Shown here: in pieces, positions 1-49,154 of the stretch | Layout of the letters: every line of letters starts with the position of its first letter | How positions within the stretch are numbered: the stretch's first letter is position 1 | Assembly: GCA_007127745.1 (NCBI GenBank) | Contig: SKYV01000062.1 | Span: forward strand, 1 to 49,154 | Reading direction: 5' to 3' | Source: Balneolaceae bacterium | GTDB taxonomy: Bacteria > Bacteroidota > Rhodothermia > Balneolales > Balneolaceae | Length of the DNA: 49,154 nucleotides | Translations under genes and position numbers: made by a program | Notes under the pieces: model-generated | Told to the model about the DNA's origin: nothing | The model's input: the letters and a program-made list of their open reading frames with translations, nothing else | Databases searched by the model: none

Positions 1-280
1 AAAATATAAAGAATACTAATCCGGCAATAAATACTTTTTTACCTTCTGAAATACCTTAAAATTGTATCGAAAAGAAATTGGTTTACTGCATTTTTTGTTA
101 GAAGTATGCATCAACAAATCCATCGTAATTTATTGTAATAATGTTTAGTTTACTTAATTATATTTAATGCAAACCAGGCAGATTTATTCCAGTTAAATCT
201 CAGCAACTTAAATATTTATTTTCTGATCATCTGTCTGAAGAAAATTTACAAACATATCTAAATATCAAGGCTATACTGTT

Positions 281-3200
281 TTGAAATCACTCGAATCCGT
301 ATTTGGACCCAACTCAGCACTTGTAGAAGAACTTTACAAACAATATCAGGATAATCCGGAAACCATTCCCAGCCATTGGAAAAACTATTTTGATGAACTG
401 GAAGGCGTGGAAGCCAAAATGCCCGAACCGGACGAAAATGGTGCGCCGGTTGCAAAGGAGAAACCTGCTCCTCCAAAAAAGGAAAAAGAGGCACCAAAAA
501 CTGAAGAACCAAAAATTCCTGAAACTGCAGATCTGCAGAAAATTAAAGGGGTATCCGCAAAAATTGTGGATAATATGGACGAGAGTGTCTATGTGCCCAC
601 TGCAACTTCACTGCGGGTGCTTCCTGTCAAAATGATGGCCGAAGACCGGGCAATTATTAACACACATTTGCTGAAAAATGGTCACCCCAAAGCCTCCTTT
701 ACACACCTGATTGCATGGGCTGTAATCAAGGCTATGGAAGAATTTCCAACGCTCAACTCTTATTACGCAAAAAAAGACGGCTCTCACCATCGTGTGGTTC
801 CCGAGAACATTAATCTCGGAATCGCCATAGACCTTGAAGGAAGAGATGGCTCCCGAAATCTTGTTGTACCCAATATCAAGGGTGTCAACGAAATGAATTT
901 TAAAGAATTTCTGTATGCCTATTCCGAGCTGATTGAAAAAGCCAGAAATGGAAATCTTGAACTCACCGACTATCAGGAAACAACCATCAGTATCACCAAT
1001 CCGGGTACAATCGGGACGGTATCGTCTGTTCCCCGGCTGATGAAAGGCCAGGGTGCGATTATTGCTACCGGTTCCATAAACTATCCGGCCGAATTTCAGT
1101 CGATGGCACAGGATGTGCTAAACCAGCTTGGCGTAAGCAAGGTGATGACTATGACCTGTACATACGACCACCGGATTATTCAGGGTGCTGAATCGGGAAT
1201 GTTCCTGAAAAAGGTTCATGACCTGCTGAACGGACAGGAAGAATTTTACCATCAAATTTTTACTGACCTGGAAATTCCTTATGAACCGTTCCCTTATGGA
1301 GATGATAAGTACGCAGGTCAGCTAAGCGGAAGAGCAAATACTCTGGAACAGGATCGCCGGGCAATTGCCGTTTGGCGGCTTATTAACATGTACCGAATGC
1401 GCGGGCATGTACTGGCCAATCTTGATCCTCTCGCTACTGAGCCCAAACAGGGACCCGAACTTGATATCGAATATTACGGGCTAACTCTTTGGGATCTGGA
1501 TCGCGAGTTTTTCTGTGACGGGTTGGGTGGCAAAAAAACTGCCAAACTGCGGGACATCCTGCAGCTCCTCAGAAATACCTACTGTGGAACCATCGGTGCT
1601 GAATATATGCACCTGCTGGATCTGGAAGAGCGCAAGTGGCTCAGAGAATCAATGGAGTCAACAACCAATACGCCTGACCTGAATAAAGAAGATCGCAGCG
1701 TAATTTTGCATAAGCTGAATCAGGCCATGGCATTTGAGCAGTTTCTACATAAAAAATATATCGGCCATAAGCGATTTTCACTGGAAGGCGCCGAGACCCT
1801 CATCCCGATGATGCACTTTTTAATCAATCGTGCGGGAGAGACTGATGTTGAAAAGTTCTTTTTGGGAATGGCACACCGGGGACGCCTGAATATTCTGGTA
1901 AACCTGATGAATAAACCGTATCGGAAAGTGTTTGCTGATTTTGAAGGAAACATCGATCCGGATACCATCCAGGGATCGGGGGATGTAAAATATCACCTGG
2001 GTTCCAAAGGATTTTATGAAACCAATAAAGGCAAAAAAATTGAAGTTGAACTCCTGCCCAATCCAAGCCACCTCGAAGCGGTAAATCCGGTAGTTGAAGG
2101 CGCTGCCCGCGCAAGCCAGGACCATAATGAAGACGAGAATGCCAAGAAAAAAATTGTTCCCCTGCTCATGCACGGTGATGCAGCTTTCGCCGGCCAGGGA
2201 GTTGTTGCTGAAACACTGAATATGTCTCAGTTGCGGGGATACGACACAGGTGGTTCCATCCACATCATCATCAACAATCAGATTGGATTTACTACCCTGC
2301 CACAGGATGCACGTTCAACCGAATACGCCTCGGATCTTGCCAAAATGATTCTCGCTCCGATTTTCCACGTAAATGGTGAGGATCCTGAATCAGCTGTTCA
2401 TGCCATCAACCTTGCCATGGATTACCGGCAAAAATTTGGCAAGGATGTGGTGATTGATCTCATCTGTTATCGAAAACATGGCCATAATGAAGGAGACGAA
2501 CCGGCATTTACTCAGCCCGGCCTTTATAAAGAAATTGAAAATCATCCAACCGTTCGGGATATATATTTGGAGGATCTGCTCAGAAAGGGAGAATTTACAG
2601 AAGAGGAGACACAGTCTATCTTCGATGATTTCGACAACCTTCTGCAGGAAGCTTTTGAAGATGCAAAAAGTACTCCTGCCCTCGAGGTTACAGACAAAAT
2701 GTTGGCACGCTCTGAAGAAAGCCAGAAAGAACGGGCAAAAATACCGGATACCACCTATCCGGAAGATGAGCTTAAAAAGATTGCCGTTCAACTCAACACA
2801 GTTCCCAAAGAGTTCGATGCCAATCCCAAACTGTTACGACAATTGGCCCTGAGAGCCGAAGCTGCAGAAAACAATGAACAAAAAATAGACTGGGGGTTTG
2901 CCGAAGCGCTTGCGTTTGGATCCCTGCTAAAAAGCGGACATACGGTACGTTTAACCGGACAGGATGCAGAACGCGGAACTTTTTCGCACCGGCACGCCGT
3001 ACTCCACGGTACAAACACGGACCAACGGTTTATACCGCTGAATAATCTGAGCGATGATCAGGCTACATTTTATCCGTACAACAGCCTGTTGAGTGAATTT
3101 GCAGCACTCGGATATGAATTTGGTTATTCCTCATCAAAGCTGGATTCCCTTGTAATCTGGGAAGCTCAATTTGGCGATTTTGTTAACGGTGCCCAAATAA

Positions 3201-3910
3201 TCATCGACCAGTTCATTTCTTCGTCTGAAGCCAAGTGGGGACAGCGCTCAGCCCTGGTTATGACTCTTCCGCACGGATATGAAGGACAAGGACCTGAACA
3301 CTCATCAGCCCGTCTGGAGAGATTTTTACAACTTTGTGCTGAAGACAACATGCAGGTAGCTAACCTAACCACACCCGCACAATATTTTCATATTCTGAGA
3401 AAACAGATCCTTCAGGAAACGAAAAAACCTTTGGTCATCATGTCTCCAAAAAGCCTGCTGAGGCACCCGATGGCAATCTGTAATGTTCAAGAGCTGGCAA
3501 CCGGCACATTCCGGCCATTTATCCCTGATCTTGAGGTTGAAGATCCAAAAACGATCGACCGGTTGGTTTTCGGTTCCGGCAAAGTTTACTACGATCTATA
3601 CAAAGAACGCGAAAATCAGGATAAATCGAATGTTGCAATCGCGAGGGTTGAACAATTTTATCCTTTCCCGGATAAAGATATAAAGAACTATCTGAAAGAG
3701 TTTAAACACGTAAAAGAAGTGGTGTGGTGCCAGGAAGAGCCTAAAAATATGGGGGCCTGGGCTTACATCAATCCGAGGCTGCAGGATATTCTTCAGAAAG
3801 GACAGAAACTCAGTTATGCCGGGCGCCAGGCCTCTGCATCTCCCGCTGCCGGACAGAAAAAAATTCACAATGCCGAACAGACAAGATTAATTAATATTGC
3901 CTTAGACTAA
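281..3910 (+). CDS. kgd: Multifunctional 2-oxoglutarate dehydrogenase E1 / decarboxylase with fused E2 succinyltransferase domain (Kgd/OdhA-like)
   Basis: 1209-aa ORF. N-terminus FGPNSALVEELYKQYQDNPETIPSHWKNYF resembles the E1 N-terminal segment. E2 core has DHRIIQGAESG. E1 region has SHLEAVNPVVEGAARA and HGDAAFAGQGVVAETLNMS. Start codon is TTG. Confidence 0.95.
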   Translation: MKSLESVFGPNSALVEELYKQYQDNPETIPSHWKNYFDELEGVEAKMPEPDENGAPVAKEKPAPPKKEKEAPKTEEPKIPETADLQKIKGVSAKIVDNMDESVYVPTATSLRVLPVKMMAEDRAIINTHLLKNGHPKASFTHLIAWAVIKAMEEFPTLNSYYAKKDGSHHRVVPENINLGIAIDLEGRDGSRNLVVPNIKGVNEMNFKEFLYAYSELIEKARNGNLELTDYQETTISITNPGTIGTVSSVPRLMKGQGAIIATGSINYPAEFQSMAQDVLNQLGVSKVMTMTCTYDHRIIQGAESGMFLKKVHDLLNGQEEFYHQIFTDLEIPYEPFPYGDDKYAGQLSGRANTLEQDRRAIAVWRLINMYRMRGHVLANLDPLATEPKQGPELDIEYYGLTLWDLDREFFCDGLGGKKTAKLRDILQLLRNTYCGTIGAEYMHLLDLEERKWLRESMESTTNTPDLNKEDRSVILHKLNQAMAFEQFLHKKYIGHKRFSLEGAETLIPMMHFLINRAGETDVEKFFLGMAHRGRLNILVNLMNKPYRKVFADFEGNIDPDTIQGSGDVKYHLGSKGFYETNKGKKIEVELLPNPSHLEAVNPVVEGAARASQDHNEDENAKKKIVPLLMHGDAAFAGQGVVAETLNMSQLRGYDTGGSIHIIINNQIGFTTLPQDARSTEYASDLAKMILAPIFHVNGEDPESAVHAINLAMDYRQKFGKDVVIDLICYRKHGHNEGDEPAFTQPGLYKEIENHPTVRDIYLEDLLRKGEFTEEETQSIFDDFDNLLQEAFEDAKSTPALEVTDKMLARSEESQKERAKIPDTTYPEDELKKIAVQLNTVPKEFDANPKLLRQLALRAEAAENNEQKIDWGFAEALAFGSLLKSGHTVRLTGQDAERGTFSHRHAVLHGTNTDQRFIPLNNLSDDQATFYPYNSLLSEFAALGYEFGYSSSKLDSLVIWEAQFGDFVNGAQIIIDQFISSSEAKWGQRSALVMTLPHGYEGQGPEHSSARLERFLQLCAEDNMQVANLTTPAQYFHILRKQILQETKKPLVIMSPKSLLRHPMAICNVQELATGTFRPFIPDLEVEDPKTIDRLVFGSGKVYYDLYKERENQDKSNVAIARVEQFYPFPDKDIKNYLKEFKHVKEVVWCQEEPKNMGAWAYINPRLQDILQKGQKLSYAGRQASASPAAGQKKIHNAEQTRLINIALD

Positions 3911-3913
3911 AGC

Positions 3914-3953
3914 AAAAAAAGGCAGCTTATATATACGTTAGCTGCCTTTTTAC
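3914..3953 (+). terminator. Rho-independent terminator after kgd
   Basis: AAAAAAAGGCAGCT...AGCTGCCTTTTTACTTTTTTT inverted repeat plus T-run. Confidence 0.8.
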
Positions 3954-4016
3954 TTTTTTTTGAACCTCTTTGTCGAGTTCAGAGAACAGAATTTTTTTTA
4001 AGTCCTGACTCTTCTT

Positions 4017-4916
4017 CTATCTCAAACCATTCGGCATACCTTTGCAAATTCTGCTGACTGCATCATGGCTGTGCAGACTTTCCAGGTGAGCGCATCGTAC
4101 CACAAAGTCCTTTATTCGCATTTCGTCATCCAGCACTTCATACAACAGGCGGGCGGCATCTTCTACAAACTTTTGATATGCACCGTTCATTTCAGCGAAA
4201 GCCTGTTCATCCTCCCGTTTCACTATTACCTGAGTTTCGGTTTTCAGCGCTTCACGGCAAAGGTGAACCAACTCATCCACAAACATTTCCTGGTTCATCT
4301 GAACTGTTACATTCGCAACACTTCTCTGGCTATGGGGAATGGCAGCAACATCACGGGTTTCCCGGGCATGTTCGGCCAATTCGTACGAACAGGGGCAGGC
4401 ACTGCTGTATTCAAAATCGAGATGAACAAAGCTTGTAAAGCGATCATATTCGTCCATTTTTCCTTCAATAGCAACTCTGTAATATTGATACCCTTCATTT
4501 TCAGAGCGAAGACTTTTCATCACCATCGGATAGTTATAACTGAGTTGCAAAAATGCAGTATGGCTCTCAAGATCATCCTTATAAGCCCGAAGAACTTCTT
4601 CAAGTTTGTCCGGATGAAAGACATCGTCTTTGAACTTGTAAAAGGTCCGCATGATGCGCCCCATGTTGATTCCTTTCTTGCCCGCGTCGAGTCCAACATA
4701 TCCATCAACAGACGTTTCAAGCGTCAACAATTCCCCCGACGGTGTAGGATACTTTAATGGCATTTTAAAATTGGAAATCCCAACTTGTTGAATGGGTACA
4801 TCTGCACCTTCAATCGATGAGGCCGGTCCGTTTTGAAGATCCGGTAAACTGTCTTTGTACTGTTCGTTAACTACAAACGTAGGGTCATAAAACCTTTTCA
4901 AGCTTGTGGTAATCAT
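4017..4916 (-). CDS. folE2: GTP cyclohydrolase I type IB (FolE2)
   Basis: 299 aa; [20 protein letters not shown] and [14 protein letters not shown] motifs typical of FolE2. Confidence 0.9.
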
Positions 4917-4942
4917 ATCATGTTAAATAGTTAGATAATAAA

Positions 4943-5371
4943 TTATGTTCGGTCAGGACAATACTCAGCAAAATTTCGTTCCGTCTCATAGAGTTTTACT
5001 GAATGCAATCTGGAATTACCATATGCAGCCTGATTAACGGAATGTTCCAGTTCTTTGAAAAATACCCTGCAAAGGTTTTCGGTAGATGGGATCACATCAT
5101 TTAGAAAAGGCACTTCAAGATTCAGGTTTTTATGATCACAGGGATCCAAAATTTTTTCACTTATAATGGCTTTGAGATCCGATAGATCAATAACATATCC
5201 CGTTTCGGGATTTGGTTGTCCGGCAACTGTTACTTCAATTGTGTAGTTGTGACCATGCCAGTTTGGATTATTGCATTTTCCAAATGTTTTCCGGTTCCAT
5301 TCATCCGATTTATCGGGATTGTGAAGCCTGTGCGAAGCATTAAAATGTACTTTTCGTGTTACGAAAATCAA
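4943..5371 (-). CDS. 6-pyruvoyl-tetrahydropterin synthase / QueD superfamily protein
   Basis: 142 aa; FGKCNNPNWHGHNY, DPCDHKNLNLEVPFLNDVIPSTENL. Confidence 0.9.
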   Translation of the reverse strand: MIFVTRKVHFNASHRLHNPDKSDEWNRKTFGKCNNPNWHGHNYTIEVTVAGQPNPETGYVIDLSDLKAIISEKILDPCDHKNLNLEVPFLNDVIPSTENLCRVFFKELEHSVNQAAYGNSRLHSVKLYETERNFAEYCPDRT

Positions 5372-5581
5372 ATCAGGATATGTTAGTTTCGGATAAACAG
5401 ATAATACACTGTTATCAGGTTCTGGGTTTGTGTATAAACAAACATGCTAATTTTTATGGAAACAAAACTATAGTTTTAATTCCGGAAGTATAACACGGAA
5501 ATCAGGCATACGGTTCCTGTTTTTTTGAAGAATCAGATACAGGCTGTAACTAATTACGATAGAAGAATATATACGTACCGG

Positions 5582-7651
5582 TCAGTTGTTTTTGGACTCC
5601 TCATCACCAGTATCCAGCTCCAATTGGGCATCATCCCTCTCCTTCTTTTTTTTCTTCTTTGCAGAGGCTGCACCATTCGATTTATTAATTTCTTCTTCGG
5701 ATGATGAGTCATCAAAGATACCTTCGGGATAGTTTCCATTCGGACGGTCTCCGAGCATATCTCGCAATTCATGATGATTGAGTACCTCTTTGTCAAGCAG
5801 GGTTTCTGCCATCTCTTCAAGTTTTGTCCGGTGTTTTTTGAGCAGCTCCAGCGTTTTCCTGTAATTTTTTTGTATAATATTGCGAACTGCCTGGTCAATT
5901 TTTTGAGCGGTATTCTCCGAATATTTTTTGTTAAACCCGTAGCTACCCTCTGCATTACTCGAATCTTTCAGTGAGATGTAACCCAGCTCATCACTCATTC
6001 CGTATTCCGCAACCATGGCAAAGGCCATATTGGTTACTCTTTCAAGATCATTTTGTGCTCCTGTAGATATTTTTCCGAAAATAATCTCTTCAGCCACCCG
6101 GCCGCCGAGCAGAGCACAGATTTTATCGTCCAGTTCCTCAGTGGTCATCAAAAAACGATCTTCGAGCGGTGTTTGCAGGGTGTACCCAAGAGCTGCAAAA
6201 CCACGTGGAACAATGCTTACTTTCAGTACGGGATCCGTATATTTGAGCATCCAGCCAACAATTGCATGCCCGGATTCATGAAAAGCCACAATTTTACGTT
6301 CGTTCGGGCTAATTAACTTATTTTTCTTCTCCAGGCCGGCTACCACCCTTTCAATGGCATCCTGGAAATCTTCCATTTCAACTTTGTCTTTGTCTCTCCG
6401 GGCGGCAAAAAGGGCTGCTTCGTTACAGAGATTTGCCAATTCAGCACCTGCAAAACCTGGTGTTTGTGATGCAAGAACTTTCAGGTCTATGTTTTCTGAT
6501 AGTTCAAGCTTTCGGGAGTGAACTTCCAGAACCTGCATTCGGCCTTTTAAGTCGGGCTTGTCGATTAGTATCTGCCGGTCGAATCTGCCGGGGCGAAGCA
6601 GTGCGGAATCCAGAATATCAGGGCGGTTGGTGGCCGCCATAATGATGACTCCTTTATCCGAGTTAAACCCGTCCATTTCACTTAAAAGTTGATTCAAGGT
6701 GTTTTCCCGCTCATCATTCGAACTCATTTGCATACCGCGGCCCCTTGTTCTCCCGATGGAGTCAATTTCATCAATAAATACAATACATGGAGCTTTCTCT
6801 TTTGCCTGTTTAAAAAGATCGCGCACACGAGCTGCGCCCACACCTACAAACATCTCTACAAAATCGGAGCCACTCAAAGAAAAGAATGGAACATCGGCTT
6901 CACCGGCTGTTGCTTTGGCAAGCAATGTTTTTCCGGTTCCGGGAGGTCCAACCAATAGCACTCCCTTCGGTAAAATGCCCCCGAGTTTCGTAAATTTTTG
7001 TGGACTACTCAAAAATTCAACAACCTCTTCAACTTCTGCCTTGGCTTCTTCCAATCCGGCAACATCTTTAAAAGATACTTTGCTTTCAGCCTGTTTATCG
7101 TAGAGTGAAGCTTTGTTTTTCCCGATATTGAGCACCTGCTGTCCGGGATTCATTCGCCTGAATATGAAAATCCAGAAGGCAATAATCAGTGCAATAGGAA
7201 TGAGCCAGATAAAAATTCCGCTAAACCAGTCTTCCTCAATTCTGACGTCGTAAACAACTCCATGCTGGTCAAGCAGTGCGCGAACCTCGTCTCCCTCAAG
7301 CATGGTAGTCGTAAATCTCTCCGTCCCCGTATCAGACCGTTCCCAGCGATTTTCACTCTCTTGCGGCCGATCTGCGATACCCTCTTCAAATGCTTTCTCA
7401 GAGTAGATACCTTCAATTTCAACGTTGTTGGTGATGGTAATCTCCTCAATATATTCATTTTGTACATAGTTGAGGAATTCACTGTATTTAATTCTTTCTG
7501 AAGATTCGCTTGGAATAAAATAGAGATTGAATCCAATGAGAACTAAAAACAGAACAACATAAATCCAAATAGGAAATTTCGGGGCTTTTTTTTCACCCTT
7601 TTTTCCTTCGTTGTCAGATGATTTTTTTTGTGGAAAAGGTTTTTTCGCCAT
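5582..7651 (-). CDS. ftsH: ATP-dependent zinc metalloprotease FtsH
   Basis: 689 aa; Walker [14 protein letters not shown], Walker [18 protein letters not shown] zinc motif, N-terminal TM segments. Confidence 0.98.
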
Positions 7652-7893
7652 TTTGAATACTTAGATAACAAAAGAGCATTAAATATACTCTTTTTTGAGA
7701 AATTCTGCGTAATTGTATAAAAGATAAATTATTGTGACCGACTCAGATTCAGAAAAGAGACAGAATTATTAGGCCAACAATCTGAAATGATTCTTGATTC
7801 CATTAAAATTAAAATATCCATCAAATTTGAGTAGCGGTGCGGATGCGTATTCTGAAAACGAAATTTAATCCAATTTATTGACAATTTATAAGC

Positions 7894-8928
7894 TTAAGAT
7901 TCATTCAGATCAATTTTAATGGTTTCTCCTTCACCTGTATTAATTTTCAATGCTTTGTATTGATTAGTCATTTTTCCAATGACAGCAAAATCATCGAAGG
8001 TTTCTCTGAATTTTTCAATCATCGCCTCTTCCATAGTGAAAAGCATCTCATAATCCTCTCCTCCGTAAAACACATATTTATCTACATCCTCTTTCATCTC
8101 ATCTGCTACTTTACGTGTATCGAGCGATATGGGAATAGCCGGAGAATATAACTCGGTGCCGAGACCGGATGATTCCGCAACTGATTTCAAATCAGCCATC
8201 AGGCCTTGGGTGAGATCAATCATGGCAGATGGCTTAATGCCTGATTGTAGAATAGCTTCAGTAAAGTCTTTTCGCGCAACCGGTAGAAGCTGACGTTTAA
8301 CAACATACTCATAATCAACAATATCTGGCTGAAAACTTTCAGTTTCATGCTCCTGCCAGTGTTTTTTTTCACGCATTAAAATTCGAAGACCGGCAAGTGC
8401 AGAACCGAGATCTCCAGTCACACAGATAATGTCACTATCTTTAGCTGTGTTTCTAAAAACTAATTCCTTCTCTTGTGCCGCCCCTAATGCAGTAACAGAA
8501 ACTGATAGTATCTGGTGAGATGCAGTTGTGTCTCCACCCGAAACCTGCACATGATAGTCTTTAGCAGCCGAATCTATTCCTTTATAGAGCTGCTCGATCA
8601 TCTGAACCGAGTATTTATTCGGAATAGCGATGTTGACCAGTAATTGAACCGGCTCGGCATTCATTGCATAAATATCACTAACTGCCGATGTTACCAGCTT
8701 ATATCCAAGATGGTGTAGTGGTGTATATGTTACATCGAAATGAACACCTTCCAGAAATATTTCACTTGTTGCACAAGAGACCGTCCCCTGCTTGTTTTTA
8801 TAAATAGCGGTATCATCTCCAATACCCTTAATAATTTCATCTCTTTCACTACCGTGGTAAGATGATAACTTTTTAATTAAGGAGGTAAACCCAATCTCTT
8901 TTATTTCCTGAAAATTATCCTTGCTCAT
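7894..8928 (-). CDS. thiL: Thiamine-monophosphate kinase (ThiL-like)
   Basis: 344 aa; GIGDDTAIY, EGVHFDVTYTPLHHLGYK, SGGDTT, VTGDLGSALAGL, YGGEDYEMLF. Confidence 0.87.
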   Translation of the reverse strand: MSKDNFQEIKEIGFTSLIKKLSSYHGSERDEIIKGIGDDTAIYKNKQGTVSCATSEIFLEGVHFDVTYTPLHHLGYKLVTSAVSDIYAMNAEPVQLLVNIAIPNKYSVQMIEQLYKGIDSAAKDYHVQVSGGDTTASHQILSVSVTALGAAQEKELVFRNTAKDSDIICVTGDLGSALAGLRILMREKKHWQEHETESFQPDIVDYEYVVKRQLLPVARKDFTEAILQSGIKPSAMIDLTQGLMADLKSVAESSGLGTELYSPAIPISLDTRKVADEMKEDVDKYVFYGGEDYEMLFTMEEAMIEKFRETFDDFAVIGKMTNQYKALKINTGEGETIKIDLNES

Positions 8929-8931
8929 AAT

Positions 8932-8975
8932 AAAAAAGGCATTTACCCCGAATTTCGGAGCAGATGCCTTTTAAA
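8932..8975 (-). terminator. Terminator-like inverted repeat downstream of the exbD gene
   Basis: AAAAAAGGCAT...ATGCCTTTT inverted repeat between thiL start and exbD stop. Confidence 0.65.
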
Positions 8976-9004
8976 AATTTGTATTTTAAAACTGAAATGT
9001 TAGG

Positions 9005-9451
9005 TTACATTTGCCGTCTTGTAGAATAGTTAATTCGCAGTGTACCTGCGTGCCGGAGTTCCTGTTGAACATCCGTTATGATTCCGAACTCGGAATCTCT
9101 GTCAACCCTGAGGGAGACAATCAATCGGGGTTGTTCAAGGAGTTTATCGTACATTATGTTACGAATTGCTCCGATATCGTCCACAAGGGCGTCATCTATC
9201 TGAACTCTGGTTTCGCCAATTCGTCCACCACCTAATCTTTCGGGGCCAATGTAAACATAGCTTACCAGTCTTTTTTGTTCGATTTTTTCAATATTTTCAG
9301 CTGCTGTATAATCTATCTGAACCTGTAATTCCACTTCACGGAGCACCGTGGTAACCATGAAGAAAATCAGAAGCATAAATACAACATCCGGCATAGCAGA
9401 AGTTGGAACACTCTGCTTTGTCTTAGCTTGTTTCTTTTGAAATTTAGACAT
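9005..9451 (-). CDS. exbD: ExbD/TolR family protein (second copy)
   Basis: 148 aa; single N-terminal TM with TSAMPDVVFMLLIFFMVTT, ExbD core. Confidence 0.9.
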   Translation of the reverse strand: MSKFQKKQAKTKQSVPTSAMPDVVFMLLIFFMVTTVLREVELQVQIDYTAAENIEKIEQKRLVSYVYIGPERLGGGRIGETRVQIDDALVDDIGAIRNIMYDKLLEQPRLIVSLRVDRDSEFGIITDVQQELRHAGTLRINYSTRRQM

Positions 9452-9456
9452 AAGAA

Positions 9457-9996
9457 TTATCCTTCGTCAGGTTCAGCGATTGAAATTTTCTTGGGGTACA
9501 TTTCCTGAATTTCCGCTCTGCGTTCACTACCCTGTTCAAGTGAGCTAAACGGCACACCGAATCGCTCCATGGAAGCTTCATGTCTTAACTCTTCATAAGC
9601 TCCCATCACTTCATCAAGCATGTCGATGTATACGTTATAGGGTGTTCGCCTGTCGGTCTTAATGGAAACAATTGCATCATCAGGTGATTCCGAAAGTTCA
9701 GGATCAGCACCATGATTGTCAATAAACCGTTTTACCTGATCTCTGACATTTGCAATAGCTGCAGGTTGTTCATTAATCAGAACCATACCCTGAGCGTTAA
9801 CGAGAATATTCATCAGGTTTCTTTCCCGAACCGGTGGCGGTTCTATGTCATCAGGAATCGGGGGTAAAATCAGTCCGATTCCTGTATCAACATCAATAGT
9901 TGTTACAACAAGAAAGAAAACCAGAAGCAAAAATGCGATGTCAGCGAGTGACGACATTGGAATTTCAGCGTCGTCTCTGGTACGTTTCTTTAGCAT
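9457..9996 (-). CDS. exbD: ExbD/TolR family protein (first copy)
   Basis: 179 aa; IPMSSLADIAFLLLVFFLVVTT with the conserved Asp in the TM. Confidence 0.92.
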   Translation of the reverse strand: MLKKRTRDDAEIPMSSLADIAFLLLVFFLVVTTIDVDTGIGLILPPIPDDIEPPPVRERNLMNILVNAQGMVLINEQPAAIANVRDQVKRFIDNHGADPELSESPDDAIVSIKTDRRTPYNVYIDMLDEVMGAYEELRHEASMERFGVPFSSLEQGSERRAEIQEMYPKKISIAEPDEG

Positions 9997-10002
9997 AATA
10001 TT

Positions 10003-10272
10003 TTAAAATTTGAAAGTTCCTCGGGTACCGGTTAAAACAATAGCAAGCGCCATAAAAGACATCATAACAACCATAGTTGCCACACCTGCCTCGCTGAATG
10101 TACCAAGAATCCCATAAAAAATTGCAAAAATGACAACCGGAACAATCATTACAATAACCTTCTTGAATTCCGATTTTCCATTTATAACATTCCGGACTCC
10201 CGAAATTGCTATTCCAATTACTCCGATACCCATCAGGGCTAATGCAAAACCTATTGCGATATTATCAATCAT
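10003..10272 (-). CDS. Small integral membrane protein in exbB-exbD operon, unknown function
   Basis: 89 aa, highly hydrophobic, tightly spaced between exbB and exbD. Confidence 0.8.
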   Translation of the reverse strand: MIDNIAIGFALALMGIGVIGIAISGVRNVINGKSEFKKVIVMIVPVVIFAIFYGILGTFSEAGVATMVVMMSFMALAIVLTGTRGTFKF

Positions 10273-10314
10273 ATACTTATACCTACTTAAGGTTAAAATT
10301 AATTATGCAAACCA

Positions 10315-11034
10315 TTATGCATCGTCACCCTCAGGTGCTTCTTCATCAGGTATAATTTGTTTTCCTTCTTTCAGGAGTACAATAGAGTCTATTAAGGTAA
10401 TTGAACTTTCTTCCATGTCAGCAATAAGCCTGTCGATTTTGGATACACAATAGTTGTAGCCAATCTGAAGGATAATACCGGCCATCAAACCTCCGGCAGT
10501 TGTAAGAAGTGCAATCTTAATACCACGTGCCACAAGACTTGGTGAGATATCTGCTGCGGCTTCAATTGCATCGAATGCCTCGATCATACCTACAACGGTA
10601 CCAAGAAATCCAAGCAGTGGCGCAATGGCGATAAATAATGACAGCCAGACAAGTCCTCTCTCAAGGAAACTCATTTCAATGGATCCATATGTTGTAATCG
10701 CTTTTTCAGCTGCGTCAATACCTTCGTCGGCACGCATTAAGCCAGCCTGAAAAACTGAAGCTACAGGGCCTCTTGTTTTTGCACACAGTTCTTGTGCGGC
10801 AGGAATTCCACCTTCCTGAAGTGCTTGTTGCACTTCCAGTACAAATTTTCGGGTGTTGATATCTGCCAGGTTAAGGGTGATTATACGTTCCAGAAAAATA
10901 GCCAGGCCAAGGACCAGAGCTATTAATACAGGCCACATAAATTCACCGCCTTCATTAAATTTTTCTACTAATACATTAAAAAAGCCAGCATCAGCCCCAG
11001 CTTGAAGAAAAAAGAGAGCTAAAGATGAAGTCAT
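10315..11034 (-). CDS. exbB: MotA/TolQ/ExbB proton channel family protein
   Basis: 239 aa; FLERGLVWLSLFIAIAPLLGFLGTVVGMIEAFDAIEAAADISPSLVARGIKIALLTTAGGL. Confidence 0.95.
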   Translation of the reverse strand: MTSSLALFFLQAGADAGFFNVLVEKFNEGGEFMWPVLIALVLGLAIFLERIITLNLADINTRKFVLEVQQALQEGGIPAAQELCAKTRGPVASVFQAGLMRADEGIDAAEKAITTYGSIEMSFLERGLVWLSLFIAIAPLLGFLGTVVGMIEAFDAIEAAADISPSLVARGIKIALLTTAGGLMAGIILQIGYNYCVSKIDRLIADMEESSITLIDSIVLLKEGKQIIPDEEAPEGDDA

Positions 11035-11327
11035 ACTATTACTCCGCGTTATGTTTTGGTTATGAGCTTAATTTTTGAAGCAAAATGATAGATCATTTGT
11101 TTCATAAAGTCAAAATATCAAATAATTAAATAACATTTCGACTACAATTTCAAATTCTCTAAAATCAGCTTATTCTAATAATTTCCTTATGGAATATATT
11201 AGATGAAATGACTAAGTGCCAAAACTGTTTGAAATTTTTACGTAAACAATCCGGTTCACTAAACAAATGTTTACAATTGGATTTTTACAACTCAGACACA
11301 CCGTCTTTATTATTTTTATTTGAATCT

Positions 11328-11362
11328 CAAAAAAAACGCATCTGAGATCAGATGCGTTTTTA
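11328..11362 (-). terminator. Rho-independent terminator of the OmpA/Pal-like gene
   Basis: AAAAAAAACGCATCTGAGATCAGATGCGTTTTT perfect inverted repeat with flanking A/T runs. Confidence 0.8.
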
Positions 11363-11374
11363 AGGTGAATTCAT

Positions 11375-11917
11375 TTATCGTCTTGGATTGATAGGATGCG
11401 ATTCCGCGCGTCTGTTCTTTTCACAACCGGGCGAATGGCTATCCATTTCTGCCTCCGAGCAAGGGACTGGCGCTTTGCCAAGACCTCTTGAATCAATTCT
11501 GTCGTCTGAAACGCCGTTTGATGTGTAGAAATCTACAACCGAAGCTGCTCTTCTCAAGCTTAGCCTCAGGTTGTACTGATCGCCACCAACATGGTCAGTA
11601 TATGCATCAACCCGAAGGCGTACATTGGGGTTTTCACGCAGTTTTTCTACATTATCGGCCAGCAGCATAGCTGCACGGTCTGTGATATTGTATCTGTCGA
11701 AGTCAAAATTGATTGTGTTTAGATCTTCAATTCTGTCCACTTCAACAACTTCTTCTTCCTCTTCTTCCTCCCATTCTTCGTCTTCTACCGTCTCCTCAGC
11801 CACTTCGGGTTCTGGTTCCGGCTCAACAATTTCCTCGGAGGTTCTGCAGGAACTGAAAAGAATTCCCAAGGAAAGAAATAAGATGATAATTGAAAATTTA
11901 CTAATTGTGATATTCAT
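11375..11917 (-). CDS. OmpA/Pal-like peptidoglycan-associated lipoprotein
   Basis: Internal Met start MNITISKFSIIILFLSLGILFSSC gives a signal peptide with lipobox; C-terminus YTDHVGGDQYNLRLSLRRAASVVDFY...CEKNRRAE. The ORF track start at 11983 is probably too far upstream. Confidence 0.88.
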   Translation of the reverse strand: MNITISKFSIIILFLSLGILFSSCRTSEEIVEPEPEPEVAEETVEDEEWEEEEEEEVVEVDRIEDLNTINFDFDRYNITDRAAMLLADNVEKLRENPNVRLRVDAYTDHVGGDQYNLRLSLRRAASVVDFYTSNGVSDDRIDSRGLGKAPVPCSEAEMDSHSPGCEKNRRAESHPINPRR

Positions 11918-12145
11918 AGAGCAATTATATTTATGATTTGAACATGAAGATTTTAAAATCTTAAAAGCCTCAATCATTTGCAATATAAATCGTTATTTTA
12001 AAAAAATAATTTTTCTGACGCATGAATTGCATTAATCCAGGAGGCACAAGCAGTAAATGTTATTAGCATTTTCTGTCACCTCCCGATTTATTTTCAAAAT
12101 CAATCAGTAATATCAAAAATTGTTAAAAAACTTTGCGGATCATTG

Positions 12146-14083
12146 CTACGATCCACTTTGATTACTGACTTGTCTATAGCGTGAAATTCCCCTGTCAAGA
12201 AATTTTTCAAATTCTGTTGCTCTCGTAAACCCGATTAACTGATCTAACACATTCCCGGTATTCGGGTCGACAATAACATAGGTGGGAAGTGCCAGTGTGC
12301 CGGTGAGTTCGAATTGAAATTGTTGGTTTTCTGTGGCATTTTGCCCACCATCGGTATACAGTTTAACCTTCTCCATCTGATTAAAACGTTCTACAATATT
12401 TTCTCTGGGGAAAACTGTACTTTCCATCGCACGGCAATTTGTACAGGTGTATCCGGTAAAATCAATAAAAACCGGCCTGTTTTCAGCAATCGCTTGGTCA
12501 ACAGACATTTCGTAATTATTGGACCACTCACTTTCGGTAGTGGTACCCCCTCCTGCACTGATCGAACTGACCACACTTACATCGGTGGCCTGCCGTGCCG
12601 GCAGCCAGGCATCCCAAATTCCCATCGAAGCTCCCAATAAGCCGGGTATCAGATAAAAACTGAATAACAAAAACGAAACTGCGATTAACAAACGCCCTGC
12701 AGAAATATTTTTGGGTTTATCTTCGCCATGTAGTGCAAACAGACCGAGAAGATACAGACCGGCAACCAGGAAAAGTGAAATCCAGATAGCAATTCCAAGC
12801 GGGCGGCTAAAGATTCCCCACTGCCAGATAATATCGGCATTGGCAAGGAATTTCACGGAAGCAGCAAGTATAACGATACCGAGAATCACCTTTACTACAT
12901 TCATCCAGGAGCCGCTCTTAGGGAGAGATTCGAGGTATCCCGGAAACATGGCAAACAATACAAACGGGCTTGCAAATGCCGCCGAAAAGCCAAGCATCCC
13001 CACAATTGGAAAGAACCATTCTCCCCCGGTAGTTGCAGCCAGTACGGCCCCTACAAACGGTGCTGTACACGAAAATGAAACAGCGCTGATGGTCAATCCC
13101 ATAAAAAGTGTCCCCATCACACCAGTGCCTTCGTTACTTTTTTTATTGAGCCAGTTGGTGAGCTGATAGGGAAGTCTGAGTTCAAACATACCGAGAAGAC
13201 TCACACCGAAAACTACAAACAACAATCCAATGAACAGATTTACCCACGGATTGGATGCAAACTGGCTAACTCCTGCCACTCCGAGGATCAGTGCAAGCAG
13301 AGCCCCAATCGTAGTAAAAATCAGCACAATGGATAAACCGAATATAATGGCCTGTCCCCAGCTCGTGCTTTTTTGGGTTCCGTCAGCTCCGGTCTGATTT
13401 GAAAAGTAGGATACGACGAGCGGAATCAGCGGGAAAACACAAGGAGTTAATAATGCTGCAAGACCGGCTGTTATTGCCAGCCATAAAAATGCCCACACAT
13501 TGTCTGATGCTACATCCGAGTCGCTGGTCAGTTCAAACTCTTCTGCCTGGCTGATTGTAACTTCTTCTTCCGGAAAGTCGGTAAAAGGATTATCTGCCAC
13601 TCCGAACAGAAGAATATCTCCTGTAATTTCTTTTGTTTTTGGGGGCAGACACGACCGGTCATCACAAACCTGATAAAGAACTTCAATTTGAACTCTTTGG
13701 TTTCCTTCAAGTTCACTCCGGAATGCTACAGGTATCGTAAATCTGGCCGTATTGGAGTGCCAGCCAAGCTCCGTATTGAAATTGGGATCAAATTCAATTG
13801 CGGCTTCGGTTTCTTCAATATCGCCGGCAATGGCCATTTGCGAACTACCCGATGAAAAAGTAGTGGGATATGGCCCTGCATCCGGGTCATTCAGAATAGA
13901 ATAGAGGTGCCAGTCCCCTTCTATGGTGGCTTCAACCGTCACATTGAACACCTCCCCCGCCCTGGCTGTTTCGGGAGCCTCTACAAGCTCATAATCTACC
14001 GGATCAAGTAACTGTCCATAAACAAAAAATGGGGACAGCGCCAAAAGCACAATCCCCAACACAAATCGTAGTTTTTTCATCAA
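12146..14083 (-). CDS. dsbD: Thiol:disulfide interchange protein DsbD
   Basis: 645 aa; N-terminal DsbD-alpha-like domain (VCDDRSCLPP), central TM domain (LLTPCVFPLIPLVVSYF, SCTAPFVGAVL), C-terminal thioredoxin domain with CTNC. Confidence 0.93.
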   Translation of the reverse strand: MMKKLRFVLGIVLLALSPFFVYGQLLDPVDYELVEAPETARAGEVFNVTVEATIEGDWHLYSILNDPDAGPYPTTFSSGSSQMAIAGDIEETEAAIEFDPNFNTELGWHSNTARFTIPVAFRSELEGNQRVQIEVLYQVCDDRSCLPPKTKEITGDILLFGVADNPFTDFPEEEVTISQAEEFELTSDSDVASDNVWAFLWLAITAGLAALLTPCVFPLIPLVVSYFSNQTGADGTQKSTSWGQAIIFGLSIVLIFTTIGALLALILGVAGVSQFASNPWVNLFIGLLFVVFGVSLLGMFELRLPYQLTNWLNKKSNEGTGVMGTLFMGLTISAVSFSCTAPFVGAVLAATTGGEWFFPIVGMLGFSAAFASPFVLFAMFPGYLESLPKSGSWMNVVKVILGIVILAASVKFLANADIIWQWGIFSRPLGIAIWISLFLVAGLYLLGLFALHGEDKPKNISAGRLLIAVSFLLFSFYLIPGLLGASMGIWDAWLPARQATDVSVVSSISAGGGTTTESEWSNNYEMSVDQAIAENRPVFIDFTGYTCTNCRAMESTVFPRENIVERFNQMEKVKLYTDGGQNATENQQFQFELTGTLALPTYVIVDPNTGNVLDQLIGFTRATEFEKFLDRGISRYRQVSNQSGS

Positions 14084-14123
14084 ATTACATGAATGTGTTC
14101 ATTAACTGAATGTAAACATCCGG

Positions 14124-14570
14124 TTAATCTTCTTTTACTACCCAGATTTTAACTTGTGGATTTAAATCACCCAGTAAATTTACTGTAGCTGTGTATTCGC
14201 CAAGTGTTTTGATGTCCTGGTCGATCTTGATTTTTCTTCGGTCGATTAAGATATCTCGCTCTTCCAAAGCATCAGCAATCTGTATGTTGGTTACGGTACC
14301 ATGGATTTTGTCGTCTTCACCTACAGTTACCGGAATAGTAACGGAAGTGGCCTCGAGTTGTTGCGCAAGTTCTTTCGCAGCATCTGCGGTTAACTCTGCT
14401 CTCAGCTCAGCCTCTCTTTTCATGTTTTCGTAGTGCCTGATAGCTCCTGCAGTAGCTAATACAGCCTTGGCCTGCGGAATCAGGTAATTTCTGCCATAAC
14501 CCGGCTTTACATCTACAAGCTCCCCTGCAGATCCAAGTTTTTCAACATCTTCTTTAAGTAATACTTTCAT
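14124..14570 (-). CDS. rplI: 50S ribosomal protein L9
   Basis: 148 aa; MKVLLKEDVEKLGSAGELVDVKPGYGRNYLIPQAKA. Confidence 0.98.
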   Translation of the reverse strand: MKVLLKEDVEKLGSAGELVDVKPGYGRNYLIPQAKAVLATAGAIRHYENMKREAELRAELTADAAKELAQQLEATSVTIPVTVGEDDKIHGTVTNIQIADALEERDILIDRRKIKIDQDIKTLGEYTATVNLLGDLNPQVKIWVVKED

Positions 14571-14577
14571 AGTCAGA

Positions 14578-14829
14578 TCACCTCATATTTTCTGTTACAT
14601 AGGGAATCAGAGCCATATATCGTGCTCTTTTAACGGCCTTTGAAAGCTGACGCTGATGGCCGGCGCTTGTGCCTGTAACTCGTCTCGGCAACATTTTTCC
14701 CTGATCGTTAATAAACCGCTCTAATATGTCGGTTTGCTTGTAATCGATATACTCAATTCCTGCTTTTGAAAACTTACAATCTTTACTTTTTAAATTTCCT
14801 TTTTTCGGATGTGATGGATTGTTAATCAT
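14578..14829 (-). CDS. rpsR: 30S ribosomal protein S18
   Basis: 83 aa; [49 protein letters not shown]. Confidence 0.98.
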
Positions 14830-14840
14830 ATTTTAGCCTC

Positions 14841-15224
14841 TTAATCCTCTTCTTCAACTTTTTCTTCTGTTTCTTCCTCAAAAAATGACGGAAGTTCACC
14901 TTTTGCCCTGAGTTCATAATGCCTTAGCATTTTTGGGTCGTACTTCAGAGTCAAATATCTTAGTACATCGTCATGAATCCGCAGATTACGCTCGATCAAT
15001 TCAATGGCTTCAGCCGGTGCCTTAAAGTAAAGGTTTACGTAATATCCGGTACTTTTATTGTCAATTTCGTAGGCCAGTTTTTTAACTCCCCACTCATCCA
15101 CTTCAACGGTTTCCCCGTTGCTTTCTTCGATAAGGTTGTTGATATAACTTACGATCTCTGAAAGCTTCTCGTCCTCGAGAACCGGATTCAGAATGTAAGT
15201 CAATTCATAGAAATCTTTTTTCAT
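14841..15224 (-). CDS. rpsF: 30S ribosomal protein S6
   Basis: 127 aa; YELTYILNPVLEDEK, WGVKKLAYEIDNKSTGYYVNLYFKA. Confidence 0.97.
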   Translation of the reverse strand: MKKDFYELTYILNPVLEDEKLSEIVSYINNLIEESNGETVEVDEWGVKKLAYEIDNKSTGYYVNLYFKAPAEAIELIERNLRIHDDVLRYLTLKYDPKMLRHYELRAKGELPSFFEEETEEKVEEED

Positions 15225-15240
15225 TCGTTTTATCTTTGGT

Positions 15241-15286
15241 TGTTATCCATTATTGGTAACAGTCATCGTGCGTTGTGCCGATAACA
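15241..15286 (-). promoter_or_regulatory. Leader hairpin(s) upstream of rpsF, candidate ribosomal-protein autoregulatory element
   Basis: Minus-strand TGTTACCAATAATGGATAACA folds as a hairpin ending about 17 nt before the rpsF ATG; an upstream TGTTATC can compete for the same GATAACA arm. Confidence 0.4.
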
Positions 15287-15442
15287 GAGCCTTTTAAGAT
15301 AAGGATAGTTAATTTCTTTAACAATGATTCATTTGTTTGAATCTACACATTATAGCAAAGCTTGAGACCGTATTGAATAGCGAAAAAGGAAATGAGATTA
15401 CAGGAATCTATTTCACTATCACTTTTATGATTTATTCAGAGA

Positions 15443-16885
15443 TTAAACAGCGTAGTAGGATGTAATCAGTTCAATTAGCCCGGTAGTTGGCAGAACCGGC
15501 TCAATTCCATAATAGACAGTTAATACTGCAAGAATAACGAGAGTGGATTTGAAAACAAATCCGGGCCTTCTCATAGAATATTCTTTGTGAGACTCTTTAA
15601 AGTAAAGGTAAACCATCACCCTTAAATAATAGTAAACACTTGCTGCACTGGCCAATACACCAATAATTGCAAGCGGTATAAGTCCGGCTTGAACAGCAGC
15701 AGCAAATACATAGTATTTACCTACAAATCCAACGAGCGGCGGAATTCCCGCAAGTGAAAAAAGAAATATGGAGAGTGTAACACCCATCACCGGAACTTTG
15801 AAACCGAGCCCTGCATAACTGTCTATCTCAGTGAAATCGAGTCCGTGGTTACGCTCGTAATAGGCTATCACCCCAAAAGCTCCAATATTCATTAGTGTAT
15901 AGGCAAACAGGTAATATAAAACTCCGGAGTAACCTGCGGCTGTCCCGGCTGCAAGCCCCACCATTAAATAGCCCGCATGGGCAATGCTTGAATAAGCAAG
16001 CATCCGTTTCACATTGTCCTGGGCCAGAGCAATCAGGTTGCCAACAATCATCGTCAGAATGGCCACCACCTGGATTACATTTGTCCAGTCGCCCGCTTCC
16101 GTTCCGGGGAGCATACGTGTCAAAATCAAAATAAATGCCACAAATGTTGCCGATTTGGCAGCCGTAGCCATGAATGCTGTAAGTGTGGTGGGCGTGCCCT
16201 GATATACATCCGGAGTCCACATATGGAACGGTACGGCAGCAATTTTGAAAAAGATACCTACCAGAAGCAAGCCTGATCCGGCCAAAAAGAGAAGTGTTGG
16301 CTCTGCGGCTGCAGCTACTTCATTCAGGTTTGTGTGGCCGGTAGCACCATAGATCAGTGTAATTCCGTACAATAAAAATCCGGTCGAAAATGCACCCAAC
16401 AAAAAATATTTCAAAGCGGCTTCAGCGCCGGTTTTTTCAGTTTTCATCAAACCGGCCAGAACATAGAGGCAAATCGACATGGTTTCCAAGCTCACAAAAA
16501 ACGAAATCAAATCGTTGGAAACGGCAAGACCGAGCATACCGGTGGTTGCGAACAGAATCATTGCATATACCTCTCCGTTATGCAGATCCACATCCCTTAG
16601 ATAATCTCTGGAAATTATAACACAAAACAGTGCACCAAGCAGCACGATAAATGTTCCAAAGGCTCCGGTGCCGCCGTACACAATCATACCGTAAAAAGCG
16701 GTGCCGGATTCTCCAAACATTGCCTGAATAGAAATGAGCAATGCAATTGCCAGGCCGCCAACAGCAAATCCATATGTAACGTGCATGCCTTTTTTGAAAG
16801 CATCGAGCAGGAGTACCAGCAGGCCGGCAGCAGCCACTATAATACCGGGCAAAAATACTTGTAAGTCGTGTAAATAATCCATCAA
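15443..16885 (-). CDS. nuoN: NADH-quinone oxidoreductase subunit N
   Basis: 480 aa; FFKIAAVPFHMWTPDVYQGTPTTLTAFMATAAKSATF, KRMLAYSSIAHAGYLMVG. Confidence 0.96.
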   Translation of the reverse strand: MMDYLHDLQVFLPGIIVAAAGLLVLLLDAFKKGMHVTYGFAVGGLAIALLISIQAMFGESGTAFYGMIVYGGTGAFGTFIVLLGALFCVIISRDYLRDVDLHNGEVYAMILFATTGMLGLAVSNDLISFFVSLETMSICLYVLAGLMKTEKTGAEAALKYFLLGAFSTGFLLYGITLIYGATGHTNLNEVAAAAEPTLLFLAGSGLLLVGIFFKIAAVPFHMWTPDVYQGTPTTLTAFMATAAKSATFVAFILILTRMLPGTEAGDWTNVIQVVAILTMIVGNLIALAQDNVKRMLAYSSIAHAGYLMVGLAAGTAAGYSGVLYYLFAYTLMNIGAFGVIAYYERNHGLDFTEIDSYAGLGFKVPVMGVTLSIFLFSLAGIPPLVGFVGKYYVFAAAVQAGLIPLAIIGVLASAASVYYYLRVMVYLYFKESHKEYSMRRPGFVFKSTLVILAVLTVYYGIEPVLPTTGLIELITSYYAV

Positions 16886-16940
16886 CGATTTATTTTTTTA
16901 ATAAACTCAATAACGTAGAACCTCACTGACAGACAACATG

Positions 16941-17225
16941 TCAGCCGGAAATTTTATCAATCGTTTTCGCAAGTTTAATGTCTTTTCCTGTAACTTTACC
17001 GCCGGCATCGTGAGTACTAAGCTCAATTTTTACATTATTATAAACATTAAACCACTCGGGGTGATGTCCTTGTGCTTCAGCTTCAAATCCTACCCTTACC
17101 ATAAATGCCAAAGCTTGCTTAAAATCCGAAAACGTAAACTCTTTTTTCAGTTTATCATCTTCGAAAGTCCAGCTATCGAGAGCAGTTAATTCTTTTTTTA
17201 TTTCATCGGACGATAATGCATTCAT
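16941..17225 (-). CDS. phhB: 4a-hydroxytetrahydrobiopterin dehydratase (pterin-4-alpha-carbinolamine dehydratase)
   Basis: 94 aa; GHHPEWFNVYNNVKIELSTHDAGGKVTGKDIKLA, the PCD signature. Confidence 0.93.
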   Translation of the reverse strand: MNALSSDEIKKELTALDSWTFEDDKLKKEFTFSDFKQALAFMVRVGFEAEAQGHHPEWFNVYNNVKIELSTHDAGGKVTGKDIKLAKTIDKISG

Positions 17226-17236
17226 AATAGTCAGTT

Positions 17237-18853
17237 TTAATCTTTTGTAACTACAAGTTTCTGTTCAGTTTGATGTTCCTTCAGATCATAAATTTTTGCT
17301 GTCCATTCGGGCAGTTCATCTGTATTGGTGTTTTGCAATACTGCTATACTCTTCTCTTCAGTTTGTGTGATGAATGTATCCACCCACTCTTCAGAATATT
17401 GAGTGAAATCAACTGGACGAATGCCAATCCAAACCATAAATATTACCAGTGGGATTAATAACCCAATTTCTCTGGCATTCAGGTCAACAAGTTTCTCATT
17501 TTCTTTAATTGTGATCGGGCCAAACATCACACGTTGATACATCCAGAGCATATAAACGGCAGCAAGAATCACACCAGTCGCACCCAGTATGGCGTACACC
17601 TTATGATCATATAAAACAGACATAAAGGTGCCGTTCAAAATCAAAAATTCGCCGACAAAACCATTCAACCCCGGCAACCCGATGGAAGCCAGTGTAGCAA
17701 TCATAAAAAGTGTGGCATAAACCGGCATCTTTTTGGCAATCCCTCCGAAATCTGAAATCATTCTTGTGTGCCGGCGGTCATAAATCATACCCACAACAAG
17801 GAAGAGCGCACCGGTGGAAAGCCCGTGGTTGATCATCTGAATAATGGCCCCCTGTACCGCAATTGTGTTAAAGGCAAAAATGCCGAGTACCACAAATCCG
17901 AGGTGGCTGACAGAAGAGTAGGCTACCAGCTTTTTCACATCTTTTTGAACCATAGCCACCAGTGCACCATAAATAATGCCAATGACGGCAAGAACAGCCA
18001 TCCACGGAGCAAATTCCATAAAAGCGTTCGGAAATACCGGCATGCAAACACGAACGAGGCCATAGGTTCCAAGTTTCAGCATAATTGCGGCAAGAACTAC
18101 CGAGCCGGCTGTAGGCGCTTCGGTGTGAGCGTAAGGGAGCCATGTATGAAACGGAAATAGTGGCACTTTGATACAAAATGCAAGAGCAAACGCCAGGAAA
18201 AGCCATGTTTGTTCAACCAGTCCGGGGGTGTATTCAGGACCTGATATAAATCTCCAATCAGCTGAAAACTCATAAATTCCGGTAGCAGCTCCGGCATTGT
18301 AGCCCAGATAAATTAATGCAACCAGCATGATGAGCGAACCTACCAGCGTATAAATAAAAAATTTGATGGTAGCCCGTATTTTATCGCTCCCGCCCCATAT
18401 TCCAATCAGGAAGTACATGGGAATCAAAGAGAGTTCAAAGAAAACGTAAAATACCACCAGATCGAGCGAGGCAAAAACACCCAGTGATGCGGTCTGTAAA
18501 ATCAGCAGCATCGAATAGTAGCCGATCAGGCTTTTTTTGACGGAACTCCATGATGCCAAAATTACAATGGGGCCAAACAGGGTTGTGAGCATAAACAGTA
18601 GCAAACTCAACCCGTCGAGACCCACCAGATATTTGATATCCATCCCAGAAAAAATCGGTGATCCTTCCGTCAGATATTGAGGTACAGCAGAATTCACCAC
18701 ATCAAAATTAAAAAGCAATGGAAGAGACAGAAAAAAGGTAGCCGTGGTTATAATCAGGCTGGTCCATTTTACAGCTTCATCTGTTTTGATGAACAAAAAT
18801 GCAGCAACACCAAGCAGCGGCAGATAAATTGTGATATTTAATAATAACTCCAT
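17237..18853 (-). CDS. nuoM: NADH-quinone oxidoreductase subunit M
   Basis: 538 aa; FELSLIPMYFLIGIWGG, FCIKVPLFPFHTWLPYAHTEAPTAGSVVLAAIMLKLGTYG. Confidence 0.97.
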   Translation of the reverse strand: MELLLNITIYLPLLGVAAFLFIKTDEAVKWTSLIITTATFFLSLPLLFNFDVVNSAVPQYLTEGSPIFSGMDIKYLVGLDGLSLLLFMLTTLFGPIVILASWSSVKKSLIGYYSMLLILQTASLGVFASLDLVVFYVFFELSLIPMYFLIGIWGGSDKIRATIKFFIYTLVGSLIMLVALIYLGYNAGAATGIYEFSADWRFISGPEYTPGLVEQTWLFLAFALAFCIKVPLFPFHTWLPYAHTEAPTAGSVVLAAIMLKLGTYGLVRVCMPVFPNAFMEFAPWMAVLAVIGIIYGALVAMVQKDVKKLVAYSSVSHLGFVVLGIFAFNTIAVQGAIIQMINHGLSTGALFLVVGMIYDRRHTRMISDFGGIAKKMPVYATLFMIATLASIGLPGLNGFVGEFLILNGTFMSVLYDHKVYAILGATGVILAAVYMLWMYQRVMFGPITIKENEKLVDLNAREIGLLIPLVIFMVWIGIRPVDFTQYSEEWVDTFITQTEEKSIAVLQNTNTDELPEWTAKIYDLKEHQTEQKLVVTKD

Positions 18854-18871
18854 GCTGATCTTAAAAAATCT

Positions 18872-20890
18872 TTAAAAGAGTAATAATGTGAGTACCAGAA
18901 TGACACCGATGATCATAAACAGTGCATAATTACTGGTAATTCCGGTTTGAATGTATCTGAGTAAACTTCCGATCAGGCGAACTGTGCCGGCAACGGCATT
19001 TACAAATCCATCAATAAATTTCATATCAAACACAGCAAGAACCTTGTCGGAAAATTTCACTGTGGGTTGTACAATAAGGCCTTCGTAAACCTCATCAAAA
19101 CTGTATTTGTCTTTCCAAACCTGATAGAGTTCACCAAATGCAGAAGAGATTTTTTTATCTGATGCCTCCTGGCCATCATCGGAATACATTCTGAACGATA
19201 CATAAACCCCGGTTACAGCCACTGCAGTAGCAAAAATCATCAAGACCCACTCGGCGGGGATTGAAAGTGTGAGCGGAATATCGGCAGCAATTGGGCTCAT
19301 ATAACTTCCCAGCCAGTTGATCGCTCCCTCACCCCCAAAAGTTTTGGAAATAAAGTTTGGCACTCCTATAAATCCGCCAACCACAGAAAGGCCAGCCAAA
19401 GACCAAAGCGGAACAGTCATGCTCGACGGACTTTCGTGCAGAAATTCTTCTGCATTCTCGGCTCCCTTCACTCTTTTTGGAAGTTTAAAACTGCCGTGGA
19501 AGGTCGTTACCGTAAGGCGGAACATATAAAAAGCAGTAAGGAATGCGGTGATGGTTGCCACTCCCCACAACAGGAAATACATGGCTCCGGCAAACTCACC
19601 AAAGCCCATATTAAAGGTATGCATTAAAATTTCATCTTTCGAAAAGAAACCTGCCAACGGTGGAATACCTGCAATGGCAACCGTTGCAATCAAAAATGTT
19701 TTATAGGTAGAGGGCATATATTTCCGCAGGCCTCCCATATTGCGAATATCCTGCGGATCGAAATGTACATCTTTTCCTTTGTCATGCAATTTATGTTCAA
19801 CATGGTGCATAGTGTGGATAACAGAGCCCGAGCCGAGGAAGAGGCAGGCTTTGAAAAATGCATGAGTTACCACATGAAACAGTGCAGCCGTGTAGGCGCC
19901 AGCACCCAGTGCAAGAAACATAAATCCAAGCTGGGACACAGTTGAATAGGCAAGAACACCTTTTATATCGTATTGCGTGATGGCAATAGTTGCTGCCACT
20001 ATGGCCGTCAGTGCACCAATTACCGCGATAATCATCATCACTTCCGGGCTCATTACATACATCGAAGACATTCGGGTAATCAGATAAATACCGGATGTAA
20101 CCATGGTTGCCGCGTGGATTAGTGCAGACACCGGAGTGGGGCCGGCCATCGCATCGGGCAGCCAAACAAACAATGGAATCTGGGCACTTTTACCGGTTGC
20201 CCCGATAAACATCAGAAAAGCTATCCAGAATACAGCATCGCCGGTAAATGCATCCAGATTATTCAGAATCACATCAAAATTCAGGCTGCCAACGGTCTGG
20301 AAAATCCAGAAAATTGCGATCAGAAAAGCAAAATCACCCACCCTGTTATATAAAAATGCTTTTTTTGCAGCATCCGATTTTATCATATCGGTGTACCAAA
20401 AGCCAATCAGCAGATAGGAACAGAGCCCCACGCCTTCCCAGCCAAGAAACAGAAGCAGCAGGTTATCTGCCAGCACAAGGTTCAGCATGGCGAAGATAAA
20501 CAGGTTCAGAAAGGCAAAATATTTCCAGTAACCGGGATCGTCTGCCATATAACCAATCGAGTACAGATGAATTAACGCACCCACACCGGTAACCACCAGT
20601 GCCATACTTAAGGAAAGCTGATCCAGTTGGTAGGCAAAATCAACACTTAGATTTCCGACATCAAACCATGTGAACAATTTGGCATGAATAGCACCGCCAT
20701 CGCCGGAAAAATTCAGAAAAATATAGGCTATAATGAGAAAAGGAATAAATACTGCTGCGTTGGCAAGGGCCCCGATAATGTTTTTCTTCTTTCGATACCC
20801 ATCAAACAACAGCCCCAAAATACCGTTGAGCAAAAATCCAAGAAGCGGTAAACCAATAATCAGACTTACGAGCGCTGTAGGTGATTCCAT
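18872..20890 (-). CDS. nuoL: NADH-quinone oxidoreductase subunit L
   Basis: 672 aa; GWEGVGLCSYLLIGFW, ATGKSAQIPLFVWLPDAMAGPTPVSALIHAATMVTSGIYL, HAFFKACLFLGSGSVIH. Confidence 0.97.
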   Translation of the reverse strand: MESPTALVSLIIGLPLLGFLLNGILGLLFDGYRKKKNIIGALANAAVFIPFLIIAYIFLNFSGDGGAIHAKLFTWFDVGNLSVDFAYQLDQLSLSMALVVTGVGALIHLYSIGYMADDPGYWKYFAFLNLFIFAMLNLVLADNLLLLFLGWEGVGLCSYLLIGFWYTDMIKSDAAKKAFLYNRVGDFAFLIAIFWIFQTVGSLNFDVILNNLDAFTGDAVFWIAFLMFIGATGKSAQIPLFVWLPDAMAGPTPVSALIHAATMVTSGIYLITRMSSMYVMSPEVMMIIAVIGALTAIVAATIAITQYDIKGVLAYSTVSQLGFMFLALGAGAYTAALFHVVTHAFFKACLFLGSGSVIHTMHHVEHKLHDKGKDVHFDPQDIRNMGGLRKYMPSTYKTFLIATVAIAGIPPLAGFFSKDEILMHTFNMGFGEFAGAMYFLLWGVATITAFLTAFYMFRLTVTTFHGSFKLPKRVKGAENAEEFLHESPSSMTVPLWSLAGLSVVGGFIGVPNFISKTFGGEGAINWLGSYMSPIAADIPLTLSIPAEWVLMIFATAVAVTGVYVSFRMYSDDGQEASDKKISSAFGELYQVWKDKYSFDEVYEGLIVQPTVKFSDKVLAVFDMKFIDGFVNAVAGTVRLIGSLLRYIQTGITSNYALFMIIGVILVLTLLLF

Positions 20891-21023
20891 TAAACAGGTT
20901 AATTAGTTGGCGCTAAGATTTCACGTGCTGAATGAACAGCCACAATTTCAGGTTGCAAAGATACAAAAATCTTCTCCAAGTTAAACTCAAAAGAACAGAA
21001 ATCTCCTTCCATTAGAATTTTTT

Positions 21024-21041
21024 TTATGAAAAATTTCATAA
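21024..21041. promoter_or_regulatory. Perfect palindrome in the nuoL/mrpE divergent intergenic region (possible operator)
   Basis: TTATGAAA-AA-TTTCATAA, 8-bp perfect arms. Confidence 0.25.
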
Positions 21042-21213
21042 GCCAATAGAAAGCAAACTTTTTTAAATTCCTACCCCGCAAAGTTGTCATTCAATTTGTG
21101 TAAAAGCTTTAAAATCGGTGAAGTTTTATTGCAGGGAATAGCTCTTTTTTGATAAGTTTGGGCTTGAAATAAAAAATGTGGGCATTCACGCCATATCTGC
21201 TAACTGAAAAATT

Positions 21214-21777
21214 TTGATGAACAAGCTCTCAACGTACAGCCTTGGCCTCTCTTTCATCTCGCTGATGATCTTCTGGATTGTGATGAGCGGTTTCCTGGAT
21301 TTTATCCATTTAGGCATGGGTGTAATTACGGTTGCCGGGGTTATGTATGTCAACTATCAGCTTAAAACACACCGGTTTTTCCATGATGACATGGACGATT
21401 TAAGCGAATTGCGCGTAGGCAGAGCGTTCTATTATGTACTCTGGATGATCGGGCAAATTGTTACCGCCGGATTTCATGTTGCAGGCATTATTATCAAACC
21501 GTCCATGCCAATTCACACAACCATTGTAAAGTTCAAAACCGACCTTCCGAGTGCTCACGCCCGCATGATTCTCGGAAACTCTATAACGCTCACTCCCGGC
21601 ACACTTACTGTAGATATTGACGGTGAATACTTTACCGTCCACTCGCTTGACGATAAATCTTACAAAGGAATTGTGAGCGATAAAATGCCCCGTGAAGTTC
21701 TCAAGCTGTTTCAAAAAGATGAACGGCAGGTAATTCACGAACTGGAAATTATTAAAATAGCCGGGAAGGAGAACTGA
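21214..21777 (+). CDS. mrpE: Na+/H+ antiporter subunit E (MrpE/MnhE, MbhA-like)
   Basis: 187 aa; membrane protein with SAHARMILGNSITLTPGTLTVDIDGEYFTVHSL. Confidence 0.92.
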   Translation: MMNKLSTYSLGLSFISLMIFWIVMSGFLDFIHLGMGVITVAGVMYVNYQLKTHRFFHDDMDDLSELRVGRAFYYVLWMIGQIVTAGFHVAGIIIKPSMPIHTTIVKFKTDLPSAHARMILGNSITLTPGTLTVDIDGEYFTVHSLDDKSYKGIVSDKMPREVLKLFQKDERQVIHELEIIKIAGKEN

Positions 21778-22049
21778 TGGATCACTTTTTTCTTTACAGT
21801 GCGGTTATACTGACCATTATTATTGCAGTACCACTGTACAGGGTTTTGTACGGGCCCACCCTTTTTGACAGGCTTCTGGCAACCAATGCCATTGCCACAA
21901 AAACCATCGTACTGATTTGTCTGATTGGTTTTCTGTTCGGGCGCATCGATATGTTTATTGACATCACCCTTGCCTATGCTGTGCTTGGATTTATCGGATC
22001 GCTGATTATCGCCAAATTTGTATCAATCAAAAATGTGGAACGCGAATGA
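21777..22049 (+). CDS. mrpF: Na+/H+ antiporter subunit F (MrpF)
   Basis: 90 aa; YRVLYGPTLFDRLLATNAIATKTIVLICLIGFL, MrpF-like; overlaps mrpE stop. Confidence 0.9.
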   Translation: MDHFFLYSAVILTIIIAVPLYRVLYGPTLFDRLLATNAIATKTIVLICLIGFLFGRIDMFIDITLAYAVLGFIGSLIIAKFVSIKNVERE

Positions 22050-22378
22050 CAGAAATCCAACACATAATTAGTATACTTTTTGTTGTCATCGGCATATTCT
22101 TTATGTTCGTTGGCAGTGTGGGAATTATCCGCCTGCCCGATTTTTATTCCCGAACACACGGCATAAGTAAAAGTGACACGCTCGGAATTATTTTTGTCAT
22201 TGTAGGCCTGGTCATCTACGAAGGTTTTACCCAAAGCAGTCTCAAATTGCTGCTAATTGTTCTGTTCATTGCACTCTCTAATCCTGTGGGTACCCATGCA
22301 CTGGCCAGGGCAGCACTGAAAAGCGGGCTCAACCCATTTTTTAGTGATGATGAAATAAAAGAGGAGGCCAAAAAATGA
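22046..22378 (+). CDS. mrpG: Na+/H+ antiporter subunit G (MrpG)
   Basis: 110 aa; FVGSVGIIRLPDFYSRTHGISKSDTLGIIFVIVGLV, NPVGTHALARAA. Confidence 0.93.
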   Translation: MTEIQHIISILFVVIGIFFMFVGSVGIIRLPDFYSRTHGISKSDTLGIIFVIVGLVIYEGFTQSSLKLLLIVLFIALSNPVGTHALARAALKSGLNPFFSDDEIKEEAKK

Positions 22379-22620
22379 TTTGGGAACTGGAACTCATAAT
22401 TTATGTTTTTCTGGCACTCTCGGCCGTGGTAGCACTCGAAGTGACGGATATGCTGGTAGCAGTAGTTATGATGACTATTTTCAGCTTTTTAATGGCACTT
22501 CTGTTTATTGCAATGGGCGCTATTGATGTTGGATTTACCGAAGCCGTAATCGGTGCCGGTGTTACCGGTATTTTGTTTGTAGTTGTTGTATTTCGAACCT
22601 CAAGAAAATCAAACGATTGA
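22375..22620 (+). CDS. MbhD-like subunit (equivalent to part of the MrpA C-terminal region)
   Basis: 81 aa; LSAVVALEVTDMLVAVVMMTIFSFLMALLFIAMGAIDVGFTEAVIGAGVTGILF. Confidence 0.85.
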   Translation: MIWELELIIYVFLALSAVVALEVTDMLVAVVMMTIFSFLMALLFIAMGAIDVGFTEAVIGAGVTGILFVVVVFRTSRKSND

Positions 22621-22925
22621 AGATACTTAAAGTACTCATACTGGTTCTTTTCGCTGCCGTACTGATCTATGCAGCATCTGATTTACCCTACCGGGGTGAA
22701 CCCGACAACCTTATGCATGCTGAACAGAGCATCACCAACACAAGAGTAATGGGCAGCTACTTTATCCAAAATGCATACAGAGATGCCAGAACCCCCAATA
22801 TGGTTACGGTTGTACTCGGCGATTACAGAAGTATTGATACTTTTGGTGAGCAGGTTGTAATCTATACGGCAGGCCTTATTGCCCTCCTGGTTCTACGAAA
22901 ATCGAAACGGAGGAGGAAGAAATGA
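22617..22925 (+). CDS. MbhE-like subunit (MrpA C-terminal / MrpB N-terminal-like)
   Basis: 102 aa; TTG start overlapping the preceding TGA stop; FIQNAYRDARTPNMVTVVLGDYRSIDTFGEQVVIYTAGLIALLVLR. Confidence 0.8.
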   Translation: MKILKVLILVLFAAVLIYAASDLPYRGEPDNLMHAEQSITNTRVMGSYFIQNAYRDARTPNMVTVVLGDYRSIDTFGEQVVIYTAGLIALLVLRKSKRRRKK

Positions 22926-23362
22926 ACAAACCCTTTCAAACTCCGATTGTACTGCTCGGCGCCCGATTGCTCAGCCCCTATATTATGGTATTTGGCTGGT
23001 ATGTGATATTCCACGGCCATTATAGTCCCGGCGGCGGATTTCAGGGAGGTGCCCTGCTGGCTGCTTCCATTCTGTTGATGCGTGTTGCTGGCGGCCGAAC
23101 GGTTGCCGAACTACAGATCAAAGAATTTGCCACCACACCACTGGCTGTAATCGGTGTTATGATTTACTTTGCCACGGGTTTGGTGGCCGTTGCAATGGGT
23201 GGATATTTCCTCGATTACGGCATGCTGCCAATTCCCGGCATGGAGCCGGATTGGCTCAGATACACCGGAATTCTGATCATTGAAGTGGGAATCGGCCTTG
23301 CCGTAATGGCCATCCTGGTAATGATTTATGACAACATGGTAAGAGGAGAAGATTATGGCTGA
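22922..23362 (+). CDS. mrpB: Na+/H+ antiporter subunit B (MrpB/MnhB)
   Basis: 146 aa; GWYVIFHGHYSPGGGFQGGALLAASILL. Confidence 0.94.
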   Translation: MNKPFQTPIVLLGARLLSPYIMVFGWYVIFHGHYSPGGGFQGGALLAASILLMRVAGGRTVAELQIKEFATTPLAVIGVMIYFATGLVAVAMGGYFLDYGMLPIPGMEPDWLRYTGILIIEVGIGLAVMAILVMIYDNMVRGEDYG

Positions 23363-23723
23363 CTTTTTTCTTGGGCATTACGCATACTGGTTCACAATCA
23401 TCCTGCTCTGTATTGGCCTTTATGGTATACTATTCAAAAAAAATCTGATTAAGAAAACCATTGGTCTGGCCATCCTTCAGATTTCTGTGGTGCTCTATTT
23501 TGTTTCTGTAGCCTCAAAGTGGGATGCAACCGTACCGGTTCTCGATCCCAATATTCCTGTTGACCAGGTTGCCAACTATTTGAATCCGCTGCCACACACC
23601 TTAATGCTCACCGCTATTGTTGTGGGTGTTGCCACACTTGGAGTAGCATTTACACTTTTGATTGCTGTTTACAACCGCTACGAAACGCTCGACGAAGAAG
23701 AACTGATAGATAAAATTCAATGA
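23355..23723 (+). CDS. mrpC: Na+/H+ antiporter subunit C (MrpC, NuoK-like)
   Basis: 122 aa; LCIGLYGILFKKNLIKKTIGLAILQISVVLYFV...PLPHTLMLTAIVVGVATLGVAFTLLI. Confidence 0.94.
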   Translation: MADFFLGHYAYWFTIILLCIGLYGILFKKNLIKKTIGLAILQISVVLYFVSVASKWDATVPVLDPNIPVDQVANYLNPLPHTLMLTAIVVGVATLGVAFTLLIAVYNRYETLDEEELIDKIQ

Positions 23724-25201
23724 TAGAGTCGCACCTTCCAGCATATATCGCCTTAACTTTTTTGCTGTTTTCGGTACTGATTCCGGCATTCGGGCTCTGG
23801 AGAAATGAGCTTTCCCAGCCACTTGCTGTGATCGGGTCCGGACTGGCTGCGGGCTTCTCCATCTACGGATTTTTCACCTATCTGCAGCTTGGCAGTATCC
23901 GTTATTTCTTCGGCGGCTGGGAACCGCCTATTGGCATCGAGTTTGTTTACGACGGTCTTTCGGGATTTTTTGTACTCGTTATTAATACCGTAGCATTTTT
24001 TGTGATTCTCCATTCACACCACATCGCAAAAAAAGAATTTCCCGGTAAAGAGATGCCTTACTACGCCTTGGCCATGCTGATGATGCTTGGTTTCAACGGC
24101 ATGATTCTTACAGGCGACCTTTTTAATCTCTATGTATTTCTTGAAATTGCCTCACTGGCAGGTTACGCCATTATCGCCATCGGTGACAAACAGGCCCCTT
24201 ACGCTGCGTTCAGATACCTGATTATCGGAACGGCCGGAGGTACCCTCTATCTGCTCGGTGTCGGTTTTCTGTACACCATAACCGGTACGCTCAACATCAT
24301 CGATATGACCGCGATGCTGCCTCAATTTGCAGGCAGCACAGCCGTGGTAGCCGCTCTCATCCTGATGATTGTCGGCATCGGTGTGAAAGCCGCCCTGTTT
24401 CCAATGCATGGCTGGCTGCCCGACTCATATACTTACGCATCATCCAGCTCAACTGCACTAATTGCCCCCATTGGCACAAAAGTAGCAGCCTACATCCTAT
24501 TCAGAATTATTCTGTGGTTATTTGGAGTTGAACTGACCGATGCCGTGGTTCCGTTCACATACATTATCGGGGTGCTGGCATGTATCGGAATTTTGTACGG
24601 TTCAATTATGGCCATCGCCCAGACTGAAATGAAACGCATGCTGGCTTACAGCTCTGTTTCCCAGATCGGGTATATTATAATGGGCTTGAGTCTGGCCAAT
24701 CCCTGGGGTTTTGCCGGTGCATTGCTGCATGTTTTGAACCATGCCGTCATGAAAGCCGCACTATTTATGATAAGCGGTCAATTGAGACTAAAAGAAGGCC
24801 ATTCAAACATTAGCCTGTTTGATGACACCTATCGAAAAAAATATCCCTGGACTATGGCCGCATTTACCGTGGCTGCTATTTCGATGGTGGGGCTTCCTCC
24901 GCTTGCCGGATTTTTCAGCAAGTGGTATCTCGCCCTGGGGACAATCGACAACAGCAACTGGCTGTTTCTTGCAGTGATTTTAATAAGCTCGCTGCTCAAT
25001 GCGGTTTACTTTTTCCGCATACTTGAAAATGTATATATGATGAAACCCGACAAGGGACAAAAAGAAGCGTCCGATGCCAAACGAAATGAAGTGAGCGGCA
25101 GCATGCTCTGGCCAACCAGCATATTGGCAGTCAGTCTGATCGTCATTGGTTTTGCCAACGCAGTAATTGTTGGAGTTTTGCTTAATATTTTCCCGATGTA
25201 A
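23720..25201 (+). CDS. mrpD: Na+/H+ antiporter subunit D-like protein 1 (MrpD/NuoL-M-N family)
   Basis: 493 aa; NLYVFLEIASLAGY, GIGVKAALFPMHGWLPDSYTYASSSSTALIAPIGTKVAAYILFR, PPLAGFFSKWYLALG. Confidence 0.95.
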   Translation: MIESHLPAYIALTFLLFSVLIPAFGLWRNELSQPLAVIGSGLAAGFSIYGFFTYLQLGSIRYFFGGWEPPIGIEFVYDGLSGFFVLVINTVAFFVILHSHHIAKKEFPGKEMPYYALAMLMMLGFNGMILTGDLFNLYVFLEIASLAGYAIIAIGDKQAPYAAFRYLIIGTAGGTLYLLGVGFLYTITGTLNIIDMTAMLPQFAGSTAVVAALILMIVGIGVKAALFPMHGWLPDSYTYASSSSTALIAPIGTKVAAYILFRIILWLFGVELTDAVVPFTYIIGVLACIGILYGSIMAIAQTEMKRMLAYSSVSQIGYIIMGLSLANPWGFAGALLHVLNHAVMKAALFMISGQLRLKEGHSNISLFDDTYRKKYPWTMAAFTVAAISMVGLPPLAGFFSKWYLALGTIDNSNWLFLAVILISSLLNAVYFFRILENVYMMKPDKGQKEASDAKRNEVSGSMLWPTSILAVSLIVIGFANAVIVGVLLNIFPM

Positions 25202-25262
25202 CACTACCCCGCTGGCGGGTTATTTGATATGAAATTGTTTTTTTAAAATTTAAACTAAACCG

Positions 25263-26735
25263 ATGGATCTTTCCCTCGTACCTTTATTGGCCGTTTTGGT
25301 TTCGCTTGTAGCGGTTATTCCGATACTGCTGAGTTCGGACAAACCGAATCTGCGTGAAACCTGGACCATTCTGGCAGCTGTTATCAAATTCGGGCTTGTA
25401 CTTTTGCTTGTGCCCGGCGCTATTGAAGGCAAATCCGTAGAACTCCATCTTATCGATCTGGCACCGGGTATGCCGCTTGCGCTCAATGCCGATCCGCTCG
25501 GTGTCTATTTTGCCGTGATCGCTTCCGGCCTCTGGATTTTCACCTCCTTCTATTCCATTGGATATGTTCGGGGAGCCGGTGAACACAAACAAACAAGATA
25601 TTTTGCCAGTTTTGCAGTCTGTCTGTCGGCAACCATCGGTATTGCATTTTCTGCCAACCTGCTAACCTTCGTTCTTTTCTACGAAATTCTTACCGTTGCC
25701 ACTTATCCGCTGGTCATTCATAACGAAAGTAAAGAAGCCATCAATGCCGGGCGAAAATATCTGGCATTTACCCTGACTGCCGGGCTGCTTTTAGTGGCCG
25801 GTTCAGCAATGGTATACATCTACACCGGCACTATCGATTTTACCCCGGGCGGTGTATTCAGTGGAGTTGAACTTCCGCATACCGCCATGCTGGTACTCTT
25901 TATCATATTTTTGGGAGCTGTTGGCGTGAAGGCCGGTATCATGCCGATTCATAGCTGGCTGCCCGCAGCCATGGCCGCACCCACACCGGTCAGTGCACTT
26001 CTTCACGCTGTGGCTGTTGTAAAATCAGGAGTATTTGCCGTAATCCGGGTTGTCGGTTATGTTTTTGGCACCGACGTGATGGCCAGCTACGGTCTCGGTG
26101 ATATTTTGATTGTCATTGCCGGAGCTACAATTATTTTGGCTTCACTCATCGCCTTTGCGCAGGATAATTTAAAACAGCGGCTCGCCTATTCTACGGTTGG
26201 GCATTTGTCCTATATTGTTTTAGGAGTGGCACTGCTCACACCCTTCGGAATGCAGGGCGGAATTATGCACATTGCGGCACACGCCACGTTGAAGATTACA
26301 CTCTTCTTCTGTGCCGGAGCCATATATGTGAACCTGAAACGGAAAAATATCAGCAACCTGAACGGCATTGCCAAAGTGATGCCCTGGACGATGGCCGCTT
26401 TCACCATTGGATCGATGGGCCTTGCCGGTATTCCGCCAATCAATGGATTTTTTAGTAAATGGACTCTCGCTTTGGGCTCTCTGGACGGAGATATGGTTAT
26501 ACCGGTTATTGTATTGGTGGTGAGCGGCCTGCTGAATGTGGGATACTTTTTCCCGATTATTTACCGGGCCTATTTTAAGCCGGGCGAAGGTCTTGAAGGC
26601 TACGGCGAAGCCAGTCCGCTGATGGTGGTGCCTATTATGGTAACAGCTATACTGTCAGTGCTTTTTGGATTTTTCCCGAATCTGTTTTTCGGGCTTTACG
26701 ACCTGGCCGTCAACATCAGTTTATCACTTTTTTAA
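25263..26735 (+). CDS. Na+/H+ antiporter subunit D-like protein 2 (NuoL/MrpA-D family)
   Basis: 490 aa; FVLFYEILTVATYPLVIH, GVKAGIMPIHSWLPAAMAAPTPVSALLHAVAVVKSGVFAVIR, GFFSKWTLALG. Confidence 0.94.
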   Translation: MDLSLVPLLAVLVSLVAVIPILLSSDKPNLRETWTILAAVIKFGLVLLLVPGAIEGKSVELHLIDLAPGMPLALNADPLGVYFAVIASGLWIFTSFYSIGYVRGAGEHKQTRYFASFAVCLSATIGIAFSANLLTFVLFYEILTVATYPLVIHNESKEAINAGRKYLAFTLTAGLLLVAGSAMVYIYTGTIDFTPGGVFSGVELPHTAMLVLFIIFLGAVGVKAGIMPIHSWLPAAMAAPTPVSALLHAVAVVKSGVFAVIRVVGYVFGTDVMASYGLGDILIVIAGATIILASLIAFAQDNLKQRLAYSTVGHLSYIVLGVALLTPFGMQGGIMHIAAHATLKITLFFCAGAIYVNLKRKNISNLNGIAKVMPWTMAAFTIGSMGLAGIPPINGFFSKWTLALGSLDGDMVIPVIVLVVSGLLNVGYFFPIIYRAYFKPGEGLEGYGEASPLMVVPIMVTAILSVLFGFFPNLFFGLYDLAVNISLSLF

Positions 26736-26747
26736 CTCATAAGCGCC

Positions 26748-26960
26748 ATGAAGAAGATTCACTGGATCATATTAGGCATTTTATTCGTCATTACGCTTGT
26801 ACTTGAATTTACCGTACTGGCCGGATATGACAGCCACTGGTGGAATGCCATTCCGGCTTTTTATGCCATTTTCGGATTTGTGATGTGTTATGCTCTTGTT
26901 TATTCGGCCAAATTTATTGCAAAAAAAATTGTAAACAGAGACATCAACTACTATGATTGA
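26748..26960 (+). CDS. Small two-TM membrane protein of the antiporter operon
   Basis: 70 aa; two hydrophobic stretches, HWWNAIPAFYAIFGFVMCYALVYSAKFIAKK; overlaps the next CDS by 8 nt. Confidence 0.75.
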   Translation: MKKIHWIILGILFVITLVLEFTVLAGYDSHWWNAIPAFYAIFGFVMCYALVYSAKFIAKKIVNRDINYYD

Positions 26961-28668
26961 AATTCTCGCCATACCGGGTGTAATTTTGTTAATCGGGGCA
27001 GCTCTGCTTTCTTTCTTCTCCGAGAAATTGCGCCCCGCTCTGTTTCTGATATTTCCCCTGCTTGCAGCCGCAGTAATCATCCTTCGCCCTGAAGGATACA
27101 GTGTAACCGGATCGCTGCTGCATTACGATCTGGTACTGATGCAAACCGATTCACTCAGCAATCTGTTCGGAATTGTTTTTGCACTTGGAGCTTTTGTTGC
27201 CGGTGTTTACGCATTTCATATGAAGGAGCTGGGGCAGCAAATCTGTGCACTTGGCTACGCAGGTGGTGCACTCGGTGTGGTCTACGCAGGGGATTTGCTC
27301 ACCCTTATCATTTTCTGGGAAATTATGGCTGTTGCTTCCACCTGGCTGATCTGGGCGCAACGCACCCCGGAAACCGATGCAGCCGGAATGCGCTATCTGA
27401 TCTATCACATTCTTGGCGGCGGACTCCTTTTTGCCGGAATCTTGTGGCATTCAGTCGTTGCCGGGTCCATTGCAGTCGAAACCATTCCGATGGAATACAC
27501 ACCGGCAAATATCCTGATGTTGCTTGGAGTCGCTATCAACGCAGCCGTAATACCACTGCATACCTGGCTGTCTGATGCCTACCCCAAAGCCACGCTTACG
27601 GGTACCATCTTCATGAGTATTTTCACCACTAAAACGGCTGTTTATGTGTTAATCCGAATGTTTGCAGGCTGGGAGCTGCTCGTATTTTTCGGAGCCGCCA
27701 TGGCCATCTACGGAATCTATTACGCGGTAATTTGTAAAGATATGCGTGAGATACTTTCCTATCACATCATCAGCCAGGTTGGCTATATGGTGGCAGCCAT
27801 CGGTGTGGGAAGCGAGCTTGCTGTGAATGGCGCTGCGGCTCATGCATACAACAACATTTTGTATAAATCTTTGATGTTCATGGCCGTCAGCGCCGTGATG
27901 TATTCAACCGGAACCAGTAAAATGTTCCATCTTGGCGGGCTGTACAAAAAAATGCCGTGGGTTCTCGGGCTTTATGTTGTTGGCGGCCTCTCCATCTCCG
28001 GTATTCCGTTGTTTGCCGGATTTGTGAGTAAGGGTATGGTGATTGATGCAGCCGGGTACGGTGGTTACGAAACCATCATGCTGGTATTGCTTGTAGCCTC
28101 TGTGGGTACCTGGCTCAGTGTCGGCCTCAAGCTACCCTACTTCACCTGGTTCGACAAGCAGGATTACGAGGGCGAGTTAAAACCGGTTCCGCTGAACATG
28201 TATATCGCCATGGGCATTCTTGCCTTTGCCTGTATTTTCTATGGAATTTTCCCGAATGCCCTCTACACGTTCCTGCCTTTCGAAACCGATTATCAGCCAT
28301 ACACGGTGTATCACCTGGTTGAAATTACTCAAATTGCCCTGTTAACATTTGTGGGATTTTGGCTTCTCAGAAAAAAACTGGCTCCCGAACTTACAACCGT
28401 TCTCGACCTGGACTGGTTCTACCGAAAAGCCGCTCCGGCAACCCGACTGGTGTTTGTACAGAAAGTGGATACTTTTTACGGCCGGGTTGAAGATGGCATC
28501 CAGGCTTCTGCCCGCTATCTTTCCGGTAAGTTTCAGAACCCGATGCGGTGGCTCAATCCATTTACTGATGAGGAAAATGAAGCATCAAGCTACAGCCCCG
28601 CTATGGAAGTGGTGATGAGCTTCATTCTGCTCTGCTTTTTGATCTTTGCCATCATCTATTTTTTATAA
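26953..28668 (+). CDS. Na+/H+ antiporter subunit D-like protein 3 (MrpD/NuoL family, extended C-terminus)
   Basis: 571 aa; LIIFWEIMAVASTWLIW, INAAVIPLHTWLSDAYPKATLTGTIFMSIFTTKTAVYVLIRMF, GIPLFAGFVSKGM. Confidence 0.94.
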   Translation: MIEILAIPGVILLIGAALLSFFSEKLRPALFLIFPLLAAAVIILRPEGYSVTGSLLHYDLVLMQTDSLSNLFGIVFALGAFVAGVYAFHMKELGQQICALGYAGGALGVVYAGDLLTLIIFWEIMAVASTWLIWAQRTPETDAAGMRYLIYHILGGGLLFAGILWHSVVAGSIAVETIPMEYTPANILMLLGVAINAAVIPLHTWLSDAYPKATLTGTIFMSIFTTKTAVYVLIRMFAGWELLVFFGAAMAIYGIYYAVICKDMREILSYHIISQVGYMVAAIGVGSELAVNGAAAHAYNNILYKSLMFMAVSAVMYSTGTSKMFHLGGLYKKMPWVLGLYVVGGLSISGIPLFAGFVSKGMVIDAAGYGGYETIMLVLLVASVGTWLSVGLKLPYFTWFDKQDYEGELKPVPLNMYIAMGILAFACIFYGIFPNALYTFLPFETDYQPYTVYHLVEITQIALLTFVGFWLLRKKLAPELTTVLDLDWFYRKAAPATRLVFVQKVDTFYGRVEDGIQASARYLSGKFQNPMRWLNPFTDEENEASSYSPAMEVVMSFILLCFLIFAIIYFL

Positions 28669-28713
28669 ACAGAATTCAGTAAAATTTTGGGTTGTATCTC
28701 CATCTCAGTGCAG

Positions 28714-29124
28714 CTACTGAACTTTTTGGAGCGATTCCTGAACAGACTGTATCCTGCTGTTTAACTCCTCAATATTTCTTCGGGTTCGGGGTTCGGCAAG
28801 CATTTGGCCTTGTAGTTCAAGCTCCCTCTGAAGAACTCTTGTCTCATCGGATTCTATCTGTAATGATCGATTTTCGCGCAGGCTGCTCATGATATTTTGA
28901 ATCTGATTTTGAAGTTCTTCAAGCTGTTCGTACTCACGTTCTATTTCATTTGATATGGCCTTGGCCTCCTCGGCAGCCTGGTACAGTGTTATCTTTGTAT
29001 TTGCCATTTCTATTGAAACGGATGCTGACTGATACGCCAGTACAAGAAATCCACCAGTTAACAAAACAACCGACAGGCTCAGTGCATGCCAAAAAGTTTT
29101 GGGAATATTTGAAATATCCATCAT
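28714..29124 (-). CDS. Hypothetical membrane-anchored coiled-coil protein
   Basis: 136 aa; one N-terminal TM followed by a Glu/Gln-rich heptad-like region. Confidence 0.7.
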   Translation of the reverse strand: MMDISNIPKTFWHALSLSVVLLTGGFLVLAYQSASVSIEMANTKITLYQAAEEAKAISNEIEREYEQLEELQNQIQNIMSSLRENRSLQIESDETRVLQRELELQGQMLAEPRTRRNIEELNSRIQSVQESLQKVQ

Positions 29125-29371
29125 ACCTCCCTGTGTTTTTAGATGTTGTAATAAAGAGTTGCTGAATGACCTGATTTAGCTTCCTATAGTAAACAAATCA
29201 AATCCAAATAAGTCAAGTATTTTATTGATTTATATCTTCTTCCGATTTTTAAAAAGCATCAGGCCCATATTCATTCTATTCATCTATCCCACAAATTTTT
29301 ACAATTTTTCAATAATTAAATTTTTATGCATATTACACAAAGTTTATTCACTCATTTCCGGATAAAATCCT

Positions 29372-30679
29372 ATGGATAAAGTAAAAGCACTGATCAAAAG
29401 CAGTCCCGTCGTCATCGCAATCATTTATGTTATTGTAGGGTTTCTTTGGATTCAGTTTTCGGATCAATTGGTATTTTCGATGTTCGATGACCCGGAATCC
29501 ATCACACGTGCACAGTCACTGAAAGGCTGGTTATTTGTAATTGCCAGCGGCCTGTTGATTTTTTTTCTGGTACTGCAAAGCAATAACATGCTTGGGGAGA
29601 TTATACACGGACTAAACCGTATCAATAAAAAGTTTGAATCCACTCTTGAAAATGCACCCATCGGAATTGCCCATCACAGCCCTGATGAAAACTGGTTTGA
29701 AGTCAATCAAACGTTGTGTAATCTTTTTGGCTATGAAAAAGATGAAATGATTCGTTTGAAATTTTCTGATATAATTCATCCAGACGATATTGAACGCGGA
29801 CGAGAACTGGACGCTAAACTGGCCAGCGGCGAAATCGATTTTTTTGAAATTGAAAAACGATATATACGGAAAGACGGAAGCCAATTTCCCGGATTGGCAC
29901 GCAAAACTGCCGTTTATGACAATAACGGATCAACACCATACCTGATCGTTACTTTGCAGGATATTTCAAATCAGAAAAAGTATGAGGAAGAGATTAAAAA
30001 ATCCCTGCATGATAAAGAAGTGCTGCTCACGGAAGTTCATCATCGTGTAAAAAATAACCTGGCACTCATTTCTGCACTTTTTGAACTGCAAAATCTGCAC
30101 ACAAATGATAAAAAACTCCAATCAATTCTCGAGAAAAGTAACATCCGGATTAAGTGCTTGTCTCTGATTCACGAAAGTTTTTCCCAAAATGAGCAGTCAG
30201 CCGATATTCATTTCGGAGTTTTTTTAGAACAGCTTCTTCAGTTAACACGCGATGCACTGAATACAGATAATCTAAATGTTGACTACCAAACAGAAATTTC
30301 ACCGGTCAGTCTCAATATCAATATTGCCATACCGGTAAGCCTCATTTTTACTGAATGGATAATGAACATTTTTGATGATGGATATAAGGACAAAGAGCCT
30401 GTGGTTAATATTACTTTGAAAGAACAAGGTGAGAAAATAGAACTCTCAATATCATGCTCCCGGGTAAACGGCCTGAAAGAGAAATTGGAAAACGATCAGC
30501 AATCCCTCACATTTATCATTATTGAAACACTGGCAAAACAAATTGAAGGAAAGGTGGATTATGAAACCGATGATGAACGTTTTGTTTCCCATCTTCGATT
30601 TAAAAAAACAGATCTTCGGGGCACCGGAAGCTTTTTAACTGACAAAGAAATTTTAGCAATATCCTCATCAAAAAATTAA
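29372..30679 (+). CDS. Membrane PAS-domain HisKA_2-type sensor histidine kinase with degenerate ATPase domain
   Basis: 435 aa; two N-terminal TM segments, PAS domain, LHDKEVLLTEVHHRVKNNLALISALFELQ; canonical glycine boxes not recognisable. Confidence 0.88.
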   Translation: MDKVKALIKSSPVVIAIIYVIVGFLWIQFSDQLVFSMFDDPESITRAQSLKGWLFVIASGLLIFFLVLQSNNMLGEIIHGLNRINKKFESTLENAPIGIAHHSPDENWFEVNQTLCNLFGYEKDEMIRLKFSDIIHPDDIERGRELDAKLASGEIDFFEIEKRYIRKDGSQFPGLARKTAVYDNNGSTPYLIVTLQDISNQKKYEEEIKKSLHDKEVLLTEVHHRVKNNLALISALFELQNLHTNDKKLQSILEKSNIRIKCLSLIHESFSQNEQSADIHFGVFLEQLLQLTRDALNTDNLNVDYQTEISPVSLNINIAIPVSLIFTEWIMNIFDDGYKDKEPVVNITLKEQGEKIELSISCSRVNGLKEKLENDQQSLTFIIIETLAKQIEGKVDYETDDERFVSHLRFKKTDLRGTGSFLTDKEILAISSSKN

Positions 30680-30697
30680 CCTAACCGTTTCAATTTC

Positions 30698-31507
30698 CTA
30701 TCCCGAAAAAACCGTGTAAAGCATTTTTGCGCAGAGGAAAAGCAGCAAGCCGGCAAAAAGTTTTTTTAACATAACCACTGGCAGTTTATGTGCAAGTTTT
30801 GCGCCGAGCGGTGCCGTGAAGACACTCACCACTGTTATGGCGATCACCGCGGGCAGGTAGATAAATCCAACTGAATAATCGGGCAACGAGTTTACTGTTA
30901 ATCCACCGGTTATATATCCCAGTGTACCGGCAACCGAAATCGGAAAACCAACAGCCGACGACGTTCCGATAGCGTTCTGAATTTTTACATTACACCAGGT
31001 TAGGAACGGTACTGTCAGTGATCCGCCCCCGATCGCAACTAATGCTGAAACCCCGCCAATTCCTGTGCCTGCTGCCGATAAACCAAAAATCCCCGGTAGT
31101 TCACGATTTGGCTTCGGTTTAATATCCAAAAACATTCTAATTGACACATAGAGCATAAACAGAACAAAAAATATGGCAAGTGGCTGCGATGGAATGTACG
31201 CTGCAATAAATGCCACGCTGAAGGTTCCGAAAATAATACCCGGTGTAATTCGCCAAACCACCGGCCAGAGAACCCCACCATGCTGATGATGTGCCCGTAA
31301 ACTTGCCACAGATGTAAATATTATAGCAGCCATGGATGTAGCCAGTGCCAAATGTACAATGTGATCTGCCGGAAAGCCCTGAATCACAAAAAACGTTGTC
31401 AGCACCGGTACCATAATTCCGCCTCCGCCGATGCCAAAAAGTCCGGCTAAAAAACCGACGATAACACCCAGAATCACATATGCGAGAATCCACTCAAGTC
31501 CAGACAA
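30698..31507 (-). CDS. Sulfite exporter TauE/SafE family protein
   Basis: 269 aa; polytopic, GLFGIGGGGIMVPVLTTFF and VAIGGGSLTVPFLTW repeated motifs. Confidence 0.92.
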   Translation of the reverse strand: MSGLEWILAYVILGVIVGFLAGLFGIGGGGIMVPVLTTFFVIQGFPADHIVHLALATSMAAIIFTSVASLRAHHQHGGVLWPVVWRITPGIIFGTFSVAFIAAYIPSQPLAIFFVLFMLYVSIRMFLDIKPKPNRELPGIFGLSAAGTGIGGVSALVAIGGGSLTVPFLTWCNVKIQNAIGTSSAVGFPISVAGTLGYITGGLTVNSLPDYSVGFIYLPAVIAITVVSVFTAPLGAKLAHKLPVVMLKKLFAGLLLFLCAKMLYTVFSG

Positions 31508-31518
31508 ATCTGCAGATT

Positions 31519-32295
31519 TTAAGGTTGGCTTTCCAGTACAGTTTTTATGGCTTCATCTGCCAGTTTCGACATCAAAATATACCCCTCTCTGTTGGGGTGA
31601 ACCCCATCGTAAGCAAGATGCTCTTTCATTCCATTTCTTTCGTCAGCGGTTGAGGTAAAGTAATCCAGATAGTAAAATCCTTTTTCTTCGGTAAACGAGC
31701 GGATCATCCTGTTCAGATCCATGATTTTCCGGGCCGGTTCCAAACCCGGGCGCCAAGGATAATCGTACACCGGAAGTACTGAGGAGAGAATCACCCTCAT
31801 TCCGTGAGCATCCGCAAGATCTGCCATCGAAAAAAGATTGTCGGCAATCATATCAAGTGTTGCGGGGCCGGTATTGCCTGCAATATCATTTGTACCGGCA
31901 AGAATCACCACTATATCGGGCTGAAGGTGTATCACATCCTGCCTGAACCGCACAAGCATTTGAGGTGTTGTTTGTCCGCCGATTCCCCGGTTGATATACG
32001 GCTTACCCTCAAAGAATTCCGGATAGTGATCACTCCACCCTTCGGTTATTGAATTGCCCATAAATACAATCCGATTTTCATCCTCTGCCGGCGGACCAAG
32101 AACCTTGTTTGCCTGCCGGTATCTATCCAGGTTTGCCCAGTCATCCTTCATAGCCGACCATCGCTCGTACTCTTCCAAAATTTCCTGATCAGTTTTTTCG
32201 GTTTGATCGGTTTGAGTATACATTACATCCGAAAAAGATATAACAAACAATATGCTCAGAAATAAAACACCATAGTTTTTCATATAAATTTCCAA
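31519..32295 (-). CDS. Secreted SGNH/GDSL-type hydrolase
   Basis: 258 aa; signal peptide, GNSITEGW, INRGIGGQTT, ILAGTNDI, DGVHPN blocks. Real start may be the internal Met at 32283. Confidence 0.92.
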   Translation of the reverse strand: MEIYMKNYGVLFLSILFVISFSDVMYTQTDQTEKTDQEILEEYERWSAMKDDWANLDRYRQANKVLGPPAEDENRIVFMGNSITEGWSDHYPEFFEGKPYINRGIGGQTTPQMLVRFRQDVIHLQPDIVVILAGTNDIAGNTGPATLDMIADNLFSMADLADAHGMRVILSSVLPVYDYPWRPGLEPARKIMDLNRMIRSFTEEKGFYYLDYFTSTADERNGMKEHLAYDGVHPNREGYILMSKLADEAIKTVLESQP

Positions 32296-32453
32296 TCAAA
32301 TTTTGATAATTAGCTGCTCTTACGTTGAATTGTAACATTTGACCAAGTTACCAATCGTTTATCAAATTATTGGTGATAAAACCAAAATTTTTCATCTCCT
32401 GATTTTGATTCTTCACGCCTCACCACGATTTTGAAAAGAAAAAGTATAACAGC

Positions 32454-32939
32454 ATGGTTATTATTTTAATGGGCGTTTCAGGCTGCGGCAAAACAACTGT
32501 CGGTTTGAAACTCGCCGAAAAACTGAATCTGCCTTTTTTCGATGCCGATGACTTTCATCCAGATGAAAATGTAAAAAAAATGGAGTCCGGAATTCCATTG
32601 AATGATGACGACCGTGCCCCCTGGCTTGAAGAGTTGTCAAGACAAATCAAAAAATGGAATAAAAAAAAGGGAGCGGTTCTGGCCTGTTCGGCATTGAAAA
32701 AAAAATACCGGGAACTGCTCAAAGCAAATTCCGGCCCCAATGAAGTGCTTTTTGTGTATTTGAAAGGTTCGAAAGAGTTAATTTTGAACAGGTTAAAAGA
32801 GCGCAGCGGCCACTACATGCCCCCCGATCTACTCGACTCCCAATTTGCCGATCTCGAGGAGCCCGAAGATGCCCTGTTTATACCGATTTACAATTCGCCG
32901 GAGAAAATTTCTGACCGTATCATTGCAAATCTAAAATAG
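32454..32939 (+). CDS. gntK: Gluconokinase, GntK family
   Basis: 161 aa; MGVSGCGKTTVGLKLAEKL, FDADDFHPDENVKKMESGIPLNDDDRAPWLE, ACSALKKKYRELL. Confidence 0.95.
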   Translation: MVIILMGVSGCGKTTVGLKLAEKLNLPFFDADDFHPDENVKKMESGIPLNDDDRAPWLEELSRQIKKWNKKKGAVLACSALKKKYRELLKANSGPNEVLFVYLKGSKELILNRLKERSGHYMPPDLLDSQFADLEEPEDALFIPIYNSPEKISDRIIANLK

Positions 32940-33118
32940 CGGCTAAACAACCTTAAAAGAAGATCAATTAATCCATCTATAACTTTGATATAAAGCTCAG
33001 GCATAAATAATTATTTAAAAATTCATTTTTGGTTAAAATAGAAAATCTAATTTACAGTAAATCTACTGTTTAACTGCTTTTTCAGGGTACCTATTAACCA
33101 TTAACTTCAGCCTGAAAT

Positions 33119-34024
33119 ATGAAAAATCTCATTACTTTTCTGAAGGGCACCTCTCTGTGTTTAGCATTTATGATTTTTTTCTTCAATTCTGCCAATGCAC
33201 AAAATCAGCTTGAGGATGCCATCAAACAGCTTTCTGCTGACAATGTATCGGGATACATGCAGCCATTTTTAAATGGCTTTTCGGCCAATATGAACTCCGG
33301 ATTTTCGGGTACTGCCAATATTGAAAATAAATTTACTATCCGAATTGATGCTATTGGCATGGCCACCATGATCGGATCTGCCGAGGAAATGTACAATGCA
33401 ACGCCACCTCAGCCATTTGCCCAGCAAACGGTTAGAACGGCTACCGTTTTTGGGGACCAGGGTGCTGTTGTGCAGGGGCCTGAAGGACTTAGTTACAAAT
33501 TTCAGAATGGTCAATTGGATATGGATTATTTTCCGCTCGTTGCCCCTCAGCTAACCATCGGAAATTTCTATAATACGCAGTTGATTTTCCGGTTTTTCAC
33601 TTATTCAAGCGATTCGGATGTGCCTGATATTGACATGCTGGGCTTCGGGTTGCGTCACGGTTTAAACCAATATTTTAGTGAGCTGCCGCTTGACCTTGCA
33701 GCAGGAGCCTTTTTCCAGACTTTCAAAATGGGAGAAATCATCGACACTAAATTCTTTTCAATAAACGGCCTGGCCAGTAAAGAGTTTAGTATTCTAACCC
33801 TCTACGGCGGAGTGCAATACGAGTATTCGAATATGAATGTAAACTACACTTTATCCGGTGCTTCTGCGGACGAAGACTCCGAAGTCGATCTCAGTTTCAG
33901 CTCAGACAATCACATCCGTGCCATCGCAGGCTTGAATTTGAACCTTGGCGTGGTGCATCTTCGAACAGATTTTAACCTGGGAAATGTTTCAGTACTCAGT
34001 GCATCCATCGGATTTGGAATCTGA
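33119..34024 (+). CDS. Hypothetical secreted protein, probable outer-membrane beta-barrel (DUF6588-like)
   Basis: 301 aa; signal peptide ending ANAQ, amphipathic C-terminal strands, VLSASIGFGI terminus. Confidence 0.7.
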   Translation: MKNLITFLKGTSLCLAFMIFFFNSANAQNQLEDAIKQLSADNVSGYMQPFLNGFSANMNSGFSGTANIENKFTIRIDAIGMATMIGSAEEMYNATPPQPFAQQTVRTATVFGDQGAVVQGPEGLSYKFQNGQLDMDYFPLVAPQLTIGNFYNTQLIFRFFTYSSDSDVPDIDMLGFGLRHGLNQYFSELPLDLAAGAFFQTFKMGEIIDTKFFSINGLASKEFSILTLYGGVQYEYSNMNVNYTLSGASADEDSEVDLSFSSDNHIRAIAGLNLNLGVVHLRTDFNLGNVSVLSASIGFGI

Positions 34025-34078
34025 ACAATTTTTCCAGCCAACATTTTTGACTAACAAAAATTTTAAAATTTTCCTGCC

Positions 34079-34648
34079 ATGAATAATAAAAGAAAATTTC
34101 TGCTCGGCCTGCTGACAACGCTTCTGTTTACTGCAGCCTGCGATGATATGATCCGGGACAATCTGGTGATGCTTGACGCCGTAACAACCTTCGTTTACTC
34201 CATCGATACTGGTGACAATAACTACTCTGAAACCGAAAGAGTGAATCTGCAAAGTGTCATTGATGATATTGACGGTGATGTGGAGGATGTCAGTTTTTAC
34301 AACATCACCATGCGTGTAAGCAATATTTATGACAGCTCTCCGGAAACTTCGTTTTCAGGCCAGTTAACTGCAAGGCAATCCGGTACAAGTCACAACCAAC
34401 CGCTGGTGAATTTTACCAACCTCAAATTTGAAGACTTCTTCACTGAACGGTCTATTTTTTCAGATGACATTGCCGGTATTTCTGTGGTATCCGAAGGAAT
34501 TTCCACCCTCGTCAATTATTATCAGCAAAAACCGGCACCTGTGGTTGAATTCACAGTATCCGGCACCGTAAACCGTGCAGGCGGCGAAGAACGGGTAGTC
34601 TTCGATTTTGAGGTAAGGCTCTATACCCAGGTTGCAACTGACCCTTAA
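34079..34648 (+). CDS. Hypothetical lipoprotein
   Basis: 189 aa; signal peptide with lipobox LLFTAAC. Confidence 0.7.
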   Translation: MNNKRKFLLGLLTTLLFTAACDDMIRDNLVMLDAVTTFVYSIDTGDNNYSETERVNLQSVIDDIDGDVEDVSFYNITMRVSNIYDSSPETSFSGQLTARQSGTSHNQPLVNFTNLKFEDFFTERSIFSDDIAGISVVSEGISTLVNYYQQKPAPVVEFTVSGTVNRAGGEERVVFDFEVRLYTQVATDP

Positions 34649-34861
34649 TTCCCGGCAAAAATACCGTTAATGAAACCGCGCGCGCCACTTTATGCCCACT
34701 GCGGTTAACCTTCAGGGTTTATTGGTGGATCAGAATATATTCAGGAGCCCCAAAACTCAGGCAGTCAATCCGCTGTGTGGATTCAGTCTCCGTGGCATTC
34801 TTTAAACTTTTTGCGAATACCTTTTCGATATTTCAAGAGTCACAATAATATCAGGCTCCAA

Positions 34862-34886
34862 TGGTACAAACGGGACGTTTGCGCCA
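34862..34886. repeat. Dispersed palindromic repeat, copy D (inverse orientation)
   Basis: TGGTACAAACGGGACGTTTGCGCCA, similar to the 44462-44628 copies. Confidence 0.6.
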
Positions 34887-34992
34887 TGCAAATTCCGGAC
34901 TGAATGAAAAAAATTCCGGGATCAAACTTGCTTATTTCTCCCCGTTTCGGTAGCTATGGCATGAAATAAAAATACAATGACTTGAAAATTTT

Positions 34993-36426
34993 ATGAGTGC
35001 AAGCAAAATTGGTGTTTACGGCCTCGGTGTGATGGGGCGAAACCTTGCCCTGAACCTTGAAGAGAAAGGAATCCGGGTATCGGTTTACAATCGGCAAGTT
35101 TCCGGTGAGGAATGCATTGTTGAAGATTTTTTGAATGATGAAGGCTCCGGTAAAAACTTTCAGGGGGCCGGATCGGCTGAGTCTTTTGTTAAATCTCTTG
35201 AAACACCCCGAAAAATTTTGATCATGGTGAAGGCGGGCAAACCGGTGGATTTGGTGATCGATGAACTGCTTCCGTTTTTGCAGAAAGGAGACATCATCAT
35301 CGACGGCGGCAACTCAAATTTTCATGACACAAACCGGCGGGTTGAAAGCCTCTCTTCAAAAGGGATTCTGTTTGTGGGAATGGGCGTTTCCGGAGGCGAA
35401 GAAGGTGCACGATATGGGCCTTCCCTGATGCCCGGCGGAAATGAATCTGCCTGGGGCAGCAGTAAATCCATTCTTGAAGCGGTTTCGGCCAGGGCATTCG
35501 ATGGCTCGCCCTGCTGTGCATGGATGGGAGAAGGTGGTGCCGGACATTTCGTGAAAATGGTTCACAACGGAATTGAATACGCCGATATGCAGCTCATTGC
35601 TGAAGTGTATTATTTCATGAAAAACGGACTGAAAATGAGTACCGCCGAGATTGGTGAACAATTTTCAGCATGGAGCAACACAGAATTGAGCAGCTACTTG
35701 ATTGAAATCACCGCTGAAATTTTAACAGTAACCGATGATGACGGTCTTCCACTTGTTGAAAAAATGCTGGACAGTGCCGGACAAAAAGGAACTGGAAAAT
35801 GGACAGGCGTAACTGCCCTCGAACTTGGCGTTCCGCTGCCGGGAATTACTCAAGCTGTTTTTGCTCGGTTTGCTTCTTCACTCATCGATCTGAGAAAACA
35901 ATTATCCAATAAACTGGATGGCCCAACTCCAGAAATTCCCGGCGGCCGGGATGAAATCCTGACTGTTCTGGCCGATGCCCTTCTCGCGTCTCGCATGGTT
36001 TCGTACGCCGAAGGTTTTCACCTCATCAAAGCAGCCGGCGATGAGTTTGGCTGGAATATTGATGCAAAATCTGTTGCCAGGATCTGGCAGGGTGGCTGTA
36101 TTATCCGGTCTGAATTACTAAAAGTAATCGCCTCTGCTTACCGGAATAACCCAAACCTGGAGCATCTGTTTCTTTCGGACGATTTTTCTTCAAAACTGCA
36201 AAACCTTCAATATGGGTGGAGGAAAATCACCGGTTTAGCCGTTCAGCACGGCATACCGGTGCCCAATATAATGGCGGCCCTGGGTCTGTACGATTCCCTC
36301 CGGTCCGAACGCCTGCCCGCCAATTTGATCCAGGCGCAGCGTGACTTTTTCGGCGCTCACTCCTACGAACGCATTGATAAACCACGGGGACAATTCTACC
36401 ATACGGATTGGAAGAGAAAACAGTGA
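34993..36426 (+). CDS. gnd: 6-phosphogluconate dehydrogenase, decarboxylating
   Basis: 477 aa; VYGLGVMGRNLALNLEEKG, GMGVSGGEEGARYGPSLMPGG, HNGIEYADMQLIAE, GTGKWTGVTALELGVP. Confidence 0.97.
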   Translation: MSASKIGVYGLGVMGRNLALNLEEKGIRVSVYNRQVSGEECIVEDFLNDEGSGKNFQGAGSAESFVKSLETPRKILIMVKAGKPVDLVIDELLPFLQKGDIIIDGGNSNFHDTNRRVESLSSKGILFVGMGVSGGEEGARYGPSLMPGGNESAWGSSKSILEAVSARAFDGSPCCAWMGEGGAGHFVKMVHNGIEYADMQLIAEVYYFMKNGLKMSTAEIGEQFSAWSNTELSSYLIEITAEILTVTDDDGLPLVEKMLDSAGQKGTGKWTGVTALELGVPLPGITQAVFARFASSLIDLRKQLSNKLDGPTPEIPGGRDEILTVLADALLASRMVSYAEGFHLIKAAGDEFGWNIDAKSVARIWQGGCIIRSELLKVIASAYRNNPNLEHLFLSDDFSSKLQNLQYGWRKITGLAVQHGIPVPNIMAALGLYDSLRSERLPANLIQAQRDFFGAHSYERIDKPRGQFYHTDWKRKQ

Positions 36427-36556
36427 TCTAAGAAAAGCGTACTCAAGGTTACGTTTTCGTTTTGCACTTATTTGTTGAACTCAGATTTTGAGAATTTAAA
36501 ATTGGCAATTATATTTATCCTGTCGGTTAATTAACCATATAGTAAATTAATAGAAT

Positions 36557-36898
36557 ATGCCTTCAGATCCACTTAGTTATACCTTTCATGCCCTTGCAGA
36601 TCCCACACGCCGGGCCATTCTCGCCAGTCTTACCACCGGCCAGAAAACAGTCTCTGACCTCGCCGAGCCGTTTGATATGACCATGCCAGCCATCACCAAA
36701 CACTTGAAGGTGTTGGAAAAGGCCAAGCTGATTGAACGCAGCCGTGAGGCCCAGTACCGTCCCTGCCGCCTTCAGCCCGAACCGTTAAAAGATATTGATG
36801 AGTGGATATCGGAATACCGAAAATTCTGGGAAGAAAGTTTTGAGCGATTGGAAGAATATCTTCAGCAACTTCAAACAAAAGAGAAAAACGATGAATAA
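36557..36898 (+). CDS. ArsR-family winged-helix transcriptional regulator
   Basis: 113 aa; ALADPTRRAILASLTTGQKTVSDLAEPFDMTMPAITKHLKVLEKAKLI. Confidence 0.95.
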   Translation: MPSDPLSYTFHALADPTRRAILASLTTGQKTVSDLAEPFDMTMPAITKHLKVLEKAKLIERSREAQYRPCRLQPEPLKDIDEWISEYRKFWEESFERLEEYLQQLQTKEKNDE

Positions 36899-37370
36899 GA
36901 TTTCAACTGAACAGAAGGAAAATGTGATGATTGTCAAATCTACATTTGACGCTCCCAGGGATCTGGTATTTGAGGTTCATTCCGAATGCAAACATCTTAC
37001 GAACTGGTATGGTGGTAAAGAATGGCAGCTATCCAAATGCGAAATGGATTTCCGTGTAGGCGGACGCTGGAGCTACTGTTTTAAAATGCCGAATGAGGAT
37101 GCCTGTGGCCTGGCAATTTACAAGGAGATCAGCAAACCGGAAAAGATTGTATACAAAGATCACTTTCTGGATGAACAGGGTAATATCAGCAGCGAACTTC
37201 CCTCCAGCCTGATTACTCTTGAATTTACCGAAGAGAACGGGAAAACAACGATTGTGAACCGATGGGAATATCCAACCGAGAAAGACCTGAACAAGATGCT
37301 CGAGATGGGAGCGATTGAAGGGTTAACCGAAATCTGGGACCGGCTTCATGCTTATCTGAATCAACTTTAA
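36891..37370 (+). CDS. SRPBCC/AHSA1-family protein 1
   Basis: ATG at 36891 overlaps the ArsR stop; STFDAPRDLVFEVHSECKHLTNWYGGKEW...CEMDFRVGGRWSY. The ORF track start at 36795 lies inside arsR. Confidence 0.9.
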   Translation: MNKISTEQKENVMIVKSTFDAPRDLVFEVHSECKHLTNWYGGKEWQLSKCEMDFRVGGRWSYCFKMPNEDACGLAIYKEISKPEKIVYKDHFLDEQGNISSELPSSLITLEFTEENGKTTIVNRWEYPTEKDLNKMLEMGAIEGLTEIWDRLHAYLNQL

Positions 37371-37387
37371 TCAAAACCATAAAACCG

Positions 37388-37885
37388 ATGGAAAAAATGA
37401 AGAATCAAATCGTAGAAACAACAGACAGTGAAATCATATTCAGCCGAACTTTTGACGCTCCGCGTGAACTGGTATTTGAAACCTACACCACCTGCGAGCA
37501 CCTGATGAACTGGTGGGGTCCGCGAACCTGGCCACTCAGCTATTGCGAGATGGATTTTCGTCCCGGCGGAACATGGCATTACTGTATGAAAGGACCAAAT
37601 GCCGATGATGAATCGTGGGGAGTTGCCAAATACAAAGAGATTTCTGAACCCGAAAAAATCATCTATAACGACTACTTTTCGGACAAGGATGGAAACATCA
37701 ACACGGACATGCCCTCTTTCGATACGATTATCACATTTATATCCGTCGATGATAAAACAGAAATAAAGGTAGTGTCGAAAGTCGGATCGAAAGAGGAAGT
37801 CGACAAACTGGTTGAGATGGGAATGATTGAAGGTTTCACCGAAACCTGGGACAGGCTGGAAGAGCACCTTGAAACAATTCAATGA
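37388..37885 (+). CDS. SRPBCC/AHSA1-family protein 2
   Basis: 165 aa; RTFDAPRELVFETYTTCEHLMNWWGPRTWPLSYCEMDFRPGGTWHY; paralogous to the preceding gene. Confidence 0.92.
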   Translation: MEKMKNQIVETTDSEIIFSRTFDAPRELVFETYTTCEHLMNWWGPRTWPLSYCEMDFRPGGTWHYCMKGPNADDESWGVAKYKEISEPEKIIYNDYFSDKDGNINTDMPSFDTIITFISVDDKTEIKVVSKVGSKEEVDKLVEMGMIEGFTETWDRLEEHLETIQ

Positions 37886-38138
37886 AAAAAACTCAAGAAC
37901 AGAAGAACCGATAAATGTCCTACTGACTAAAAACCTTCTGGAAAAATTGTCTGCCCAACTTTCCACATTTTGCAGTTTCTCGGTTAGTCTGTTTCTCTAA
38001 CTTTAAGTTAACAATGCAGGCTTCCGAACCAATTAAATTGTAACAGAAACTGAGGAAGTTCGTATCTAAATTTATTATGTTATTGCCGGTATATTTCTAT
38101 ATATAATAACAACTTATTACTAACCAAAATCCATTTAC

Positions 38139-38681
38139 ATGCTTACATACATCGCACTTCTTCGGGGAATTAATGTGGGTGGCAAAAATATTATCAAAAT
38201 GGCAGACCTGAGGGATTGTCTGACAAGTGAGGGATTCGGCAATGTGCAAACTTATATCCAGAGCGGCAATGTGATTTTTCAGTCTGATAAAGACAACAAG
38301 GGTACACTTCTGAATAAAATACAATCAACCCTTCGCAGCACGTTCGACTATCACAACCCGGTGGTTCTGATTCGTTTCAAAGAATTCGAAAGCATCATTT
38401 CTGATGCACCTTCGGGTTTTGGAGAAGATCCGGAAAATTTCAAATATGATGTTCTTTACCTGAAACCTCCGTTAACTGCACCAAAAGCTATTGATGAGAT
38501 TCCGGTCAGAGATAATGTGGACCTTGCATGGGAAGGCCCGGGTGTGATCTATTATCGCAGAATCGCAGAATACCTCACCAAAAGCATGCTGAACAAATTG
38601 CCGGGCAAACCCGTGTACCAGCAAATGACCATCCGCAACTGGAGAACCACGAACAAGATTTTTGAGATGGCTGGTAATTAA
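38139..38681 (+). CDS. DUF1697 family protein
   Basis: 180 aa; YIALLRGINVGGKNIIKMADLRDCLTSEGFGNVQTYIQSGNVIFQS. Confidence 0.93.
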   Translation: MLTYIALLRGINVGGKNIIKMADLRDCLTSEGFGNVQTYIQSGNVIFQSDKDNKGTLLNKIQSTLRSTFDYHNPVVLIRFKEFESIISDAPSGFGEDPENFKYDVLYLKPPLTAPKAIDEIPVRDNVDLAWEGPGVIYYRRIAEYLTKSMLNKLPGKPVYQQMTIRNWRTTNKIFEMAGN

Positions 38682-38870
38682 ATCTCTCAGTATTACTTTA
38701 GAAATAATCATAGTCTTCTTGTGATTTGGGTTTATGTTGGTTTAGACGCTGCGAAACCTGCACAAAAAGACTTTTTTTATTCTACTCTTCCACACACTAT
38801 TTCGGGAAGTATATCAATACGTGATGCATATACAACAACATACTGACTTTTCAATACGTCTGAATAAAAT

Positions 38871-38902
38871 AAAAGCCACCCCGACATTTCAAGGTGGCTT
38901 TT
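38871..38902 (-). terminator. Rho-independent terminator of the sugar dehydrogenase gene
   Basis: AAAAGCCACC...GGTGGCTTTT inverted repeat. Confidence 0.75.
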
Positions 38903-38920
38903 AACTTGACTCAAACTGTT

Positions 38921-40117
38921 TTAGTCGTTGATCGGTTCAACCACATAAAGTCCGCCGGGATCTTCATCGGTCAGAACATAAATATTTCCGTCCGGGCCTT
39001 CCCGCACATCGCGGATTCGCCCAACCTCACCGAGCAGCAGCTCTTCATCATGAATCACCGTGTGTTCACCATCATACACCTCGATATATAATCTTCTGAT
39101 TCTCTCTGAAGCTAATCCCCCCGCAAGTAGATTGCCTTTCCAGTTGGGGAAATTATCGGATGTTACCAGTGCCAGTCCTGATGGAGCATGTGTTGGCAGA
39201 AATTCATAAACCGGATCGATCATTCCTTCAATATGTCGTGCTTCCGTTCCGGCATGAAATTCATGTTCATCTCCGTAATCGCGGCCGAGGCTTGCACGGG
39301 GCCAGCCGTAGTTATTTCCGGGTTCAACATAGTTTAGCTCATCGCCACCTCTGGGGCCGTGTTCAGTTGCCCAGATTTCATCCGTTTCCGGATCAATAAC
39401 AAGCCCCTGAATATTGCGGTGGCCGTAGGAGTAAATTTCATCAGCAACATCCGGATCGTTTACAAATGGGTTGTCATCAGGAACTGAACCGTCATCATAC
39501 ATCCTCAGAAGAGTTCCGGCGTGGTCACTTAAATCCTGTGCTCTTGGAGGATTAGCTCCGCGATCGCCAATGCTCATGTACAGGTATCCGTTGCTATCCC
39601 AGGCAAGTTTTGAACCGTAATGGCGTCCGGGCGAGGAGTATCTGTTTTGTAGAAAAATTTCTTCCTGATTTACAAAATCAGTCCCTTCCAGTTGCCCTCT
39701 AACAAGAGCTACAGCGGTTTCTCCATCGTCATTTCCCTTGGAATAGGTGAGATAAATCCAGCCATTCCCCTCATATTCTGGATGAACTGAAACTTCCATC
39801 ATGCCACCCTGTCCGCGGGCTGTTACTTCGGGAGTTCCGTTTACCACAGTAACATTCCCGTTTTCAACTACATTCAAACGGCCCGGGCGTTCCGTAATCA
39901 GCTTGCGGCCATCCGGCAGAAATGCAACCGACCAGGGACGTTCCAAATCACCTGCCACTCTTGTCAGGCTGATTTCCTCGTATTGGGTTCTTAGTTCTTT
40001 GGTTTCCCAGGTATCAGTGGTTTCAGCTTCTGTACGTTCTGCAGGTTCTTCTGCAGCACAGCCAATTGCTGTTATCAAAAGAAAGATGGATATAAAAGTT
40101 GATATAATTTGTTTCAT
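38921..40117 (-). CDS. PQQ-dependent sugar dehydrogenase (glucose/sorbosone dehydrogenase family), lipoprotein
   Basis: 398 aa; LLITAIGCA lipobox, GDLERPWSVAFLPDGRKLITERPGRL, YGHRNIQGLVIDPETDEIWATEHGPRGGDELN. Confidence 0.93.
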   Translation of the reverse strand: MKQIISTFISIFLLITAIGCAAEEPAERTEAETTDTWETKELRTQYEEISLTRVAGDLERPWSVAFLPDGRKLITERPGRLNVVENGNVTVVNGTPEVTARGQGGMMEVSVHPEYEGNGWIYLTYSKGNDDGETAVALVRGQLEGTDFVNQEEIFLQNRYSSPGRHYGSKLAWDSNGYLYMSIGDRGANPPRAQDLSDHAGTLLRMYDDGSVPDDNPFVNDPDVADEIYSYGHRNIQGLVIDPETDEIWATEHGPRGGDELNYVEPGNNYGWPRASLGRDYGDEHEFHAGTEARHIEGMIDPVYEFLPTHAPSGLALVTSDNFPNWKGNLLAGGLASERIRRLYIEVYDGEHTVIHDEELLLGEVGRIRDVREGPDGNIYVLTDEDPGGLYVVEPIND

Positions 40118-40412
40118 AACGGTTATTTCTGAATGATTTTAATTATGGATGCCTAATTTATGCAAAACGCAGATATATCCGTAATTAAACATTAAAATAA
40201 TTATTCCTGAAGTTTTTATATCGAATTTTTGAATTTCACGATCACAACAGAAATAATTTCGGACTAAATTTCCGAAATAAAACTACAAGCAAACATCAAT
40301 AAAAACAGTTCAATTGAAATACGGATATGTTCACAACTATGTCCTGCAATGAGTTATTGATAAAGTAAACAGATATTCCGGTTTATGAATTCAATCTTAA
40401 AAAATTGATTCC

Positions 40413-42923
40413 TCAACTTTTGGCCGAACTTCTTTTTTGCGTGTCTTTTTCGCGTTTCCAATGTCTGAGAATTGAGATACTGAATCCGGCCATTAAAAGA
40501 AATGTGCCCAGCCAGACCACAGAAACAAACGGTTTTTTCTCTGCCACCACGAGAATCCAGTCTTCTTCAAAGTTTTCGTCCAGCCCGTGTACGGTTAACT
40601 CAATAGAATCTGACTCAGGGTGCACCCGGCTGAACATCACATTCATTCCCCAGCTTTCTATCTCCAGTGGTGGTGAGTAGGTGTAACTCCGGCCGTCCTC
40701 ATTATAAACGGCAAACAGTGGTTCTACATCGTAAGCGTTGCCGCTTGGTTCATGCTCAACCCGGATTAATGCACGAATTCCTATCTGTGTATTTTCAGGC
40801 AGAACTTCTTCGGCGGCAGGAACAAACTCCCGGAAAGTAAAATTGAAGGGACCGGCAGAAATGGTTTCACCTATATGAATTTCGATGTTTTGTACATCTG
40901 TTGATTCACCATTTTCTTCCCCAACAGGCATCATGGGATCCCGGCGATTCTGGCGTTCAAGCTCCTCATTTCGCTGTTCCACATACTGGCTGCCTGCTAC
41001 ATACAGGTAAATATCACTCAGCCAACCTGTTCGTACATGTGGGTCAACCGACCATTCAATATTATCCGCACTCGATGAAGTGAGCATGGGATACACAACA
41101 GGATCCATATAAAATGTTGAACCCCCGTCAACAGGTTCGAAGCGCAGCCTGTAGGTTTGCTGCCCCGGCCGGGGAGAGTCGCTCACATCAAAACCTTCGT
41201 AAGTTACCATATATTTATTGTTGATCAGTTTGGGCCGGTTAATCTCAAGCTCAAACATCTCTATCTGCTGCGTTACGGGGAAGCCCTCATCATCAAAAAC
41301 ATCACCGGCAAGCACACGCTGGTTATAATTAGCAGTGCGCTGGTCGAGCAGCGGCTCCGTATAGACCGAAGACGCAATAATACCTAACAATAATGCTCCG
41401 AAACCGATATGAGTTACCGTACCCCCCACCAGTTTGGGATTTTTTCGAAGCAAGTGGAGCATGACCGATGCATTTCCGATGACGGTAAACCAGGCCGCAA
41501 AAATGAATACCATGTAATAGAGGTTACGTACATCCCCCAAAACAATGGAGAGCACCGTTGCAACAGACGTTATCAACAGTGGAAGAATCAAGACACCGGC
41601 CAGAGATTCCCAATTATGTTTTTGCCAAAAAAGATACTGCCCAAAAACAGTGGCAATTGCCATAATGATGGCGATTGGCATGCTCCAGTCGTTATAAAAT
41701 TGAATATCGGGCGGGGTGGGATTGGCCACGAATAATTTTCCAAGAATGGGCGAGCTGGTTCCCAAAATGATGACAAATCCGAGAATAAAGAGCAGCATGG
41801 AGCCTGTAAACGTCATAAACTCACGGCTCAGGAATTTCGACTCTTCCTGTGGGCTTGGCAGTTCTCTGTACCTATACAGGTAAAAACCAACACCCACAAC
41901 AAGCATAACAACAATAAAAGCCAGTAATTGCCCGTACAGCCCGAGATCCACAAAACTGTGCACTGACTGATCAGCTAAAACACCAGAACGGGTTAAAAAG
42001 GTTTGATAGATGATGGTAACATAGGCCATAATGGCAAAAAAGAGTGAGGCCTTGTGTGCCCGGCTGCTTTTTCGCTGAATAATCATCGCGTGGATACCTG
42101 CCGTTCCCAAAAGCCAGGGCACCAATGATGCGTTCTCAACCGGATCCCATGCCCAGTATCCTCCGAATGACAGGGTTTCATACGCCCAATAGCCACCAAG
42201 AAAAATAGCTGTTAATAGCGAAAGGTTGGCTGCCAGCGTCCACGGCAGTGCGGGCCGAATCCATTCGTGATAGGTTTTGGTCCAGAGTGAGGCAATAGCA
42301 AAAGCAAAGGGCACAGTCATCATCGCAAACCCGATAAAAATGACAGGCGGATGAATCATCATCCAGGGGCTTTTTAACAGATCATTCAAACCGGAGCCAT
42401 CAGATGGAACAAAATCCGGGTTGGCCAGAATAAACGGTGCATTCGGCATCTCCTGGGCAATCGTTCTGAATGGGGTAGCCCCGATCTGGGTAAAATTCAG
42501 ATCCCACCCTACAACCATCGAAAGCAGAAACATCTGAGTGAGTGTCATCACAAACATAACCGGAGCACGGTAGGGTTTTCGGGTCCATTTAATCAAACCG
42601 AGCCCTACGATAAAACCACAAAAGATCCAGAGCATAAAGCTCCCCTCCTGTCCGCCGTAAAATGCAGAAATCAAATACTGGGTTTCGAGATCAAGACTGG
42701 TGTAGTTCCAAACATAATAGTACTGGAACTGATGTGTCATGATCAGATAGATCAGAGCAACAGATGAGATGCAAAGAAAAACACCTTTAATTCCCCAAAG
42801 CCAGTTCGAAATTTTCTCAATGGTTTTATCCTCTTTAACGGCTGCTATGGCATACAAAATCAGAGCAGCTATTGAAGCAACAAAAGCGCCACTGAGAAGC
42901 AAGTGACCAATTTTTGCGATCAT
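40413..42923 (-). CDS. ccmF: Cytochrome c-type biogenesis protein CcmF
   Basis: 836 aa polytopic; GGYWAWDPVENASLVPWLLGTAGIHAMI WWD motif, HPPVIFIGFAMMTVPFAFA. Confidence 0.94.
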   Translation of the reverse strand: MIAKIGHLLLSGAFVASIAALILYAIAAVKEDKTIEKISNWLWGIKGVFLCISSVALIYLIMTHQFQYYYVWNYTSLDLETQYLISAFYGGQEGSFMLWIFCGFIVGLGLIKWTRKPYRAPVMFVMTLTQMFLLSMVVGWDLNFTQIGATPFRTIAQEMPNAPFILANPDFVPSDGSGLNDLLKSPWMMIHPPVIFIGFAMMTVPFAFAIASLWTKTYHEWIRPALPWTLAANLSLLTAIFLGGYWAYETLSFGGYWAWDPVENASLVPWLLGTAGIHAMIIQRKSSRAHKASLFFAIMAYVTIIYQTFLTRSGVLADQSVHSFVDLGLYGQLLAFIVVMLVVGVGFYLYRYRELPSPQEESKFLSREFMTFTGSMLLFILGFVIILGTSSPILGKLFVANPTPPDIQFYNDWSMPIAIIMAIATVFGQYLFWQKHNWESLAGVLILPLLITSVATVLSIVLGDVRNLYYMVFIFAAWFTVIGNASVMLHLLRKNPKLVGGTVTHIGFGALLLGIIASSVYTEPLLDQRTANYNQRVLAGDVFDDEGFPVTQQIEMFELEINRPKLINNKYMVTYEGFDVSDSPRPGQQTYRLRFEPVDGGSTFYMDPVVYPMLTSSSADNIEWSVDPHVRTGWLSDIYLYVAGSQYVEQRNEELERQNRRDPMMPVGEENGESTDVQNIEIHIGETISAGPFNFTFREFVPAAEEVLPENTQIGIRALIRVEHEPSGNAYDVEPLFAVYNEDGRSYTYSPPLEIESWGMNVMFSRVHPESDSIELTVHGLDENFEEDWILVVAEKKPFVSVVWLGTFLLMAGFSISILRHWKREKDTQKRSSAKS

Positions 42924-42929
42924 ATCAGG

Positions 42930-43325
42930 TTAGCTTTCCCCGCCGGTTGCAAGTTCAAATTCGGGGTTCTCATTGTATTTGGACGGGCATTTCATCAGCA
43001 TTTCATCGGCATGAAATATATTGTTTCGCATCTCACCGATGACTACAAGCTGGGTAGCCTGCTCAAAATTATTGGGTTTGGGCCGCGGGTAGACAACCCT
43101 GCGCACATTGCCGTCTTCATCTTTCATATGAAAAGAAAACTGCATGGTATCTCGCGAAAATCCATATTCCTGAGAATTATCCCAATTCCCAATAACATGA
43201 GAAGTTGAACGGTTTTCAGCTTCTTCAAAATTTACATACGTGCTGATGCTGTTGCCAAAATTGTACATCAAAAGGGACGTAAATCCGACGATTGCAAGAA
43301 CACCAATAATCAGTTTAGGCTTCAT
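42930..43325 (-). CDS. ccmE: Cytochrome c maturation protein CcmE, Cys-type (CPSKY)
   Basis: N-terminal anchor MKPKLIIGVLAIVGF; OB-fold-like region; FHADEMLMKCPSKYNENPE. The ORF track start at 43373 is an alternative. Confidence 0.88.
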   Translation of the reverse strand: MKPKLIIGVLAIVGFTSLLMYNFGNSISTYVNFEEAENRSTSHVIGNWDNSQEYGFSRDTMQFSFHMKDEDGNVRRVVYPRPKPNNFEQATQLVVIGEMRNNIFHADEMLMKCPSKYNENPEFELATGGES

Positions 43326-43575
43326 CTTTTTTTTCTTTGATGGATTCTTCGAGTTTTGAAACGTTTCGGTCAACTTTTATGAGATAAAAAAGCAAAACAA
43401 ACCAAATGATCAGGCTCACCCCCAACACCACAAATATCAAGTCGTTGGATGCCATCATCTGAATAAACGCTGATGACTGCTCGATCGCCTCAGTGCCTTC
43501 CCATTTACCGGAATAGCTTTGCGTGAGAGTATCAACGGCGCTTGAAGTAGATTCTTGCATGAAATTTAAACTCAT
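43315..43575 (-). CDS. CcmD-like small membrane protein
   Basis: Start at MSLNFMQES overlaps the ccmC stop by 1 nt; single TM LIFVVLGVSLIIWFVLLFYLIKVDRNVSKLEE. Confidence 0.7.
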   Translation of the reverse strand: MSLNFMQESTSSAVDTLTQSYSGKWEGTEAIEQSSAFIQMMASNDLIFVVLGVSLIIWFVLLFYLIKVDRNVSKLEESIKEKKDEA

Positions 43576-44231
43576 TATGAACCGGAGGTTTTTAATTGCA
43601 ACTGCTTGTAACGCTTTACGATGTCCATTAACCAAATTGCCAGTCCAATAAATCCGATAACCGCCGGATAGAAAATCAACCTCAGTTCCGGTGCGGTCAT
43701 ATCACTAAAAGCGGGATTGCCTTCTGCACCGGGGTGCAGGCTTGGCAACTGACGCGGAATGATGTATAACAAAAAAGGGATGGTCGTCACTCCAAAGATA
43801 TTATAAATCGCAGATATTTTCGCTCTTTTCTCACGATCATTAAAAGCCGATCTCAAAATAAAATAAGCCACAAAAATAAGCATGGCGAGAGCGGAGAGGT
43901 TCATTCTGGGTTCGGAAAATGTCCACCATGTACCCCATGTGAACCGTGCCCAGAGCGCGCCTGTAAACAGTCCGCAGAGTCCAAAAAGCAGCCCCACAGC
44001 CGTTGCAGTCTCGGCTTTGATATCCCAGTCGAGATGCTCATCGTTCAAATAACGAATGCTGTAATAAAATGCCATTACGAAAGCCACCATCATAGTAAAC
44101 CACATGGGCACATGAAGAAACAGATTTCGGGCAGACTGTTCGAGAATAGCAATATCAGGAATTCGGATCAGAAAACCGGCGGTTATTACCACGGTCATCC
44201 ATATTGCAACAATGTATTTCCAGAGTTTCAA
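43575..44231 (-). CDS. ccmC: Heme exporter/ligase protein CcmC
   Basis: 218 aa; HVPMWFTMMVAF, WGTWWTFSEPRMNLSALAMLIF, SLHPG. Confidence 0.88.
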   Translation of the reverse strand: MKLWKYIVAIWMTVVITAGFLIRIPDIAILEQSARNLFLHVPMWFTMMVAFVMAFYYSIRYLNDEHLDWDIKAETATAVGLLFGLCGLFTGALWARFTWGTWWTFSEPRMNLSALAMLIFVAYFILRSAFNDREKRAKISAIYNIFGVTTIPFLLYIIPRQLPSLHPGAEGNPAFSDMTAPELRLIFYPAVIGFIGLAIWLMDIVKRYKQLQLKTSGS

Positions 44232-44461
44232 TGCGAGAATTGGCTTAATTCAAATCATTTTCAGGTGGAAAAAGATACGCAAAATGAAAGATTTTTTTAT
44301 GAAATATTTGTGAAGTTTTTCACTTTCGGATCAGGTGATCTTTTTTGTGATGTTTATAGGTTTTTCAGAACAACTAAGACTCAGGTGGGGTGGTCTTTTT
44401 TTGGTGTTTGATGGTTTTTAGGCCTGCAATAGCTGAGCTGCCATATCCTGACCACTAATAT

Positions 44462-44481
44462 CGCAAACGTCTCGTTTGTGC
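44462..44481. repeat. Dispersed palindromic repeat, copy A
   Basis: CGCAAACGTCTCGTTTGTGC. Confidence 0.55.
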
Positions 44482-44491
44482 TCCAAAGCTC

Positions 44492-44515
44492 TGGCACAAG
44501 CATCCGTTTGTACCA
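44492..44515. repeat. Dispersed palindromic repeat, copy B
   Basis: TGGCACAAGCATCCGTTTGTACCA. Confidence 0.55.
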
Positions 44516-44606
44516 TATTTTCGTAATAGATGCAATTTCAGTACAAATGCCAAAGACACAGGTGGGCAGATGTGATTTCGCAATGTTCAAATTTGGATTT
44601 TATATA

Positions 44607-44628
44607 GGCACAAGCGGACGCTTGCGCC
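44607..44628. repeat. Dispersed palindromic repeat, copy C (inverse orientation)
   Basis: GGCACAAGCGGACGCTTGCGCC. Confidence 0.6.
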
Positions 44629-44733
44629 AGGATAGGGATTGAAGATGCTTACCCCAGAGTAAGGTACTTTTTTCGCTAAACACGAATGGCATCATCCGAT
44701 GAATCGTTATATTTTCAAATTAAATTAAATATT

Positions 44734-45252
44734 ATGGCAGGAAAAAAGATCTATCTAAACCCGAATTCAAAACACCATTTCTGGTGGTATGTTGCCGGGA
44801 TTTTGTTGACTCCGGTACTTGGACTGGGCATTTATCTCATCATCAAAAAGCGGCGGGAGATTACATCCATTACTTGTAAAATCACCGATCAAACCATCAC
44901 CGTGACGAACAGCACTTACTCTCAAACCATCGACCTGGTAAATATCAACCATATCGACGTGCACAAGCGGTGGATTGACAAAAAGTTTGGCATCGGGACG
45001 CTATCTCTTCAAACCGGCTCCAGAACAGTAGAAATGCCGGGTATGGAGAACCCTCAAAATCTGGCTAACCTTATCATGAAGGCTGCTGAATCGGAGCGAA
45101 TCCGTCTTCAAAAGTTAAAGGAATCCCGTCAGAAAAAACCCACCAACGAAAACCTTACCAAAGATAAACTGGATTACCTTACTGGATTATGGCAACAAGG
45201 GCTCATCTCAAATGAAGATTTTGAAGAGGAGCGAAAACATTTCGAATCCTGA
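44734..45252 (+). CDS. Membrane protein with PH-like segment and C-terminal SHOCT-like motif
   Basis: TM segment WWYVAGILLTPVLGLGIYLII, beta-rich middle, C-terminal KDKLDYLTGLWQQGLISNEDFEEERKHF. Start set at the internal ATG (MAGKKIYLNP). Confidence 0.75.
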   Translation: MAGKKIYLNPNSKHHFWWYVAGILLTPVLGLGIYLIIKKRREITSITCKITDQTITVTNSTYSQTIDLVNINHIDVHKRWIDKKFGIGTLSLQTGSRTVEMPGMENPQNLANLIMKAAESERIRLQKLKESRQKKPTNENLTKDKLDYLTGLWQQGLISNEDFEEERKHFES

Positions 45253-45271
45253 TTAATGAGTGTTAGCCCCA

Positions 45272-46624
45272 TCATGATTCCAACCGGTTCAGCACTTCCA
45301 ACAGTGCACGCAACGTATGATAATTTCCTTTCCAGATGTGGCTTTTCCGTGAGGTTTTACTGTCCGGCGAATGATCCAGGCCGTTGTTGTACCAGCCTCC
45401 ATGTTCAGGGTCGGATACATAGGTTTTGATATACTCCCACTGTTTCACAAACTTTTCATCATAATTCATCGGATCGTCCGGGTAAAGATCAGCCATAATC
45501 GCCAGGGTATTGAATCCTTCCGCCTGCGCCCACCAGTTTTTCTGATCATCCAGGATGGTCAGCTCATCATCTCCGTGAAAATAGTAGCCCGTCTGAAGAA
45601 ATCCGCCGACTTCCACATCCCAGCCGGATTGCAGGGTATGGTCGGTTAATTTTTTGGCAATCCGGTGAGTGACCTCATCATCTTCCATCCCGAGAGCATG
45701 AGCTGCCTCAATCAGAAGGTAAGCCGTTTCGATATCGTGGCCGGGTGTAACGTGATCGTAATAAAGATTTTCCATCAGTGCACTTTCCGTTGAATCACGG
45801 TATGAAAGGTGCGTCCAATCCTCAGCGAAAAAGAGTTTTAAATATCCCTGATCTGTCACCATGGTGTCGCGTACGATGTAGAACATCTCTTCCAACCGGT
45901 TTCGCACCCTCTCATCGGGCCAGGCATCATAAAATTCGGTCAGTGCTTCCAGAATATGGATGCCGCTGTTGTAATCCTTTGGAAATCCCGATCTGTCCGG
46001 AGTTCCGTCTCTGGCCAGGGGCTGAAAATAGCCTCCGTAAACCGGATCGTGTGAGTGTTCATCCAGCCAGTCAAACAGATTTTGCGCAAGTTCGAGCACC
46101 TCATCATCACCCGAATAGCGGTAATACGCGCTAAGGCCGTAGAGCGCAAAAGCATTTCCGTAAAGTGTTTTTTGCAGCTCACCATTATCGCCGGGCAACG
46201 GTTCTCCTTCGCGAGTTACCAACTGGAAAAATCCTCCGTAATCATCATCCCACATTCTATCTTTCAAAAAGTTAAATCCGTGTGTGGCATACGAAGCATA
46301 TTCGGGGTCATCAGGATACTTTTCAGCAACTTTTGAAAGCGACCACAAATGGCGAGCCTGCGATACAATCATCTTTTCCTGCGATTCTGCCGGCTTCCAG
46401 TCGTGAGAAAAATTACTCAGAAAACCGCCGTGTTCTGTATCAATCACACGGGGATACCAGGCATCAATTTTTCGATTCAGTTCTTCCTCAATTTCAGTAG
46501 AAACGGCATCCTGTAATTCTCCATCAATTTGAGCTGAGTCAGCCTGGCAGCCATATAAAAAAGCAGCAATGAATAAACAGGAAAGGATGAAATGGTGTGA
46601 GATTTTTTGTTTTTGATGAGCCAT
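45272..46624 (-). CDS. AGE-family epimerase (cellobiose 2-epimerase-like), predicted lipoprotein
   Basis: 450 aa; LFIAAFLYGC lipobox; VSQARHLWSLS, NLYYDHVTPGHDIETAYLLIEAA, KNWWAQAEGFNTLAIM, HIWKGNYHTLRALLEVL. Confidence 0.9.
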   Translation of the reverse strand: MAHQKQKISHHFILSCLFIAAFLYGCQADSAQIDGELQDAVSTEIEEELNRKIDAWYPRVIDTEHGGFLSNFSHDWKPAESQEKMIVSQARHLWSLSKVAEKYPDDPEYASYATHGFNFLKDRMWDDDYGGFFQLVTREGEPLPGDNGELQKTLYGNAFALYGLSAYYRYSGDDEVLELAQNLFDWLDEHSHDPVYGGYFQPLARDGTPDRSGFPKDYNSGIHILEALTEFYDAWPDERVRNRLEEMFYIVRDTMVTDQGYLKLFFAEDWTHLSYRDSTESALMENLYYDHVTPGHDIETAYLLIEAAHALGMEDDEVTHRIAKKLTDHTLQSGWDVEVGGFLQTGYYFHGDDELTILDDQKNWWAQAEGFNTLAIMADLYPDDPMNYDEKFVKQWEYIKTYVSDPEHGGWYNNGLDHSPDSKTSRKSHIWKGNYHTLRALLEVLNRLES

Positions 46625-46772
46625 TAGAAATGATGATTAAAAAAGTTAGCCGCCAATTTTAAAGATGAGTTTAAAAAGTACAGAATTTTTTAAAAATACC
46701 TCCCTGAAACTTTTGGATAGAATAGATAAAAAATACCACTTGCACCGTCATACAGACAAAAAACTGAAACGT

Positions 46773-48062
46773 TTACAAATGCGGACCTAAAATCCGTGCC
46801 ATCCATCCAACAAATTTTTCCCACGATCGCCTCTCCTGAAGTTTTTCGAGTGTATATAATTCGGATTGGCGAAGGTCATCTTCAAAATATTCGATCCGCT
46901 TTTCGGCAAAATCACGACTCAGAATATTTACATTGGTTTCGTCATTAATCCGGAATGAGCGATTATCCACATTGGCCGATCCCAGACTGACGAACTTGTC
47001 ATCCACAATCAGCAGTTTTGCATGGTACATGGAGGGTTGATATTCAAAAATCTCCACACCGGCTTCCAACAGATCGTACCAGCGGTTTTTGGAAGCATAC
47101 CGAAAGTAACCCTGGTCGATATGCTCGCCCGGAACAATGATTTGAACCTGAACCCCTCTTTCAGCAGCATCAACCAGGGCTTCGAGAAATCCGGCATCCG
47201 GATAAAAGTAGGCTGAATTGATCCGAATGTTTTTCTGTGCCGAAGAAATGGCGTAAAGATACATTTTCCGGATCAGCATTTGTCCCTCCCGGGGATGGCT
47301 TGAGGTTACCTGCATCAAAATTTCGCCGGTCTGTTGTAACTCCGGGAAGAAATAGTTATTCGTGAGAAGCTGGCCGGTTGCAGCAACCCAGTTTTCCGAA
47401 AAGGCTTTCTGAATGTCGTTGACAATCGGTCCGGTAATTTTGTAGTGATAATCACGAAAACGATAGGGAGCATAGGCAAGGTACCAGTCGTCTGCGGTGT
47501 TCACTCCACCGGTATATGCGGTTTTGCCATCAATAACGAGCAATTTTCGGTGAGTGCGATGGTTGAACCGCGACAATTGAAACCACGAAGGCTGCCGCCA
47601 GCGTACAACCTGAACGCCGGCTTCTTCCATTTTTCTGAGCTGATCGCGAGTAGCTTTCCTGGAGCCCACAAAATCCATTAAAAAATTGACTTTCACACCC
47701 CGCCGGGCAGCATTGGCAAGCTCCTCGGCAAAGGAATCGCCGATTTCTTCACCCCAAAAATTATAGGTTTCTTTTGTGATGGTTTGCTCGGCCTGGCGAA
47801 TAGCATTGAGCATGGATTCGAAGATTTCATCTCCTTCATCCAGTATCTCAATATGATTACCCTCTGCCCACCGTGTACCCAGCAACAGTCCCGTTTCCCT
47901 GCGAAATTCTTCATCCTCCACTGAATATTCTGCATAAATGGGTTCGGTTACCAGAATATTAATGGGAGTAGCATTAAAGTAGAGTATCCCTCCAATCAGA
48001 TATATCAAAAATAGACCTGCCAGAATCAATGGCAGATACCAAATGTTCACCCGCAATTTCAT
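46773..48062 (-). CDS. Phospholipase D-like / cardiolipin synthase family protein
   Basis: 429 aa; two HKD motifs (HRKLLVIDGKTAYTGGVN and HAKLLIVDDKFVSLGSANVDNRSF), N-terminal TM. Confidence 0.94.
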   Translation of the reverse strand: MKLRVNIWYLPLILAGLFLIYLIGGILYFNATPINILVTEPIYAEYSVEDEEFRRETGLLLGTRWAEGNHIEILDEGDEIFESMLNAIRQAEQTITKETYNFWGEEIGDSFAEELANAARRGVKVNFLMDFVGSRKATRDQLRKMEEAGVQVVRWRQPSWFQLSRFNHRTHRKLLVIDGKTAYTGGVNTADDWYLAYAPYRFRDYHYKITGPIVNDIQKAFSENWVAATGQLLTNNYFFPELQQTGEILMQVTSSHPREGQMLIRKMYLYAISSAQKNIRINSAYFYPDAGFLEALVDAAERGVQVQIIVPGEHIDQGYFRYASKNRWYDLLEAGVEIFEYQPSMYHAKLLIVDDKFVSLGSANVDNRSFRINDETNVNILSRDFAEKRIEYFEDDLRQSELYTLEKLQERRSWEKFVGWMARILGPHL

Positions 48063-48183
48063 TTCAAAGGAAAGATTACCTGTAAATGATTCAAATTTAA
48101 CAATTCAGATAGGTAACGTATCAGGCTAGTGAAATAGTTTAAAACCTGAAGGCATTATCGGATAAATACGTCATCAATAAGAC

Positions 48184-48217
48184 AAAAAAAGAGCCGACAA
48201 ATTCAATGCCGGCTCAC
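48184..48217 (-). terminator. Rho-independent terminator of the doxX gene
   Basis: AAAAAAAGAGCCGACA...TGCCGGCTC; minus-strand GAGCCGGC...GTCGGCTCTTTTTTT. Confidence 0.75.
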
Positions 48218-48243
48218 AAATTTAAGATTTAGAATAAGATAGG

Positions 48244-48639
48244 TTATCTGTTATCCAGCTTGTAGTCTACCGAATATCTCCCACTGCCAAGCATAAAGAG
48301 AGCAAGACTTGCAAATAGCAGCATCAGATCAAGCCGTGCAGCACTGAACTCACCGCCAAGCTTGGTGGTGAATAACGCTACTACCATAATAATCGCCAAC
48401 AGCAAATAGGGAATTTTTGCATAGGCTCCCAAAAGCACCATAATCCCACCGAAAAACTCCACGATAGCAACTATCCATGCCATAATTCCCGGCATGGGTA
48501 TGCCAAGTCCATCAAAAAACCCAATAGTACCTTCAATTCCTGTAAGTTTACCCCAGCCTGCTACAATAAAAATGATTCCAACACCAATTCGAAGCAGTAA
48601 TAGAGCAAGATCACTATATTTATTTTCTGTATTTGTCAT
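48244..48639 (-). CDS. DoxX family membrane protein
   Basis: 131 aa; LLLRIGVGIIFIVAGWGKLTGIEGTIGFFDGLGIPMPGIMAWIVAIVEFFGGIMVLLG. Confidence 0.93.
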   Translation of the reverse strand: MTNTENKYSDLALLLLRIGVGIIFIVAGWGKLTGIEGTIGFFDGLGIPMPGIMAWIVAIVEFFGGIMVLLGAYAKIPYLLLAIIMVVALFTTKLGGEFSAARLDLMLLFASLALFMLGSGRYSVDYKLDNR

Positions 48640-48846
48640 AATGTTCCGGGTTTAATTTTAGGTTAATTTGAAGTCGATGTTATACTTCTTAACCATTAAT
48701 TTAATCTGTAGAAGCGAAATTGCAAATTAATAAGCGTTAAGAATTTTTTAATCATTCAACAAACTGAACTGAATACCTTACAGCTGACATTGCTAAATCA
48801 ATTAAAACATAATATTTAACGATCCAAACTTAATAATGGAGCCCAT

Positions 48847-49154
48847 ATGCATCATATCATCACAACAATTTTTTTAAGTGCCCTGATAACCATTTTGACC
48901 CTCAATCCTCTTTACAGTCAATCAGATAGCGACCCGCTCTACCTCAAAGTGGATTATTTTAAAACTCAGCCTGATCAGATCACAGACTATTTGCATGTTG
49001 AACAGGAACTCTGGAAACCAATTCACCAGGCACGAGTGGATAACGGCATCATACTTGGATGGAGTTTGTACTCCGTTTTTGTGGGTGAGCCGGACGTACC
49101 CTACAATTATGTTGCCGTAAATGTCTTCGATGATTTTGAAAAAATTGATTACTA
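48847..49154 (+). CDS. Hypothetical secreted protein, truncated by window end
   Basis: ATG at 48847 opens a frame with no stop to the window end: MHHIITTIFLSALITILTLNPLYSQSDSDPLYLKVDYFKTQPDQITDYLHVEQELWKPIHQARVDNGIILGW... Signal-peptide-like N-terminus. Absent from the ORF track, presumably for lack of a stop. Confidence 0.75.
   Translation, partial: MHHIITTIFLSALITILTLNPLYSQSDSDPLYLKVDYFKTQPDQITDYLHVEQELWKPIHQARVDNGIILGWSLYSVFVGEPDVPYNYVAVNVFDDFEKIDY

Follow-up and report, generated by a model that had tools for sequence, protein, structure and literature searches.

Gene content and layout of the operon

The operon described here comes from Balneolaceae bacterium, a member of a salt-loving group. 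The DNA analysed, referred to below as the window, is a stretch of 49,154 nucleotides of contig SKYV01000062.1 (assembly GCA_007127745.1). Between positions 21214 and 28668 its forward (+) strand carries eleven tightly packed genes, most of which overlap by a few bases, in the order E-F-G-MbhD-MbhE-B-C-D1-D2-sm-D3 (Table 1). A sequence-only reading of this DNA had counted ten genes, one too few; its list of genes was nonetheless right, and all of them are found at the coordinates given, in the E-F-G-A'-A''-B-C-D-type order that it described. The resemblance it had seen to archaeal mbhA-H, with MrpA split into separate genes, is likewise borne out by operon layout and family matches, as is the presence of three antiporter-like subunits (D1, D2 and D3). 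Matches above the Pfam cut-off were obtained for MNHE, MrpF, MrpG, MbhD, MbhE, MnhB, Oxidored_q2 (MrpC) and Proton_antipo_M (D1 and D2), while D3 exceeded the cut-off of the NCBIfam model NF009310/PRK12668, 'Na(+)/H(+) antiporter subunit D'. From the sequence, mrpE starts at the TTG at 21214 or, more plausibly, at the ATG at 21217.

Table 1. Genes of the operon, with assignments and the evidence for them.
Gene	Position	Strand	Assignment and features	Evidence
mrpE (MNHE)	21214..21777	+		PF01899, E 1e-29
mrpF	21777..22049	+	Asn37 (codon 21885-21887) at the place of a conserved Asp (D35 of A. flavithermus MrpF)	PF04066, alignments
mrpG	22046..22378	+		PF03334
MbhD-like	22375..22620	+	First part of the MrpA C-module	PF13244; PDB matches MbsD/MbhD
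MbhE-like	22617..22925	+	Second part of the MrpA C-module; conserved DYR..DT.GE motif	PF20501
mrpB	22922..23362	+		PF04039
mrpC	23355..23723	+	Signature Gln42/hydrophobic46/His81 (His81 codon 23595-23597)	PF00420
D1	23720..25201	+	MrpD/MbhH-type antiporter-like subunit	PF00361, trees, key residues
D2	25263..26735	+	Counterpart of MrpA-N/NuoL; carries the TMH8 His switch at His248 (codon 26004-26006)	Pfam, NCBIfam, tree, residues
sm	26748..26960	+	70-aa two-TM protein ending YYD	No family; alignment of 48; AlphaFold2
D3	26953..28668	+	PRK12668/NF009310 protein, the third antiporter-like subunit; C-terminal extension resembling a lateral helix	NCBIfam, residues, AlphaFold2

Assignment of D1 and D2

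The sequence-only reading had taken the large N-terminal module of MrpA to be replaced by further MrpD/NuoL-like genes, and had pointed to a phylogeny of the large subunits as a check. In a mixture-model tree D2 is sister to MrpA plus NuoL (support 98/94) and D1 falls on the side of MrpD, MbhH and NuoN, while D3 forms a clade of its own (FastTree). A specific Mbh origin of D1, suggested by FastTree, is not upheld by the mixture-model tree, which gives no specific placement of D1 with MbhH (AU p 0.17). D2 also carries the 'histidine switch' known from TMH8 of Bacillus pseudofirmus MrpA (His248; PMC9568556), with both the histidine and its partner threonine present in 36 of 36 sequences; it is the sole subunit outside MrpA and NuoL to do so, and the alignment shows the switch to be absent from D3. 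Since D2 groups with MrpA and NuoL and holds this switch, we regard MrpA as split into D2, the MbhD-like and the MbhE-like protein rather than missing, with D2 the MrpA-N/NuoL counterpart and D1 an MrpD-like subunit. The N-terminal module has thus not been lost, and what stands of the earlier claim is D3 as an additional gene. Lys-TM7 is kept in D1 and D2, and Glu-TM5, Lys-TM8 and Lys-TM12 are kept in all three subunits with a single exception.

D3 and the small protein sm

According to PMC7419157, Lys-TM7 is essential, is absolutely conserved and forms a pair with Glu-TM5 at the coupling points, and the proton paths are placed at TM8 and TM12. At the position of this lysine D3 has an asparagine (Asn196, codon 27538-27540), which recurs in 36/36 sequences of the tree set, in 49/49 of a wider alignment, and in nearly all of about 110 D3 loci where the motif was read (one has Ser). 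Every other antiporter-like subunit compared, except MbsH, has Lys there. An AlphaFold2 model of D3 (pLDDT 90) adds three helices to the antiporter-like core: two in the membrane, TM15 (residues 452-471) and the terminal TM16 (551-570), and between them one of 33 residues (494-526); the lateral helix in this monomer prediction is of moderate confidence, with blocks of pLDDT 55-83. The best PDB match of the model is MrpA (7qru_A), followed by MrpD, NuoL and related chains, and the predicted fold matches MrpA/NuoL, C-terminal lateral helix included.

These features bear on whether D3 is a full third proton pump, which would give the complex three proton channels and an H+/cation ratio above that of the canonical two-pump Mrp. 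Glu-TM5, Lys-TM8 and Lys-TM12 of D3 are kept in 36/36 sequences, and related forms of complex I have been described with extra pumping subunits (PMC9040806), both of which favour such a role, but the essential Lys-TM7 is Asn in essentially all D3 proteins and the histidine switch is lacking, and we consider a third pump possible but rather doubtful. Because of the Asn substitution and the C-terminal lateral helix, D3 probably acts as a cap and clamp on the row of pump modules and not as a full coupled proton channel; as it keeps the TM8 and TM12 residues of the proposed proton paths, it may still conduct protons.

The adjoining sm protein has no Pfam or NCBIfam family and no PDB match by sequence or fold, and an alignment of 48 sequences identifies it as a conserved partner of D2 and D3.

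Residues of the cation path

Residue roles in the small subunits were taken from PMC7419157 and PMC9568556. The MrpF position proposed as the point of cation entry (D35 in A. flavithermus) holds Asp in the chains compared from canonical Mrp, MBH and MBS but in 0 of 58 members of the present subtype. An independent sample of the phylum gave the same division, the aspartate being present in all of the approximately 16 D3-free genomes in which the motif could be resolved and in 0/7 of those bearing D3. MrpC is altered as well: the position of His40 (46 here) is hydrophobic in 66/66 sequences, Gln42 replaces Ser36 (A. flavithermus numbering) in 65/66, and His81 occupies in 66/66 the position at which canonical chains have Gln (Gln70, A. 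flavithermus numbering). Of the two, MrpF provides the clearer marker, because His37 and His40 of MrpC are Asn in related canonical operons and so are not His there either. Other residues of the path are kept, namely Asp29 of MrpF, the MbhD-type Glu (Glu56, equivalent to Glu69 of MbhD, with Glu in 55/55), the D/E pair of the MbhE-like protein, the His of MrpG and the Pro/His of MrpE. The conserved residues at these MrpF and MrpC positions, a typical though not strictly defining feature of Mrp/CPA3 systems, are therefore not found here, which suggests a remodelled cation path with a different selectivity or route, and could mean that no Na+ is carried at all.

Class membership and known relatives

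The operon unites homologues of MrpB, C, D, E, F and G and of the MrpA C-module with an MrpA-N/NuoL-type proton module (D2), as expected of an Mrp (CPA3) system. It has neither the fused mrpA (or mrpA-mrpB) in A-B-C-D-E-F-G order of canonical groups 1 and 2, nor the hydrogenase or reductase module that accompanies the antiporter genes in archaeal Mbh/Mbs. Operons with no mrpA and only mrpD, sometimes in several copies, have been defined as 'group 3' (PMC8415708), and the present one conforms in having mrpD alone and no mrpA gene, D2 being nonetheless functionally MrpA-N-like. It belongs to this published, if little-studied, class, so that the arrangement is not novel at the level of the class. 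The papers searched yielded no description of the three-subunit subtype, the D3 asparagine, the MrpF and MrpC changes or sm, parts of which the original green complex I paper may state.

A canonical Mrp would be the simplest alternative if a fused mrpA lay elsewhere in the genome, and the assembly (3.07 Mb, 94% complete, 287 contigs) may lack some genes. However, a search of this 94% complete assembly with the Proton_antipo_M profile found no fused mrpA with which these genes could form a canonical system: its nine matches are two sets of nuoL-M-N, an intact one adjoining the operon and the other in a nuo cluster on another contig, and D1-D3. With D2 already the MrpA-N counterpart, relatives assembled in few contigs showing the same set, and one genome (G017) that appears to hold a canonical-looking mrpA/mrpD pair besides an intact eleven-gene operon, this alternative is barely credible. 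mrpE is present in the genome as a single copy.

Among known systems, the stand-alone Mrp of Pyrococcus furiosus (mrpEFGBB'CD; PMC8415708) is similar in having E-F-G, a separate MrpA C-module, B, C and D without a fused mrpA or a redox module; its MbhD and MbhE are fused into one protein and it has only one mrpD, whereas D2, sm and D3 are added here and the cation-path residues differ. Two extra nuoM/nuoL-like genes lie downstream of mrpD in the group 3 mrp locus of 'Ca. Nitrospira alkalitolerans' (PMC7784846), which looks similar; the passages describing that locus mention neither a small protein nor the residue changes. Canonical group 1 Mrp (Anoxybacillus, 6z16; B. pseudofirmus, 7qru) has the same functional modules, D2 corresponding to MrpA-N and D1 to MrpD, but the operon differs from it in gene order, the split MrpA, the third antiporter-like subunit, sm and the MrpF and MrpC changes.

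Archaeal MBH and MBS (6cfw, 6u8y) share the order of the Mrp-like part and a separate MbhD, and MBS too has two large subunits, but no hydrogenase or sulfane-reductase module accompanies the genes here. As had been noted earlier, the window holds no hydrogenase gene, and a genome-wide search (PF00346, PF00374) for the membrane-bound hydrogenase whose presence had been raised as a question did not find an Mbh-type large subunit, the PF00346 matches being two NuoD-like proteins only. The only [NiFe] hydrogenase large subunit in the genome (a PF00374 match) sits on a separate 3.7 kb contig beside hypA/hypB-like maturation genes; we read it as unrelated because it has no PF00346 match and is unlinked to the operon. 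The mbhA-H gene order, and the fact that the top-scoring PDB chains for D1, MrpC, MrpF and the MbhD-like protein come from MBH/MBS, might point to the remnant of an archaeal membrane-bound hydrogenase after loss of its hydrogenase module. Such an origin is nevertheless very improbable, given that D1 is not specifically placed with MbhH, that D2 and D3 are not Mbh subunits, that the MrpF Asp and MrpC polar residues lost here are kept in MBH/MBS, and that P. furiosus itself has a stand-alone Mrp in this order.

Conservation of the operon and its relationship to NDH-1

The operon is kept in about 26 Balneolaceae genomes where contigs allow it to be followed, nearly always adjoining nuoL-M-N. In several of these the operon, on the opposite strand, separates nuoJ-K from nuoL-M-N, and in Fodinibius roseus it is found immediately between the two. 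D3-free relatives of the order whose loci were read have a canonical operon with fused mrpA, and 25 of 396 sampled genomes of the phylum of Balneolaceae bacterium have an NF009310 match above cut-off. Relatives of D3 were confirmed at 543 or more loci of a species-genome collection, the best 80 of which were fetched; 32 of these 80 hold all eleven genes in the same order. Counted by hand, the 32 represent about ten phyla: Balneolota, Ignavibacteriota, Spirochaetota, Aminicenantes, Verrucomicrobiota, Thermodesulfobacteriota, Acidobacteriota, Chloroflexota and Bacillota, together with the archaeon Methanoperedens. With its order kept in these loci and in some 26 relatives, the operon is not a chance arrangement. 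No nuo cluster was found near the operon at the fetched Mrp loci outside Balneolaceae.

Part of the operon occurs in a second setting. In Sinorhizobium, and at loci from Desulfobacterota, Nitrospirota, Acidobacteriota and Verrucomicrobiota, D2-sm-D3 is located inside an NDH-1 operon (nuoJ-nuoK-D2-sm-D3-nuoM-nuoN) and takes the place of nuoL. For the rhizobial 'green' complex I and for Complex_I_3 of 'Ca. Manganitrophus', PMC9040806, citing Degli Esposti and Martinez-Romero 2016, describes NuoL as replaced by two MrpD-like subunits. In the Sinorhizobium green complex I the two subunits are D2 and D3, accompanied by sm, and D3 has the same TM7 asparagine; there the cassette belongs to an NADH:quinone oxidoreductase, whereas here it is surrounded by a complete mrp set rather than lying between nuoK and nuoM. 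A concatenated tree of D2 and D3 sets the NDH-1 versions apart along a branch with support 100, and one exchange therefore explains them; a Mrp-only clade of D3, which bears on the direction of transfer between Mrp and NDH-1, has AU p 0.65. Gene context and phylogeny show D2-sm-D3 to be a transferable module, also used by NDH-1 instead of NuoL, and it looks like a swappable one.

These associations speak for docking on a redox module such as complex I, which the sequence-only reading had proposed and which would make the complex redox-driven: the operon adjoins nuoL-M-N in nearly all relatives with a flank that was read, in several Balneolaceae it is flanked by nuo genes on both sides, and D2-sm-D3 is part of NDH-1 operons elsewhere. 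However, the seven small Mrp-type genes, and with them the complete cation half, are kept, the operon contains no redox or anchor gene, and the adjoining nuo genes retain their own nuoL; the Mrp loci without a nearby nuo cluster and the failure to find an Mbh-type large subunit in the genome count against it too. Docking is in our judgement very unlikely here, and what survives of the proposal is that D2-sm-D3 has been built into NDH-1 operons elsewhere.

Proposed mode of action and implications

On balance, the operon probably encodes a cation/proton antiporter that stands alone and represents a widespread and distinct subtype of group 3 Mrp (CPA3), to which D3 and sm have been added as a terminal piece. 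By homology, MrpE, F, G, B and C and the MbhD- and MbhE-like proteins make up the cation half, with D1 next to it in the position of MrpD and D2 as a separately encoded proton module of the MrpA-N/NuoL type with its histidine switch. Proton entry through D1 and D2, driven by the pmf, would expel a monovalent cation through the small subunits, and sm and D3 would act as a clamp or a weakly coupled channel. We put forward more tentatively, and as a view open to considerable doubt, that the subtype may constitute a pan-phylum CPA3 class, distinct in function, in which the cation path has been rebuilt, through loss of the MrpF aspartate and relocation of the MrpC histidine, for another ion or for a route other than that of Na+ in canonical Mrp, and in which D3 is a non-coupled clamp.

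Mrp and complex I have ion-moving parts in common, and the number of protons moved per subunit is debated. A cassette that is present in two different machines, with near-invariant loss of a supposedly essential lysine, is a natural experiment on the need for the TM7 Lys/Glu pair, and the D3 asparagine calls into question how many 'extra pumping subunits' rhizobial-type complex I is credited with, since such tallies are based on the number of subunits. If D3 is indeed non-coupled, the same residue change would leave the related 'four-pump' complex I with just three pumps that are coupled. The changes that occur together in MrpF and MrpC, in turn, make the disputed cation route directly open to mutagenesis.

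Genomic context of the mrp operon

In Fodinibius roseus (locus L097) the entire mrp operon is flanked by nuoJ-K and nuoL-M-N on the opposite strand, with the extra antiporter-like subunit gene D3 followed directly by nuoK, and the same placement between nuoJ-K and nuoL-M-N, again on the opposite strand, was found at loci L053, L055, L057 and L059. In the window, by contrast, the operon adjoins nuoL-M-N without nuoJ-K. Since nuoA-K are missing beside these genes and the sole NuoH match of the genome lies on contig C125, within a second nuo cluster, the first NDH-1 may be split across contigs or incomplete in the assembly.

Features with coordinates
Feature	Location	Coordinates
nuoL-M-N, without nuoA-K	window	15443-20890
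mrp operon with flanking nuo genes, Fodinibius roseus	L097	1758-12572
Two additional divergent Proton_antipo_M-like genes downstream of the complete eleven-gene operon, Spirochaetia genome	L084	15633-20700
[NiFe] hydrogenase large subunit, maturation protease and hypA/hypB-like genes	L154 (contig C50, window's genome)	84-3411

Gene content and order also varied. Two successive pairs of sm (the 70-aa two-TM protein) and D3, and hence tandem D3 genes, occur at L120 and L124. Rearranged forms include L136, where sm-D3 precedes E-F-G...D1-D2, and L119 and L120, ordered E-B-F-G-MbhD-MbhE-C-D1-D2-sm-D3, an order that L134 shares as far as its contig extends.

The [NiFe] hydrogenase encoded elsewhere in the window's genome is apparently of the soluble type and unrelated to the mrp operon.
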